Shown in pieces: positions 1 through 64,000 of a stretch of 64,000 nucleotides of DNA. The stretch lies in NCBI GenBank assembly GCA_015143295.1, contig CM026567.1, forward strand, positions 14,092,416 to 14,156,415, written 5' to 3'. Under the pieces are notes generated by a model. That model was not told where the DNA came from. It was given only the letters and a program-made list of their open reading frames with translations, and did no database searches. The stretch is from Tetracentron sinense. Lineage: Eukaryota > Streptophyta > Magnoliopsida > Trochodendrales > Trochodendraceae. Position 1 is the stretch's first letter, and every line of letters begins with the position of its first letter. Both the position numbers and the translations under genes were made by a program.

Positions 1-2146
1 CTTCAAGCCGGTAGAAGGAAAACTATTTCACTTTCGAGGGTTGAGAAGTAGAGACATTGCCCGCTTTGCGGCGTTGAGCTTAGCTAACCCCGAGGCAAAG
101 GACTCATCGACTATTCCGGTGTGAGTGAGTTCCTGGATATATTTCCAGAGGAGTTGCCAGGATTGCCTCCAGACAGGGAGATTGAGTTTGCGATCGAGCT
201 TGCACCAGGCACAGCCCCTGTTTTCAGAGCTCCATATAGAATGGCCCCTATTGAACTCAAGGAGGTTAAAGACTCAGTTGGAGGAATTACAAGGCCTTGG
301 TTTCATTCGACCAAGTGTCTCACCGTGGGGTGCCCCGGTGTTGTTTGTTAAGAAGAAAGATGGCTCGATGCGGATGTGTGTCGATTACAGGCAATTGAAC
401 AAAGTCACTATAAAGAATAGGTATCCCTTGCCTAGGATTGACGACTTGTTCGATCAGTTGAAGGGAGCGAGATTTTTCTCAAAGATAGACCTTCGATCGG
501 TTATCACCAGTTGAAGATTAAGGCGGAAGATGTTCCCAAAACTACATTCAGGACTCGGTATGGACACTACGAGTTCTTGGTAATGCCTTTTGGACTCACG
601 AACGCGCCGGCAGCCTTTATGGATTTGATGAACCGGGTGTTCCGGCCACACCTTGATAGGTGCGTGATTGTATTTGTGGATGACATCTTGGTCTATTCCC
701 AGACAAGGGAAGATCACACACGCAACCTATGCCTTGCTTTGGAAATGCTAAGAGAACACAAGCTATACGCCAAACTTAGCAAGTGTGAGTTTTGGTTGGA
801 AGAGGTGGCATTCCTAGGCCACGTGGTTTCTGCAGAAGGTATCTCGGTGGATCCGAAGAAGATCGAAGCAGTTATGAGTTGGGCGAGGCCCAAGAGTGTT
901 ACTGAGATACGTAGTTTTCTTGGATTGGCAGGCTACTACAGGAGATTCGTAGAGGGTTTCTCTAGCTTTGCAGCACCACTCACTTACCTGACAAGGAAGA
1001 ACGCCAAGTTTGTATGGAGTGATAAGTGCGAGATCAGTTTCACGGAACTGAAGAAGAGGCTTACTACAGCCCCTGTCCTTACTGTGCCATCTGGACCTTA
1101 TGGGTATGAGGTGTATAGTGATGCCTCACACGTTGGACTTGGGTGTGTACTCATGCAGCATAAGAAAGTCATTGCCTATGCATCAAGACAATTGAAGGAG
1201 CATGAGAAGAATTATCCCACGCACGACTTGGAGCTTGCGGCGGTCGTGTTTGCACTTAAGATTTGGCGTCATTACCTTTATGGGGTGGAGTTCTATGTGT
1301 TCACTGATCACAAGAGTCTCAAGTATCTCTTTTCCCAAAATGAGCTAAATCTAAGGCAACGGCGTTGGATGAAATTTCTGAAGGACTATGATTGTACCAT
1401 TCAATACCACCCGGGCAAAGCAAATGTAGTGGCTGATGCTTTGAGTAGAAAACCTCAAGGGTTGTTAGCACACATGTTAGTTCAAGAATTGAAGCTACTA
1501 GAAGATTTGGCAAATCTGGACATCAGTGTGAATAACTCTGTCCGTGGTTCCTATCTTGGCAAATGTTACGGTTCGGTCGTACATTATAGATTTGATCCAA
1601 GAATATCAAGACATGGATGCGGAATTGTTGGCTTATCGGGACAAAGAAGTTGCTAAGGGTAGTGAGGACTTCTCTCTCACTAGTCGGGGTGCTATCACAT
1701 TCAAAGGAAGGTTGTGTGTTCCGGCCAACGCAGATCTTCGACGAGAGATCATGGGTGAGGCACATCGTTCGAAGTACACAGTGCATCCAGGGGGCACAAA
1801 GATGTACCGGAACCTCAAGAGTCACTTTTGGTGGTGGAATATGAAGAGGGAGGTTGCGGAATATGTAGCACGATGCTTGGTGTGTCAACAGGTAAAAGCA
1901 GAACACATGCGGCCCGCTGGTCTATTGCATTCTCTTCCTATTCCCGAGTGGAAATGGGAGAACATATCCATGGATTTCATAGTTGGCTTGCCAAAGACGG
2001 CAAGGGGCTCAGATGCGATATGGGTAGTAGTGGATCGTTTGACAAAGTCCGCTCATTTCTTACCCTACCGTACTACCTTCAACTCTAGTCAGTTGGCTGC
2101 ACTATACATCAAGGAAGTAGTTAGACTACATGGGGTGCCAGTCAGT
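1..2146 (+). pseudogene. Tekay-type Ty3/gypsy pol remnant (protease end, RT, RNase H, partial integrase)
   Basis: This is a fossil of a chromovirus polyprotein. The first 120 bases encode the spacer after the protease. RT follows with the [17 protein letters not shown] block near 351-400 and the catalytic FVDD near 673-690. RNase H shows [10 protein letters not shown] near 1110-1150 and [11 protein letters not shown] near 1300-1335. Integrase shows its zinc-binding region (CLVCQQVK near 1873-1895) and the start of its catalytic core (SMDFIVGLP near 1967-1990). Integrase is cut by a perfect LTR start at 2147. The copy is broken, with a few breaks in about 2 kb, and most of its differences from the inverted twin at 51,530-53,674 are single-base length differences. 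It continues beyond the left window edge. Confidence 0.93.
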
Positions 2147-2366
2147 TGTAGAGCCCCGGACCTTTTCACAGTTAATACATGACACTCTCGTTGTCATTTT
2201 TGCCTTTTTAAGAGGTATAATTAATAAATAAGGAAGAAATTGGAAATTTTGAAATGTCAGAAATGTTCCTCTTCGAAGTAGGAACACAACGCAAGTTGAA
2301 TCGTCAAAATCGGATGAACAAGTCAAAAGATATGGCCAAAACAGTCTGAACCGGTAGGAAAACGTA

Positions 2367-2468
2367 GCTCGGTTATGCACTGAGGACGTAGCTCGGAAGG
2401 CACTAAGGACGTGCTCTGACGTCGTACTCTGATAACGTAGCACAGACAACGTACTCTGATAACGTATA
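2367..2468 (+). promoter_or_regulatory. ACGT-core-rich block in LTR U3
   Basis: Repeated elements such as ACGTAGCTCGG, GACGTC and CTCTGATAACGTA pack many ACGT cores into about 100 bp. ACGT is the core bound by plant bZIP factors (family knowledge), so a U3 enhancer role is an inference. The block recurs at about 10,115-10,220 and, inverted, at about 51,205-51,320. Confidence 0.35.
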
Positions 2469-2530
2469 CTATGTGCATCCGTTGTACAGCTCACAACGGG
2501 CACGTTGTACAACTCACCACGGGCACACTG

Positions 2531-2538
2531 TATATAAG
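2531..2538 (+). promoter_or_regulatory. TATA-like box in LTR1
   Basis: TATATAAG stands just before the 24/25-bp tandem array. The equivalent site in LTR2 and LTR3 reads TACATAAG. In other LTR families a better TATA box lies further downstream, so the true start in family 1 is uncertain. Confidence 0.3.
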
Positions 2539-2549
2539 ACAACGGACTA

Positions 2550-3295
2550 TTCACGGCACCACGAGTCGACACTATTCACGGACCACGAGTTGACACTATT
2601 CACAACACCACGAGTTGGCACTATTCACAGCACCACGAGTTGGCACTATTCACGGACCACGAGTTGACACTATTCACGGACCACGAGTTTGCACTATTCA
2701 CAACACCACGAGTTGGCACTATTCACGGACCACGAGTTGACACTATTCACAACACCACGAGTTGGCACTATTCATAGCACCACGAGTTGGCACTATTCAC
2801 GGACCACGAGTTGACACTATTCACGGACCACGAGTTGGCACTATTCACAGCACCACGAGTTGGCACTATTCACGGACCACGAGTTGACACTATTCACGGC
2901 ACCACGAGTTGACACTATTCACGGACCACGAGTTGACACTATTCACAACACCACGAGTTGGCACTATTCACGGACCACGAGTTGACACTATTCACAACAC
3001 CACGAGTTGGCACTATTCACGGACCACGAGTTGGCACTATTCACGGACCACGAGTTGACACTATTCACAGCACCACGAGTTGGCACTATTCACGGACCAC
3101 GAGTTGGCACTATTCACGGACCACGAGTTGGCACTATTCACAGCACCACGAGTTGGCACTATTCACGGACCACGAGTTGGCACTATTCACGGACCACGAG
3201 TTGACACTATTCACAACACCATGAGTTGGCACTATTCACGGACCACGAGTTGACACTATTCACAGCACCACGAGTTGGCACTATTCACAACACTA
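2550..3295 (+). repeat. 24/25-bp tandem array in U3 (about 30 copies)
   Basis: Units read CACGAGTTGRCACTATTCAC plus a 4-5-base joint (GGAC, AACAC or AGCAC). The joint types alternate irregularly. It is a minisatellite that varies between LTR copies: shorter, diverged versions lie in LTR2 (about 7,725-7,960) and LTR3 (about 10,320-10,705). Long open frames across it are a side effect of the repeat. Confidence 0.9.
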
Positions 3296-4228
3296 TTCAC
3301 AGAAATCCCAGTAAGGGTATTACGGTCTTTTGGTCAGTTCACTCTTACCTTAAGAGTTTAACCCGAGCCTTTAGGGCTTCATTTGACACTTAGAGAGTTT
3401 GAGAGAATAGGAGAAAGGGGAGAAGGCGATTCCAACCTAGGGTTTTCATTTTGGAGAGAAATCAAAGGGTTTTGAAACCCTAGATCAACCTCCAGCCTAT
3501 TTTTCTTCAAGATCAAGGCACAAACTCGTGAGGAGCATCTCCTCAAACTAGGGCAGCAGCTACACAGTCGTTTTGGAAAGGGGTTTCTTCCTCATTTCTT
3601 CAAGGTCGGTGCTTCTTACTACCCTCCTAGTTATAGTTCCTCTTTCCTCTTCTTTTCTCTTCATTTTCTTTCATTTACACATGTGCTATGAGATGGATGA
3701 ATGGTAAATGGTAAATGGTGAATGGTGAATGGTGAATGGAGATGGAATGGGCGATTGGATGCCAATGGTTGTGTGTGATGAACAAATGGGGAAGGGCATT
3801 GTTCCAATAATGAACGTACATCTATGATTTGAGTAAAACCCATCTAGAAAAGCATGTTGTAGGGTAAATCCATAATGAACACACCATGTTTGATGAAATG
3901 CCAAGGTGAACACAGTGAGCTGAAAATCTGGAAATGCATGCCTAATAAATTATAAATATTGCTAGGGACTATGATAGTGTGTTTCCTGCTTTCCCTAAAT
4001 GCTATGAATATAGAATTGCTCAATCTTTAATGTTATGTGTGTTGTGAAATTTCCCAAATGTCATGTTTAAATTTAAATGCAAGTATGTACACGGTTCCCA
4101 CGAGCACGGCATGCATGACATGATTTATTGAGTTTACAAGAACATGGTTAGAGGTGGGACATATCTTCCGATATGTTTTACCTCGTTCATGACAAGACAT
4201 GGCATGACAAGCATAAGCATTCCAGGAA

Positions 4229-4386
4229 GAAGGGTCTCCCTTCCCTCACAAGTAGTTTACTCTTCCAAGCAAGCATGACAAGACATGGCATGACAAGCAT
4301 AAGCATTCTAGGAAGAATGGTCTCCCTTCCCTCACAAAGACATAGCGTGACAAACATAAGCATTCTAGGAAGAAGGGTCTCCCTTC
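4229..4386 (+). repeat. Array of short hairpins in the LTR1 leader
   Basis: Units of the form GAAGGG-TCT-CCCTTC (6-bp stem, 3-base loop) at 4,229-4,243 and 4,372-4,386, with an imperfect one near 4,315-4,330, spaced by CATGA-rich filler. The same position in other LTRs holds related hairpins with altered but still paired stems. Confidence 0.7.
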
Positions 4387-4673
4387 CCTCACAAGTAGTT
4401 TACTTTCCAAGCAAGCATGACATGGCATGACACGCATGATATGACAAGATAAGACAAACATAACAAGTTTCAAGTACGAAAAGATATTTCAAGTCAAGTC
4501 AAGTGCACGATGTTTTCAAGAGGATTTATCGGTTTTTTACGAATTACAAGCATGATTATAAACTGCTTTACTTCCTTGTATGATATGAACTGTTTTCGTT
4601 TGACATATATAAATTGCTCCTGATTATGTATTGCCATTTTTATGCTATAATCGTTGGTTAGTATTTAGTACCC

Positions 4674-4694
4674 GCTGAGTATTCCATGCTCAGC
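4674..4694 (+). other. Conserved CTGAG...CTCAG hairpin before the mini-ORF
   Basis: GCTGAGTAT-TCC-ATGCTCAGC can form a 9-bp stem (one G-T wobble) with a 3-base loop, 10 bases before the mini-ORF ATG. It is found in every LTR copy here that keeps this region, in either orientation. Confidence 0.65.
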
Positions 4695-4704
4695 CGTACT
4701 TCTT

Positions 4705-4824
4705 ATGTCGGCAGGTTCTGAGGGAGCTGCTGTTTCATTTGATGTTTGTGCTCCTGGTCCATGGGTGGAAGAGGAGTACGTCGAGGAGCCTTTGGAGGAA
4801 CCTCCCGTAGAGGGTTACCAATAG
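4705..4824 (+). CDS. LTR-resident mini-ORF with PWVEEEY core (39 aa), LTR1 copy
   Basis: I do not recognise this peptide. It starts at the ATG in TTATGTCGGCAGG and encodes MSAG, then an Ala-rich stretch, FDVCAPGPWVEEEY, then an acidic Glu/Pro tail ending EGYQ. There is no signal peptide or membrane segment. It lies in the LTR between two conserved hairpins, downstream of the promoter and upstream of the primer site, so it would be in the 5' leader of the element's RNA. The core PW(V/I/L)E(E/K)EY recurs in at least ten LTRs here, including families with little other similarity, and several differences are synonymous. Two divergent families lack the ATG but keep the peptide, so the true start may differ or the segment may be an exon. 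Coding status is an inference. Confidence 0.45.
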   Translation: MSAGSEGAAVSFDVCAPGPWVEEEYVEEPLEEPPVEGYQ

Positions 4825-4886
4825 GTGGTTGTTGATTCTGAGTGGATTAGCTGTGGGTGAGATGAGAGTTAGATTTATGTATTTTG

Positions 4887-4900
4887 GCGGGCATGTCCGC
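4887..4900 (+). other. Second conserved leader hairpin (GCGGG-CATG-TCCGC), LTR1
   Basis: A 5-bp stem (last pair G-T) with a CATG loop after ATGTATTTTG. Equivalent sites: 9,528-9,541; 12,305-12,318; 13,329-13,342; 20,865-20,882; 32,243-32,256; 33,304-33,318; 38,600-38,617; 39,829-39,849; 46,833-46,846; 55,967-55,980. Stem bases differ between families while pairing is kept. Confidence 0.65.
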
Positions 4901-5121
4901 ACTTTCTTACGGTTACCTTTTGTATAAACTTGGATTTGCGTAAGTATATACATAGAGGTTTGTTTAGACTTCCGCTGTGCTATATTAGAGTATGTTTCCG
5001 CTTTTTTTGTCCTCTATTGTATATGCTCTGTGGGTTTTGCAGGTTAGTTGTCAAGCAAGTCATGATTAGTAGTCCAAAGTTCACTCTAACTCCTAGGGTG
5101 GGTTTTGGGTCGCGACAGAAG

Positions 5122-5133
5122 TGGTATCAGAGC
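5122..5133 (+). other. Primer binding site, tRNA-iMet type
   Basis: TGGTATCAGAGC begins 5 bases after the LTR end. It matches the usual initiator-Met tRNA primer site of plant LTR retrotransposons, so LTR1 served as a 5' LTR. Confidence 0.92.
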
Positions 5134-5942
5134 TTAGGCTTTAGGTCTCTAGGGTCACTTAGAATCTTATACCACGGCTTGACAAGAGCATATGTTAGGA
5201 AACAAGTTAGGATGGAAGTAAGTCGGAAGTGAGTCTTGTTCTAAGTGTGAGACTAAACGTTAGTCTTAATCTAAAATGGTTGCTCCAACCAAGCACAGGT
5301 CTTAGAAACGCTAGAACACCAAGATATAATATTACAACTACTCTGATGACTTGACGAGATGAATATGATGGTACTATACTCTGTATGTAGTATTGTTATA
5401 TGGTGTTATATGCTATATGGTGTGCGTACAATGTACTTATAGTATTATGTGTGGTATTGTTAGGGGGCATTAAATGTGGTGTGCATGCTATATGTCACGT
5501 ACTAAGTGACAACCAATGTGTTAGGAATTAATTCCCAGCTAGACTTATGAGTTGAGTAATACTCCGGCTGGAGTTCAGACTATGTGTGAGTTGGTAAATG
5601 GTGGTAGGTCCTTGCCATACCCTGTACTATGGGGTCTTCGTAAATAATAGCCTTCCGAGTGAGAATAGAATTCTCTTTCGTCTTACAAGATTAAAAAAAA
5701 AAAAAAAAAAAAAAATTTAGAATTTACGAAATAGGGACATAGGCTTGATAAGTAATATTGTGAGCATTTGGTGTAATTTTAAACTTGTTAAACTATACTA
5801 GATGCGTCTTACATCACAAAGAAATATAAGTCACACATCATGGTATGACAATAATTCCATGAAACCCCACGACTAGTAGAAACAGATATAGATAGTATTG
5901 CGTTTTAACTCAAGGAACAAATATAATTTTAACAACCCAGGG

Positions 5943-6165
5943 ATGCTCGATGCACGCTTCTAAGTACAGTTGCGCATTTTCTGCAGCACGTCTTAGACCC
6001 AGTGCTCAGTCCCAATTAAACATAATTTTTGGATGAGCTCACGGATGTTTGATGCACGTTTCTAGATGCGCGCCTGCAGCACGCCCTAGACTCAGTGCTC
6101 GGTCCTAGTCTAGATACAGATGCGCGTTCATTCTGCAGCACGTTCTAGACACGATGCCAGTCCAA
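5943..6165 (+). repeat. Three imperfect tandem copies, CTGCAGCACG motif
   Basis: Each copy holds a GCGC...CTGCAGCACG..TAGAC..AGTGCTC.GTCC pattern, at about 5,943-6,012, 6,041-6,105 and 6,107-6,165. Function unknown. Confidence 0.6.
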
Positions 6166-6305
6166 AATAATAAAGAAATTACTAACTCCATCGGGTAGCA
6201 TGCACGTTCATACATATCGTGAGCAGCATACATAGCATAGGCATCATGCATCGCATAAGCATCATACATTTCATACATGGCACACATTTCATACATGGCA
6301 TGAAC

Positions 6306-6340
6306 AAAAAAATAAAATAAAATAAAATAAAATAAAATAT
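6306..6340 (+). repeat. AAATA microsatellite
   Basis: Seven perfect or near-perfect pentamers. Confidence 0.9.
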
Positions 6341-6860
6341 ACATATCCCGCATGCATCATGTAGATCTTAGAAGCATTATACATGTCATCAGATTTAGAG
6401 GGCATCACCTAAACAACTCAATTAGATGAGCTAATCATTAGTATTAGTTTCAAACGGGCTAAGGTCTTAAGTTTGTGATCAGTTAATACCATAATCAAGT
6501 GTGAAGCTTATCATCAGTAAGAAAACTACTTGTATAATTGTACGATTATAATTGTACTTAGATATATACACGATGTGCTCGCATAGGTTGGGGGCTTGAG
6601 TCCAACTTCTGCTTAGGAGAAGTTGTTGCCCTTAAGAAGCAACTAAGGAGTTAGCCTTAGACCATAACCAGTTGCAACACAACTAACATCGCATCTTGGC
6701 TTCGCTAAGGAACCTTAGAGTATATTATTAAGCTATGGTATGTGTATCGTGAAGTATGTTCTAGACTTTGATAAATACTTACTATTATGAAAATGCAATA
6801 TCGGATTTTGATGGGATTCAAGTTAGACTCATGCTTTGCTATCGTCCTCAGGAGTAAACC

Positions 6861-7597
6861 ATGAGATGTGGCGATCAGGGTCTTGGATACCACACTAGGA
6901 GGGGTGGAGTATCTCCTCCTCCATTGAGGGATGAGCAGCCTGATCTCACTCAGGTCTTGGGATCCATAGCAGAAACACTAGCAATACTTACCACTAGGCA
7001 GCCCACTACCCCCATTCCTACGGTAGTACTTGTACCTATCCCTACACATCATGCCATAGGAAGTGAGGCACTTTGGAGGATGAGGCCCCCGGTATTTTAT
7101 GGTAATATGGACCCATTAGTCGCAGAAGCATGGGTTAGGACGGGATATGCAAGTACGGAGTCCTCCCACTGCACCACAGGCTTCTCTTTCGGTTGCTTCA
7201 CCGGCATCGCACACGGCTACCGTGCAGCCACCCCGCCTCGCAGTATCTCAGGCAACAGGATATGCTCCCTCCACCTACTCTTAGGAGATATGTACCCTTT
7301 GTGGGAGGAGGCATGTGGCCAGAGAGTGTAGGAGAATCTCCGGTGGATGTTTTCACTGTGGTTGCCAGGGCCACCTGATCAAGGATTGTCCCAACCGTCA
7401 GATGCCACCTTATTCTCGGGGAAGTAGGCCCACGGTTAGGCGGTCACCTCCGCTGGGCTCTACACAAGCATTAATCCCCCAGCAGTCCACACAGCCCCTT
7501 ACTAGGCTAACCAGGGACAAGCCTTTGCCACTCCAGGATAGAATGCTCAGGCACCAAAGGATATGGCATGAGGATGTGAGAGGGAGAAGAAAACGGA
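6861..7597 (+). pseudogene. Tekay-type gag remnant
   Basis: The N-terminus resembles the Gag at 54,134-55,375: an Arg-rich start, then DEQPDLTQVLGSIAETLAIL, then a capsid-like segment with MRPPVFYGNMDPLVAEAW. Near 7,335-7,395 there is a zinc knuckle of the CX2CX4HX4C type (CFHCGCQGHLIKDC). The capsid region is shorter than in the twin element, so this is an internally deleted, broken fossil with several breaks. It runs directly into LTR tandem-repeat sequence near 7,598, with no pol. Confidence 0.8.
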
Positions 7598-8859
7598 CTA
7601 CGGGCACGCTCACCACAGGCACGTTGTACAACTCACCCGGGCACGCTGTACATAAGACAACGGACTACGGGCTCAGCACTATGCACAGCACGAAGTGACA
7701 ACGGGTTCGACACCCTTGACAACGGACCACGAGTTGGCACTGTTGACAACGGACCACGAGTTGGCACTGTTCACAGCACCACGAGTTGGCACTGTTCACA
7801 GCATCACGAGTTGGTACTATTCACCGCACAACGAGTGGGTACTATTCACCGCACAACAAGTGGGCACTATTCACGGCACAACGAGTGGGTACTATTCACG
7901 GCACAATGTGTTCAGCACTATTCACGGCACAATGTGTTCAGCACTATTCACGGTCCTCGCGTCATTTCAGAAATCCCAGTAAGGGTATTACGGACTTTTG
8001 ATCAGTTCACTCTTACCTTAAGAGTTTAACCCGAGCCTTTAGGGCATCATTCGACACTTAGAGAGAATAGAAGAAAGAGGAGAAGGCGACTCCAACCTAG
8101 GGTTTCCATTTGGGAGAGAAATCAAAGGGTTTGAAACCCTAGATCAACCTCAAGCCCGTTTTCTTCAAGATTTCGGTGCAAGCATTCGTGGAGCTCACGA
8201 ATCAAGCTAGGGCAGCAACTCACAGCCATTTGGAAAGAGGGTTTCTTCCTCATTTCTTCAAGGTCGGTACTTTTTACTACCCTCCTAGTTATAGATCCTC
8301 TTTTCCCCTCATTTCTCTTTATTTTCTTTCACTTCTACATGTGCTATGAGATGGATGAATGGTAAATGGTGAATGGTGAATGGAGATGTAAGGGGCGATT
8401 GGATGCCAGTGGTTGTGTGTGATGAACAAATGGGGAAGGGCATTGTTTCAATAATAAACATACATGTATGATTTGAGAAAAACCCATTTAGAAAAGCATG
8501 TTGTAGGGTAAATCCATAATGAACACACCATGTTTGATGAAATGCCAAGGTGAATAAAGTGTGATGTAAATTAGTAAATTCATGCCTAATAAATTCTGAA
8601 TATTGCTAGGGTGTAGTGTGTTTCCTGCTTTCCCTAAATGCTATGAATATTGAATTGCTCAATCTTTAATGTTATGTGTGTTGTGAAATTTTCCCAAATG
8701 TCATGTTTAATTTTAAATGCAAGTATGTACACGGTTCCCACGAGCACGGCATGCATGACATGATTTATCGAGGTTTCCAAGAAGATGGATAGAGGTGAGG
8801 CATATCCTACGATATGTTTTACCTCGCTTTTCACAAGTAGACAAGAACCAACATTCCAC

Positions 8860-8989
8860 GAGGGGTCTCCCCTCACTCACAAGTTCATATCATAAAGAAG
8901 GGTCTCCCTTCCCTCGCAAGTACATACATATCATAAAGAAGGGTCTCCCTTCCCTCGCAAGTGCATTGCATAAAGAAGGGTCTCCCTTC
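8860..8989 (+). repeat. Hairpin array with two stem types, LTR2 leader
   Basis: Four hairpins: GAGGGG-TCT-CCCCTC at 8,860-8,874 and GAAGGG-TCT-CCCTTC at 8,897-8,911, 8,938-8,952 and 8,975-8,989. The G-C/A-T swap keeps pairing. Confidence 0.75.
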
Positions 8990-9345
8990 CCTCTCAAGGC
9001 ATCTCACAAGGACATCTCACAAGGATATCTCACAAGTTACACGATCACAAGCAAGCATGCATGACATGACACGACATACAAGAATCAAGCAAGATAGACA
9101 AGACAAGATTTCAAATACGAAAAGAGCTTTCAAGTCAAGTCAAGTGCACGATGTTTTCAAGAGGATTTATCGGCTTTCTACGAATTTCAAGCATGATTAT
9201 AAACTGCTTTACTTCCTTGTATGATATGAATTGTTTCCATTTGACATATATGAATTGCTTCTGATCATGTGTTGCCATTTCTATGCTATAATTGTTGGTT
9301 AGTATTCAGTACCCGCTGAGTATTCCATGCTCAGCCGTACTTCTT

Positions 9346-9465
9346 ATGTCGGCAGGTTCTGAGGGAGCTGCTACTCCATTTGATGTTTGTGCTCCTGGTC
9401 CATGGGTGGAAGAGGAGTACGTCGAGGAGCCTTTGGAGGAACCTCCAGTAGAGGGTTACCAATAG
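9346..9465 (+). CDS. PWVEEEY mini-ORF, LTR2 copy
   Basis: 39 codons, same start context and layout as at 4,705; the peptide differs at two residues from the LTR1 copy and is the same as at 56,043-56,162. Confidence 0.45.
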   Translation: MSAGSEGAATPFDVCAPGPWVEEEYVEEPLEEPPVEGYQ

Positions 9466-9770
9466 GTGGTTGTAGATTCTGAGTGGTTTAGCTGTGGGTG
9501 AGACGAGAGTCAGATTTATGTATTTTGGCGGGCATGTCCGCACTTTCTTATGGATTGCTTTTTGTATAAAACTTGAATTTATGTATGTATATACATAGAG
9601 GGTTGTTAGTCTTCCGCTGTGCCAGGATAGAGTATGTTTCCGCTGATAATGTCCTCTATTGTATATGCTCTGTGGGTTTTTGCAGGATGGTTTGTCAAGC
9701 AAGTCATGTAAGCCATGATTAGTCGTCCAAAGTTCACTCTAACTCCTAGGGTGGGTTTCGGGTCGCGACA

Positions 9771-9898
9771 CAAAGTACTCAGAATTATTTGAATGAGTTT
9801 CTGTATGAAGTCTGTATATGACTTGTACTGTTCTTTTTGGTTTGTAATGCAAGTAGTGTCTGAATTTCGAGGACGAAATTTTTGTAAAGGGGGGAGGA
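9771..9898 (+). other. 3' end of an internal region with polypurine tract
   Basis: The segment ends with the GAATTTCGAGGACGAAATT motif usual just upstream of the 3' LTR in Tekay-like elements, then the polypurine tract (about 9,886-9,898), then an LTR start. The rest of the internal region is missing between LTR2 and this piece. Confidence 0.85.
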
Positions 9899-11627
9899 TG
9901 TAGAGCCCCAGACCTTTTCATGCTTAATACATGACACTTTCGTTGTCATTTTCCCTTTTTAAGAGGTATAATTAATAAATAAGGAAGAAATTGGAAATTT
10001 CGAAACGTCAAAAATGTTCCTTTTCGAAGTACGAACACAACGCAAGTTGAATCGTCAAAATCGGATGAACGAGTCAAAAGATATGGCCAAAACAGTCTGA
10101 ACCTGTAGGAAAACGTAGCTCGGTTATGCACTGAGGACGTAGCTCGGAAGGCACTAAGGACGTGCTCTGACGTCGTACTCTGATAACGTAGCACAGACAA
10201 CGTACTCTGATAACGTATACTGTGTGCATCCGTTGTACAACTCACCACGGGCACGTTGTACAACTCACAACTGGCACGTTGTACAACTCACCACGGGCAC
10301 GCTGTACATAAGACAACGGACAACGTGTTCAGCACTGTCCACAACAGACAACGTGTTTGGCACTGTTCACAGCTCAACGAGCTCAGCACTATGCACAACA
10401 CAACGGACAACGTGTTCAGCACTGTCCACAACGGACAACGTGTTTGGCACTGTTCACAGCTCAACGAGCTCAGCACTATGCACAACACAACGGACAACGG
10501 GTTCAGCACCCTCCACAGCACCACGAGTTGACACTGTTCACAGCACCACGAGTTGGCACTGTTCACAGCACCACGAGTTGACACTGTTCACAGCACCACG
10601 AGTTGACACTGTTCACAGTACCACGAGTTGGCACTGTTCACAGCACCATGAGTTGGCACTGTTCACAGCACCACGAGTTGGCACTGTTCACAGCACAACG
10701 AGTTCGACACTCGTGTTTTTACAAAAATTTAATAAGGGTGTTATGGTCTTTTGTCAGTTCACTATTACCTTAAGAGTTTAACCCGAGCCTTTAGGGCATC
10801 ATTCGACACTTAGAGAGTTTGAGAGAATAGGAGAAAGGGGAGAAGGCGATTCCAACCTAGGGTTTCCATTTTGGAGAGAAATCAAAGAGTTTTGAGACCC
10901 TAGATCACCTCCAGTCCGGTTTTCTTCAAGATCTCGGCTCAAGCACTCGTGGAGAGCGTTCTCCAAGCTAGGACAGCAGCTACACAGTCGTTTGGAAGAG
11001 GGATTTCTTCCTCATCTCTTCAAGGTCGGTGCTTCTTACTACCCTCCTAGTTATAGTTCCTCTTTCCCCTTCTTTTCTTTTGTTTTCCTTTCATTTACAC
11101 ATGTGCTATGAGATGGATGAATGGTAAATGGTGAATGGTGAATGGAGATGGAATGGGCGATTGGATGTCAATGGTTGTGTGTGATGAACAAATGGGGAAG
11201 GGCATTGTTCCAATAATGAACATACATGTATGATTTGAGTAAAAAACCCATCTAGAAAAGCATGTTGTAGGGTAAATCCATAATGAACATACCATGTTTG
11301 ATGAAATGCCAAGGTGAATAAAGTAAGCTGTAAATTCACAAGTGCATGCCTAATGAATTCTGAATATTGCTAGGGCCTATGATAGTGTGTTTCCTGCTTT
11401 CCCAAAATGCTATGAATATTACATTACTCAATCTTTGATGCTATATGTGTTGTGAAATTACCCAAATGTCATCTTTAAATTTGAATGCAAGTATGTACAC
11501 AGTTCCCACGAGCACGGCATGCATGGCATGATTTATCGAGGTTTTCAAGAACATGGTTAGAGGTGGGACGTATCCTACGATATGTTTTACCTCGCTTTTC
11601 ACTAGAAGACAAGAACCAACATTCCAC

Positions 11628-11765
11628 GAGGGGTCTCCCCTCACTCACAAGTGCACATCATGAAGAAGGGTCTCCCTTCCCTCGCAAGTACATACATATC
11701 ATGAAGAAGGGTCTCCCTTCCCTCGCAAGTGCATTGCATAAAGAAGGGTCTCCCTTCCCTCTCAA
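11628..11765 (+). repeat. Hairpin array, LTR3 leader
   Basis: One GAGGGG-TCT-CCCCTC hairpin (11,628-11,642) followed by three GAAGGG-TCT-CCCTTC hairpins, the same order as in LTR2. Confidence 0.7.
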
Positions 11766-12122
11766 GGCATCTCACAAGTACATCTCACAAGAGAATCTCA
11801 CAAGTTACATGATCACAAGCAAGCACGCATGACATGCATGACATGACACGACATTCAAGAATCAAGCAAGATAGACAAGACAAGTTTTCAAGTACGAAAA
11901 GATATTTCAAGTCAAGTCAAGTGCACGATGTTTTCAAGAGGATTTATCGGCTTTCTACGAAATACAAGCATGATTATGAATTGATTTACTTCCTTGTATG
12001 ATATGAATTATTTCCGCTTGACATATATGAATTGCTCCTGATTATGTATTGCCATTGTTATGCTATAATTGTTGGTTAGTATTTAGTACCCGCTGAGTAT
12101 TCCGTGCTCAGCCGTACTTCTT

Positions 12123-12242
12123 ATGTCGGCAGGTTCTGAGGGAGCTGCTGCTCCATTTGATGTTTGTGCTCCTGGTCCATGGGTGGAAGATGAGTACGTC
12201 GAGGAGCCTTTGGAGGAACCTCCCGTAGAGGGTTATCAGTAG
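12123..12242 (+). CDS. PWVEDEY mini-ORF, LTR3 copy
   Basis: 39 codons, same layout as at 4,705; the core has one Glu-to-Asp change. Confidence 0.45.
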   Translation: MSAGSEGAAAPFDVCAPGPWVEDEYVEEPLEEPPVEGYQ

Positions 12243-12545
12243 GTGGTGTTAGATTCTGAGTGGATTAGCTGTGGGTGAGATGAGAGTTAGATTCATGTAT
12301 TTTGGCGGGCATGTCCGCACTTTCTTTTGGAGAATTTTTGTATAAACTTGGATTTGCGTATGTAAATACATAGAGGTTTGGTAGTCTTCCGCTGTGCTAT
12401 GTTAGAGTATGTTTCCGCTGTTTATATCCTCTATTGTATATGCTCTGTGAGTTTTTGCAGGTTGGGTTATCAAGCAAGTCATGAAATCCATGATTAGTCG
12501 TTCAAAGTTCACTCTAACTCCTAGGGTGGGTTTTGGGTCGCGACA

Positions 12546-12975
12546 GAAAGATCATGCCATAGAGAAGTTGTAGATCCATCAGCTATGGAATGAAAGATAC
12601 TTTCTTTGGCTAGCTCTCTAGATTGAAAAATCTTTCGCCAACTCCAAGAACAATCTGAGGGGATTTTCATAGTTCAGAAAAATTTGTTTCGAATAAGTTT
12701 CTGATAGCACCATCTGACCCATAAGTTGTCAAAGCGGGTCACTAATACCCACAGTTGGCGGAGAATGCCTGCTTTATTCCAATCCGTGAGCTTTCGGAGG
12801 CCCAGGCCCCCTTCATTCTTGGGCCTACAAATAGTAGACCAAGCAATAGGATGAATTGTGTTAATAAGATTGCAGCCAGACCATAGGAATTTACAGAAGA
12901 TCCACTTTGTTTGCTTAGTGATCAACTTGGGGAGAATAAGCAGCTTGGTCCAATAGAGATGTAGGCTGTTCAGTA
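12546..12975 (-). pseudogene. L1-type LINE fragment, RT C-terminal region
   Basis: On the minus strand it encodes LNSLHLYWTKLLILPK, FLWSG, HPIAWSTICRPKNEGGLGLRKLTDWNKAGILRQ and WVRWCYQKLIRNKFFW, the region after the RT catalytic core in plant L1 ORF2. It is truncated at both ends, by an LTR on the left and by gag sequence on the right. Confidence 0.85.
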
Positions 12976-12984
12976 GTGACAGTA

Positions 12985-13114
12985 GCCGAGGGACAGTAGT
13001 GACACTAGAGAGGCATGGTTCGAGGCCAGTCCAGTGGGCCAGTGCCACTAGAGAGGAGGGTTAGACCTTCCCCATACCAGACTACTATGTCTGTGCCGGT
13101 TCAGAGGTCCCCAT
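12985..13114 (+). pseudogene. Gag fragment (left part of a split plus-strand gag)
   Basis: One plus-strand frame encodes RGMVRGQSSGPVPLERRV and a PYQTTMS segment, matching the Gag at 43,570-44,793 (RGMDRRQFIGPVPLEQRV). A minus-strand LTR starts at 13,115. Further C-terminal gag sequence of similar type begins at 18,265, so the minus element appears inserted in this gag. Confidence 0.7.
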
Positions 13115-13405
13115 TGTCGCGACCCAAAACCCACCCTAGGAGTTAGAGTGAACTTTGGACGACTAATCATGACTTGCTTGACAACCAACCTGCAAAACCC
13201 ACAGAGCATATACTATAGAGGACAATATAGCGGAAACATAACTATAAAACACAGCGGAAGTCTAACAAAACCTCTATGAATATACATACGCAAATCCAAG
13301 TTTATACTAAAAGTAACCAAAAGAAAGTGCGGACAGACCCGCCAAAATACATGAATGTATTTCTCTCATCTCACCCACAGCTATTCACTCAGAATCTACA
13401 ACCAC

Positions 13406-13525
13406 CTAATGGTAACCCTCTACAGGAGGTTCCTCCAAAGGCTCCTCGACGTACTCCTCCTCCACCCAAGGGCTCGGAGCACAGATATCAAATGGAGCAG
13501 CTGCTCCGCCATCACCTGCCGACAT
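13406..13525 (-). CDS. PWVEEEY mini-ORF, minus-strand copy
   Basis: 39 codons, same layout as at 4,705; it has DICAPSPWVEEEY in place of DVCAPGPWVEEEY. Confidence 0.45.
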   Translation of the reverse strand: MSAGDGGAAAPFDICAPSPWVEEEYVEEPLEEPPVEGYH

Positions 13526-13795
13526 AAGAAGTACGGCTGAGCATGGAATACTCAGCGGGTACTAAGCACTAACCAACAGTCATAGCATACAGATAGCATA
13601 CATAAAGCAGGAACAATTCTTATAAGTTAGAAGGAAACAATTCATATCATACGAGGAAGTAAAAGCAATTTATAATCATACTTGTATTTCGTAGAAAGCC
13701 CGTTAAAACCCTTGAAAACCTTGCGCACTTGACTTGATTGGAAATACCATTTCCGTGCTTGAAACTTGTCATGTTGTCTTATCTTGTCATATCAT

Positions 13796-13838
13796 GCGTG
13801 TCATGTCATGTCATGTCATGTCATGTCATGTCATGCTT
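13796..13838 (+). repeat. TCATG microsatellite
   Basis: About eight pentamers inside the leader filler of the minus-strand LTR. Confidence 0.85.
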
Positions 13839-13857
13839 GCTTGGAAAGTAAACTACT

Positions 13858-14185
13858 TGTGAGGGAAGGGAGACCCTTCTTCCTAAATGCCCATGCTTGT
13901 CATGTCATGCATCATGCTTGCTTGTTCGGAAAAGTAATCTACTTGTGAGGGAAGGGAGACCCTTCTTCCTAAAATGCTCATGCTTGTCATGCCATGTCAT
14001 GTCATGCTTGTATCATGCTTGGAAGAGTAAACTACTTGTGAGGGAAGGGAGACCCTTCTTCCTAAATGCTAATGTCATGTCCTTTCACTTGTGAGATGTC
14101 CTTGTGAGATGTACTTGCGAGGGAAGGGAAACCCTTCTTATGATATGTATGTACTTGCGAGGGAAGGGAGACCCTTCTTATGATA
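13858..14185 (-). repeat. Hairpin array, family 1b leader
   Basis: Five units, mostly GAAGGG-TCT-CCCTTC on the minus strand, spaced by CATGA-rich filler. Confidence 0.65.
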
Positions 14186-15094
14186 ATGCATGATTGACTT
14201 GTCCTTGCCAAAAGCGAGGTAAAACATATCGTAGGATATGCCCCACCTCTAAATCCCATTCTTGAAAAACGTCGGTAATCCATGTCATGCATGCGTGCTC
14301 GTGAGATCGTGTGCATACTTGCATTTGGAATTTAAATATGACAATTTGGGTAATTTACAAAGTATAGCATATCACGATTTGAACAAGTAATTAATCGCAT
14401 ATTTTGAGAAATGTAAGAAACACACTATCATATGCCCTAACAATTTCATGAATAATTAAATATGTATTCCCTTAATTTATCACTCATTTTATTCACCTTG
14501 GCATCTCATCAAACATAGTGTGTTCATTATTTATTAATCCTACAACATGCTTTTCTAGGTGGGTTTTACTCACATCACATATGTATGTTTATTATGGGTA
14601 CAATGCCCTCCCCGTTCATCCATCACATCAATACACACGGCATCCAATCGCCCACATTCATCTCCATTCATCATTCACCATTCACCATTTACAACCCATC
14701 TCATAATACATGGATGTATAAAGGAACACAAAAAAAATAAAGGAAAAGAAGAACTATAACTAGGAGGGTAGCAAGAAGTACCGACCTTGAACAATGAGGA
14801 AGAAACCCCTTCCAAAAACGACCGTGTAACTGCTGCCCTAGCTTGGATCACGAGCTCCTCGAATGCTTGAGCCTTGATCTTGAAGAAAACGGGCTTGGGG
14901 TTGATCTAGGGTCTTAACCCCTTTGATTTCTCCCAAATGAAAACCTAGGTTTTGGAAACCCTTCTCCGTTCTCTCTATCTCTCAAAAGACTCTAAGGGTT
15001 GTGTATGAACCCTCAAATGATCGGGCAAAGCCTTTAAGGTATGAGTGAAACGCCCAAAAGATGAAAACACCCTTACTAAATTTTCTGCAAAAAC

Positions 15095-15270
15095 GCGAGT
15101 ACCGAGCGATCGGTGTTGCCTACCGATCGATCGGTTTCATAACCGAGCGATCGGTTAAAATTTCACTCTCTGGAAAATTTCCCCATACAAAAATCTTGAC
15201 CAGTCGATAGCCTCCGAGCGATCGGTTTTGGACCGATCGATCGCTCCATGGACCGAGCGATCGGTTGCCT
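15095..15270 (-). repeat. CGATCG palindrome cluster in U3
   Basis: Several copies of ACCGAGCGATCGGT and ACCGATCGATCGGT, each nearly self-complementary, at the place taken by the 24/25-bp array in family 1. Confidence 0.8.
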
Positions 15271-15477
15271 GCAGGTCCGGACTGTTTTGGCCATATCTTT
15301 TGACTCGTTCGTCGGATTTTGACGATTCAACTTGCGTTGGGTTCGTACTTCGAAAAGGAACATTTTTGACGTTTCAGAATTTCCAATTTCTTCCTTATTT
15401 ATTAATTATACCTCCTTAAAGGCAAAATGGCAACGAAAGTGTCATTCATTAAAGATGAAAAAGTCCAGGGTGCTACA

Positions 15478-15491
15478 TTCTCCCCCCCTTA
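15478..15491 (-). other. Polypurine tract (minus strand)
   Basis: On the minus strand TAAGGGGGGGAGAA directly precedes the LTR start, and the GAGGACGAAATTTTG motif lies just upstream. Confidence 0.88.
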
Positions 15492-15586
15492 CAAAATTTC
15501 GTCCTCGAAATTTGGACAATGCGTGCTTTACAATTTAAACAACTTAGCATAACAATTCGAAACAAAATTACAAGTCATACACAAAA

Positions 15587-18264
15587 TCATTCAAACAACT
15601 CGGGGTACTTCGCCTTGACTTCGGCCTCACGTTCCCATGTAGCCTCTTCTCGAGCGTGATGCTGCCATTGCACGAGAATTAGAGGAATAGTCTTGTTGCG
15701 AAGTACTTGGTCTCTTCGATCCAAAATATGAACCGGCTTTTCAGTCAAGGTGGGGTCCTCTCGAATCTCCAACGGTTCCAAGTCTATGACATGCGAAGGA
15801 TCCGTAATGTACTTCCGAAGCATAGACACATGGAAGACGTTGTGAACTGCGGCCATGTGAGGTGGGAGAGCTACCCTGTAAGCAACCTCACCAACTCGCG
15901 TGATAATCTCAAAAGGCCCAACATACCGAGGACTGAGCTTGCCTCGCTTGCCAAATCTCATGATCCCTTTGCTAGGAGATACTTTCACAAAAACTTGATC
16001 CCCTACTTGAAATTCCAAGTCCCTACGGCGCGTGTCCGCATAACTTTTCTGGCGATCTTGAGCGGCTTTCAATCGATCCCGAATGATCTTAACTGTGTTT
16101 GCAGTTTGCTCAATCAACTCCAGACCAAGTACTTTCCTTTCTCCTACCTCATCCCAATAGAGAGGAGACCTACAACTTCGCCCATACAAGGCCTCAAATG
16201 GTGCCATTTGGATACTTGCCTGATAGCTGTTATTGTAGGCGAATTCCACCAAAGGCAAGTGCTCTTCCCAACTGCCTCTGAAATCCAACATACAAGCCCG
16301 AAGCATGTCTTCAATGACTTGGTTCACTCTCTCAGTTTGTCCATCCGTCTGTGGATGAAAAACGGTGCTGAAATCAAGTCGGGAACCCATAGCCTCCTGG
16401 AAGCTTTTCCAGAATCGTGATGTGAATCTTGGATCCCGATCTGACACAATACTAACGGGCACTCCGTGCAACCTCACCACTTCCTTGATGTACAAAGCGG
16501 CTAACTGACTAGAGTTGAAAGTAGTTCGGTAAGGCAAGAAGTGAGCGGACTTCGTTAAACGATCCACTACTACCCATATCGCATCTGAGCCCCTTGCCGT
16601 CTTTGGCAAGTCAACTATGAAATCCATGGATATGTGCTCCCATTTCCACTCGGGAATCGGAAGGGACTGTAATAGACCTGCGGGCCGCATGTGCTCTGCC
16701 TTCACCTGTTGGCACACTAAGCATCGTGCTACATACTCCGCAACATCCCTCTTCATTTTCCGCCACCAAAAGTGACTCTTGAGGTTCCGGTACATCTTTG
16801 TACCCCCAGGATGCACTGTGTACTTCGAACGATGTGCTTCGTCCATGATCTCTCGTCGAAGATCTGCATTGGCCGGAACACACAGCCTTCCTTTGAACGT
16901 TATAGCACCTCGGCTAGTGAGAGAAAAGTCTTCACTGATGTCCAGAAAAGTCTTCCCGGAAAGCCAACAATTCCGCATCCATGGCTTGATATTCTTGGAT
17001 CAAATCTATAATGTACGGCCGAACCGTAACATTTGCCAAGATAGGACTACGGACAGAGTCATTCACACTGATGTCCAGATTTGCCAAATCTTCAAGTAGC
17101 TTCCATTCTTGAACCAACATGTGTGCTAACAACCCCTGAGGTCTTCTACTCAAAGCATCAGCCACTACATTTGCTTTACCCGGGTGGTATTGAATGGTAC
17201 AATCATAGTCCTTCAAAAATTCCATCCAGCGCCGTTGCCTTAGATTCAGCTCCTTTTGGGAAAAGAGATACTTGAGACTCTTGTGATCGGTAAACACATA
17301 GAACTCCACCCCATAAAGGTAATGACGCCAAATCTTAAGTGCAAACACGACCGCCGCAAGCTCCAAGTCGTGCGTGGGATAATTCTTCTCATGCTCCTTC
17401 AATTGCCTTGATGCATAAGCAATGACCTTCTTGTGTTGCATAAGCACACATCCAAGTCCAACGTGTGAGGCATCACTGTACACCTCATACCCAAGAGGTC
17501 CGGATGGCACTGTAAGGACAGGAGCTATCGTAAGCCTCTTCTTCAGTTCCGTGAAACTGATCTCACACTTGTCGCTCCAAACAAACTTCGCATTCTTCCT
17601 TGTCAGGTGAGTAAGCGGTGCTGCAAGGCTAGAGAAACCCTCTACGAATCTCCTGTAGTAGCCTGCCAGCCCAAGAAAGCTGCGTATCTCAGTAACACTC
17701 TTGGGCCTCGCCCAACTCATAACAGCTTCTATCTTCTTCGGATCAACGGAGATGCCTTCCGCGGAAACAACGTGGCCTAGGAATGCTACCTTTTCCAACC
17801 AAAACTCACACTTGCTAATTTTGGCGTATAGCTTGTGCTCTCTTAACATTTCCAATGCAAGGCAAAGGTCGCGTACGTGATCTTCCCGTGTCTGGGAATA
17901 GACCAAAATGTCATCAACAAATACAATCACGCACCGATCTAGGTATGGTCGGAACACCCGGTTCATCAAATCCATAAAGGCTGCCGGCGCGTTCGTGATA
18001 CCAAAAGGCATCACCAAGAACTCATAGTGCCCATATCGAGTCCTGAAAGCAGTTTTGGGAACATCTTCCACCTTAATCTTTAACTGGTGATAACCCGATC
18101 GAAGATCTATCTTCGAGAAAAATCTCGCTCCCTTCAACTGATCGAAAAAGTCGTCAGTCCTAGGCAAGGGATACCTATTCTTTATAGTGACCTTGTTCAA
18201 TTGCCGGTAATCGACGCACATCCGCATCGAACCATCTTTCTTCTTAACAAACAACACCGGGGCA
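15587..18264 (-). pseudogene. Tekay-type pol remnant: RT, RNase H, integrase, chromodomain-like tail
   Basis: Read right to left: RT with [20 protein letters not shown] (near 18,180-18,257) and catalytic FVDD (near 17,910-17,930); RNase H with [10 protein letters not shown] and [11 protein letters not shown]; integrase with HHCC zinc site and CLVCQQVK, a core with SMDFIVDLP and the NSYQASIQMAPFEALYG block; then the GKLSPRYVGPFEI domain. The tail VQWQHHAREEATWE..YPELFE resembles the chromodomain of Tekay/Del elements. It is the longest integrase here and nearly whole, with about one or two breaks. RT stops abruptly at 18,264, so protease, gag and 5' LTR are missing. Confidence 0.94.
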
Positions 18265-18480
18265 AGGGAATAGGCCTACGGCCCGACAGGCTACACAGCA
18301 GGGGTCTTCTCAGGCCTCCAGGCCCCCGGGTAGATCGGTTCCTCAACAGAGGTATCCGCAGGCCTCTGGTCCCCCACAGCCCATACAGCCGCCTTGACAG
18401 GCGAATCAGGGTAGAGTCTTTGCCTTGACCGAGCAAGGCGCACATGCATCCGAGGATGTTGTGCAAGGTACGCCATTTCA
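18265..18480 (+). pseudogene. Gag C-terminal remnant of a plus-strand gag-only element
   Basis: The plus strand encodes [17 protein letters not shown] and later ANQGRVFALTEQGAHASEDV, matching the Gag C-terminus at 43,570-43,750 and 54,140-54,300. No pol follows. It continues the gag fragment at 12,985-13,114 across the minus-strand insertion. Confidence 0.8.
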
Positions 18481-18678
18481 GTGCTTGACCATATGATGTG
18501 TAAAATATATGATATATGTTGATACAACATGCTACTTATATTCTATATGTGTTGTGATGCATTACTTGATGATTGTGGATGATAGAGTGTAGGAGTTAAT
18601 AAAGCATGGGAAGAATATCCCTGCTTCATTTTGTCGCGTATGAATTTCGAGGACGAAATTCTTATAAGGGGGGGAGGA
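18481..18678 (+). other. Internal 3' end and polypurine tract of the gag-only element
   Basis: Only about 200 bases separate gag from the LTR. They include AACATGCTACTTATATTCTA and a GAGGACGAAATTCTTATAAG motif, then the polypurine tract (18,666-18,678). The minus-strand element at 43,376-43,570 has the same layout and similar sequence. Confidence 0.8.
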
Positions 18679-20676
18679 TGTAGAGCCCCGGACCTTTTCA
18701 CATTTAATGCATGACACTTTCGTTGCCATTTTTCCTTTAAAGAGGTATAATTAATAAATAAGGAAGAAATTGGAAATTTCAAAAGGTCAGAAATGTTCAT
18801 TTTCGAAGTACGAACCCAACGCAAGTTGAATCATCAAAATCGGACGAACGAGTCAAAAGATATGGCCAAAACAGTCTGGACCTGTAGGCAACCGATCGCT
18901 CGGTCCATAGAGCGATCGATCGGTAGCTATCGACTGGTTAAGATTTTTGTATGGGGAAATTTTCCAGAGAGTTGATTTTTGGTCGAGAGCTCGGTCAACA
19001 CACCGATCGCTCGGTAGGCAACCGATCGATCGGTCATTAACACCGATCGCTTGGTACTCGCGTTTTTTGCAGAAATTCAGTAAGGGTATTATGATCTTTT
19101 GGTCGGTTCACTCTTACCTTAAGAGTTTAACCCGAGCCTTTAGGGCTTCATTTCGACACTTAGAGAGATTGGGAGATAAGAAGAGAGGAGAGGGCGATCC
19201 CTAAACCTAGAGAGAGATCTTAGAAGAGAAGGGAAGGGAGTGGAGGTTTGCAAGAGGGGTTTTTGGATTTAGAGAAGAAGAGCACAAATCGAGCCTTGAT
19301 CTCGCTCCTACGCGCCATTGGAGCTTGGATCTCCAACATCAAGCTTGGGTTTCACTTCTACAAGCTTCTTCAAGCCTTTTCAAGCATTGGATCAAAGGGA
19401 TTTCATCCCATAAGGTAGATACACTCTACTAGGTTCTAATTTCATAAACCCTTAATGAAAAGCATGATTTTCTTGACAAGTATAGTTATATATAGCCTCT
19501 TATATGTAAAAATACACTCTTCTAGCAATTGATTTCATGAAACCCTTTCTACATCAAGATAAAATCCCATGAATGATGGTGTGAATTAAATGTGATGATG
19601 TTATGCTTTCAACCAACAAATAAAAGATGATAATTTTTGAGTTGTTCTATATGTTAGTATCCAAGATGAAAAGCATGTTAAAAGCAACAAGTTTTGGGAA
19701 GAATAAGTAGAAAAACCTTATTTTAAATGTGATTGGAATGGTGTGATGTTATTGTATATGGATTATGGTGATGGATGAATTATGTTGAGTATGAGACATA
19801 TGACCATATGTAAAGGGTTTTCCCTAATGTCTACTATGTTATATCACAATTGCTACACGGACACATACGCATATGCATGATCGAGTTTTTCTATATTATG
19901 GGTATCCAAAAGAAGAAGTCCATGTATATAAGATGCAATACAAGAATAAGAAGAAGAAGAATATAAGACGCAAATAAATTACATGAAAAATATAAGATGT
20001 AAATGAACCACATGAATAGAACAAGAAGCAAAAGAAGTATAAGAAAAGTACAAGAAGCACAAGATGTATACGGAAAGCATAAGAAGCACAAGATACATAC
20101 GGAAAATACAAGAAGCATAAGATGTTACAAGAAATACAAGAAGATGGAAAGTATACGGAAAAAGCCGACAGGGATGCGACGATAGCAGGCCGCCTGAAAG
20201 GGAAAGGGATACTGGCATCGGACTCCGATGATAGCAGGCCGCCCGGAAGGGAGATGGATACTGGTCGTCTACCCTTGAGGTAGCCGAAGGTGAGGAGAAC
20301 ATTAGGCCACCCAGTTTACGTGGGTACAAGTACTAGTTGTCCTACTCCGGAGGTAGCAAATGATGAATACCAAGGTATTTTAAATACCCGTACAGGATAA
20401 TAAAAGATAAAAGCCAAGGTATTTTAAATACCCGTATATGCAAAGGTATAAGATGAAAAAAAGATGATAAGAAGATGTAAAAGACAAAAGATGATAAGAA
20501 GATGTTTTCCGATAGTATTTTCTAAGATATATGCACATGATATGATTTTGTTTTCCGCGCTGATTTCAGAAATGCATGTGAAATGATAAACCGTGATATA
20601 TGTTGGATTACTGTTTATGATATTACTATCTAGTGGTTTGTATACGCTGAGTATTCCATGCTCAGCCGTACATATT

Positions 20677-20832
20677 ATGTCGGCAGGTCCCTTCGACATT
20701 TGCGGCGAGCGTCCTCAAGAACCATGGGTCGAGGAAGAGTATGTTGAGGAGGAGGAGACTTGGGGTAGTCTTCAGCAGCAGAGGACTCAGGAGGAGCAGA
20801 GGGCTTTTGTTAGGTGGCCCCATCATGAGTGA
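20677..20832 (+). CDS. EPWVEEEY mini-ORF, family 2 copy (51 aa)
   Basis: Same ATG context (TTATGTCGGCAGG) and MSAG start, then PFDICG, EPWVEEEYVEEEE, a Gln/Glu-rich stretch and a RWPHHE end. Only the first half matches family 1; the ending matches the family 2 copy at 38,650-38,786 (RWWPHNE). This is the longest version with an intact start. Confidence 0.5.
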   Translation: MSAGPFDICGERPQEPWVEEEYVEEEETWGSLQQQRTQEEQRAFVRWPHHE

Positions 20833-20864
20833 CGAGAGGGAGAGACATGTACATATATTTTGCT

Positions 20865-20882
20865 GAGCGAGTATGTTCGCTC
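20865..20882 (+). other. Second leader hairpin, family 2 version
   Basis: GAGCGAG-TATG-TTCGCTC: a 7-bp stem whose bases differ from the GCGGG/TCCGC stem of family 1, with the same loop motif and position. Confidence 0.7.
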
Positions 20883-21093
20883 TTTATTTTGGGTCATGTA
20901 TAAACTGAGACATATACTATTGATAGAAATTTTGTAGTCCGCTTCCACTATCACATATATAGATTAGTATTACGCTTCCGCTATCACAGGTTTTATATGT
21001 TGTACAGGATTCATATGTTATATAGGATGGTTTGGTTATGTGTTCACGTCGCCAAAGTATCCTAACTACTAGGGGGTATTTTGGGTCGTGACA

Positions 21094-22377
21094 GGGATAT
21101 TCCTTCGACAGTCTCAATTGATCTCCTCACCATTTGGAACGAGTTGCACAAGGTTGAAATCAACTCTTCTTGGACTTCAGATCGTATTATATGGACTCCA
21201 AATAGCAAAGGCACTTGTTCTCTTAAAACAGCATGGAATTGCATTCGAGCCCATAACCAAATTCTTCCACAGTGGTCTTTGCTTTGGTCAGGTCAGTACA
21301 TACCTCGGCAGTCCTTTATTTCCTGGCTTGCACTCTCGAATAGACTTCAAATGCAAGATCGGCTTCTTAGGCTCAACATCTTAACTCGCTCAAGATTTGT
21401 CTTCTGTTGGACTTCGATGGAGAATACAGCACACCTTTTTTTTGACTGCAGATTCACTAATCAGATTTGGAAATATGTGTTACAGCTCTGCTGCCCATCT
21501 CGCCTGATTCTCCCTTGGGACCACAAGGTTGAATGGGCTGCTAAAGAATTCCAGGGTATAAATCTAATCCAGAATATCAAACGAGTTGCATTTTGTGCCA
21601 CAATATAACACATTTGGGCTGAACGGAATAGCAGAATATTCTTGAACTCTTCCAAATCCCTTGAGCATGTTATTAAAGCATCATCACTGACACTAGACTA
21701 AAGATAAGTGCCTCAACTGATTAGGTGGAAGACTCGGCCTGCAACAGAAATTTTCTTACCAAATGGTAGCTTTCTCCTCGTTACTTTCATAAGCCCCAGT
21801 AGTGGTGCACTTGGTCCCCACCACCAATTGATCATTGGGTCCTTAACAGTGACAGCTCCGTAAGAGCTGGAAGTGTAGGCTTTGGGGGTATCATACGGGA
21901 CCACAGAGGAGATCCCTTGGTGGCATACGTTACCGGGATAGTAGAAACGGACATTCTAAAGTTAGAAATCATGGCCATTGCGCGAGGTCTCGAAATTGCA
22001 AAGGATTATGGAGTGCAAAACCTCGTGATTGATTCTGATTCCTTACAAGCTACAAGACTTCTTTCCTCTTCGAGTGAGCACCCTTGGACTCTAAGTAACC
22101 TAGTTTCCCATTGCAAATGCCTTCTGACAGATTTTTCCTCCTACACCATTCATCATATATGGGAAGAAAGCAACGCATGAGCTGATTTTTTGGCAAAATT
22201 TTGTAATTCTAACTCTTGTATAGTTCTTTCACCTCGTGACTTCCCTTCTGATCTTTCTTCTATTCTTGAGAAGGACAGCGTTGGTTGTAAATTCCTTAGA
22301 TTGTAATTCCTTTCTTCTTTTATATATATCTGGTCAGGGTCCGCCTAACCCTAGCTTACCTTCCAAAAAAAAAAAAA
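21094..22377 (+). mobile_element. 5'-truncated L1 LINE (zf-RVT, RNase H, 3' tail)
   Basis: It begins at the LTR end. It encodes ORF2 C-terminal sequence: DRIIWTPNSKGTCSLKTAW, a zf-RVT region (QSFISWLALSNRLQMQDRLL, FCWTSMENTAHLFFDC), then an RNase H region with LEIMAIARGLEIAKDYG and DSDSLQATRLL, ending in a GCKFLRL-type C-terminus near 22,305. Several frame breaks and stops interrupt it, for example a stop near 21,606 and a frame change near 21,690-21,920. The 3' tail has the conserved GGTCAGGGTCCGCCTAACCC hairpin (22,336-22,352) and an A run ending at 22,377. Confidence 0.9.
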
Positions 22378-23386
22378 GGGTTTTAACCTAGGGTTTCAAC
22401 TTGAGAGAAATCAAGGGTTTGAGAACCCAAGATCATCCCAAAACCTTGGATTTCTCAATCCAAGGTTCAAGCACGTGAGGAGCACCTCCTCCAAGCTCGA
22501 CAGCAACTCCACGCACGTTTTGGAGGGTTTTCCATCACCTATTCAAGATCGGTACCCTATGCTACCCTCCTAGTCATGTTTTCCCTTTTTCTTACCTTCT
22601 TCTTTGATTTCCCTAAATTATGAATATACAATGTGATGGGATGCATGAAAGGAGATGGATGTTGGGCGATGGATGCCGTGGCTATGTGATGTGATGAATA
22701 AAATGGGATGAGCATTTCACCAATAATGAACACACATGGATGATGGATGGATTGGATGACTCATTAATCAAGAAAAACATGATTTAAGGCAAGGAATTTT
22801 CTAGGGTTTCATGTTAGTGTGTTATCTTGCTTTCTAGAACGGCATGTGGTAAAGCATGTGCTTATTTTAATGAATTCTATTCTATGAAATTCAATATGCC
22901 ATGTTAAATTCCAAGCTATGGCATGTACACGACCTCACAAGCACGACATGCATTTACGAGTCAAGCATGGTTTAACGGATTTTTCAAGAACAAGGGTTTT
23001 ATTCTCGATTCAAGAACACCATGACAAGGCCAAACGTAAGGGTTGGTAATTAGAGGTAGGGCATATCTTAAGATATGTTTTGCCTCGCTTTTGACAAGAA
23101 CATGAACACGGAAAGAACAAGCAAGCAAGATGTTAGTGCGCCTCCAAGCATGCAAGTTTACTTTATTGCATTTTCTCAAAAGAGGGGGTTTACACTTCCC
23201 TCCCTTTAAGTTGAATTTGTCATATCTCAAAAGAGGGGGTTTACACCACCCTCCCTTCAAGTTGTTCAAGGGCACTAACATCCCAAGTGCATGAGCATGT
23301 TTAAATTCCAAGCAAGCAAGCATAAGCATTTTAATTTCATGGCATGACATGCATGACAAGACATGACAAGCATAACACGACAAATA
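22378..23386 (+). repeat. LTR fragment (leader region), both ends missing
   Basis: It has the AACCTAGGGTTTCAA leader, a CAAGATCGGTACCC...CCCTCCTAG motif (about 22,543-22,576) and hairpin-like units GAGGG-GGTTTACACCA-CCCTC and a TTCCCTCCC variant (about 23,185-23,262). No U3 or LTR end. It belongs to the same LTR subfamily as 36,961-37,398. Confidence 0.8.
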
Positions 23387-23485
23387 TTTGGGAATTTAAG
23401 CGTATTCCGAATTTCAGCATTGGAAGTCTTCCAGTCAAATACTTGGGAATGCCATTAATTTCTGGTCGTCTATCTTCTATTTACG
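23387..23485 (+). pseudogene. Short L1 LINE fragment (RT region)
   Basis: It encodes FSIGSLPVKYLGMPLISGRLS, the conserved block after the RT active site. It is only about 100 bp, truncated at both ends, and lies just before L1-A. Confidence 0.75.
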
Positions 23486-24087
23486 AATAGCATCCCAAGC
23501 ACTCGGTGATGGTGTTTGGTTTCTACGGTGATGGTGTTTGCTTTCCGGTAAGTTTCTTTCTCTTTTTTTCTTCTCCGGTGGCCAGTGTTCTTTGTCTCTA
23601 GGGTTGAACGTTTTGTTCTTCTTCTCCGGCCATTGGCCGGAGATCATTTCATCACTAGTGTCTACCGTGTGTGCTTTTCCTTCTGTTGTTAGTTTTCAGT
23701 TTGTGTTGGAAGCTTCATCTCTGCTTCCATCTGGTTTTGTGTCTTTCTGGTTTTCTTTTTGTGATGTCGGTGATGGAAGCTTCTTCCCTGTTTCCATCTC
23801 TATAGTTCACCGCTCTCAGGTGTGGCTTGTCCCCTCGGTTGTTCTCTTATCCCTCTCCGGCCTTTTGGACGGAGATCTCCTTTTTTGGTTTCTTCTCTCC
23901 TCCCTCTTCTTGCTTAAGTTTCTTAGTTCAAACTGAATACAGTAGGTTAGTGAGAAGCTTGGTTTTGTTCTGGGGAGGGGTGTTTTTTCCTTTGTTTGTT
24001 TTTTACTGGTTTTGGAGTTTCTCGGGTCTTCTTCTTCTTCATCGTCTTCTGTTTTTGTTTTTTTCGGTCCGGTCTTTTTTCGAGGCC

Positions 24088-25537
24088 ATGGCCGGCGGTG
24101 GCCGATCTTCCTTCTCCTCCCTCCGGGGAGGTTGTAGCCCTGGTATCCGTGCAAGGGTAGGTGTAAAACCTTTACTTGAGTTTTCAGGAGTGTTAGGCAA
24201 GGATAGTGAGCTTGACGCTCCTGAGATTGATCCTGTTGGCTTGCCAGACGCTTCTGTTGCGTTGTCACTCTCTGATTCTCGTTTTAGCCCCCATAGTCCA
24301 AAAGGGGTCTTGAGTGGGTCCTTGGACTGTAGTGCTAGTTTTAATGCTGATGGTACTCGAGGCATTATTTCTATCCCTTTGGGTGGCTTGTCTTCGTCGG
24401 ACCCTCTGTCCCAAGCGCCTAGGTCCCCTGGACATGCCTTTAGCAATCGCTTGGGTTTGTTTTCTCCCGAGCTAGAAAATTTCCCTCCTCTTCGTGGGCC
24501 CACTCTTGTTCAGAGGGTGGGGGTTGGTTCAGCTGCTGATGTCCCTCATACCAGTCTAAGCTCTTCTAGTCACGCTAGCTATGGTTCTATTCATCTGATT
24601 GGTGCTGCTATAGCTCCCTCTAGTTGGTCTTCATTTTTCAATGCTGCAAAATCTGCTCCTTTAGGAGGTGCTCTTGAGTTCATCCCTCCGGTGATGGTTG
24701 ATGGTGAATTCCGACTTTCTAAGTCGAGTGAGGAGATTGAACAGTCGTCTGCTGAGTGGAAGAATTCCTTGGTTGGTTTCTTCTTAGGCCCTAAACCTCC
24801 TTTTCTTACTACGAAAAATTCAGTGGAAAGACTTTGGAAAGTCCGTGGAAATCTTGAAGTGTTCTCTTTATACTCAGGTTTTTTTTTATCTTTAAGCTAA
24901 ATTGTGAAGAAGATAAGCTTCGGATTTTGGAAGGAGGGCCATGGAGGGTTCATTCGTCCCTATTGATTTTGAAGGAATGGAACAGATCTCTTAAACTTGA
25001 TAAGGTTGAATTCTCGGTCCTGCCCTTGTGGGTTAAAGTCTTTAACCTACCCCTTCCCTTGTGGAATGTGAGGGACTTGAGTGCTATGCTTGGTAAGCCA
25101 ATTTGCCTTGACAAACTTTAGAGCGAAATAGGTTGAATTATGCTAAAATGTTTGTTGAGGTCAATGCTCTTGAAGTGCTGCTGACTGAGATTTGTTTTTC
25201 TTTAAATGACGAAGAAGAAGAAGTCAAGCTAAAATTGGAATATGAGTGGAAACCAGCTAGGTGCTCTCGGTGTAGAGTTTTTGGTCACACTGATGGAAAA
25301 TGTCCTGATAGTATAGGACAGAGTGTGAACTCTAGAAAGGGGCAGATTCGCAGTAGAAGCCGATCTTGCATGTCAGCTCCAAGGTCGATATGGAGAGTGA
25401 GGGAGGTAAAGGGATCGTCTAAGTGTGAACCTGAGCATAATGAAGTGATGGGTGATCAAGCCCCAACAGAGAAGGATCGGACTGATAGTTCTCCTGAGAA
25501 GGATTCTGATGATGTGGTGCCTCAAAGAAAATCGTGA
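24088..25537 (+). pseudogene. L1-A ORF1 (RNA-binding protein, DUF4283 and zinc knuckle)
   Basis: ORF1p of plant L1 binds LINE RNA and forms the RNP. The likely start is the ATG at 24,088 in GAGGCCATGGCC. Residues 1-240 are Ser/Pro/Gly-rich and look disordered. A DUF4283-like domain follows (SSAEWKNSLVGFFLGPKPPF near 24,750-24,810; EEDKLRILEGGPW near 24,905-24,945; LPLWVKVFNLPLPLWN near 25,020-25,070). A canonical CX2CX4HX4C knuckle (CSRCRVFGHTDGKC) lies at 25,262-25,303. Breaks include a frameshift at the T run near 24,880 and a stop near 25,121. A tail resembling ORF1 C-termini (NRFVALNE) lies near 25,785. The long N-terminus sets it apart from L1-C. Confidence 0.85.
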
Positions 25538-26044
25538 ATAGAGCCTAGTGGAGATCAGACGGCCCTAGGAGTTGCACTCCTCATGAACCCACCCGTGTCG
25601 AGGCCATTTCAGAGTCTAAAGATGGAATAGGGACTAAGGAATGGAGTGAGGAGCCTTTGGATGAGATTGATATTGGCCCTATAAATGCATTACTTACCAG
25701 CGTAGCCCCTAGAAATTATACTGTTGGAATTAAGCATGGTAAACGTAAACTCACAAAGATGAATTCTAGCATTGTCAGTCCGAACAGGTTCGTTGCTCTA
25801 AATGAATCTCCATCGGTTTTGGCCTTAGACGAGTTATAGGGTTCGGTATTTGCTACTCATCACAAGAAACTTCCTAGCCCTCTAAGTTCGTTACACAATG
25901 ATGAAGGTAGGAAGGGGCAAAGAGTGCCCTCCCAGGGGAGACAACCGACCCATCAAGGACGGCCAGGGCCTGGAGGTTCCTCTCGATAATTTTCTTGGGT
26001 AGCTCTTTAAAGGTTTTCTTGGGGCTGCTTTCCTTTTTGCCTTC

Positions 26045-29000
26045 ATGAATTTTGGTTGCTGGAATATTAGAGGTTTGAATCACCCCTCAAAGCAAGAGGA
26101 AGTTAAGAGATTTAGCACTACCCAAAATATAGCCTTCATGGGCATTGTTGAAACGAGAGTTCGGAGTTGTAACAAAGTTATGGTGAGCAAGTCAATTCGG
26201 CGTGAATGGAACCTTATTGAAAACTATGATTACTCTACTCGTGGTCGTATTTGGATCCTTTGGGATTCAACCTGCCTTGACGTTCAAATCATAAATAAGA
26301 CTGAGCAGGTGATTAACTATCAAGTAGTTGATAATCAATCGAGTAGAAGCTGGATGGCTTCAGTGGTTTATGCTGCCAATTCTATGGAAGAAAGACACGC
26401 TTTATGGGCTAATCTTGAATCTCAAGCCAGACTGTCAAATGAGCCTTGGATCCTTTTAGGTGATTTCAATGTCGTGCGATCCCAAGCTGAGAAAATTTGA
26501 GGAGCACAAGTTTCTGAGAGAATTTCTAGGACATCAATCACTGTTTTGACAAATCTGGCCTATTTGATCTGAAGAGCAAGGGGTTGTGGCATACCTGGTT
26601 CAATAAAGCGGTGGGAAATGGTCGTGTCCAAGCGAAACTTGATCGAGCTATGGTTAACCTATCTTGGTTGGATTCTTTTGATTCTTCTTAGGCTGATTTC
26701 AAGGCTCCTGGTATTTCGGATCATGCCCCCATTCTGGTTACTCTGGCTCAGTATAAGCCTCGATGCTCGTGTCCCTTTAAAATTTTCAATTTCTGGGCTA
26801 ATCACCCATCGCTCTTAGATCTTGTTCAAGAGGCCTGGCAGATGCCAATCTCAGGCAACCCCATGTTGATTTTGGTTCAAAAATTGAAAGCGCTGAAACT
26901 CATCCTTAAACCTTGAAGTAAGGATTTGTTCGGGAAGCTCAACCAGAAAATTCAAGTTGCCAAAGTGGATCTGGATGCTGTCCAAACCTTATTACAAGAT
27001 GACCCCCTTAATTCTGCACTGGCCTCTTTTGAAAGGGAACAATCTAGGCACTATTTGCAAGTGTCAAGCTGAAGAAGCAGCCGTTAAGCAGAAATCCAGA
27101 ATTTCATGGCTTAGCTTGGGCGATTCAAACACAGCTTTCTTTCACAAAAGTATGGTGGTTAGAAGGTCTTTCAATAGGAATACTTCAATCTTTGATGAGA
27201 ATGATCTTAAAACTGAAGATGAGGAGTAGATAAGATCATAGCTATTAAGTTCTTCACGGATCTTCTGGGAAAGGAAACAGAGGGGCAGAATGATACTGAG
27301 AATTCGCTTCAGTTCCACTCTTATCTTAGTGAGAATGAGAAACAAATTTTGGAAAGTGATGTCTTGGATGAGGAGATCAAAAATGCTCTTTTTTCCATGA
27401 AAGATGATAAAAGTCTCTGCCCTGATGGGTTTACGGTTCTGTTTTTTCGTAAATGCTGGAGTATAGTTAGCCATGACTTTCTCAAAGCCGTCCGGAACTT
27501 CTTTATCTAAGGCCAGCTACTGTCCCAAGTTAATGCTACTCTTATATCCTTGATAAATGCAAGAGGCCTAACCAGTTTGGAGACTTCAGGCCTATCTCTC
27601 TATGCAATGTCATTTACAAATGCATCTCCAAAGTCATCACCAACCGATTGAGAGGTCTGATTGGTTCGATTGTTAGCTGGAACCAATCAGCTTTCATTGT
27701 AGGAAGGAATATTGTGGATAATTTTCTTCTTTCTCATGAGCTCATTCGAAACTATCACAACGATAAGGGCAAGGCCAGATGTACGATAAAAATGGACCTG
27801 AAGAAAGCTTATGATTCGGTTCGATGGGATTTCCTTTTTGCTACCCTGGAAAAGCTTCAGTTCCCAGTTAAGTTCCTAGCCTGGATAAGAACTTGTGTGA
27901 CTTCACCATCATACTCGGTAGTGGTTAATGGCTCCCCAACAGGTTTTTTCAAAGGGACTAGAGGCCTTAGGCAAGGAGACCCTCTATCTCCTCTCCTCTT
28001 TGTGATAGTCATGGAAGGTTTATCGTGCATGCTCAATGAGGCTATGGTGCAAGGTACGCTCATCCCTCATCCTCGATGCATTGAACCGTAGATTTCTCAC
28101 CTTTGTTTCGCAGATGACTTATTAGTTTTTATGAGTGCGGAGCCCTCCTCGGCGTCCACACTCAAGGCTATCCTTGATAAGTTTGGTGAGGAAGCTGGTC
28201 TACTTCCTAATAAGGAGAAGAGTCAGTTATTTTTCGCAGCTTCCTCTAGCCCTACTAAGCAGCTTATCTCGGGGATGTTGGGGTTCAAGGAAGGAAAACT
28301 TCCCATAAAGTACCTAGGGCTACCAATGGTTTCCTCTCGGTTATATGCTTCGGATTGCCAGCCGCTTATTGACAAAGTTAAAGACTGTATGGCATCTTGG
28401 AAAGGATCTCTCCTCTCTTATGCGGGTCGGTTGGAGCTCCTCAAATCGGTTATTAGTAGTCTCTACATCTACTAGTCAGGATGTTTCCTTCTCCCTGCTA
28501 GTGTGCTATTGGGTTGAGCAACTTTGTGCTAATTTTCTTTGGTCTGGCCTGAATGTTCAAAGGAACGTTTCCCCAGTGAGTTGGAAGTCTGTGTGCAAGC
28601 CTTTATCTGAGGGAGGACTGGGTATGAGACGGTTACAGGATTGGAATAAGGCAGCTCTTATGCGTCATGTTTGGCAAATAGAGACTAATTCCCCCTCCCT
28701 TTGGTCTCAATGGGTCAAGAGATATCTTATCAAAGATGAGCATTTTTGGAAATTAAAGGAACCGGTGGACTGTTCTTGGTCTTGGAGAAAGCTATTACAC
28801 ATGTGAAAATTGGCTCGACCTCTCATTTTCCACATCATTGGGAATGGTTCTAAGACTAATATATGGTATGACAGCAGGTTAGAGATAGGATCTCTGGATG
28901 AGCTATATGGTAACCGAATGATCTATGATTCGGGTCTTGGATCCATGGCCCGAGTGGAAGCCTTATTATCTAATGGGAGGTGGCAGCTTCCTCTCCCGTC

Positions 29001-29445
29001 TTCATGGGACCTCAGTCAAGTTTGGAGTGCAGCCTCTAAAGTTCAATTACGGGTCCGACCTCCTATTGATAAAATTATTTGGAAACCAAGTTCCAATGGG
29101 CTCTACACACTCAAATCCTCATGGAATGCATTGCGATCCCAATCCTGTAGAATAGAATGGGCTAAAATCCTTTGGTTCCCCCTTAATATCAAGCGACACA
29201 ACTTTATCTCGTGGCTTGCATTATCAGGAAGATTGCAAACTCAAGACAAATTAGTCAAGCACTCGGTTATAACTCGATCTGGATGTTGCTTTTGCTGGAT
29301 TTCCAATGAAAGCATGGAGCACCTATTTTTTGAATGTTCTATTCCCCAAGCTATATGGATTAGACTGCTGGGATATAACCATCATGTAGTGTTGCCTTAG
29401 GGGGAGGAAATCCAATGGCTAGCCTATGAGACCTCTAAAGGAGAT
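26045..29445 (+). pseudogene. L1-A ORF2, 5' part: endonuclease, RT, zf-RVT
   Basis: ORF2p nicks target DNA and reverse-transcribes LINE RNA. The endonuclease starts MNFGCWNIRGLNHPSKQEEVKRF and includes ETRV and WILLGDFNVV (to about 26,500). RT has YKCISKVI (near 27,620), QSAFIVGRNIVDNFLLSHEL (near 27,690), KMDLKKAYDSVRWDF, GLRQGDPLSPLLFV (near 27,965) and the catalytic FADD (28,108-28,119). zf-RVT lies at about 29,040-29,390 (FISWLALSGRLQTQDK, FCWISNESMEHLFFEC). There are stops near 26,500, 27,228, 28,090 and 28,475, plus several frameshifts. The 3' part resumes at 36,191. Confidence 0.88.
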
Positions 29446-29512
29446 TTTTTTTTTTTTGGAGGTAAGCTGGGGTTAGGCGGACCCCGACCAGATACATATA
29501 AAGAAGAAAAAA

Positions 29513-30105
29513 TTACAATCTAAGGAATTTACAACCCACTCTATCCTTCTCAAGAATAGAAGAAAGGACAGGAGGGAAGTCACAAGGGGAAAGAACTATA
29601 AAAGAGATAGAATTACAAAATTTTGCCAAAAAATCAGCTCTTGGGTTACTTTCTCGCCATATATGATGAATGGTGTAGGAGGAAAAATCTATCAAAAGGC
29701 GTTCACAATATGCCACAAGGTTACTTAGAGTCCAAGGGGTCTCACTCGAAGAGGAAGAAGTCTAGTAGCTTGTAAGGAATCAGAATCAATCATGAGATTT
29801 TGCACTCCATAATCCTTGGCAATTTCGAGACCTCCCACAACAGCCATGATTTCTAACTTTAGAATATCCGTTTCAACTATCTCGGTAGCGTAGGCCACCA
29901 AGGGATCTCCTCTGTGGTCTCGTATGATACCCCCAAAGCCTGCACCTCCAGCTCTTACGGAGCCGTCACTATTAAGGACCCAATGATCAATTGGTGGTGG
30001 GGACAAAGTACACCACTTATGAAAGTAACGAGGGTAAAGCTGCCATTTGGTAAGAAAATTCCTGTTGCAGGTCGAGTCTTCCACTTGATCAGTTGAGGCG
30101 CTTAT
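29513..30105 (-). pseudogene. L1-B ORF2 C-terminus: RNase H domain
   Basis: The minus strand encodes HHWVLNSDGSVRAGGAGFGGIIRD, LKLEIMAVVGGLEIAKDYG and DSDSLQATRLL, then HHIWRESNPRADFLAKFCNS and the terminal GCKFLRL. This is the RNase H domain found at the end of many plant L1 ORF2 proteins, with the Asp of NSDGS and the Glu of LEIM visible. A frame change lies near 29,725. Confidence 0.88.
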
Positions 30106-30465
30106 TGTAGAGCCCCGAAACTTTGTGTCATGTATTGGAAACTGTGTCAAGGCATTATGCCTTTGTAACCTTCCTATTTCTATGAAATGAAGAAAATTAA
30201 AGAACCATAAGTGTTAAGAAGTAGTATTCCTAAGTCGGGTGTATCGAAAACCCGAGGTACTGATTCTCATTTGCGGATCAGTCAACTTTAGGGACAATTC
30301 GTTCAATAAATAAAGAAGAAATTGGAAATTCTAAAACACCAGGAATGTTCATTTTCGAAAGACGAATCCAACGCAAGTTGAATCGTCAAAATCGGGCAAC
30401 TGAGTCAAAAGTTATGGCCAAATTACCAAAGTGTGGAAAAATAGGACAAAAACAACAAAATCTGA

Positions 30466-30712
30466 AGGGTGCGATCGATCGTATACAGGCAAAATGGGTC
30501 CCAAACTCTTGGGGCCATATGCGATAGATGGATCCCCAGGTGCAATAGATCACAGGGATTTGCGATCAATCGCAAGAGTGTGCGATCGATCGCATGCAGG
30601 GGAAAATCATACCAGAAATGTTCGGGTTCATGCGCGATAGATCTCATCCAGGTGCGATAGATCGCAAGGACCTGCGATCGATCGCAGATAAGTGTGTGAT
30701 CGATCGCATGCG
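30466..30712 (+). repeat. TGCGATCGATCGCA palindrome cluster in U3 of solo LTR A
   Basis: About eight versions of GCGATCGATCGC or GCGATAGATCGC at irregular spacing. The core palindrome differs by one base per side from the ACCGATCGATCGGT type of other families. Confidence 0.8.
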
Positions 30713-31585
30713 CTAGCAGATTCCGGATTTGAGGGTCTTAAACCCTTTTCTTGTTAGGGATCCTCATTTTGGGGCATTTCTAACCTAGAGAAGAGAAAAG
30801 GGGAGAAAGAGGAAGAGAGGATTTTGAGGAAATCCTCCAAGGAGCTTGGATTGAGAGATCAAAGGGAGTTCAAGCTTGGGAAATTACAAGCAAGGGGCTT
30901 CCCCAAAGCATCACGAGTTCTCCATACCCAAGTGGGAGTTCTTCCTCAAGTTGGAATCCACATCAACGGTGTTATTTAACCCCAGATCAAGGTCGGTACC
31001 CTACACTACCCTCCTAATTCATAGTCTCTTTTATTTTATGTTTTTCCCTAAATTTCTAAGCAAGATAATGTGGGGTGAATGGATGGTGGTGTGGATGTGA
31101 ATGGGCGATTGGATGCCGTGTGGTTGTTGCAATGAATGAAATGGGGAGGGCATTGTACCAATAATGAATACACATGTGTGTTATGATCGTTAACCCACCT
31201 AGAAATTTTAAGATTTAGGATTAACCATAATGCACGTACCACGTGTTTGATGAAATGCCAATGTGAAAGAGATGAGTTGTAAATCAAGAAATGCATGCTT
31301 AGAAGCTTGCAAAAATTGCTAGGATTTATGATAGTGTGATACGTTGTTTTCCCTAAATTGGTATGAATATTGATTTGCTCAAATTATTGATGTTCTATGT
31401 ATTGTAAAATCCCCAAATTGTCATATTTAATTTCAAATGAAAGTATGCACACGATTCCACGAGCACGGCATGCATGGCATGTTTTACCGACGGTTTTGCA
31501 AGAGTAAGGATGTTAGGGGTGGGACATATTTTACGATATGTTTTACCTCGCTTTTGACAAGAGGACAAGAACAAGCATTTCTTAG

Positions 31586-31700
31586 GAGGGAGTTTACACT
31601 TCCCTCCCTTCCATGAGGGGTCTCCCCTCACTCACAAGTGTATTTGCATTAAAGAAGGGTCTCCCTTCCCTCTCAAGGCATATCACGAAAGAAGGGACTC
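31586..31700 (+). repeat. Mixed hairpin array, solo LTR A leader
   Basis: Three stem types side by side: GGAGGGA-GTTTACACT-TCCCTCC, GAGGGG-TCT-CCCCTC and GAAGGG-TCT-CCCTTC, the last with a GACTCCC variant. Confidence 0.7.
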
Positions 31701-32062
31701 CCTTCCCTCTCAAGGCATCTCACAAGTACATGAGCATGTTGAACTCCCATGCAAGCACGCATGACAGGCATGGTACACGCATGACAAGCATGATACAAGC
31801 ATGACACGTATGACACGAAATGACAAAACAAGACACATGACAAGACGAATTTTAAAGCACGAAACTAGAATTTTAAGTTAAGTCAAGTGCACGATGTTTT
31901 CAAGCGATTTATCGGTTTTTATGAAACGCAAGCATAAACATAAACTGTTTTATTTTTTTGTTATGATATGAATCGCTTCCTGTCTTATATTGTATTTGCA
32001 ATGCTATGGCTGTTGGTTAGTGTTTGGTACCCGCTAAGTATTTCATGCTCAGTCGTACGTTT

Positions 32063-32182
32063 ATGTCGGCAGGTTCTGAGGGAGCTGCTGCTCCATTTGA
32101 TGTCTGTGCTCCTGGCCCATGGGTGGAGGAGGAGTACATTGAGGAGCCTGTGGGGGATCCTCAGGGCGAGGGCCACTATTAG
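32063..32182 (+). CDS. PWVEEEY mini-ORF, solo LTR A copy
   Basis: 39 codons with the same ATG context. The first 24 residues are as in family 1; the tail (IEEPVGDPQGEGHY) differs but keeps length and acidity. Confidence 0.45.
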   Translation: MSAGSEGAAAPFDVCAPGPWVEEEYIEEPVGDPQGEGHY

Positions 32183-32484
32183 GTTGTGGTAGATTCTGAG
32201 TGAATAGCTGTGGGTGAGATGAGAGTATATCCATGTATTTTGGCGGGCATGTCCGCATTTTCTTTTTATATAAACTTGGATCATGAATATGTATATACTC
32301 ATAGAGGTTGTTGGTTAAGTCTTCCGTTGTGCTTTATAGTTTATGTTTCCGCTATTATTGTCCTCTATTGTGTATGCTCTAGGTCTGTTGCAGGTTATTT
32401 TGATCAAGCAAGTCATGCAAGTCATGATGAGTCGTCCAAGATTCACTCTAATTCCTAGGGTGGGTTTTGGGTCGCGACACTTAT

Positions 32485-33055
32485 CTTGAGTCTAATGTCT
32501 GTGATGATGCTGCTAATAAGTTGCTCAAGGGATTTGGAAGAGTTTGAGAATATTCTGCCATTTCGTTCAGCCCAGATGTGATAAATTGTGGCACAAAATG
32601 CAACTCGTTTGATATTCTGGATTAGATTTATACCATGGAATTCCTTAGCCACCCATTCAACCTCACGGTCCCAAGGGAGAATCAAGTGAGGGGTAACCGC
32701 AGAGTGTAACACATATTTCCAAATCTGATTTGTGAATCTGCAGTCAAAAAAAAGATGTGCGGTATTCTCCGTCGAAGTCCAGCAGAAGACACATCTTGAG
32801 CGAGTTAAGATGTTGAGCCTAAGAAGCCGATCTTGAGTTTGGGGGCTATTCGAGAGCGCAAGCCAGGAGATAAAGGATTGCCGAGGTATGTACTGACCTG
32901 ACCAAAGCAGAGACCATTGTGGAAGTAATTGGTTATGGGCCCGAACGCAATTCCATGCTGATTTAATAGAATAAGTGCCTGCACTGTTTGGAGTCCATAT
33001 GATACGATCTGAAGTCAAAGAAGAGTTGATTTCAACCTTATGCAACTCGTTCCAT
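32485..33055 (-). pseudogene. L1-B ORF2 zf-RVT segment
   Basis: Minus strand: SDRIIWTPNSAGTYSIKSAW, QSFISWLALSNSPQTQDRLL, CVFCWTSTENTAHLFFDC and NIKRVAFCATIYHIWAERNGRIFSNSSK. The frame is open almost throughout, so this segment has decayed little. Solo LTRs A and B bound it. Confidence 0.9.
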
Positions 33056-33361
33056 GTCGCGACCCAAAATACCCCTCCTAGGAGTTAGGGATACATTGAC
33101 TCGTGACCGCCGTATCATACCTCCAGTATAATACATAAGGCACAGTAGAGACCTGTCAGAAACACAAACATATCTAGTGAAAGCGATAAAGAATGCACAG
33201 CGGAATAAAATACTAAACATAGCGAAAGCAAAGCGATACTCCTATAACTCAATTCAAGTATGAACCAACAAAAATATATACATGTGAGAAACCCAAAAGT
33301 GGAGTGGACAAACCCCACACTCACATCACAAAATAACATCTTAAAGTTCTAAGTCTGCCGA

Positions 33362-33505
33362 TCAACAAAAGTCGAAGTCTCGACACCTATCTATATGACC
33401 ATCGTCCTGATAATGATCCATGGAAGGCTCCGGGTCGAAGTACTCTTCCTCCAACCATGGTTCCATGCCACATATGTTGAACGGAGCCCGAGCACCTGCC
33501 GATGA
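33362..33505 (-). CDS. EPWLEEEY mini-ORF, solo LTR B (divergent family)
   Basis: The frame encodes SSAGARAPFNICGMEPWLEE and EY, then DPEPSMDHYQDDG and a C-terminus ending DFDFC. The usual ATG is absent here, yet the peptide frame is kept. The tail matches the solo LTR C copy (PEPTMDHHQDDG) with many synonymous codon differences. Confidence 0.4.
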   Translation of the reverse strand, partial: SSAGARAPFNICGMEPWLEEEYFDPEPSMDHYQDDGHIDRCRDFDFC

Positions 33506-33748
33506 TAACAAATATCGGCTGAGCGTGAAATACTCAGCGTATACAAACTAATAACAATAAAGCATTAAGCATAGAGCATACAAATCATAGAGAAGGAAAT
33601 CCGTAAAAACATGTAAGTGCGTGGAAACTTTGAAATAACATGTGAGATGAGTTTCGAAACCAAAACCAAAACTGTAACCTTGAGAGTCATGCGATAATCA
33701 TAGCCTTGTGAGTTCTTGTGAGTTCATGGAGTTACTTAGAGTCATTAT

Positions 33749-33925
33749 GATCCGTAGAGACATGGAGATACCATAGAGCACAACATAGAGCATATCTTTA
33801 GAGATCTTAGAGCATTACATTTATGATCCGTAGAGCTTGTGAGACGATCTTAGAACTTATCATAGAGTTCCTTGTGAGCATAGTATGATCCGTAGAGCTT
33901 GTGAAACGATCGTAGAAAAATCATA
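33749..33925 (-). repeat. Direct repeats GATCCGTAGAGCTTGTGA in solo LTR B leader
   Basis: Three to four units at the position that holds hairpin arrays in other LTRs. I see no clear stem here. Confidence 0.65.
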
Positions 33926-34443
33926 GAATTACTTAGAATCGTTCCTTATTAGTTTTTTTTTTGTGAAAAACACCTTTTTGTACGTTGAGAAATCCATGGA
34001 AAACATCGATTCATGCGAGACATGCGAGCATATGAACATATGAGGGTAATATTCATATTTAAGCATCAAAATCCCTTAGAGGTATTTCATCAAACAGAGT
34101 GCACCATAATGATAACTTACATCCAACATAGCATAACATCCTTCCATACCATAGCAAATCAAGGTATATGTAGCATAGAGTAAGAAGAATCATATTTAAC
34201 AACTAGTAGGATTGCAAGATTGGTAGTAGAGTGTATTTACCTTGGTGAAATCAAAGATTTTGATTCCAAAAGCTAGAACAAGCAAGAACCGTGAGTTCTT
34301 GGTTGAGAATCACCAAAAACAATGGAAGAACTTGATCTTCCACAAGTTTGAACAATCACCGAGCTCCTCTCCTTCTTCTCTCTCTCAAAATCTCTCAAAA
34401 ATATGCACTAAGAGTTTCTGAAACCCTAAGGCACGAACCCAGC

Positions 34444-34452
34444 CTTTATATA
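34444..34452 (-). promoter_or_regulatory. TATA box, solo LTR B
   Basis: TATATAAAG on the minus strand, followed by the GGGTTTCAGAAACTC leader. Its place between the U3 palindromes and the leader fits a core promoter. Confidence 0.6.
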
Positions 34453-34911
34453 GGGAAAGGGTGGTGGCTAAAGTCTTAAACACCCTTAATGAAGAAAATC
34501 TGCGTATAACCGATCGATCGGTGGTACAGACCGAGTGATCGGTGGCTTACCGGTCGATCGGTGGTTTTAACCGAGCGATCGGTTGAAAACACCCTCTCTG
34601 GAAAATTTCCCCATACAAAAAAGTTAACCAGTCGATAGCCTTCGATCGATCAGAGGATGGCACCGAGCGATCGATGATCCCCTGTTTTGCTGTAAAACCT
34701 TGTTCCGATTACTTGAAACTTCTCCAACATCATTCTAACACTCTTTTACACTTAATACATGCTCCTTAGTGATATCTAGGCCCATTGAAACATGCACGCC
34801 ATAAATCCAAACTCGTATATTAATATAAAGCCCATTAGTGCACAAAACCACACTTGAACACTATTCACACACTATTCATCACCTAGTGCAATAAAGATTC
34901 GGGGCTCTACA

Positions 34912-36183
34912 TTCTAGATGGTGAGGAGATCAATTGAGACTGCCGGAGGAATATCCCATTCAGAATTTGACAGAATGTTTGCTACGGTAGCTTTGCTAGG
35001 TAATCCTGAGTCATACTGTATACGGTGTCCAAAACGTTCAGACAGAATGCCCATAGGGTGCCAGGGGTCATACCATAGAGAGGTATTTGCTCTATTGGTG
35101 ACAGAGTGGGTGATAAGACCTTTCGCCATATCCAGGAGAAGTTTGAAGGGCTTTTGATAGTCCAAAAGAATTTATTCTGAATCAACTTAGCATAGCACCA
35201 CCACTTGACCCATAGACTATCCACACGAGTTATTATGCTCCAAACTTGTCTAAGTATTCCAGCTTTGTTCTACTCGGTTAATTTTCTAATTCCCAGCCCT
35301 CCCTCTTTCTTGGGACTAACAACCGACCAGGCAATTGGATGAATCTTTCTCTGGAGGTCTGGGCCAGACCATAGAAAATTGCAGCAAATTTGTTCTATAT
35401 GCTTTGAAATAGCTTTAGGAAGGAAGAGAAGTTTAGTCCAGTAAATTTGAAGGCTGTTTAACACTGATTTGATAAGCTCGGCCCGTCCCGCATAAGATAA
35501 GAAATGAGATTTCCAGCTTTGTATTTTGGCGAGAATCCGGTCAATCAGCGGTTGACAGTGAGAGGCAGTTAGTTGGCCTGAGATTAGCGGCAATCCCAAA
35601 TATTTAACTGGCAAATTTCCAATCCGGAAGTTTAAAATTCGCTTGAATGCTGATTTGAGGATTGAAGATGTTCCAGCAAAGAACATTTGACTCTTTTGGT
35701 GAATTGGATGCAGGCCTGATAAGGAAGAAAATGTAGATAGAATGCTGCCGAGCTTGCTCACCGAAGAAAGATCTACTTTAAGGAATACAAACAAATCATC
35801 AGCAAAACTAATGTGCGAGATTAAGGGATTTTCACACCTGGGATGGGGTTTAATCAGTCCTGCATGCATAGCCTGGTCAAGGAGAGCCGAGAAACCTTCC
35901 ATGGCGATAACAAAGAGGAGGGAGGGAGAGAGGATCTCCTTGACGCAGCCCTCGAGAACTTCTGAAACATCCTTGAGGAGTTCCATTTATGACAACTGAG
36001 AAGCTTGGAGTGGTAAAACACGGGATTAGCCAGTGGATGAAAGTTGATGGAAATTCCATCATTTGCAGCAAAGTAATAATGTAGTCCCATCGAACAGTAT
36101 CAAAAGCTTTCTTGAGATCTATCTTGGTAGCACTTCGGGGAGTCCCTTTATCACGATGGTAGTTCCTTACTAGCTCGTGAATT
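34912..36183 (-). pseudogene. L1-B ORF2 RT segment
   Basis: Minus strand: DLKKAFDTVRWDY region (near 36,080-36,120), RLRQGD-like block, CYRHGRF frame fragments, ISHISFADDLFVFLKVD with catalytic FADD (near 35,780-35,820), IGNLPVKYLGLPLISGQL, KSVLNSLQIYWTKLLFLPK, NFLWSGPDLQRKIHPIAWSVV and the region before zf-RVT. Frameshifts near 35,980 and 35,270 break it. Confidence 0.88.
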
Positions 36184-36190
36184 AGAAGAT

Positions 36191-36888
36191 GTTTAGGCGT
36201 CAGTCAAGAAACTTTGTTTCAATGCTTCTATCTATCATATATGGCTAGAAAGAAATGCAAGAATATTCCAAAACCAATTTCTTCCAATAGAGAATATCTG
36301 TCACAAGATCAGTCAAGATACCTCTCTTCGCCTTAGAGGCCAATCCTTAGTCCTAATGGATTCTCCAAAAAATAGAGATTTTTCATCCTTCGCCGACTGG
36401 CTCCACGATTGCAAATATTGATGGCTCCTTAAGGAGTGATGGTTTTGGGACGAGAGGAATTTTTCGTAACCACGAGCCAGCCACTTCTCGCTTTTGGGTC
36501 TTGCCAACCGATTGATATGCTTGGCAGTTATAGAACTAGCCTTCATGTTGAGTTGATAGCTATTAAGAAAGCTTGTGAGAAAGCTCTATTTTACAATGTC
36601 AGGCTTATAATTGTGACTGACTCAAAAGGGGCAGTGGAAATTCTAAACAATAAGGTTGAGATGCCGTGGCAAGTTGGGTTACTGGTTGAAAATATTTGCG
36701 AAGATTTCCGGTCCCTTCGAGGAGTGACTATTTCTCACTTCTGGAGAGAAGCAAATAGGGCAGCTGACTTTCTAGCATCCTTTTGTAATTTGAATAGTGA
36801 AGTTATCCTTAGATCTTCTGATTTCCAAGGTCCTCTTAGGAATTTTGTTAGAGAGGACGTGATGGGGTGTAAATATCGTAGAATGTAA
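36191..36888 (+). pseudogene. L1-A ORF2, 3' part: RNase H domain
   Basis: It resumes with KKLCFNASIYHIWLERNARIFQ (36,208-36,280), the motif expected right after the zf-RVT end at 29,445. It continues with NIDGSLRSDGFG, HVELIAIKKACEKALFYNVRL, VTDSKGAVEIL and SHFWREANRAADFLASFCN, ending at 36,888. RNase H acidic residues (D of NIDGS, E of VELIAI, D of VTDSK) are visible. Frame changes occur near 36,430 and an early stop near 36,346. Confidence 0.85.
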
Positions 36889-36960
36889 TCTGTTTTTGTA
36901 ATGAATCTGGTCGGGGTCTGCCTAACCCCAAGCTTACTCTCCAAAAACAAAAACAAAAAA

Positions 36961-37398
36961 CACAACAAGACAAGAACAAGAACACGTCAAGCAAGATTGC
37001 ATTTCCGCAAAAGAGGGGGTTTACACTTCCCTCCCTTCAAGTTCAATATTCCATATCTCAAAAAGAGGGGGTTTACACCACCCTCCTTTTAAGTTGTTTG
37101 ATGACATGCATAACAAGACCAGACAAGCAAGACAGAATATGATAAGACAAGCAAGATAGAACATGACAAGACAAGTTTTCAAGCATGAAAAGAGTATTTC
37201 AAGTCAAGTCAAGCATACGATGATTTCAAGAGTTTTCCCGATTTTGATGTGATGCAAGCATGAAATATAAACTGTTACCTTCCTGCTATGATATGAACTG
37301 ATTCCGCTATATTTCATCATTATGTTGCTATGACTGTTGGTTAGTATTTGGTACCCACTGAGTATTCCATGCTCAACCGTACTTTTGATGTCGACAGG
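36961..37398 (+). repeat. LTR fragment (leader), no ends
   Basis: It includes GAGGGGGTTTACAC hairpin-like units (37,011-37,085) and the CTGAGTATTCCATGCTCAAC hairpin region with the following GTCGACAGG (to 37,398). It stops exactly where the mini-ORF would begin, and satellite follows. Same subfamily as 22,378-23,386. Confidence 0.8.
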
Positions 37399-37400
37399 TG

Positions 37401-38438
37401 TTAGTGGACGGGGTTTGCTCGAACGCATTTATTTTAATCTATTTTAACTTTTAGAATGTTTTCGCTTAATTTAGACTTCATTTGCCCAATTTGGGCAACG
37501 AAGTTCATAAGTTGCCTAAGTGTCAAATTTCTAAAAAAAGTAACCTAGAGACGCCCACAAAATTCCAACAAGGACTCCTTTATCGACGTGGTATGCTTCG
37601 ACACATTTATTTCAACCTATCCTAACTTTTAGAATTGGTTTCGTTTAGTTTATTCCTCGTTTGTCCAATTTGTGTAACGAGGTTCATAAGCTGCCTAAGA
37701 TTCAAACTACAAAAAAAAATTAACCTATTGCTTCTGGAAGAATCCAAAGTAGGACTGTTTGTTCGACGCGGTCTGCTACGACGCATTTGTTTCAATCTAG
37801 CCTAACTTTAGAATTTGTTTCATTGAATTTTGACCTTGTTTGCTGGATTTGGGCAACGAGGTTCATAAGTCGCCTAAGTTTCAAACTACATAAAAAGAAG
37901 GAAACCTAGAGCTACGTACAGAATCCTAATTGGGACTCCTTTGATGCGGTTTGCTACAACGCATTTGTTTCAAACTATCCTAAGTTTTAGAATTGGTTTC
38001 GTTCAGTTTAGTCCTCGTTTTCCGATTTGAGCAATTGAGATAATAAGTTGTTTAAGTTTCAAACTACTAAGAAAAGTAACTTAGAGTTTAGCACAGAAGC
38101 TCAATAGGGACTATTTTTTTGATGCGGTTTGCTCAAAAGCATTTGTTTAAATCAATCTTAAGTTTTAGAATTGGTTTCGTTCTTTTTAGGTCTCAATTTA
38201 CAATTTGGGCAACAAGGCTCATAAGTTGCCAAACTTACTAAAAAAGGCAACCTAAAGTTGTGGACAAAATCTCAACAAGGACTCCTTTTTTGACGCAATT
38301 TGCTCCGACGCATTTGTTTCGACCTATCCTAACTTTTAGGATTCGTTTCGTTTAGTTTAGTCCTCGTTTCCCCGATTTCTACAATGAACTTCATAAATTG
38401 CCTACTTTTCAAAATATTAGAATAAGTTACATAGAGTT
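37401..38438. repeat. Satellite array, about 178-bp unit, about six copies
   Basis: The landmark GCATTT (ACATTT in the second copy) recurs at 37,425, 37,603, 37,783, 37,961, 38,139 and 38,310, so spacings are 178, 180, 178, 178 and 171. Each unit holds CTATCCTAACTTTTAGAATT, a TTCGTTTAGTTTAGTCCTCG segment, a GGCAACGAGGTTCATAAGTTGCC-like inverted repeat, a run of A, and AACCTAGAG. Units are diverged (perhaps 15-25 percent by eye). No ORF. A minus-strand LTR begins exactly at 38,439. The length is typical of plant centromeric or subtelomeric satellites. Confidence 0.9.
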
Positions 38439-38649
38439 TGTCGTGACCCAAAATACCCCCTAGGAGTTAGGATACTTTGGCGTCATGAACTCATTACCAA
38501 ACCATCCTGTACAACATATAAGGCATGCTATAGCGGAAGCAGAATACAAAATATTCTATACATACTATATCCAAGTTTAATACAATAAACCAAAATAAAG
38601 AGCGAACATGCTCGCTCATCAAAATACATGTATTAGTCTCTCCCTATCC

Positions 38650-38786
38650 TCACTCATTATGGGGCCACCACCTATCAAGTATCCTCTGATACTCCTGAAG
38701 CTCCTTTGGAGTAGGTATCTCCTTAATATATTCCTCCTCAACCCATGGTTCCTGAGCATATGCATCAAAACAGGATCTGCCGACAT
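38650..38786 (-). CDS. EPWVEEEY peptide region, family 2 minus copy
   Basis: The minus strand encodes FDAYAQEPWVEEEYIKEIPT and ends DRWWPHNE. It pairs with the copy at 20,677 in both core and tail. The adjoining hairpin reads GAGTATT-C-AATACTC. Confidence 0.4.
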
Positions 38787-39879
38787 AAATATGTACGGCT
38801 GAGTATTGAATACTCCGCGTATGCAAACCACTAGATTGTAATGTCATAAACATGAATACAGAATATATATCGCAATTTAAATCATTTCACATGCATTATT
38901 TTAATCAAAGCGCAAAAAACATAATTTAAAAACAATCATGTGCATATATCTCTGAGAAACATCTTCTTTTGGTTTACCATATTTTCTTTACGTTCCTTTA
39001 CATCTTTGCATTACGGTTATTGTAAGATACCTTAGTTTCCATTACTTTCCCCCTCTACAGGTAATTAAAATACCCTAGATCCACCTAAGAAGTCATGCAA
39101 CTAGTACCCATGTACCCACATAAACTGGTCGGGCCTACTGTTATCCTCACCTTCGGCTACCTTCGGAGTAGACGACCAGTATCTATGATCCTTCCAAGTG
39201 GCCTGCTATTCGTCGGAGTCCGATGACCAGTATCCCTTTCCCTTCTAGGCGGCCTGCAATCGTACCTCCCCGATCGGTATTACTCGATTGATTAGTACCC
39301 ATGTACCCACAGGAGATGGGCAGGTCTTCTATCAACCTGAGATAGATGACTAGAATCATCTTGCACCATTACTTTCCCATATACCTTCCTTTACTTTCCA
39401 GTACTTCTTATACTTTTTCTTCCTCTTTGGATACCCATAAATTGATTAAAAAAAACCGATCATGCATATACTTGTGTCAGTGTAGCATTTGTGTATAACA
39501 TGGTAGACAAAATTGGAAACATTTTACATATAGCTAATAGCTCACATATTCCAATCATAGCAATAGCCCATATACAAATAGTCACCCATATCCAATTTCA
39601 GTAAAATATAAGGTTCTTGTCACGACCCAAAATACCCCCTAGGAGATAGGGATACTTTAGGCACATGACCGCCGTGTCACACCATCCGGTCATGACACAT
39701 AAGGCAAACATCTCAACCTGCAAGAGCATACAAGGCATACTAAAAGTGGAACTGAAAATTTCTTTATACACAAACCTACAATTTGTATTCTAAGTCTAAA
39801 CCAACAGTTTATACAAAATGTAAAGTCTAAAGTGGACATTCCCCACTTTCAAAATACATAACCCTCTTCCTCACATCCC

Positions 39880-40025
39880 TCAATAATAGTCTAGATAAGG
39901 TCTCCTATCTAGAGCTCCATCATCCTGGTGATGATCCATGGTAGGCTCCGGCTCGTAGTACTCCTTCTCTATCCAGGGCTCAGGAGCGTGTGCATCCACA
40001 GTACCTATCGAACTCAACAATTCGG
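39880..40025 (-). CDS. EPWIEKEY mini-ORF, solo LTR C (divergent family)
   Basis: The frame encodes SSIGTVDAHAPEPWIEKEY, then PEPTMDHHQDDGALDRR and ends DYY. The frame stays open well upstream (to about 40,209) with no ATG at the usual site. Comparison with 33,362-33,505 shows conserved amino acids over changed codons. Confidence 0.4.
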
Positions 40026-40379
40026 CTGAGCGTGGAATACTCAGTGTATACAAACTACTAAATGACATTACTATAATATCAACGATAGCATGTGCATTAA
40101 CAGACAAAAGCGAAGCGTAACAAGCATATGACTTAGAGTAGTTCATAAAACAGATATCATGTGAGCATTTCTTTACAAGGTACATATCATTGATCATTTC
40201 ACTAACCATATTCTTTAAACCATAACAATTCCAATACTTAGAGTGATCTATAAGAGTGATAACAAAGCGACACTTTACAAGCTAGGAGATAGACTCTCTT
40301 GAGTTCAAAACGAAAATGATACTTTACAAGCAAGGCGGTCCTTTAAGAACACCCATGAGTTCAAAATAAAGCGATACTT

Positions 40380-40545
40380 TGCAAGCAATGAGCTAAACTC
40401 CCTTGAGTCCAAAAAGGGAGTACGAAAATCAAAGCGATACTTTACAAGCCAGGAGGTAAACTCCCTATCAAAGCAATACTTTACAAGCCAGGAGGTAAAC
40501 TCCCTTGAGTACGAAAATCAAAGCGATACTTTACAAGCCAGGCCT
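40380..40545 (-). repeat. Tandem hairpin-like units, solo LTR C leader
   Basis: Three to four units of about 55-65 bp around CAAAGCGATACTTTACAAGC, two with GGAG-TTTAC-CTCC stems on the minus strand. Confidence 0.65.
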
Positions 40546-41230
40546 AAGCCCTTGAATCCCGAAAATCATTCTTTGAGCGAATCCACTTTTGAGAAAAACC
40601 TCTTTTAGCAAAACCATACTTGGATTTAGGAACCTTGTAGAAATAACATCATATTCATAGAACTCAATACTAGTGATAACTTACATCTCATAGCAACTTA
40701 GGAATATATTTAAACATAAGATCCCTTAGAGGCATTTAACCAAACACATAGAGTGCATAATAGTACTAGTTTACATCTAAGTATAAAATCAACATTCATC
40801 AACCCATGAACATACTTCAATCATGGTTTTTCTTAAGAGGAATAATACATGGTAAGTAGTAGAGTGTATCTACAATTTATCTTATCAAAATCATGCTTTG
40901 TATCTTGCTTAAAATATAGGAATTACAAATATGGCCAAAACATCCTAACTTTCATCAAAACCCTTTGTTTAAACCATAGAAAACAAAGTACACATCAATG
41001 AAATATAGCAAGGCAAGTTTGTAGAGTGTTCTACCTTGGTGAAATAAATGAATTTGATTCCAAAGGCTTTGTACAAGTGAGGAGTTCCTTGTTGAAAAAA
41101 ACCAAAGAAGGGAAGATTTGATCTTCTTCTTCAAGCTTGTGCAAACCCTAACTTTCCTCCTTCTTCTCCTCTCAAATCTCTCTAAAAATTATGCTCTAAG
41201 GGTTTCTAAAACCCTAAGGCACGGGCTGGA

Positions 41231-41240
41231 CCTTTTATAA
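41231..41240 (-). promoter_or_regulatory. TATA box, solo LTR C
   Basis: TTATAAAAGG on the minus strand, before a GTGCCTTAGGGTTT leader start, at the same relative place as in solo LTR B. Confidence 0.6.
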
Positions 41241-43375
41241 GCAAAGGGGTGGTGGTTAAAGACTTAAAAACCCTTAATGAAGAAAATCAGCGTATGACCG
41301 ATAGATGACCGATCGATCGGTGTTTTTGACCGATCGATCGGTGTTTTTGACCGATCTACCGATAGTGGATCGATCTCTCGGTATTGACTAGTGCTGCAGA
41401 ATGCACTTCAGTATTTTGGCCATAACTTTTGACTCGGTACTCTGATTTTGATGATTCAACTTACGTTGGATTCTTCTTTGAAAGGGGAACAACTTTTATG
41501 TTTTGCACGAATCCCAATTCTGATATTTGAGTGATCCAAATGGGCCCACAAGTGGACTGGTCCAACATGACTGCTGAACTGACAGCAGACCACCATTCGG
41601 AAATCCCACATTTGACTTAACTTCTAATCATAATCTGGAAAAGCGATAAACATGAAGTTTAAAGAGGGGTTGAATACCTTTCCAATGGTTCAATAATCAC
41701 TTTATTTTGATGAGATACAACGAAACTATAGATCCCACAAGTTGAGGGAATGGTAAGAAATCCACCCTCTTTGACACTTAGAGTATTTTATACTCTTGTT
41801 TTGGTTCACAAACCCACATACATCATACCTTATGTTCTATCTACCAAACTAACAACATAACAATCATTTTAAAAAGAGACACCTCATTTCCATTCAAACA
41901 AACCCCAAGGTCACATGGAAAACTTGGCCTTTACATACACCATTCATAGACACTATTCATAGAACTATTCACTCTACAGTGATCCCAAGTTCCGGGGTTC
42001 TACAGTTTTCCTATTCGGTTTTTCCCAAAACTTAAGTCTTTTAACATGCTTTTCATCTTTGAATCATCATAACATCAAGAATATCTAAAACATAATTTTC
42101 TACTCACTTTATTCTTTGGTTTAAAGCATAGCATCATCACAAGTTAACTAGTAGGATTTCCTGCTAGTTCATAGCACAAATCAAAGGTTTTTATCTTGAA
42201 TTACATACATAATATGATTTATGGAATTAAAATCTAGTAGAGTGTATCTACCTTAAAAGGAAGTTTTCTTATACTTCTGTGGACTGAATCAAGCTTGGTT
42301 GAAGCTTTGGGAAAATCTGGGTTTGAAAACCTCCTTCTTCAAGAACACGCACAGAATTTCTTTGGAGAAATTCCAAGCTTATGGAATCACCTTGAAGATA
42401 AATTTTGAGCTTTAGAACACTCAAGGAATGAAGCTTGAGCTTCTAGAACAAGGTTGGGACCTCACTTGAGCTCGGGAGAAAACACACGAACACTTTGAAA
42501 CTCACAGAGCTTTCCTTCTTCTTTAATCTCTCTCTCAATTGATTCAAGGGTTTAGTAACTCTTACCCACAAAAATCAGGCCCTAGTTATAGCCTAAAGGT
42601 TGCCAAAAATCCCAAAATATCTTAGGAAAATATCCCAAAATATCTCCCAAGGTCAGTGGAAGAGTTCTAGGCTGTTACAGGGTCGTTTTTGACATTTCAG
42701 GGCTGACTTGTCGACGAACAACGCTCACTTGTCAACTTGTGAAGCTCACTCGTCGACTAGTGATACTATGACAAGCCTGGGTTTTTCCCGCTTTGGTATT
42801 TTGACCATAATTTTTGACTCACTTATCGGATTTTGATGATTCAACTTGCGTTGGATTTGTATTTCAAAGGGGAACAACTTTCATGTTTTGCAAAATTTCT
42901 AATTCTTCTTTATTCATGGATCAAATTGCCAATAAAGCTGACTGGTCCGAAAATGGATTTCAGTAGCCCAGATTTTCAGCAGACTTGTTTTCGGAAATCT
43001 GACGTTTAACCTAACCTCGACTCAAAATCTGAAAAAGTGATACACATGAAACTTAAAGAAGGTTTCAATAGCTTTCCAAAAATTCAAAAATCACTCGATT
43101 CTGATCAGCGGTGAGAATTCTAGAGCTCTTTAAAGTTGAGGGTATGTTTAGGTATCATTTTCTTTGACACTTGGAATATGTTATACTCTTATTTTTCATT
43201 TATCCCTAACCTTCAAAAACACTTTCCATACATATTTTGACTTATTCGAAACCTCATTTCATTATAAAACATGAACCCACAATTTCATTAAGGCTTTAGG
43301 TCTTGAAGGCACTATTCACAACATTATTCACACACTATTCACATGAACAGTGAACCTAAATTCCGGGGCTCTACA

Positions 43376-43569
43376 TTATCCCCCCTTTATAAGAATTTCA
43401 TCAGGGAAATTAGGACTACATTAAATCAAGCGGGGATACTTTTCCACAATTTATTATTCATAACTAAGTCAAGCAACGTATAACATCCATAGAATATAAG
43501 TAGCATGTTCTTACACACATAGCAACATATATCACATCTATCGATAATTTATAGTTTAACAACTTTGAC
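43376..43569 (-). other. Internal 3' end and polypurine tract, minus gag-only element
   Basis: The polypurine tract is AAAGGGGGGATAA on the minus strand (about 43,376-43,389). About 180 bases of non-coding sequence lead back to gag, similar to 18,481-18,678. No pol sequence is present. Confidence 0.8.
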
Positions 43570-44793
43570 TTGAGCGTACCTTGCACAACATCCTCAGATG
43601 CATGTATGTTTTTCCCAGATAAGGCGAAGGCTCTGCCCTGACTCGCCTGTTGAGGCAGCTGGGTGGGCTGTAGTGGTCTGTAAGTCTGAGAAGACCCCTG
43701 TTGTGTGGCCTGTCGAGCTGGGGGCCTATTCCCTTGCGACTGCAATGGCAACTAGCGGCGTGGACACTCTCTGAACTGATGTCTCCGATCACCACAGTGA
43801 AAACACGTACCCATGAGTGCACGGCAATCCCCGGCTCCTATGCCTTCTCCCACAATGGCTACACACGTCAGAGGTAGAAGATGCAGGCTATCCATATTGT
43901 GTGGTCTACGCAGTATTAGACCAAGGGATCTGTGGTACCCATGGAAGCCTCGGAACCTAAGTAGACATAGCAGTTTGGTAAGGGGCAGACTTGACCCTTT
44001 GCTCTAGTGGCACTGGGCCAATAAATTGGCGTCTATCCATGCCTCTCACCAGGCCATTGTCACTCCTCATGAAGAAGTCCTCTGAGTTAGTCTCAGCTAA
44101 CTGGGCCTTGTCGTTCACCTCTGCATATGTCTTGTGCCGAAACAACAATACTTTCTCTCTCAAATAGCCCTTCAAACCTCTTTCAAACTTTCGGGCTTTC
44201 ATAGCCTCTGTGGCTATCATGTGTGGAGCAAAGCGAGACAATGCCGAGAACTTAGCCTCATACTCGGCCACAGACATATTACCTTGCTCCAAGGTGATGA
44301 ACTCCATCTCCTTCTTCTCATGTACTCCAACTGGAAAGTATTTCTTGTAGGACACGTCAAGAAACTCTCCCCATGACCACTCTTGACCCATTCGAGTCAA
44401 GTATCGAGTCCTAATAGCAGATCTCCACTAGTGGTCTGCTCACCTTCCATCAAAAAGGCGGCCCACGATACTCTTTCTGCCTCCGTAGGCATCAAAACTG
44501 CAAACAACTTCTCTAGCTGCATAACCCAAGTTTCTGCCACCATCGGGTCTATACCACCATAGAAGATGAGAGGTCTCATTCTCCGAAAAGCCTCAACTCT
44601 TGCTTGTATTCTATGTGGAGGAGGTGTAACTGCAGCAGCCATAATAGGAGTATTAGCCCTGTCTGCAAGTAAAAGCCATAGTCGCTACTATAGCACCAAG
44701 GATTTGAGTCAAGTCTGGCTGCTCATCTCCAATCGGAATATCTCCTCTGTTCCCTCTGGTCTGATACCCTCTACCTAGGATGCCACGCCTCAT
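43570..44793 (-). pseudogene. Tekay-type gag of the minus gag-only element
   Basis: Read right to left: MRRGILGRGYQTRGN start, DEQPDLTQILGA, RVEAFRRMRPLIFYGGIDPMVAETWVMQLEKLFAVL, EWSWGEFLDVSYKKYFPVGV, FITLEQGNMSVAEYEAKFSA, RGMDRRQFIGPVPLEQRV, a Cys/His zinc-knuckle region near 43,770-43,860, then ASQGRAFALSGKN and the SEDV end. The family's capsid and knuckle order is kept. It is broken, with several breaks. Confidence 0.88.
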
Positions 44794-45290
44794 GATCAAA
44801 TCTTGAGGACAATAGCAAAGCGTGAGTCTAACATAAATCAGGCTCAGTTAACATATCAAATCAATGACCATAACTTGCCTATATATGCATATTGTATACA
44901 TCGAGGTATACACGTAATAATCATACAACTTGGTTACCTAGCGATGCTAAGTTCTCACGTTTGGTTAAGACATTAACCGACTTAAAACTAAGACTAAATA
45001 ATAGCCTACATTGGGGATACGACTCCTAATTTCCGCTCCGCTTAGAACACAACCTAGCCCAAGGGATTCAAATGCCTAAGTATTGATACTAATCTTGTCG
45101 TAATATCAACCTATAAGGTAGTGTTCATCTGAGTTCTAAGTTAACTCAAAGAACAACCTTCAGTCCCTACGGGTCTAAAGTCTTGATACCAATTTTGTCG
45201 TGGTACCAACCTCTGACTAGAACATACTCAACTAGAAGGTGACATGTCTCTCTTAAAACAATAACCCCAGCCCGAGGAAATCTAGAGCCT
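44794..45290 (-). other. Leader between gag and primer site, minus gag-only element
   Basis: Non-coding. Nothing further recognised apart from partial similarity to the leader at 5,134-6,860. Confidence 0.6.
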
Positions 45291-45304
45291 AAGCTCTGAT
45301 ACCA
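45291..45304 (-). other. Primer binding site, tRNA-iMet type (minus)
   Basis: TGGTATCAGAGCTT on the minus strand, 4 bases from the LTR end at 45,309. Confidence 0.92.
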
Positions 45305-45815
45305 AGTCTGTCGCGACCCAAAATACCCCTAGGAGTTAGGATACTTTAGCGTCGTGAACTCATTACCAAACCATCCTGTACAACATATAAGACATGCTAT
45401 AGCGGAAGCAGAATACAAAATATTCTATACATACTATATCCAAGTTTATACACATCCTTACTTCATTAGTTCATGTTATACATTTTTAGGTAACCTTAGT
45501 CCATTTCAAATTTGAAAACCAAAGCATCATCATTTTTCAAACAAAACCTAGGTTACTACTAAGTTAACTAGGAAGGGTGTACTAATGTTAAGGATTTCAC
45601 AAAATCTTGAAGAAACCCCTTGATTTGGAAGTCCTTGAGGAGGGATCTCCTAGCTTTTGATGAGGATGATCCTTGCTTGCAAATCTTCAAGATTTGGCTC
45701 CCTTGATCTCCCCTTGATCTTACTCCAAAACCCCTCTTGGATTTCCCTCAGTATCCCCTTCTCCTCTTTCTTTTCCTTAGGTTTAGGTTAAACTCAAAAG
45801 CCCCAAGGGAAAGCC

Positions 45816-45825
45816 CTATTTATAG
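45816..45825 (-). promoter_or_regulatory. TATA box in the rearranged 5' LTR
   Basis: CTATAAATAG on the minus strand, upstream of the AACCTAAACCTAAGG leader. Confidence 0.6.
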
Positions 45826-45874
45826 GCAAAGGGTGGAAACCTTAAAAATCGCGCATAAAAATTTTGGGTTCGTG

Positions 45875-46281
45875 ACCTACTAGCAATTAAAAGAGGCATG
45901 CAAACTGCATTGAACCTTGGCTTTCCTAACATACAGGTCACATCGGATTCTAATAGGGCTGTCTCTTGTATTCAAAAGCTATGTCCTTGGCCTTGGGAAG
46001 TTAGCTTTACCCTCTCGGATATAGAAGAGATATCAACTTGCTGTAAGAGTTTTCAAATTCGGCATACTCCTTGTGAAGCAAACTATGTACCTGATTTTCT
46101 TTCAAAACTGTGTCAAGCTCTTGGGGAGTTATCCTTTATTCCTTCTGTATTTCCCTCCTGTCTATTGTCTTTGTTGATAGAGATGTGAGAGGCGTGAGAT
46201 TTATTCGCATCTAATTTGGTCCTTTTTATTGCAGGTTTTGGTCTGCCTTAACCTCGCTTTCTCCCCCCCCAAAAAAATATC
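45875..46281 (+). mobile_element. Short 5'-truncated L1 LINE (RNase H end and tail)
   Basis: It encodes LLAIKRGMQTALNLGFPN, VTSDSNRAVSCIQKL and an IRHTPCEANYVPDFLSKLCQ end of RNase H, open to a stop at 46,188. The tail has a weak form of the L1 hairpin (GGTCTGCCTTAACC near 46,242) and an A run ending at 46,281. It is more diverged from the other LINEs here than they are from each other. Confidence 0.85.
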
Positions 46282-46610
46282 TACAATCGATCGTAAATCT
46301 GCTAGGATCGATCATAGTTTCCTACGATCGATCGTAAACGTTACAGAGAGTTTTGCCCATTTCTAAAATTTTACGATCAATCGTTGATTTTCTATGATTG
46401 ATCATAATCTATGATCGTTTGTAGGGTCAGTATGATCGTTCATAATCCTGACAGAAAATTTTCAGATTTTTCCTCTTTGGTATTTCGACCATAACTTTTG
46501 ACTCGTTCATCGGATTTTGACGATTCAACTTGTGTTAGACTTCTCATTTGAAGAGGAACAATTCTGGCATTTTAGAATCTTCCAATTCTTCCTTATTCAT
46601 GGACCAAATT

Positions 46611-48888
46611 TGTCGCGACCCAAAACCCACCCTAGGAGTTAGAGTGAACTTTGGACGACTAATCATGGCTTACATGACTTGCTTGACAAACCAACCTGCA
46701 AAAACCCACAGAGCATATACAATAGAGGATATAAACAGCGGACACATACTCTAACATAACACAGCGGAAGTCTAAACAAACCTCTATGTATATACGAATC
46801 CAAGTTTATACAAAAGGAATCCAAAAGAAAGTGCGGACAGGCCCGCCAAAATACATGAATGTATATCTCTCATCTCATCCACAGCTATTCACTCAGAATC
46901 TACAACCACCTAATGGTAACCCCTCTACTGGAGGTTCCTCCAAAGGTTCCTCGACGTACTCCTCCTCCACCCAAGAGCTCGGAGCACAGACATCAAAAGG
47001 AGCAGCTGATCCGCCATCACCTACCGACATAAGAAGTACGGTTGAACATGGAATACTCAGCGGGTACCAAGCACTAACCAACAGTCATAGCATACGGATA
47101 GCATACATAAAGCAGGAAACAATTCACGCATATAAAGTAGGAATGATTCATATCATGACAATAAAGTAAAGCAATATAATTCATCATGTTTGCAATCATA
47201 AAAGCCGGTAAAACCCTTGAAATCTTGTGCACTTGACTTGACTGAAATTACCCTTTTTATGCTTGAAAACTTGTCTACCGTGTCATGCTTGTATCATGCA
47301 TGTCATGTCATGCCATGCGTGTATCATGCTTGCTTGTTCTGAAAAGTAATCTACTTGTGAGGGAAGGGAGACCCTTCTTCCTAGAATGCTCATGCTTGTC
47401 ATGCTATGTCATGTCATGCTTACTCAGAAAAGTAAACTACTTGTGAGGGAAGGGAGACCCTTCTTCCTAGAATGCTCATGCTTGTCCTTCCACTTGTGAG
47501 ATTCACTTGTGAGATGTCCTTGTGAGATGCACTTGCGAGGGAAGGGAGACCCTTCTTATGAAAATGCATGATTGTCTTGTCATTGCCAAAAGCGAGGTAA
47601 AACATATCGTAGGATATGCCCCACCTCTAAATCCCATTCTTGAAAATATGATAAATCATGTCATGTATGCGTGCTCGTGAGGTCGTGTGCATACTTGCAT
47701 TTGGAATTAAATATGACATTTGAGTACTTCATAACACATAACATCATGATTTGAGCATTTAATATCATATCATTAGGGCAAACAACAATCACACTATCAT
47801 GACCCTAGCAATTTTCCTCCTAAACCTTAAACATGCATTTTCTTAATTTATTATTCATTTTATTCACCTTGGCATTGATCAAACATGGTGCATTCATTAT
47901 TTTATTAAAACCCTACAACAATGCTTTCTAGGTGGGTTTTATTCACATCACATAGTATGTTCATTATGGGTACAATGCCCTCCCCGTTCATCCATCACAT
48001 CAATACACACGGCATCCAATCGCCCACATTCATCTCCATTTCACCATTCACCATTCACAACCCATCTCATAATACATGGATTATAAAGGACACAAAGAAA
48101 TAAAGGAAAAGAAGAACTATAAACTAGAAGGGTAGCAAGAAGTACCGACCTTGAAGAAATGAGGAAGAAACCCTTCCAAAAACGCAGGGCCGTGTAACTG
48201 CTGCCCCAGCTTGGATCACGGATCTCCTCGAATGCTTGAGCCTTGATCTTGCAGAAAACGGGCCGTGGGATTAATTAGGGTCTTAACCCCTTTGCTAGGC
48301 CCCATATGAAAACTAGGTTGGACAAACCCTTCCTCGTTCTATCCTATCTCATTCTCTCAAATATGGCTAAGGGCGTTGAGGAACACCCTGGCTCGAGCCA
48401 ACCCTTAAAATAAGGGGGGACGTGGGCCAAAAGACCAAAAACCCCTAAAAAAAATTCTGAAATAGGTAGGGACAGAGAGATGACCCGATATACGGGTAGT
48501 ATGTAGACCGAACTAGACGGTGCTGCTGACCGATACGGTAGGGGACCGATATCTGTTTGAGTGGTGCTGCAGATGTACAGTACGATTTGGATTAACTTTT
48601 GAAATCGGTGCTACCGATTGACGATTCAATTGGTGGATTCGTCTTTCAAAGAGAAAACACTTTCAAGTTTTGAAAAAAGTACTAATTTGCGATATCATTG
48701 GAAAAAAATAAGGCCCCTAAAGATGAATGGGTCTGCAATGGTGGGGGACAGCCCAAATTCTGGCAGTACCAACCCGATTTGAAATCCCACTTTGACTCAA
48801 CCCGCATCTAAATCAGGAAGTGATCAACGAAACTGAAGAGACGTTCTATATAAACTTTCCAAAAATTCATTAGCCACCAATGCTGAGC
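46611..48888 (-). repeat. LTR, family 1b, minus strand, cut by the gap
   Basis: It ends GGGTCGCGACA on the minus strand and shares all leader modules with 13,115-15,477, including hairpin arrays (47,353-47,560). Beyond about 48,270 the sequence fits the family only loosely, with scattered differences and garbled U3 palindromes, up to the N run. Confidence 0.85.
46893..47030 (-). CDS. SWVEEEY mini-ORF, minus-strand copy
   Basis: Same start context. The core reads SSWVEEEYVEEP, so the Pro of PWVEEEY is Ser, and the tail runs longer than in other family 1 copies. Confidence 0.4.
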   Translation of the reverse strand: MSVGDGGSAAPFDVCAPSSWVEEEYVEEPLEEPPVEGLPLGGCRF

Positions 48889-48988
48889 NNNNNNNNNNNN
48901 NNNNNNNNNNNNNNNNNNNNNNNNNNNNNNNNNNNNNNNNNNNNNNNNNNNNNNNNNNNNNNNNNNNNNNNNNNNNNNNNNNNNNNNN
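48889..48988. other. Assembly gap, exactly 100 N
   Basis: A run of exactly 100 N is a usual placeholder for a scaffold join of unknown length. Order and orientation across it rest on scaffolding, not on sequence. Confidence 0.98.
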
Positions 48989-51529
48989 CCTGGAATACTC
49001 AGCGGGTACTAAATACTAAACACTGATTTATAGCATAAAAATGCAATAACGAATCAGGAGCAATTTATATATGTCAAACGAAAACAGTTCATATCATACA
49101 AGGACGTAAAGCGTTTATAGTTTATAATCATGCGGGTAATTCCGTAAAAAACCGATAAATCCTCTTGAAAACATAGTGCACGTGACTTGACTTGAAATAT
49201 CTTTTCGTACTTAAACTTGTTTGTTTGTCTTATCTGTCATCATGCGTGTCATGCATGTCATGCGTGCTTGAGAACGTAAACTACTGTGAGGGAAGGGAGA
49301 CCCTTCTTCCTAGAATGCTTATGTTTGTCACGCTATGTCTTTGTGAGGGAAGGGAGACCATTCTTCCTAGAATGCTTATGCTTGTCATGCCATGTCTTGT
49401 CATGCTTGCTTGGAAGAGTAAACTACTTGTGAGGGAAGGGAGACCCTTCTTCCTGGAATGCTTATGCTTGTCATGCCATGTCTTGTCATGAAGAGGTAAA
49501 ACATATCGGAAGATATGTCCCACCTCTAACCATGTTCTTGTAAACTCAATAAATCATGTCATGCATGCCGTGCTCGTGGGAACCGTGTACATACTTGCAT
49601 TTAAATTTAAACATGACATTTGGGAAATTTCACAACACACATAACATTAAAGATGAGCCAATTCTATATTCATAGCATTTAGGGAAAGCAGGAACACACT
49701 ATCATAGTCCCTAGCAATATTTATAATTTATTAGGCATGCATTTCCAGATTTTCAGCTCACTGTGTTCACCTTGGCATTTCATCAAACATGGTGTGTTCA
49801 TTATGGATTTACCCTACAACATGCTTTTCTAGATGGGTTTTACTCAAATCATAGATGTACGTTCATTATTGGAACAAATGCCCTTCCCCATTTGTTCATC
49901 ACACACAACCATTGGCATCCAATCGCCCATTCCATCTCCATTCACCATTCACCATTCACCATTTACCATTTACCATTCATCCATCTCATAGCACATGTGT
50001 AAATGAAAGAAAATGAAGAGAAAAGAAGAGGAAAGAGGAACTATAACTAGGAGGGTAGTAAGAAGCACCGACCTTGAAGAAATGAGGAAGAAACCCCTTT
50101 CCAAAACGACTGTGTAGCTGCTGCCCTAGTTTGAGGAGATGCTCCTCACGAGTTTGTGCCTTGATCTTGAAGAAAAATAGGCTGGAGGTTGATCTAGGGT
50201 TTCAAACCCTTTGATTTCTCTCCAAAATGAAAACCCTAGGTTGGAATCGCCTTCTCCCCTTTCTCCTATTCTCTCAAACTCTCTAAGTGTCAAATGAAGC
50301 CCTAAAGGCTCGGGTTAAACTCTTAAGGTAAGAGTGAACTGACCAAAAGACCGTAATACCCTTTACTGGATTTCTGTGAATAGTGTTGTGAATAGTGCCA
50401 ACTCGTGGTGCTGTGAATAGTGTCAACTCGTGGTCCGTGAATAGTGCCAACTCATGGTGTTGTGATAGTGTCAACTCGTGGTCCCGTTGAATAGTGCCAA
50501 CTCGTGGTCCGTGAATAATGCCAACTCGTGGTGCTGTGATAGTGCCAACTCGTGGTCCTTGAATAGTGCCAACTCGTGTCCTGTGAATAGTGCCACTCGT
50601 GGTGCTGTGAATAGTGTCAACTCGTGGTCCGTGAATAGTGGCCAACTCGTGGTCCGTGAATAGTGCCAACTCGTGGTGTTGTGAATAGTGTCAACTCGTG
50701 GTCCGTGGAATAGTGCCAACTCGTGGTGTTGTGAATAGTGTCAACTCGTGTCCGTGAATAGTGTCAACTCGTGGTGCCGTGAATAGTGCCAACTCGTGGT
50801 CCGTGAATAGTGCCAACTCGTGGTGCTGTGAATAGTGCCAACTCGTGGTCCGTGAATAGTGTCAACTCGTGGTCCGTGAATAGTGCCAACTCGTGGTGCT
50901 ATGAATAGTGCCAAACTCGTGGTGTTGTGAATAGTGTCAACTCGTGGTCCGTGAATAGTGCCAACTCGTGGTGTTGTGAATAGTGCAAACTCGTGGTCCG
51001 TGAATAGTGTCAACCTCGTGGTCCGTGAATAGTGCCAACTCGTGGTGCTGTGAATAGTGCCAACTCGTGGTGTTGTGAATAGTGTCAAATCGTGGTCCGT
51101 GAATAGTGTCGACTCGTGGTGCCGTGAATAGTCCGTTGTCTTATATACAGTGTGCCCGTGGTGAGTTGTACAACGTGCCCGTTGTGAGCTGTACAACGGA
51201 TGCACAAAGTATACGTTATCAGAGTACGTTGTCTGTGCTACGTTATCAGAGTACGACGTCAGAGCACGTCCTTAGTGCCTTCCGAGCTACGTCCTCAGTG
51301 CATAACCGAGCTACGTTTTCCTACCGGTTCAGACTGTTTTGGCCATATCTTTTGACTGTTCATCCGATTTTGACGATTCAACTTGCGTTGTGTTCCTACT
51401 TCGAAGAGGAACATTTCTGACATTTCAAAATTTCCAATTTCTTCCTTATTATTAATTATACCTCTTAAAAAGGCAAAAATGACAACGAGAGTGTCATGTA
51501 TTAACTGTGAAAAGGTCCGGGGCTCTACA
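48989..51529 (-). repeat. Family-1 LTR, minus strand, inverted twin of LTR1
   Basis: It starts after the gap inside the CTGAG hairpin and ends TGTAGAGCCCCGG on the minus strand at 51,529, where integrase sequence begins. Hairpin array (about 49,290-49,460), 24/25-bp array (about 50,380-51,130) and ACGT block (about 51,205-51,320) match LTR1 in order and nearly in sequence. Confidence 0.92.
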
Positions 51530-53674
51530 ACTGACTGGCACCCCATGTAGTCTAACTACTTCCTTGATGTATAGTGCAGCCAACTGACTAGAGTTGAAGG
51601 TAGTACGGTAGGGTAAGAAATGAGCGGACTTTGTCAAACGATCCACTACTACCCATATCGCATCTGAGCCCCTTGCCGTCTTGGCAAGCCAACTATGAAA
51701 TCCATGGATATGTTCTCCCATTTCCACTCGGGAATAGGAAGAGAATGCAATAGACCAGCGGGCCGCATGTGTTCTGCTTTTACCTGTTGACACACCAAGC
51801 ATCGTGCTACATATTCCGCAACCTCCCTCTTCATATTCCGCCACCAAAAGTGACTCTTGAGGTTCCGGTACATCTTTGTGCCCCCTGGATGCACTGTGTA
51901 CTTCGAACGATGTGCCTCATCCATGATCTCTCGTCGAAGATCTGCGTTGGCCGGAACACACAACCTTCCTTTGAATGTGATAGCACCCCGACTAGTGAGA
52001 GAGAAGTCCTCACTACCCTTAGCAACTTCTTTGTCCCGATAAGCCAACAATTCCGCATCCATGTCTTGATATTCTTGGATCAAATCTATAATGTACGACC
52101 GAACCGTAACATTTGCCAAGATAGGAACCACGGACAGAGTTATTCACACTGATGTCCAGATTTGCCAAATCTTCTAGTAGCTTCAATTCTTGAACTAACA
52201 TGTATGCTAACAACCCTTGAGGTTTTCTACTCAAAGCATCAGCCACTACATTTGCTTTGCCCGGGTGGTATTGAATGGTACATCATAGTCCTTCAGAAAT
52301 TTCATCCAACGCCGTTGCCTTAGATTTAGCTCATTTTGGGAAAAGAGATACTTGAGACTCTTGTGATCAGTGAACACATAGAACTCCACCCCATAAAGGT
52401 AATGACGCCAAATCTTAAGTGCAAACACGACCGCCGCAAGCTCCAAGTCGTGCGTGGGATAATTCTTCTCATGCTCCTTCAATTGTCTTGATGCATAGGC
52501 AATGACTTTCTTATGCTGCATGAGTACACACCCAAGTCCAACGTGTGAGGCATCACTATACACCTCATACCCATAAGGTCCAGATGGCACAGTAAGGACA
52601 GGGGCTGTAGTAAGCCTCTTCTTCAGTTCCGTGAAACTGATCTCGCACTTATCACTCCATACAAACTTGGCGTTCTTCCTTGTCAGGTAAGTGAGTGGTG
52701 CTGCAAAGCTAGAGAAACCCTCTACGAATCTCCTGTAGTAGCCTGCCAATCCAAGAAAACTACGTATCTCAGTAACACTCTTGGGCCTCGCCCAACTCAT
52801 AACTGCTTCGATCTTCTTCGGATCCACCGAGATACCTTCTGCAGAAACCACGTGGCCTAGGAATGCCACCTCTTCCAACCAAAACTCACACTTGCTAAGT
52901 TTGGCGTATAGCTTGTGTTCTCTTAGCATTTCCAAAGCAAGGCATAGGTTGCGTGTGTGATCTTCCCTTGTCTGGGAATAGACCAAGATGTCATCCACAA
53001 ATACAATCACGCACCTATCAAGGTGTGGCCGGAACACCCGGTTCATCAAATCCATAAAGGCTGCCGGCGCGTTCGTGAGTCCAAAAGGCATTACCAAGAA
53101 CTCGTAGTGTCCATACCGAGTCCTGAATGTAGTTTTGGGAACATCTTCCGCCTTAATCTTCAACTGGTGATAACCCGATCGAAGGTCTATCTTTGAGAAA
53201 AATCTCGCTCCCTTCAACTGATCGAACAAGTCGTCAATCCTAGGCAAGGGATACCTATTCTTTATAGTGACTTTGTTCAATTGCCTGTAATCGACACACA
53301 TCCGCATCGAGCCATCTTTCTTCTTAACAAACAACACCGGGGCACCCCACGGTGAGACACTTGGTCGAATGAAACCAAGGCCTTGTAATTCCTCCAACTG
53401 AGTCTTTAACTCCTTGAGTTCAATAGGGGCCATTCTATATGGAGCTCTGAAAACAGGGGCTGTGCCTGGTGCAAGCTCGATCGCAAACTCAATCTCCCTG
53501 TCTGGAGGCAATCCTGGCAACTCCTCTGGAAATATATCCAGGAACTCACTCACAACCGGAATAGTCGATGAGTCCTTTGCCTCGGGGTTAGCTAAGCTCA
53601 ACGCCGCAAAGCGGGCAATGTCTCTACTTCTCAACCCTCGAAAGTGAAATAGTTTTCCTTCTACCGGCTTGAAG
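48989..53674 (-). repeat. Right arm of the large inverted repeat
   Basis: Starts at the first base after the 100-N gap. See the left arm. Confidence 0.88.
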
Positions 53675-53990
53675 AGTACCATTTTCTCAAAGCAAGCTAC
53701 ATGCCCATGATGTGCTGCTAACCAATCCATTCCCAATATAACATCAAAGTCTTGGAATCCAAGGATGATGAGATCAACCGCCAACTCGTGGCTCCCAACT
53801 TGGACCACACTATCTCCATACACTTTATCTGCCAATACTGTTTTGCCGAGAGGAGTCGAAATGGCTAACTCCAGTTCTAGCTGACTTGGCTCTACAGAAA
53901 AGCCTTCTGAAAAACTCGGCGAGACAAATAAATGAGTAGACCCGGTATCAATCAACACTCGAGCCAAACACTCATTGACTAGTAGGGCTC
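51530..53990 (-). pseudogene. Tekay-type pol: protease, RT, RNase H, partial integrase
   Basis: Read right to left: protease with catalytic DTGSTHLF (near 53,930-53,955) and [14 protein letters not shown] with [17 protein letters not shown] and FVDD (near 52,987-53,003); RNase H with [10 protein letters not shown] and [11 protein letters not shown]; integrase zinc region and the start of its core, cut by the LTR start at 51,529. Protease to RNase H is one long open frame, so this copy looks young. A few breaks lie in the integrase part. It is the inverted twin of 1-2,146, which ends at the same integrase base. Confidence 0.95.
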
Positions 53991-54133
53991 CTGAAATTTT
54001 AGCTAGTTACGTCAATTCAAGCATCAACAGTGTATACAATAGGTATATACATATATAGCATACCAAGTACGTACACATGGAATAAAACATAACATAACCA
54101 TCACGAATAAAGAAAATAACTCCAAACGCGTAC
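53991..54133 (-). other. Intron-like GT-AG segment between gag and pol
   Basis: An A/T-rich 143-bp stretch between the Gag and protease coding regions, with GTACGC at its start and AATTTCAG at its end on the minus strand. The same CAAG-GTACGC context ends gag in the two gag-only elements. Whether it is spliced is an inference; introns in gag-pol are known in some plant Ty3/gypsy elements such as Ogre. Confidence 0.4.
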
Positions 54134-55375
54134 CTTGCACCACATCGTCAGATGCAAGTGCATCACCCTCTGTCAAGGCAAAAACTCGCCCCTGGTTCGC
54201 CTGGCGAGACTGTGGTGTAGATCGGGTAGTCTGAGATGACGCCTGGTATGATCCTGCTGGGCGTGCTGGGGGCCTACTACCCTGAGACTGGCCTGGTAAA
54301 TGCCGGCTAGGGCAATCCCTGATCATGTGGCCCTGGCGACCGCAATGATAACATCCACCAGATGCTCTTCGACAATCTCCTGCCGGATGCCTTTTGCCGC
54401 ATGAAGTGCAGACCTCGTGTGTCGGAGGGGCCGGAGGTGGAGCATACCTCATCGTCTGAGGTGCAACAGGCCGTGGGGCTGGAAGAGCCTGAGGTCTCGG
54501 CGCCTGAGGCACATACTGCCGGGGAGCTGGAGGCGCATAAGATGGCCTCATCGGTGGTGCTGGCCACGCATACTGATAAGGACCGGTACGAGTCCGCCTC
54601 TCTAGAGGTGCTGAACTACTAGCTTGGCCTCTCGCCAACTCCCTCTTCTTGGACACTGTCTTTGAATTGGCCTCGACCAATAAGGCCTTGTCTACTACCT
54701 CAGAGTAGGTAGCATGTCTGAAGATTGAAACCTTCTCCATGATAACATCCTTGAGCCCTTGCTCAACCTTCTTGCTTTCATTGACTCGGTGGCAACCATG
54801 TGAGTCGCGAAGCGTGATAGCTCCGAGAACTTGGCCTCATAAGCGGTCACAGACATCGAACCTTGCTCAAGGTTGATGAATTCCCTCTCTTTCCTTTCCC
54901 GTACTCCAATCGGAAAATACTTCTTGTAAAAAGTATCTTTGAACTCCTCCCAAGTCCAAGGCAGACCCTGCATGGTCGAGTCTCTCGTCCTCAATGCGGA
55001 CAACCACCAATGGTGGGCTTCACCCTCTAGCATGAAAGCTGCCCATGCTACTCTCTCCTCCTCTGTAGGTGAGAGGACCGTAAAGATCTTCTCCATCTGG
55101 AGGATCCATGCCTCCGCAGCAAGAGGGTCCACACTCCCATGGAAGGGTGGAGGCCTCAATCTCCTGAATGCCTCAACTCCAGCGGTACGATGTACTAGAG
55201 CTGCGGGCGGTGGAGTAGGTGCCGCCGATGATGGTATAGCTTGTCGAGCCGCCAGTATGGCGAGTGTCTCAGCAATAGAGCCGAAGACCTGAGAGAGGTC
55301 CGACTGCTCATCCTCATCCCGTGAAGAAGAGGAAGCTCTGGTATGTGGTCCACGACCCCGTGTGTTCCGTCTCAT
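54134..55375 (-). pseudogene. Tekay-type gag (capsid and two zinc knuckles)
   Basis: Starts MRRNTRGRGPHTR near 55,375, then DEQSDLSQVFGSIAETLAIL. The capsid (Retrotrans_gag-like) includes EAFRRLRPPPFHGSVDPLAA, WTWEEFKDTFYKKYFPIGV and FINLEQGSMSVTAYEAKFSE. A Pro-rich linker (many APRP repeats, about 54,430-54,600) leads to two knuckles, CTSCGKRHPAGDC and CYHCGRQGHMIRDC (about 54,325-54,415), and an ANQGRVFALTEGDALASDDV end. It is nearly whole, with about one break. Confidence 0.93.
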
Positions 55376-55720
55376 GACTAAAGTCCTGAGAACAATAGCA
55401 CCACATGAGTCTAACTTGAAACCACAGTTTATTTCAATGTCATTTCACAATAATTCAATTTGTATTAGTTATATAATACTAATACACATCACATCAAGTC
55501 ATCAGAGTATTCATCACATTATACTTATACTTTAGTGTTCTAGCGTACTTAAGACCCGTACTTGGTTAAAGCAACCATTTTCGACTAAGACTAAGGTTTT
55601 AGTCTTACACTTGGATCAAGACTCTCTTCCGACTTACTTTCTTCCTAACTTGTTTCCCAACATATGCTCTTGTCAAGCCGTGGTATAAGATTCTAAGTGA
55701 CCCTAGAGACCTAAAGCCTA
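55376..55720 (-). other. Leader between gag and primer site
   Basis: Non-coding. The part next to the primer site matches 5,134-5,330 closely. Confidence 0.7.
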
Positions 55721-55733
55721 AGCTCTGATACCA
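55721..55733 (-). other. Primer binding site, tRNA-iMet type (minus)
   Basis: TGGTATCAGAGCT on the minus strand, 4 bases from the LTR end at 55,738. Confidence 0.92.
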
Positions 55734-55737
55734 CTTC

Positions 55738-56433
55738 TGTCGCGACCCGAAACCCACCCTAGGAGTTAGAGTGAACTTTGGACGACTAATCATGGCTTAC
55801 ATGACTTGCTTGACAAACCATCCTGCAAAAACCCACAGAGCATATACAATAGAGGACATTATCAGCGGAAACATACTCTATCCTGGCACAGCGGAAGACT
55901 AACAACCCTCTATGTATATACATACTTAAATTCAAGTTTTATACAAAAAGCAATCCATAAGAAAGTGCGGACATGCCCGCCAAAATACATAAATCTGACT
56001 CTCGTCTCACCCACAGCTAAACCACTCAGAATCTACAACCACCTATTGGTAACCCTCTACTGGAGGTTCCTCCAAAGGCTCCTCGACGTACTCCTCTTCC
56101 ACCCATGGACCAGGAGCACAAACATCAAATGGAGTAGCAGCTCCCTCAGAACCTGCCGACATAAGAAGTACGGCTGAGCATGGAATACTCAGTGGGTACT
56201 GAATACTAACCAACAATTATAGCATAGAAATGGCAACACATGATCAGGAGCAATTCATATATGTCAAATGGAAACAATTCATATCATACAAGGAAGTAAA
56301 GCAGTTTATAATCATGCTTGAAATTCGTAGAAAGCCGATAAATCCTCTTGAAAACATCGTGCACTTGACTTGACTTGAAATCTCTTTTCGTATTTGAAAT
56401 CTTGTCTTGTCTATCTTGCTTGATTCTTGTATG
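55738..56433 (-). repeat. 5' LTR (end portion only), family 1, minus strand
   Basis: It ends GGGTCGCGACA on the minus strand next to the primer site. It holds the second hairpin, mini-ORF and CTGAG hairpin, and stops at 56,433 where a LINE begins. Nearly identical to the last 700 bases of LTR2 (9,070-9,770). Confidence 0.9.
56043..56162 (-). CDS. PWVEEEY mini-ORF, minus-strand 5' LTR copy
   Basis: 39 codons; the predicted peptide is the same as at 9,346-9,465. Confidence 0.45.
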   Translation of the reverse strand: MSAGSEGAATPFDVCAPGPWVEEEYVEEPLEEPPVEGYQ

Positions 56434-57273
56434 ACTCAGGACCGACTTCTTTCTCTCAACATTATCACGCAATCCCATTGTGTTTTCTGTTGGAACGCTC
56501 CTGAATTCATCCAACATATTTTGTTTGATTGTTGTTTCACAAACACAATCTGGAAACATGTACTCAATCTCTGTCGCTACTCAAACAGACAAATTCTTCC
56601 TTGGGACAGTGAACTTGAATGGGCTGCTACAGAATTTTTGAGTAAGACTTTAATTCAAAATATCAAGCGACTTGCTTTCCGAGCCTCGATCTATCACATA
56701 TGGCGTGAGCGGAACAGTCGTATCTTCTCAAACAGTTCCAAGCCTTTGGATTCTCTTATCCATCTCATAGTTTCAGATACCAGACACAAGATTGAGGGCC
56801 TAACCGCTGAGGTGGAAGATTCGGCATCCAATAGAGATTTCCTCTGCAGGTGGCATATTAATGTGAGATACTTTATTACTCCTCCAAGGTGGTGCTCTTG
56901 GTGCCCGCCTCCTCCACATCATTGGGTTTTAAATAGTGATGGATCAGTTTTGCCCTGGAGTTGCGGGAATGGGGGGTATTCTAAGAGATTGGAATGGCAA
57001 TCCTCTAATAGGCAATGCGGCAGGGGTTGATGAAACCGATCTTCTGAAACTTGAAATCATGGCTATAGATAGAGGTCTCAACTTAGCCATCGAGCATGGT
57101 ATTCAACATATTTCAATCGACACTGATTCTTTTCACCCTTCTCGAATTTTAAAGGCCACAAGTGATCCCCCATGGTACCTCGCGAGTCTGGCTGTTACTT
57201 GTAACCAAAAGTTGTCCAACTTCTCGTCTCACTCTATCCATCATATTTGGCAGGAAAGTAATGCTGGTGCAGA
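56434..57273 (+). mobile_element. Older 5'-truncated L1 LINE, left part (rest at 63,016-63,195)
   Basis: It encodes zf-RVT sequence (TQDRLLSLNIITQSHCVFCW, NIKRLAFRASIYHIWRERNSRIFSNSSK) and RNase H (VLNSDGS, LEIMAIDRGLNLAIEHGIQHISIDTDS, HHIWQESNAGA), then stops at L1-C. A frame change near 56,960 separates the two domains. It lies in the family-1 LTR that ends at 56,433. Confidence 0.88.
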
Positions 57274-57351
57274 GTGGCAATCGAACCAATTTTCTCCATC
57301 CCTTGCGCTGATCCGTCCCTTGCGCTGTGTATGAAACTCTTCCTCGCAGTC

Positions 57352-58772
57352 ATGGCGTCTGCTGGCACTGTGCCAGCAGACCCCCCTCCACCCTCTAGTC
57401 CAAAACCCTGGTCTACTCTTTTTGAAAATCCACCAAGACCACTTCCTCTGAACCTTCACTTCGTTTCATCCCTCCCGATCTTGTTAAAGGAAAAAAAATT
57501 GCATGTCTCCTCGCGGAAGATTTAGAAGAGGGGATTGACTGATGGTCCAATGCCCTAATCGGCTTTGTTTTGGGATCCAAGCCTTATTTCAACAGTTTAA
57601 AGCGATTCGTGCAAAGGATCTGGGTACCTAAAGGGCACCTGGAAGTTTTAGGTCTTGCTAATGGGCTTTTTGTGTTCGATTTCAGCTGCGAAGAGGACAA
57701 AATTCGAATTCTTGAGGCTGGACCCTGGTTCTTTGATAAAAAACCCTTGGTGCTCCGACCATGGTGCCCTTCTTCAAAGTTGGAGAAGCCTTTAGTCTCC
57801 TCCCTTCCTCTTTGGATCAAATTGCCAGGCCTTCAACTTCATCTTTGGGGTGAATCTTCGCTCAGCAGGCTTGCAAGCGTTATTGGAACCCCATTGTACT
57901 CTGGCAAAATAACTGCTGGGAAAGAGAGGCTGTCATATGCCAGAATTTGTGTAGAAATTTCTGCTCGAGATGATCTCCCCGATCTCATCGACGTATTGAT
58001 GCCTAATGGCTCTCTCATTCAACAAAGAGTCGAGTATGACTGGAAGCCCTTCAAATGCTCTAAGTGTTGGTCATTTGGTCACCTGGACTCTCATTACTCC
58101 ACTAAACAGATCTATGTCCCAAAAACCGCTAATCCTTGTTCCTCTTCAAATCCCCTGCTTGGGACTAGCGAAGTTGCCACAACTCCCGGTGACAGACCAT
58201 CTTCGGAGGGTTTCAGCGATGTTCGGATAGACGCTTCCCTGGAGCTTGGAAACCATGAAGGCGTCACAACAACTGAGCACCCTCTAGACGCAGGACAATT
58301 AGAGAATATTATCGACCACTCTGTTGCAGAGGATAGCGCTGGGGAAGACGATGAATCTCCAGTTGAAGTTGTGTTTGCTTCATATAGGCCATCACCTGTT
58401 CGACAGTTTGCCTCAATCAAAGCCCAAAATGAAGCTCTCAACCGAAATCCTCTTATTGATTGGGCATTGCAGGATAACCTAGCTCATGAGGAAGATTTGG
58501 CTCTACTGAACTCCTTGAGCCCTGAGCAACCAAAATTCATCTCTGATCCCAATTTTAATTCCCAGCCTAATGCCTATCTTGGCCCTCAATCTCCTGATCC
58601 CCCAGATGAAGGCACATTGTTTAGCCCAAATCGGTTTGATGCCCTTACTGCTATTGATGGAGAACTGGGCTCTGACTCCCCTATTCGCTCGAGGCGTAGC
58701 CACAAGAAGCGGTTTCCTCAGGCTAGCGAATCCCCTAGTAACTCTGCCCCTGTTGGGGGCCCAGCTCTTTAA
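57352..58772 (+). pseudogene. L1-C ORF1 (DUF4283 and degenerate zinc knuckle)
   Basis: The likely start is the ATG at 57,352. A short Pro-rich N-terminus (about 50 residues) is followed by DUF4283: WSNALIGFVLGSKPYFNSLKRFVQ near 57,540-57,610, EEDKIRILEAGPWFFDKKPLVL near 57,690-57,755, LPLWIKLPGLQLHLW near 57,805-57,850. The knuckle reads CSKCWSFGHLDSHY (58,056-58,097), with Tyr where the last Cys is expected. A long acidic C-terminus follows. The frame breaks at the A run near 57,490 and has a TGA near 57,540, where related copies have Trp. From 57,570 on it is open. Role: LINE RNA binding. Confidence 0.9.
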
Positions 58773-58782
58773 CTTTCATTGA

Positions 58783-61700
58783 TTGATGAATAAGATCGCT
58801 GCTTGGAATATCCGTGGTCTTAATGACCCTTTAAAGCAAGCGGAAATCAGGAAGATTATTGCTACTCAAAAACTATCCATGATTGCGATTCTGGAAACGA
58901 GAGTTTGTCAAGCTAATGCGCTGAGGACCTTCAAATGCATTGCCAGAGGATGGGATTTTGTTGAGAACTATAGTCACTCCACTCTTGGTAGGATCTGGGT
59001 GCTATGGGACCCATCCTTTTTCCAGCTCCAACTCCTCAAAGTCACAGATCAGCTCGTCCACTGTAGAGTATCAACCTGCAACTCTGCTAATACCTTCCTC
59101 TCTTCATTCATTTATGCTTCTAACAGTGAGACTGAACGCAGATCTTTATGGCTCGACCTGGTTTCTTTAGCTTGCCCTATGGAACCATGGGTAATGCTTG
59201 GTGACTTCAATGTCATTCGGTTTCAAGGTGAAAAAATTGGTGGAGCCCCATATCAACCACGCAATTCTCGAGAATTCAATGAATGTCTTCACCAACTGGG
59301 CATGTTTGATATAAAGAGTAAAGGTCTTTTCTGCACCTGGAGTAACTCCTCAACGTCAGGCTCCCGCCGTATTCAATGCAAGCTTGATACAGTGCTCATC
59401 AACATCTGTTGGTGTACTCGATTTATTGGCTCAGAGGCGGATTTTTTAACTCCTGGGATTTCTGATCACTCTCCAATGATTGTATCACTTTCCTCACCTA
59501 TTCCTAGGGGACACAGGCCTTTCAAATTTTTCAACTTCTCGACTGAGCATTCAGATTTCAAAAGTATTGTAGCGGAGGTTTGGCAGATGCAAGTCGAGGG
59601 TAACCCAATGTTTCAACTTGTCCAGAAACTCAAAGCCCTCAAATTTCGTTTGCGGGGATGGAGCAAAGCCACTTTCAGTCAAATCAACTCTCGAATGATC
59701 CAAGCCAAACTTTTACTGGATCAGGCTCAACAACAACTCCATTCCAATCCTCACGATGAAACTCTTGTTGCTGCTGAAAAACTTCTTCTCCGTGATTATT
59801 GTTTCTTAGCTCGATCGGAGGAAGCTGCACTCAGACAAAAATCCAGACTTCTATGGCTCTCATTGGGAGATAAAAACTCCAAATTCTTCCACAACAGCCT
59901 TGCCTCTCGTCGTGGATTCAACCGTATCTCTTCTATTATTGTTGGTGAAGTCACTCTAACTCAAGAGGAAGAAATCAGTTCAGCTGGGGTGAACTTTTTC
60001 GAAAGACTGTTATCCAGACCTCATGATGAAGATGTTATTGGCCCTGAGGACATACCCAGCATTCGCACTGTCGACCCACTAGACCATTCTTTGCTAACGG
60101 CTCCCATCACACCCGCAGAGATCAAATGGGCCTTTTTTGACTGCCACGATGAGAAATCCCCTGGGCCTGATGGATTCAATGCCCATTTTTTCAAGAGCTG
60201 CTGGGATATTGTTGAAAGAGATGTTGTTAGGGCAGTTCAGAATTTTTTCAGATCCTCTAAGTTGCTTACAGAGATGAACTCCACTCTCATCTCTTTAATT
60301 CCCAAAGTGGCTAGACCAAACTCCTTCTCTGATTATCGCCCTATCTCTCTCTGTAACACCATCTACAAATGCATTTCCAAGATCTTAGCATCTCGTCTCA
60401 AGCTTGATCTACCTCGTCTTATTAGTGAAAGTCAATCTGCTTTTATCAAAGGGAGAAATATTGCCGACAGTATCCTCCTAACTCATGAGCTTGTCAGGAA
60501 TTATCATCGGGACAAAGGTTCTCCTCGATGTGCCATCAAGATCGACCTCATGAAGGCCTTTGATACGGTTAGATGGGACTATCTGATCTTAATATTATGG
60601 AAGATGAGATTTCCAGAAAGCTTTATCCAATGGTTGACTCCTTGCTTCACTTCGCCCCGCTTTTCAGTTGTTATAAATGGCTCTCCACAAGGTTATTTCA
60701 GCAGCTCACGTGGTTTGCGACAGGGTGACCCTCTCTCCCCCTTTTTGTTTGTGATTGCTATGGAGGGGTTCTCTTCTCTTCTCAACCATGCGGTTGGCTT
60801 GGGTCACATTTCATTGCATCCAAGGTGTGATAATCCTCTCATCTCCCACATTAGTTTTGCTGACGATTTATTTGTTTTTCTCAAAGCAGACCAACAATCA
60901 GCCACTGAACTTGGCAGAGTCCTCACAAATTTCTCCTCTATATCAGGGCTTCGACCAAATCCACAAAAGAGCCAAATTTTTTTGCGGGGACAGCTCTATC
61001 GGTTCAATCAGCTTTCAAGCGCCTCTTGCATTTCAGAATAGGAAGTCTGCCTGTCAAATACTTGGGAATGCCTCTAATTTCCGGATGCCTCTCTGCATCT
61101 GCTTGTCAACCATTGCTTGATCGAATTCTTAGCAAAGTTCAAAACTGGAAGGCTATCTTCTTATCTTATGCTGGTCGGGTGGAACTTATCAAATCAGTCT
61201 TGAATAGTTTGCATATTTACTGGACCAAACTTCTTATCCTTCCCAAATCAATCTCCAAGCAAATAGAACAAATATGTTGCCGCTTCCTATGGTCTGGCAG
61301 TGATCTCCGAAACAAAATTCACCCCATAGCTTGGTCATCTGTTTGCTGCCCAAAACAAGGAGGACTAGGCCTTCGTAAGCTTTCAGACTGGAATAAATCT
61401 GGTATTTTGCGACAAGTTTGGGCAATAACATCTCATTCGGACAATCTATGGGTAAGATGGTGCTCCAAGAAACTCATTCGCAACAAATTCTTCTGGACTA
61501 TGACAATTCCCACAGATTGCTCTTGGAGTTGGCGGAAGATTCTTCAATCTCGTGAAGTTGCAAAAAACTTAATCACTCCTTCCATAACTGATGGATCCAA
61601 GACCTCTCTCTGGAATGATCCGTGGCATCCAATGTGCATTTTATCTGAGCAATTTGGAGATCGACTACAATACGACTCAAGTCTTCCGCGCGATGCTTTG

Positions 61701-62946
61701 GTGGGATCTATTATATCCGATTTTACCTGGAATCCTCCCCCAGCGATTTCTGCAGATCTGTTATCAGTTTGGAATGAACTTCAACTGGTGGATATCAATG
61801 CTTCCTTACCTTCTGATCGAGTAATTTGGAAGCCCAACCCCAAAGGTCAATACTCCCTCAAAATCTGTCTGGGATAGCATCAGAGTGCGCAATCCTCTTA
61901 TGTCTTGGTGGAGTCTGGCGTAGTCGGGCCAATACATTCCAAGACATTCTTTTATTTTGTGGCTAGCCATGTCCAACAAACTTCAAACTCAGGATCGCCT
62001 TCTCTCCCTAAATATCATCACTCACTCCCGATGCATTTTCTGTTGGACTTCCTCTGAGAGTCTCCAACATTTGTTTTTTGAATGTCAATTCACATCCCAA
62101 ATATGGAGATCAATTCTTAGCCTCTGTCGTTACTCTTCCAGGCAGATTCTTCCTTGGAATCGTGAAGTGGAATGGGCTGCCAAAGAATTTCATGGTATGC
62201 AACTTATTCAAAACGTCAAGAGAATTGCTTTCAGCGCTACTATATATCGCATTTGGAGTGAACAAAATAACCAAATTTTTTCTAATTCATTCAAGCCGGT
62301 GGACTCTCTAATTGGCCTAATTACCGCTGACACTAGGCTTAAGACTGAGGCCTTAAATGTGCTAGTGGAAGACTCTGCTTCAAATAGGGAATTCCTCCTT
62401 TCATGGCAGATAAACTCGAAGCTCCACAGGAAATCTGAAATCTGGTGCAAGTGGTCTCCACCCCCTCCGAATCATTGGGTTCTCAATAGTGATGGTTCCA
62501 TTCGAAATGGAGCAGCGGGCTTCGGAGGTCTTATTCGAGATTGCAATGGATATCCGCTTCTAGCTTTCGCGGCAGGTGTGGCAGAAACAGACATCTTAAA
62601 GTTGGAAATCATGGCGATAGAAAGAGGTATTGATCTAGCGCTCACCCACGGTATCCAGCACATCTCCATCGACTCAGATTCATTACAGGCTACTCGCTAC
62701 CTTCAGTCTACTAGCGATCCACCATGGTATCTTCAAAATTTAGTCACTAGATGCATTCAAAAGCTGTCCAGATTTAACTCTCATTCCGTTCATCACATCT
62801 GCAGGGAAAGTAATGCAGGAGCAGACTTCTTAGCGAAATTTTGTAATCTAAATTGTTCTATTATTCTCTTACCAAGGGATTTTCCCCCTGATCTGTCCTC
62901 CCTATTGTTTAAGGACAGATCGGGTTGCAAATTCCTTAGATTGTAA
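58783..62946 (+). pseudogene. L1-C ORF2 (endonuclease, RT, zf-RVT, RNase H), nearly intact
   Basis: The first 752 codons are open (58,783-61,041). The endonuclease covers about residues 1-230 (NIRGLN, ETRV, MLGDFNVI, SDHSPM). RT shows SPGPDGFNAHFF, DYRPISLCNTIYKCISKILA, QSAFIKGRNIADSILLTHEL, KIDLMKAFDTVRWDY, GLRQGDPLSPFLFVIAMEG and catalytic FADD (near 60,858-60,870). A frameshift near 61,000-61,040 moves to a second open stretch (61,026-61,877, GSLPVKYLGMPLISG onward). A second frameshift near 61,860 and a TAG near 61,923 precede the last stretch (61,957-62,946), with zf-RVT (FCWTSSESLQHLFFEC) and RNase H (NSDGSIRNGAAGFGGLIRD, LEIMAIERG, DSDSLQATRYL), ending GCKFLRL. Length and order are as usual for plant L1. 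Confidence 0.94.
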
Positions 62947-62972
62947 TTTTTGCCTATTTATTTTATCTGGTC

Positions 62973-62989
62973 GGGGTCCGCCTAACCCC
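62973..62989 (+). other. L1 3'-end hairpin (GGGGT/ACCCC), L1-C
   Basis: GGGGT-CCGCCTA-ACCCC just before the A tail. Same site in other LINEs: 22,336-22,352 (AGGGT/ACCCT), 29,469-29,485 minus, 36,913-36,929, 63,153-63,167 (AGGT/ACCT). Some LINEs need such a 3' structure for RNA recognition. Confidence 0.7.
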
Positions 62990-63015
62990 AGCTTGCCCTC
63001 CAAAAAAAAATAAAA

Positions 63016-63195
63016 ATATTGTAACCTTAATTGTTCCGTTGTTTTGTTGCCAAGGGACTTTCCCCCTGATCTCTCTTCCATAATGGAAAGGGACAGATCT
63101 GGTTGTAATTACCTTAGATTGTAATCCTTTTTTTATTATATTTATCTGGTCGAGGTCCACCTAACCTAACCCTACTTACCCTCCAAAAAAAAAAT
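63016..63195 (+). mobile_element. Right end of the older LINE split by L1-C
   Basis: It encodes CNLNCSVVLLPRDFPPDLSS and a GCNYLRL end, then the 3' hairpin (63,153-63,167) and an A run (63,184-63,194). It continues the RNase H that stops at 57,273, with about five codons (the DFLAK block) missing at the insertion site. Confidence 0.82.
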
Positions 63196-63583
63196 ACCTT
63201 TCGCAAGGTGGCGAGAGTGGAGAAGCTTTCACCATATCCAAGAGCAGTCTGAAGGGATTTTGATAGTCCAAAAGAATTTATTCCAAATCAACTTTGCATA
63301 GCCCCACTTGACCCATAGACTGTCCACACGAGTTACTATACTCCAAACTTGTCTAAGAATTCCAGCTTTGTTCCACTCGTTTAGTTTTCGAATTCCCAAA
63401 CCACCCTCTTTCTTTGGACAGCAAACAATCGACCGGGTAATTGGATGAATCTTTCTCCGAAGGTCTGGGCCAGACCATAGAAAATTGCAGCAAATTTGTT
63501 CTATATGCTTTGAAATAGCTTTAGGAAGGATGAGAAGTTTAGTCCAGTAAATGTGAAGGCTGTTTAACACTGATTTGATAACA
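63196..63583 (-). pseudogene. L1 LINE fragment (RT C-terminal region)
   Basis: Minus strand: LNSLHIYWTKLLILPKAISK, NFLWSGPDLRRKIHPITRSI, KKEGGLGIRKLNEWNKAGILRQVWSIVTRVDSLWVKW and IPSDCSWIW. Closely related to L1-B (34,912-36,183). Truncated at both ends. Confidence 0.87.
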
Positions 63584-64000
63584 CTGTCTCAAAATATTGC
63601 TAAGGGTGTTTATGAACATCCTTGGCTCGAGCCAACCCTTAAAAGTAAGGATGGAGTAGCCAAAAGACCAAAAAAACCCTTACTGAAATTTCTGCAAAAC
63701 GCGAAGGACCGAGCGATCGGTGCTTATGACCGAGCTCTCGGTAGTGGACCGAGCGATTGGTGTTTTGACTGAGCTCTCGGTAGTGGACCGAGCTCTCGGT
63801 GTTTTGACCGAGCTCTCGGTCAAAAACCACCTCTGGAATTTTTCTCTATACAATTTTTTGGACCAGTCGATAGATACCGATCGATTGCTAATTTGGATCG
63901 AGCGATCGGTTTAGGACGGAGCGATCGGTAGTGATCGGTGTTCTGCAAATTTTGACACTGATTCCATTTTACTATTTTGGGCATAACTTTTGACTCGTTT
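63584..64000 (-). repeat. LTR fragment, U3 and promoter side, family 1b-like
   Basis: It holds the AGTAAGGGTTTTTTTGGTC-like block (minus strand), a CGATCG/GAGCTC palindrome cluster (63,711-63,930) and the start of the conserved U3 block (63,970-64,000, GAGTCAAAAGTTATG on the minus strand). It runs off the window. Confidence 0.8.

Follow-up and report, generated by a model that had tools for sequence, protein, structure and literature searches.

Retrotransposon RNAs that yield Gag alone by way of splicing have been described for Ty1/copia elements (PMC3735527, PMC12786077). In the barley Ty1/copia element BARE1, 104 nt are spliced out, which shifts the reading frame into a stop codon (PMC3735527). 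The element analysed here resembles the Arabidopsis Ty1/copia element EVADE in its proposed use of a spliced subgenomic RNA for GAG; in the accessible text of that report, however, the short GAG loses the protease domain and then meets a stop through a frameshift, and no LTR exon is described (PMC12786077). As far as the portions of these reports available to us go, splicing routes to a Gag-only product are in print for Ty1/copia only, whereas the elements considered here are Ty3/gypsy. To our knowledge, it is an open question how plant Ty3/gypsy elements with a single ORF come to produce more Gag than Pol. The encoding of a protein within a retroelement LTR has a likeness in the MMTV superantigen, a large LTR open reading frame with its own start codon; the frame reported here differs in being a short predicted exon without a conserved start codon. 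Among open-licence papers we recognised none that describes this LTR exon or its peptide.

Our study reports on a short frame inside the LTRs of plant Ty3/gypsy chromoviruses which, on the evidence of sequence comparison, is a coding exon with a defined phase and under codon constraint. We propose that it acts as an alternative 3'-terminal coding exon that would be spliced to the end of gag, and we put the probability of this reading at roughly 0.6. The host elements display the order of Gag, protease, RT-RNase H and integrase, together with a chromodomain, that defines chromoviruses. Pfam domains above cut-off are Retrotrans_gag, zf-CCHC, RVP_2, RVT_1, RT_RNaseH, Integrase_H2C2 and SH3_Tf2-1, with rve and Chromo (E 6e-4) below it; this series is a composite, gag to RT being read from one element and integrase and chromodomain from another. 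Gag and protease motifs may point to the Tekay clade, an assignment that we treat as a lead only. In the window, as we call the whole 64,000-nucleotide stretch of DNA analysed, the chromoviruses adjoin LINEs (Pfam), and one pol region was delimited:

15590..18257, minus strand: chromovirus pol, with RT, RNase H, integrase and chromodomain

The one intact pol end that was read closes with the chromodomain and its own stop before the LTR, and the LTR peptide was rejected as a tail of pol. At 2150-2210 (+) and ~51350-51450 (-) an integrase breaks off at one and the same residue (..VRLHGVPVS) and continues directly into an LTR start (CRAPDLF..), which suggests either a deletion derivative that went on to spread or a nested insertion that was duplicated.

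The peptide is recognised by a core, PW(V/I/L/F/M)EEEY, which has 22,253 matches with varying synonymous codons in the 1.16-Gb host assembly. The corresponding degenerate 20-mer, CCNTGGNTNGARGARGARTA, was found 11,116 + 11,137 times genome-wide, against none for the reversed control and about one match expected by chance (our own estimate, assuming equal base frequencies). The variant pattern in which the last Glu codon is changed to Asp has 3,034 genome matches, so that Asp appears to be tolerated in some copies. All eleven window copies listed in the preliminary description were found in their places, and ten of them fit the PW-type core under a fixed pattern; the copy at ~47,030 (-) reads SWVEEEY in place of PW and has a frameshifted tail. 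The frames read in these LTRs are as follows, a solidus marking a predicted splice border:

4715..4824, plus strand: predicted LTR-encoded exon frame of family A, from AG/GT to the stop
9356..9465, plus strand: LTR exon frame, family A copy
12133..12242, plus strand: LTR exon frame, family A copy, with PWVEDEY
13406..13515, minus strand: LTR exon frame, family A copy
20687..20832, plus strand: LTR exon frame, family B
32073..32182, plus strand: LTR exon frame, family A-like copy
33362..33495, minus strand: LTR exon frame, family C, no ATG at the usual place
38650..38776, minus strand: LTR exon frame, family E; 28 nt from AG/AT to the core, out of phase
39880..40004, minus strand: LTR exon frame, family D, GATAG/GT, no ATG at the usual place
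46893..47020, minus strand: LTR exon frame, family A copy, SWVEEEY, frameshifted tail
56043..56152, minus strand: LTR exon frame in the 5' LTR, followed by the primer binding site TGGTATCAGAGC and gag

When the window LTRs were sampled by a motif at their 3' end, independently of the core, 11 of 12 were found to contain it, with one residue change allowed. The remaining LTR, near 45,341 (-), has lost the exon together with most of the sequence 5' of it, as if by a single deletion; this LTR and the 700 nt upstream hold a TATA box, an ATG-poor leader and a primer binding site, and it is a possible non-autonomous form. Searches of protein collections returned no homologue for the 51-residue reading or for the gag 3' ORF, the core pattern had one match among viral contigs and ten among prokaryotes (our chance estimates being ~2 and ~15), and no Rfam family reached its gathering score within the window.

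Further analysis was made on 51 copies, consisting of the 11 window copies and 40 loci (L009-L048) picked from the first 100 listed core matches on one contig in favour of diverse codon spellings; L001-L008 duplicate L009-L016 and were excluded ahead of counting. Family and group names follow peptide likeness and not a tree. The sample was selected on the core, and the core codons were therefore excluded from the test of constraint. Across 34 of the 51 copies in eight groups (the other 17 being decayed, near-duplicate or groupless), pS is 0.55, pN 0.17 and dN/dS 0.20 for the tail 3' of the core. Its opening 13 codons give 0.22, compared with 1.03 and 0.89 for the other two frames, and the 21 nt 5' of the core give 0.23 against 1.45 and 0.78; all these figures are indications of size, since the pairs are non-independent and the alignments protein-guided. 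Non-coding windows gave ratios of 0.33 to 1.05 and are poor controls, because there DNA that does not align was forced into a protein alignment; the comparison rests instead on the two alternative frames of the segment itself. The values lie far below the ratio near 1 that the preliminary description had set as telling against the frame, and its view of an LTR-encoded, codon-conserved peptide common to very different families is upheld. Similar tail endings in several distant families (..DLDAWPYLDYC, ..NPDYYPYY and ..DFDFC, each followed by a stop) suggest, from sequence likeness, a true C-terminus.

In a scan of 60-nt windows from -1300 to +420 relative to PW, the bias to third-position changes in the window 0..59, which includes 20 selected bases, is over threshold in six of the eight peptide groups, L020 and L023 being the exceptions. 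Three other windows exceed the threshold, in family A only: -60..-1, which overlaps the exon, and +60..+119 and -180..-121, which we read as alignment or end effects. On this codon pattern we reject a nucleotide-level element as the sole explanation. That a promoter, packaging or splicing-enhancer element should happen to be open in one frame is scarcely credible when tail pS is so far above pN, when the other frames evolve at dN/dS ~1 and when third-position changes dominate at 0..59 in most groups; the region evidently does carry RNA or DNA signals, since the frame is flanked by two hairpins whose arms have changed and still pair:

4674..4694, plus strand: hairpin GCTGAGTAT-tcc-ATGCTCAGC, upstream of the predicted 3' splice site, its stem covarying between families
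4887..4900, plus strand: second hairpin, GCGGG-catg-TCCGC, 3' of the stop, at the same place in other LTRs

The upstream hairpin lies ~20-45 nt 5' of the AG, and its arms change between families with the pairing kept (GCTGAGTAT with ATGCTCAGC, GCTGAGTGT with ATACTCAGC, GCGGAGTAA with TTACTCAGC, ACTGAGC with GCTCAGT). By our own count it outscores any other stem in 39 of the 51 copies, with a mean score of 17.3 against 12.9 for shuffled sequence. The second hairpin (GCGGG with TCCGC, AGGTGGG with TCCACCT, GAGCGAG with TTCGCTC, GAGTGGG with TCCACTC) shows a modest excess in 38 copies, 13.8 against 12.0, and perhaps has a role in 3'-end formation.

The preferred reading of the frame as an exon draws on the sequence immediately 5' of the core, where a pyrimidine-rich stretch closes in AG, most commonly as TCGGCAG/GT. 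The frame of the preliminary description, 4,705-4,824, translates as MSAGSEGAAVSFDVCAPGPWVEEEYVEEPLEEPPVEGYQ followed by a stop; in families A and B its ATG sits within this splice-site-like stretch (TTATGTCGGCAG/GT), before the AG, and in other families the stretch takes the form TTATTTTCGGTAG, TTATCATCGGCAG, TTTAATGTTTGGTAG or TTTCAG/GAGGG.

4705..4714, plus strand: ATGTCGGCAG, holding the mini-ORF ATG, inside the 3'-splice-site-like stretch and outside the proposed exon

A site of the YAG/G type is present in 44 of the 51 copies and stands in phase 1 in 39 of these 44; control AGG[TA] sites are distributed 51/47/38 across the three phases. The 12 copies without an in-phase site comprise five that are out of phase by the rule used and seven without a site of this form, some of which have AG/A or a mutated AG. 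The distance from AG to PW in the in-phase copies is 23, 26, 29, 35 or 44 nt; the preliminary description had set length differences other than multiples of three as telling against the frame, and the differences here are multiples of three. No stop occurs between AG and PW in any of the 39 in-phase copies, and the peptides read from the AG have a median of 37 residues and a median net charge of -10, with a Met before PW in only two of 39.

These observations bear on the alternative in which the 5' leader carries a leader peptide or a regulatory uORF, begun at an ATG or a non-AUG codon. An in-frame ATG does occur between the last stop and PW in 30 of 51 copies, and exactly at the usual place, TTATGTCGGCAG, in 19 of the 39 in-phase copies; the 5' LTR copy of the frame, moreover, has the predicted start site on its 5' side and gag on its 3' side. 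Against this, an in-frame ATG is missing from 21 of the 51 copies, so that the start codon of such a leader frame is not conserved, an in-frame stop stands three codons 5' of the AG in L010 and L017, the phase follows the AG even in copies without the ATG, and in our own reading no near-cognate start codon is common to the families. We consider a uORF or leader peptide improbable, and the frame is probably not a stand-alone mini-ORF. The absence of the ATG, attributed in the preliminary description to two families, is real and was understated; of the readings offered there the exon is favoured, and the ATG-started mini-ORF, leader peptide and uORF are left unsupported.

Elsewhere in the same LTRs lies a leader that ends in a donor-like motif:

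3605..3625, plus strand: start of the stretch after the 5'-splice-site-like CTTCAAG/GTCGGTGC, with an ATG-free leader before it and ATG-rich sequence after
34240..34452, minus strand: family C promoter-like TATA box (CCTATATAAAGG) and ATG-free stretch to AAG/GTAAATAC

The leader donor motif, AG/GT followed by one of five spellings, was found in 29 of 51 copies, two of these rows (-39978 and -38748) naming the same donor. In the 180 nt 5' of the donor the mean ATG count is 0.79, with none in 21 of the 29, against 9.62 in the 180 nt 3' of it. TATA[AT]A occurs 123-345 nt 5' of the donor in 14 of the 29 rows, ten of them at 188-250 nt, and is missing in most family A copies. We judge the leader donor weak in most families by common donor weights. 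It often lies within a small inverted repeat (GTAGATACACTCTAC, GTTAGTACACCCTACTAAC), as at window position 34240 (-) with GTAGA-tacac-TCTAC, at 19415 (+) with GTTAGTA-caccc-TACTAAC, and at other loci; such a repeat may hide the leader 5' splice site and so favour unspliced genomic RNA. Family A LTRs also hold, in their 5' part and ahead of the promoter-like block, arrays of a ~25-nt repeat (ACTATTCAC..CACGAGTTGG) of very variable length (window 2546-3293, 7729-7951, 10514-10711 and 50388-51132).

Coding continuity from the LTR leader into the exon was considered and rejected: in all 29 donor-motif copies the leader phase that would be continued in the LTR exon is free of AUG, so that the exon could not take its start codon from this leader, and nine of the 29 have three or fewer open codons. 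The two could still be joined as non-coding leader exons today, the peptide being a relic, a possibility to which the donor-like AAG/GT closing the ATG-poor leader of the same LTR (29 of 51 copies) lends some colour. We regard it as distinctly improbable, given the constraint seen across many separate families and given that the literal leader/LTR-exon junction has no genome match (family A probe, three or fewer mismatches), though an RNA of this kind would keep both the primer binding site and the polypurine tract. As such a junction would be copyable, its absence mildly disfavours use of the LTR acceptor from the leader.

The leader would instead be joined to gag:

55375..55385, minus strand: gag start TTGTTCTCAG/GACTTTAGTC-ATG, with a 3'-splice-site-like AG 10 nt 5' of the gag ATG

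In six copies (the window element, L015, L037, L041, L053 and L054) gag starts 10-11 nt 3' of CTCAG/GA, and wherever the leader was read an ATG-rich leader precedes gag; the gag-start pattern has no match in L051, L052 and L055. Splicing of leader to gag, if true, would also leave that mRNA without a primer binding site. The literal leader/gag junction has no genome match (family A probe, three or fewer mismatches).

In our preferred reading the partner of the LTR exon lies at the other end of gag. Between the gag end (..SDDVVQ) and the protease is an AT-rich stretch with stops where translated, bordered by a donor, GTNGTNCAAG/GTACGC, and a YAG/G acceptor:

53991..54133, minus strand: predicted gag-protease intron, GTGCAAG/GTACGC ... 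TTTCAG/GAGCCC, phase 1 in the local frame

The start of the protease was seen in nine copies of three families: the window element, L015, L053 and L054 (family A), L037 and L041 (family C), and L051, L052 and L055 (the L020 family). All nine have the donor, as GTACAC in L041 and GTATGC in L055, and eight keep the acceptor, which is mutated in L051. Both sites are in phase 1 in the local frame and would join a Gly codon; the phase of the donor rests on this frame (..DDVVQ) and on L015, L037 and L067. Counted from the ATG it is 1 in L015 and in L037, whose gag has four stops, and 0 in the window copy, because the gag of the latter has an indel and seven stops. A degenerate pattern for the gag donor has 5,391 genome matches.

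The exact gag/protease junction lacking the intron was found in 48 genome copies, in several variants, against zero for the control (family A probe, three or fewer mismatches). In L067, the only such copy that was read, gag runs into protease without a break, and the leader, the LTR exon and the gag acceptor are retained. The intron-less copies bear the mark of reverse-transcribed spliced RNA, although some of the 48 may share descent; given this exact junction, the gag donor is very probably a working splice site. One of these copies lies at C1:38971181 and the others at 47 further places, and as natural retrocopies they are useful for learning which RNAs are reverse-transcribed.

We therefore have a gag donor and an LTR acceptor of the same phase, phase 1, where chance would give a match one time in three. 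Our model for the spliced RNAs is as follows. A promoter inside the 5' LTR would start an RNA whose ATG-poor leader ends at AAG/GT and is spliced to gag; beyond gag this RNA would carry the intron with its phase-1 donor GTNGTNCAAG/GTACGC, then pol, and then the second LTR with the phase-1 acceptor YAG/G. Joining the gag donor to the protease acceptor would make Gag-Pol, whereas joining it to the acceptor in the 3' LTR would make Gag with an extension of Gly and ~36 residues, most of them acidic (...PWVEEEY...), closed by a stop, and no Pol. We infer the promoter and leader splicing, gag as the partner, the use of the 3' LTR copy and polyadenylation downstream of it, and the acidic tail would serve to make or mark the Gag-only product. 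On unspliced RNA, too, translation of Gag would stop within the intron, and a second route to Gag alone may therefore exist. The literal gag/LTR-exon junction has no genome match (family A probe, three or fewer mismatches), a negative that is uninformative because such an RNA would, by our model, have no polypurine tract and could not be copied.

The same LTR exon might have another partner, a donor in pol or a few pieces of gag, and so encode a small accessory protein, such as a factor for the nuclear export of unspliced genomic RNA like the CERV protein of Cer1. Several predicted introns imply that intron-containing genomic RNA must be exported, and the tail is conserved beyond the needs of a mere stop; in the available part of its description, CERV is itself built from gag-frame exons and a 3' exon (PMC10309623). 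The acidic tail (median net charge -10 over the 39 copies) is, however, unlike an RNA-binding stretch, and within gag the only phase-1 AG/GT that L015 and L037, both decayed, were seen to have in common is the gag-end site. We hold such a partner to be unlikely, though by no means negligible.

To return to splicing from the gag end, we would give even odds that this chromovirus group keeps its switch between Gag and Gag-Pol partly in the LTR, with one gag donor choosing between the protease acceptor and that of the 3' LTR. If true, the LTR would combine three roles, as promoter, as leader intron and as an alternative coding exon at the 3' end; each transposition would duplicate it, and the exon core has more than 22,000 copies in this one genome. 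What the model predicts, in a very abundant kind of plant DNA, is a specific junction together with a conserved Gag tail. A further suggestion is that LTRs may hold translated exons, and that LTR comparison or dating based on neutrality should treat this segment apart.

The arrangement may be compared with several described systems. Candidate sites for a Gag-only product by alternative splicing, of the BARE1 and EVADE type, are present in the sequence. As in BARE1, alternative splicing at the gag end would separate Gag from Pol in a single-ORF plant element (PMC3735527); here, however, the protease splicing keeps Pol, the proposed Gag-only exon lies in the LTR and has a conserved tail, and the superfamily is another. 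Like Ogre, these elements have an intron within a plant Ty3/gypsy gag-pol that is partly spliced, and its removal is attested by the 48 intron-less copies; the Ogre intron lies between GAG-PROT and RT (PMC6317226), whereas the intron of these chromoviruses separates gag from protease, and a further acceptor is predicted in the LTR. CERV of Cer1, a Ty3/gypsy element of C. elegans, offers the likeness of gag-frame exons spliced to a 3' exon (PMC10309623), and the gag donor and LTR acceptor described here are phase-compatible, with zero junction copies for the family A probe. The 3' exon of CERV is a long ORF between pol and the LTR, while the exon proposed here encodes ~37 residues inside the LTR itself.
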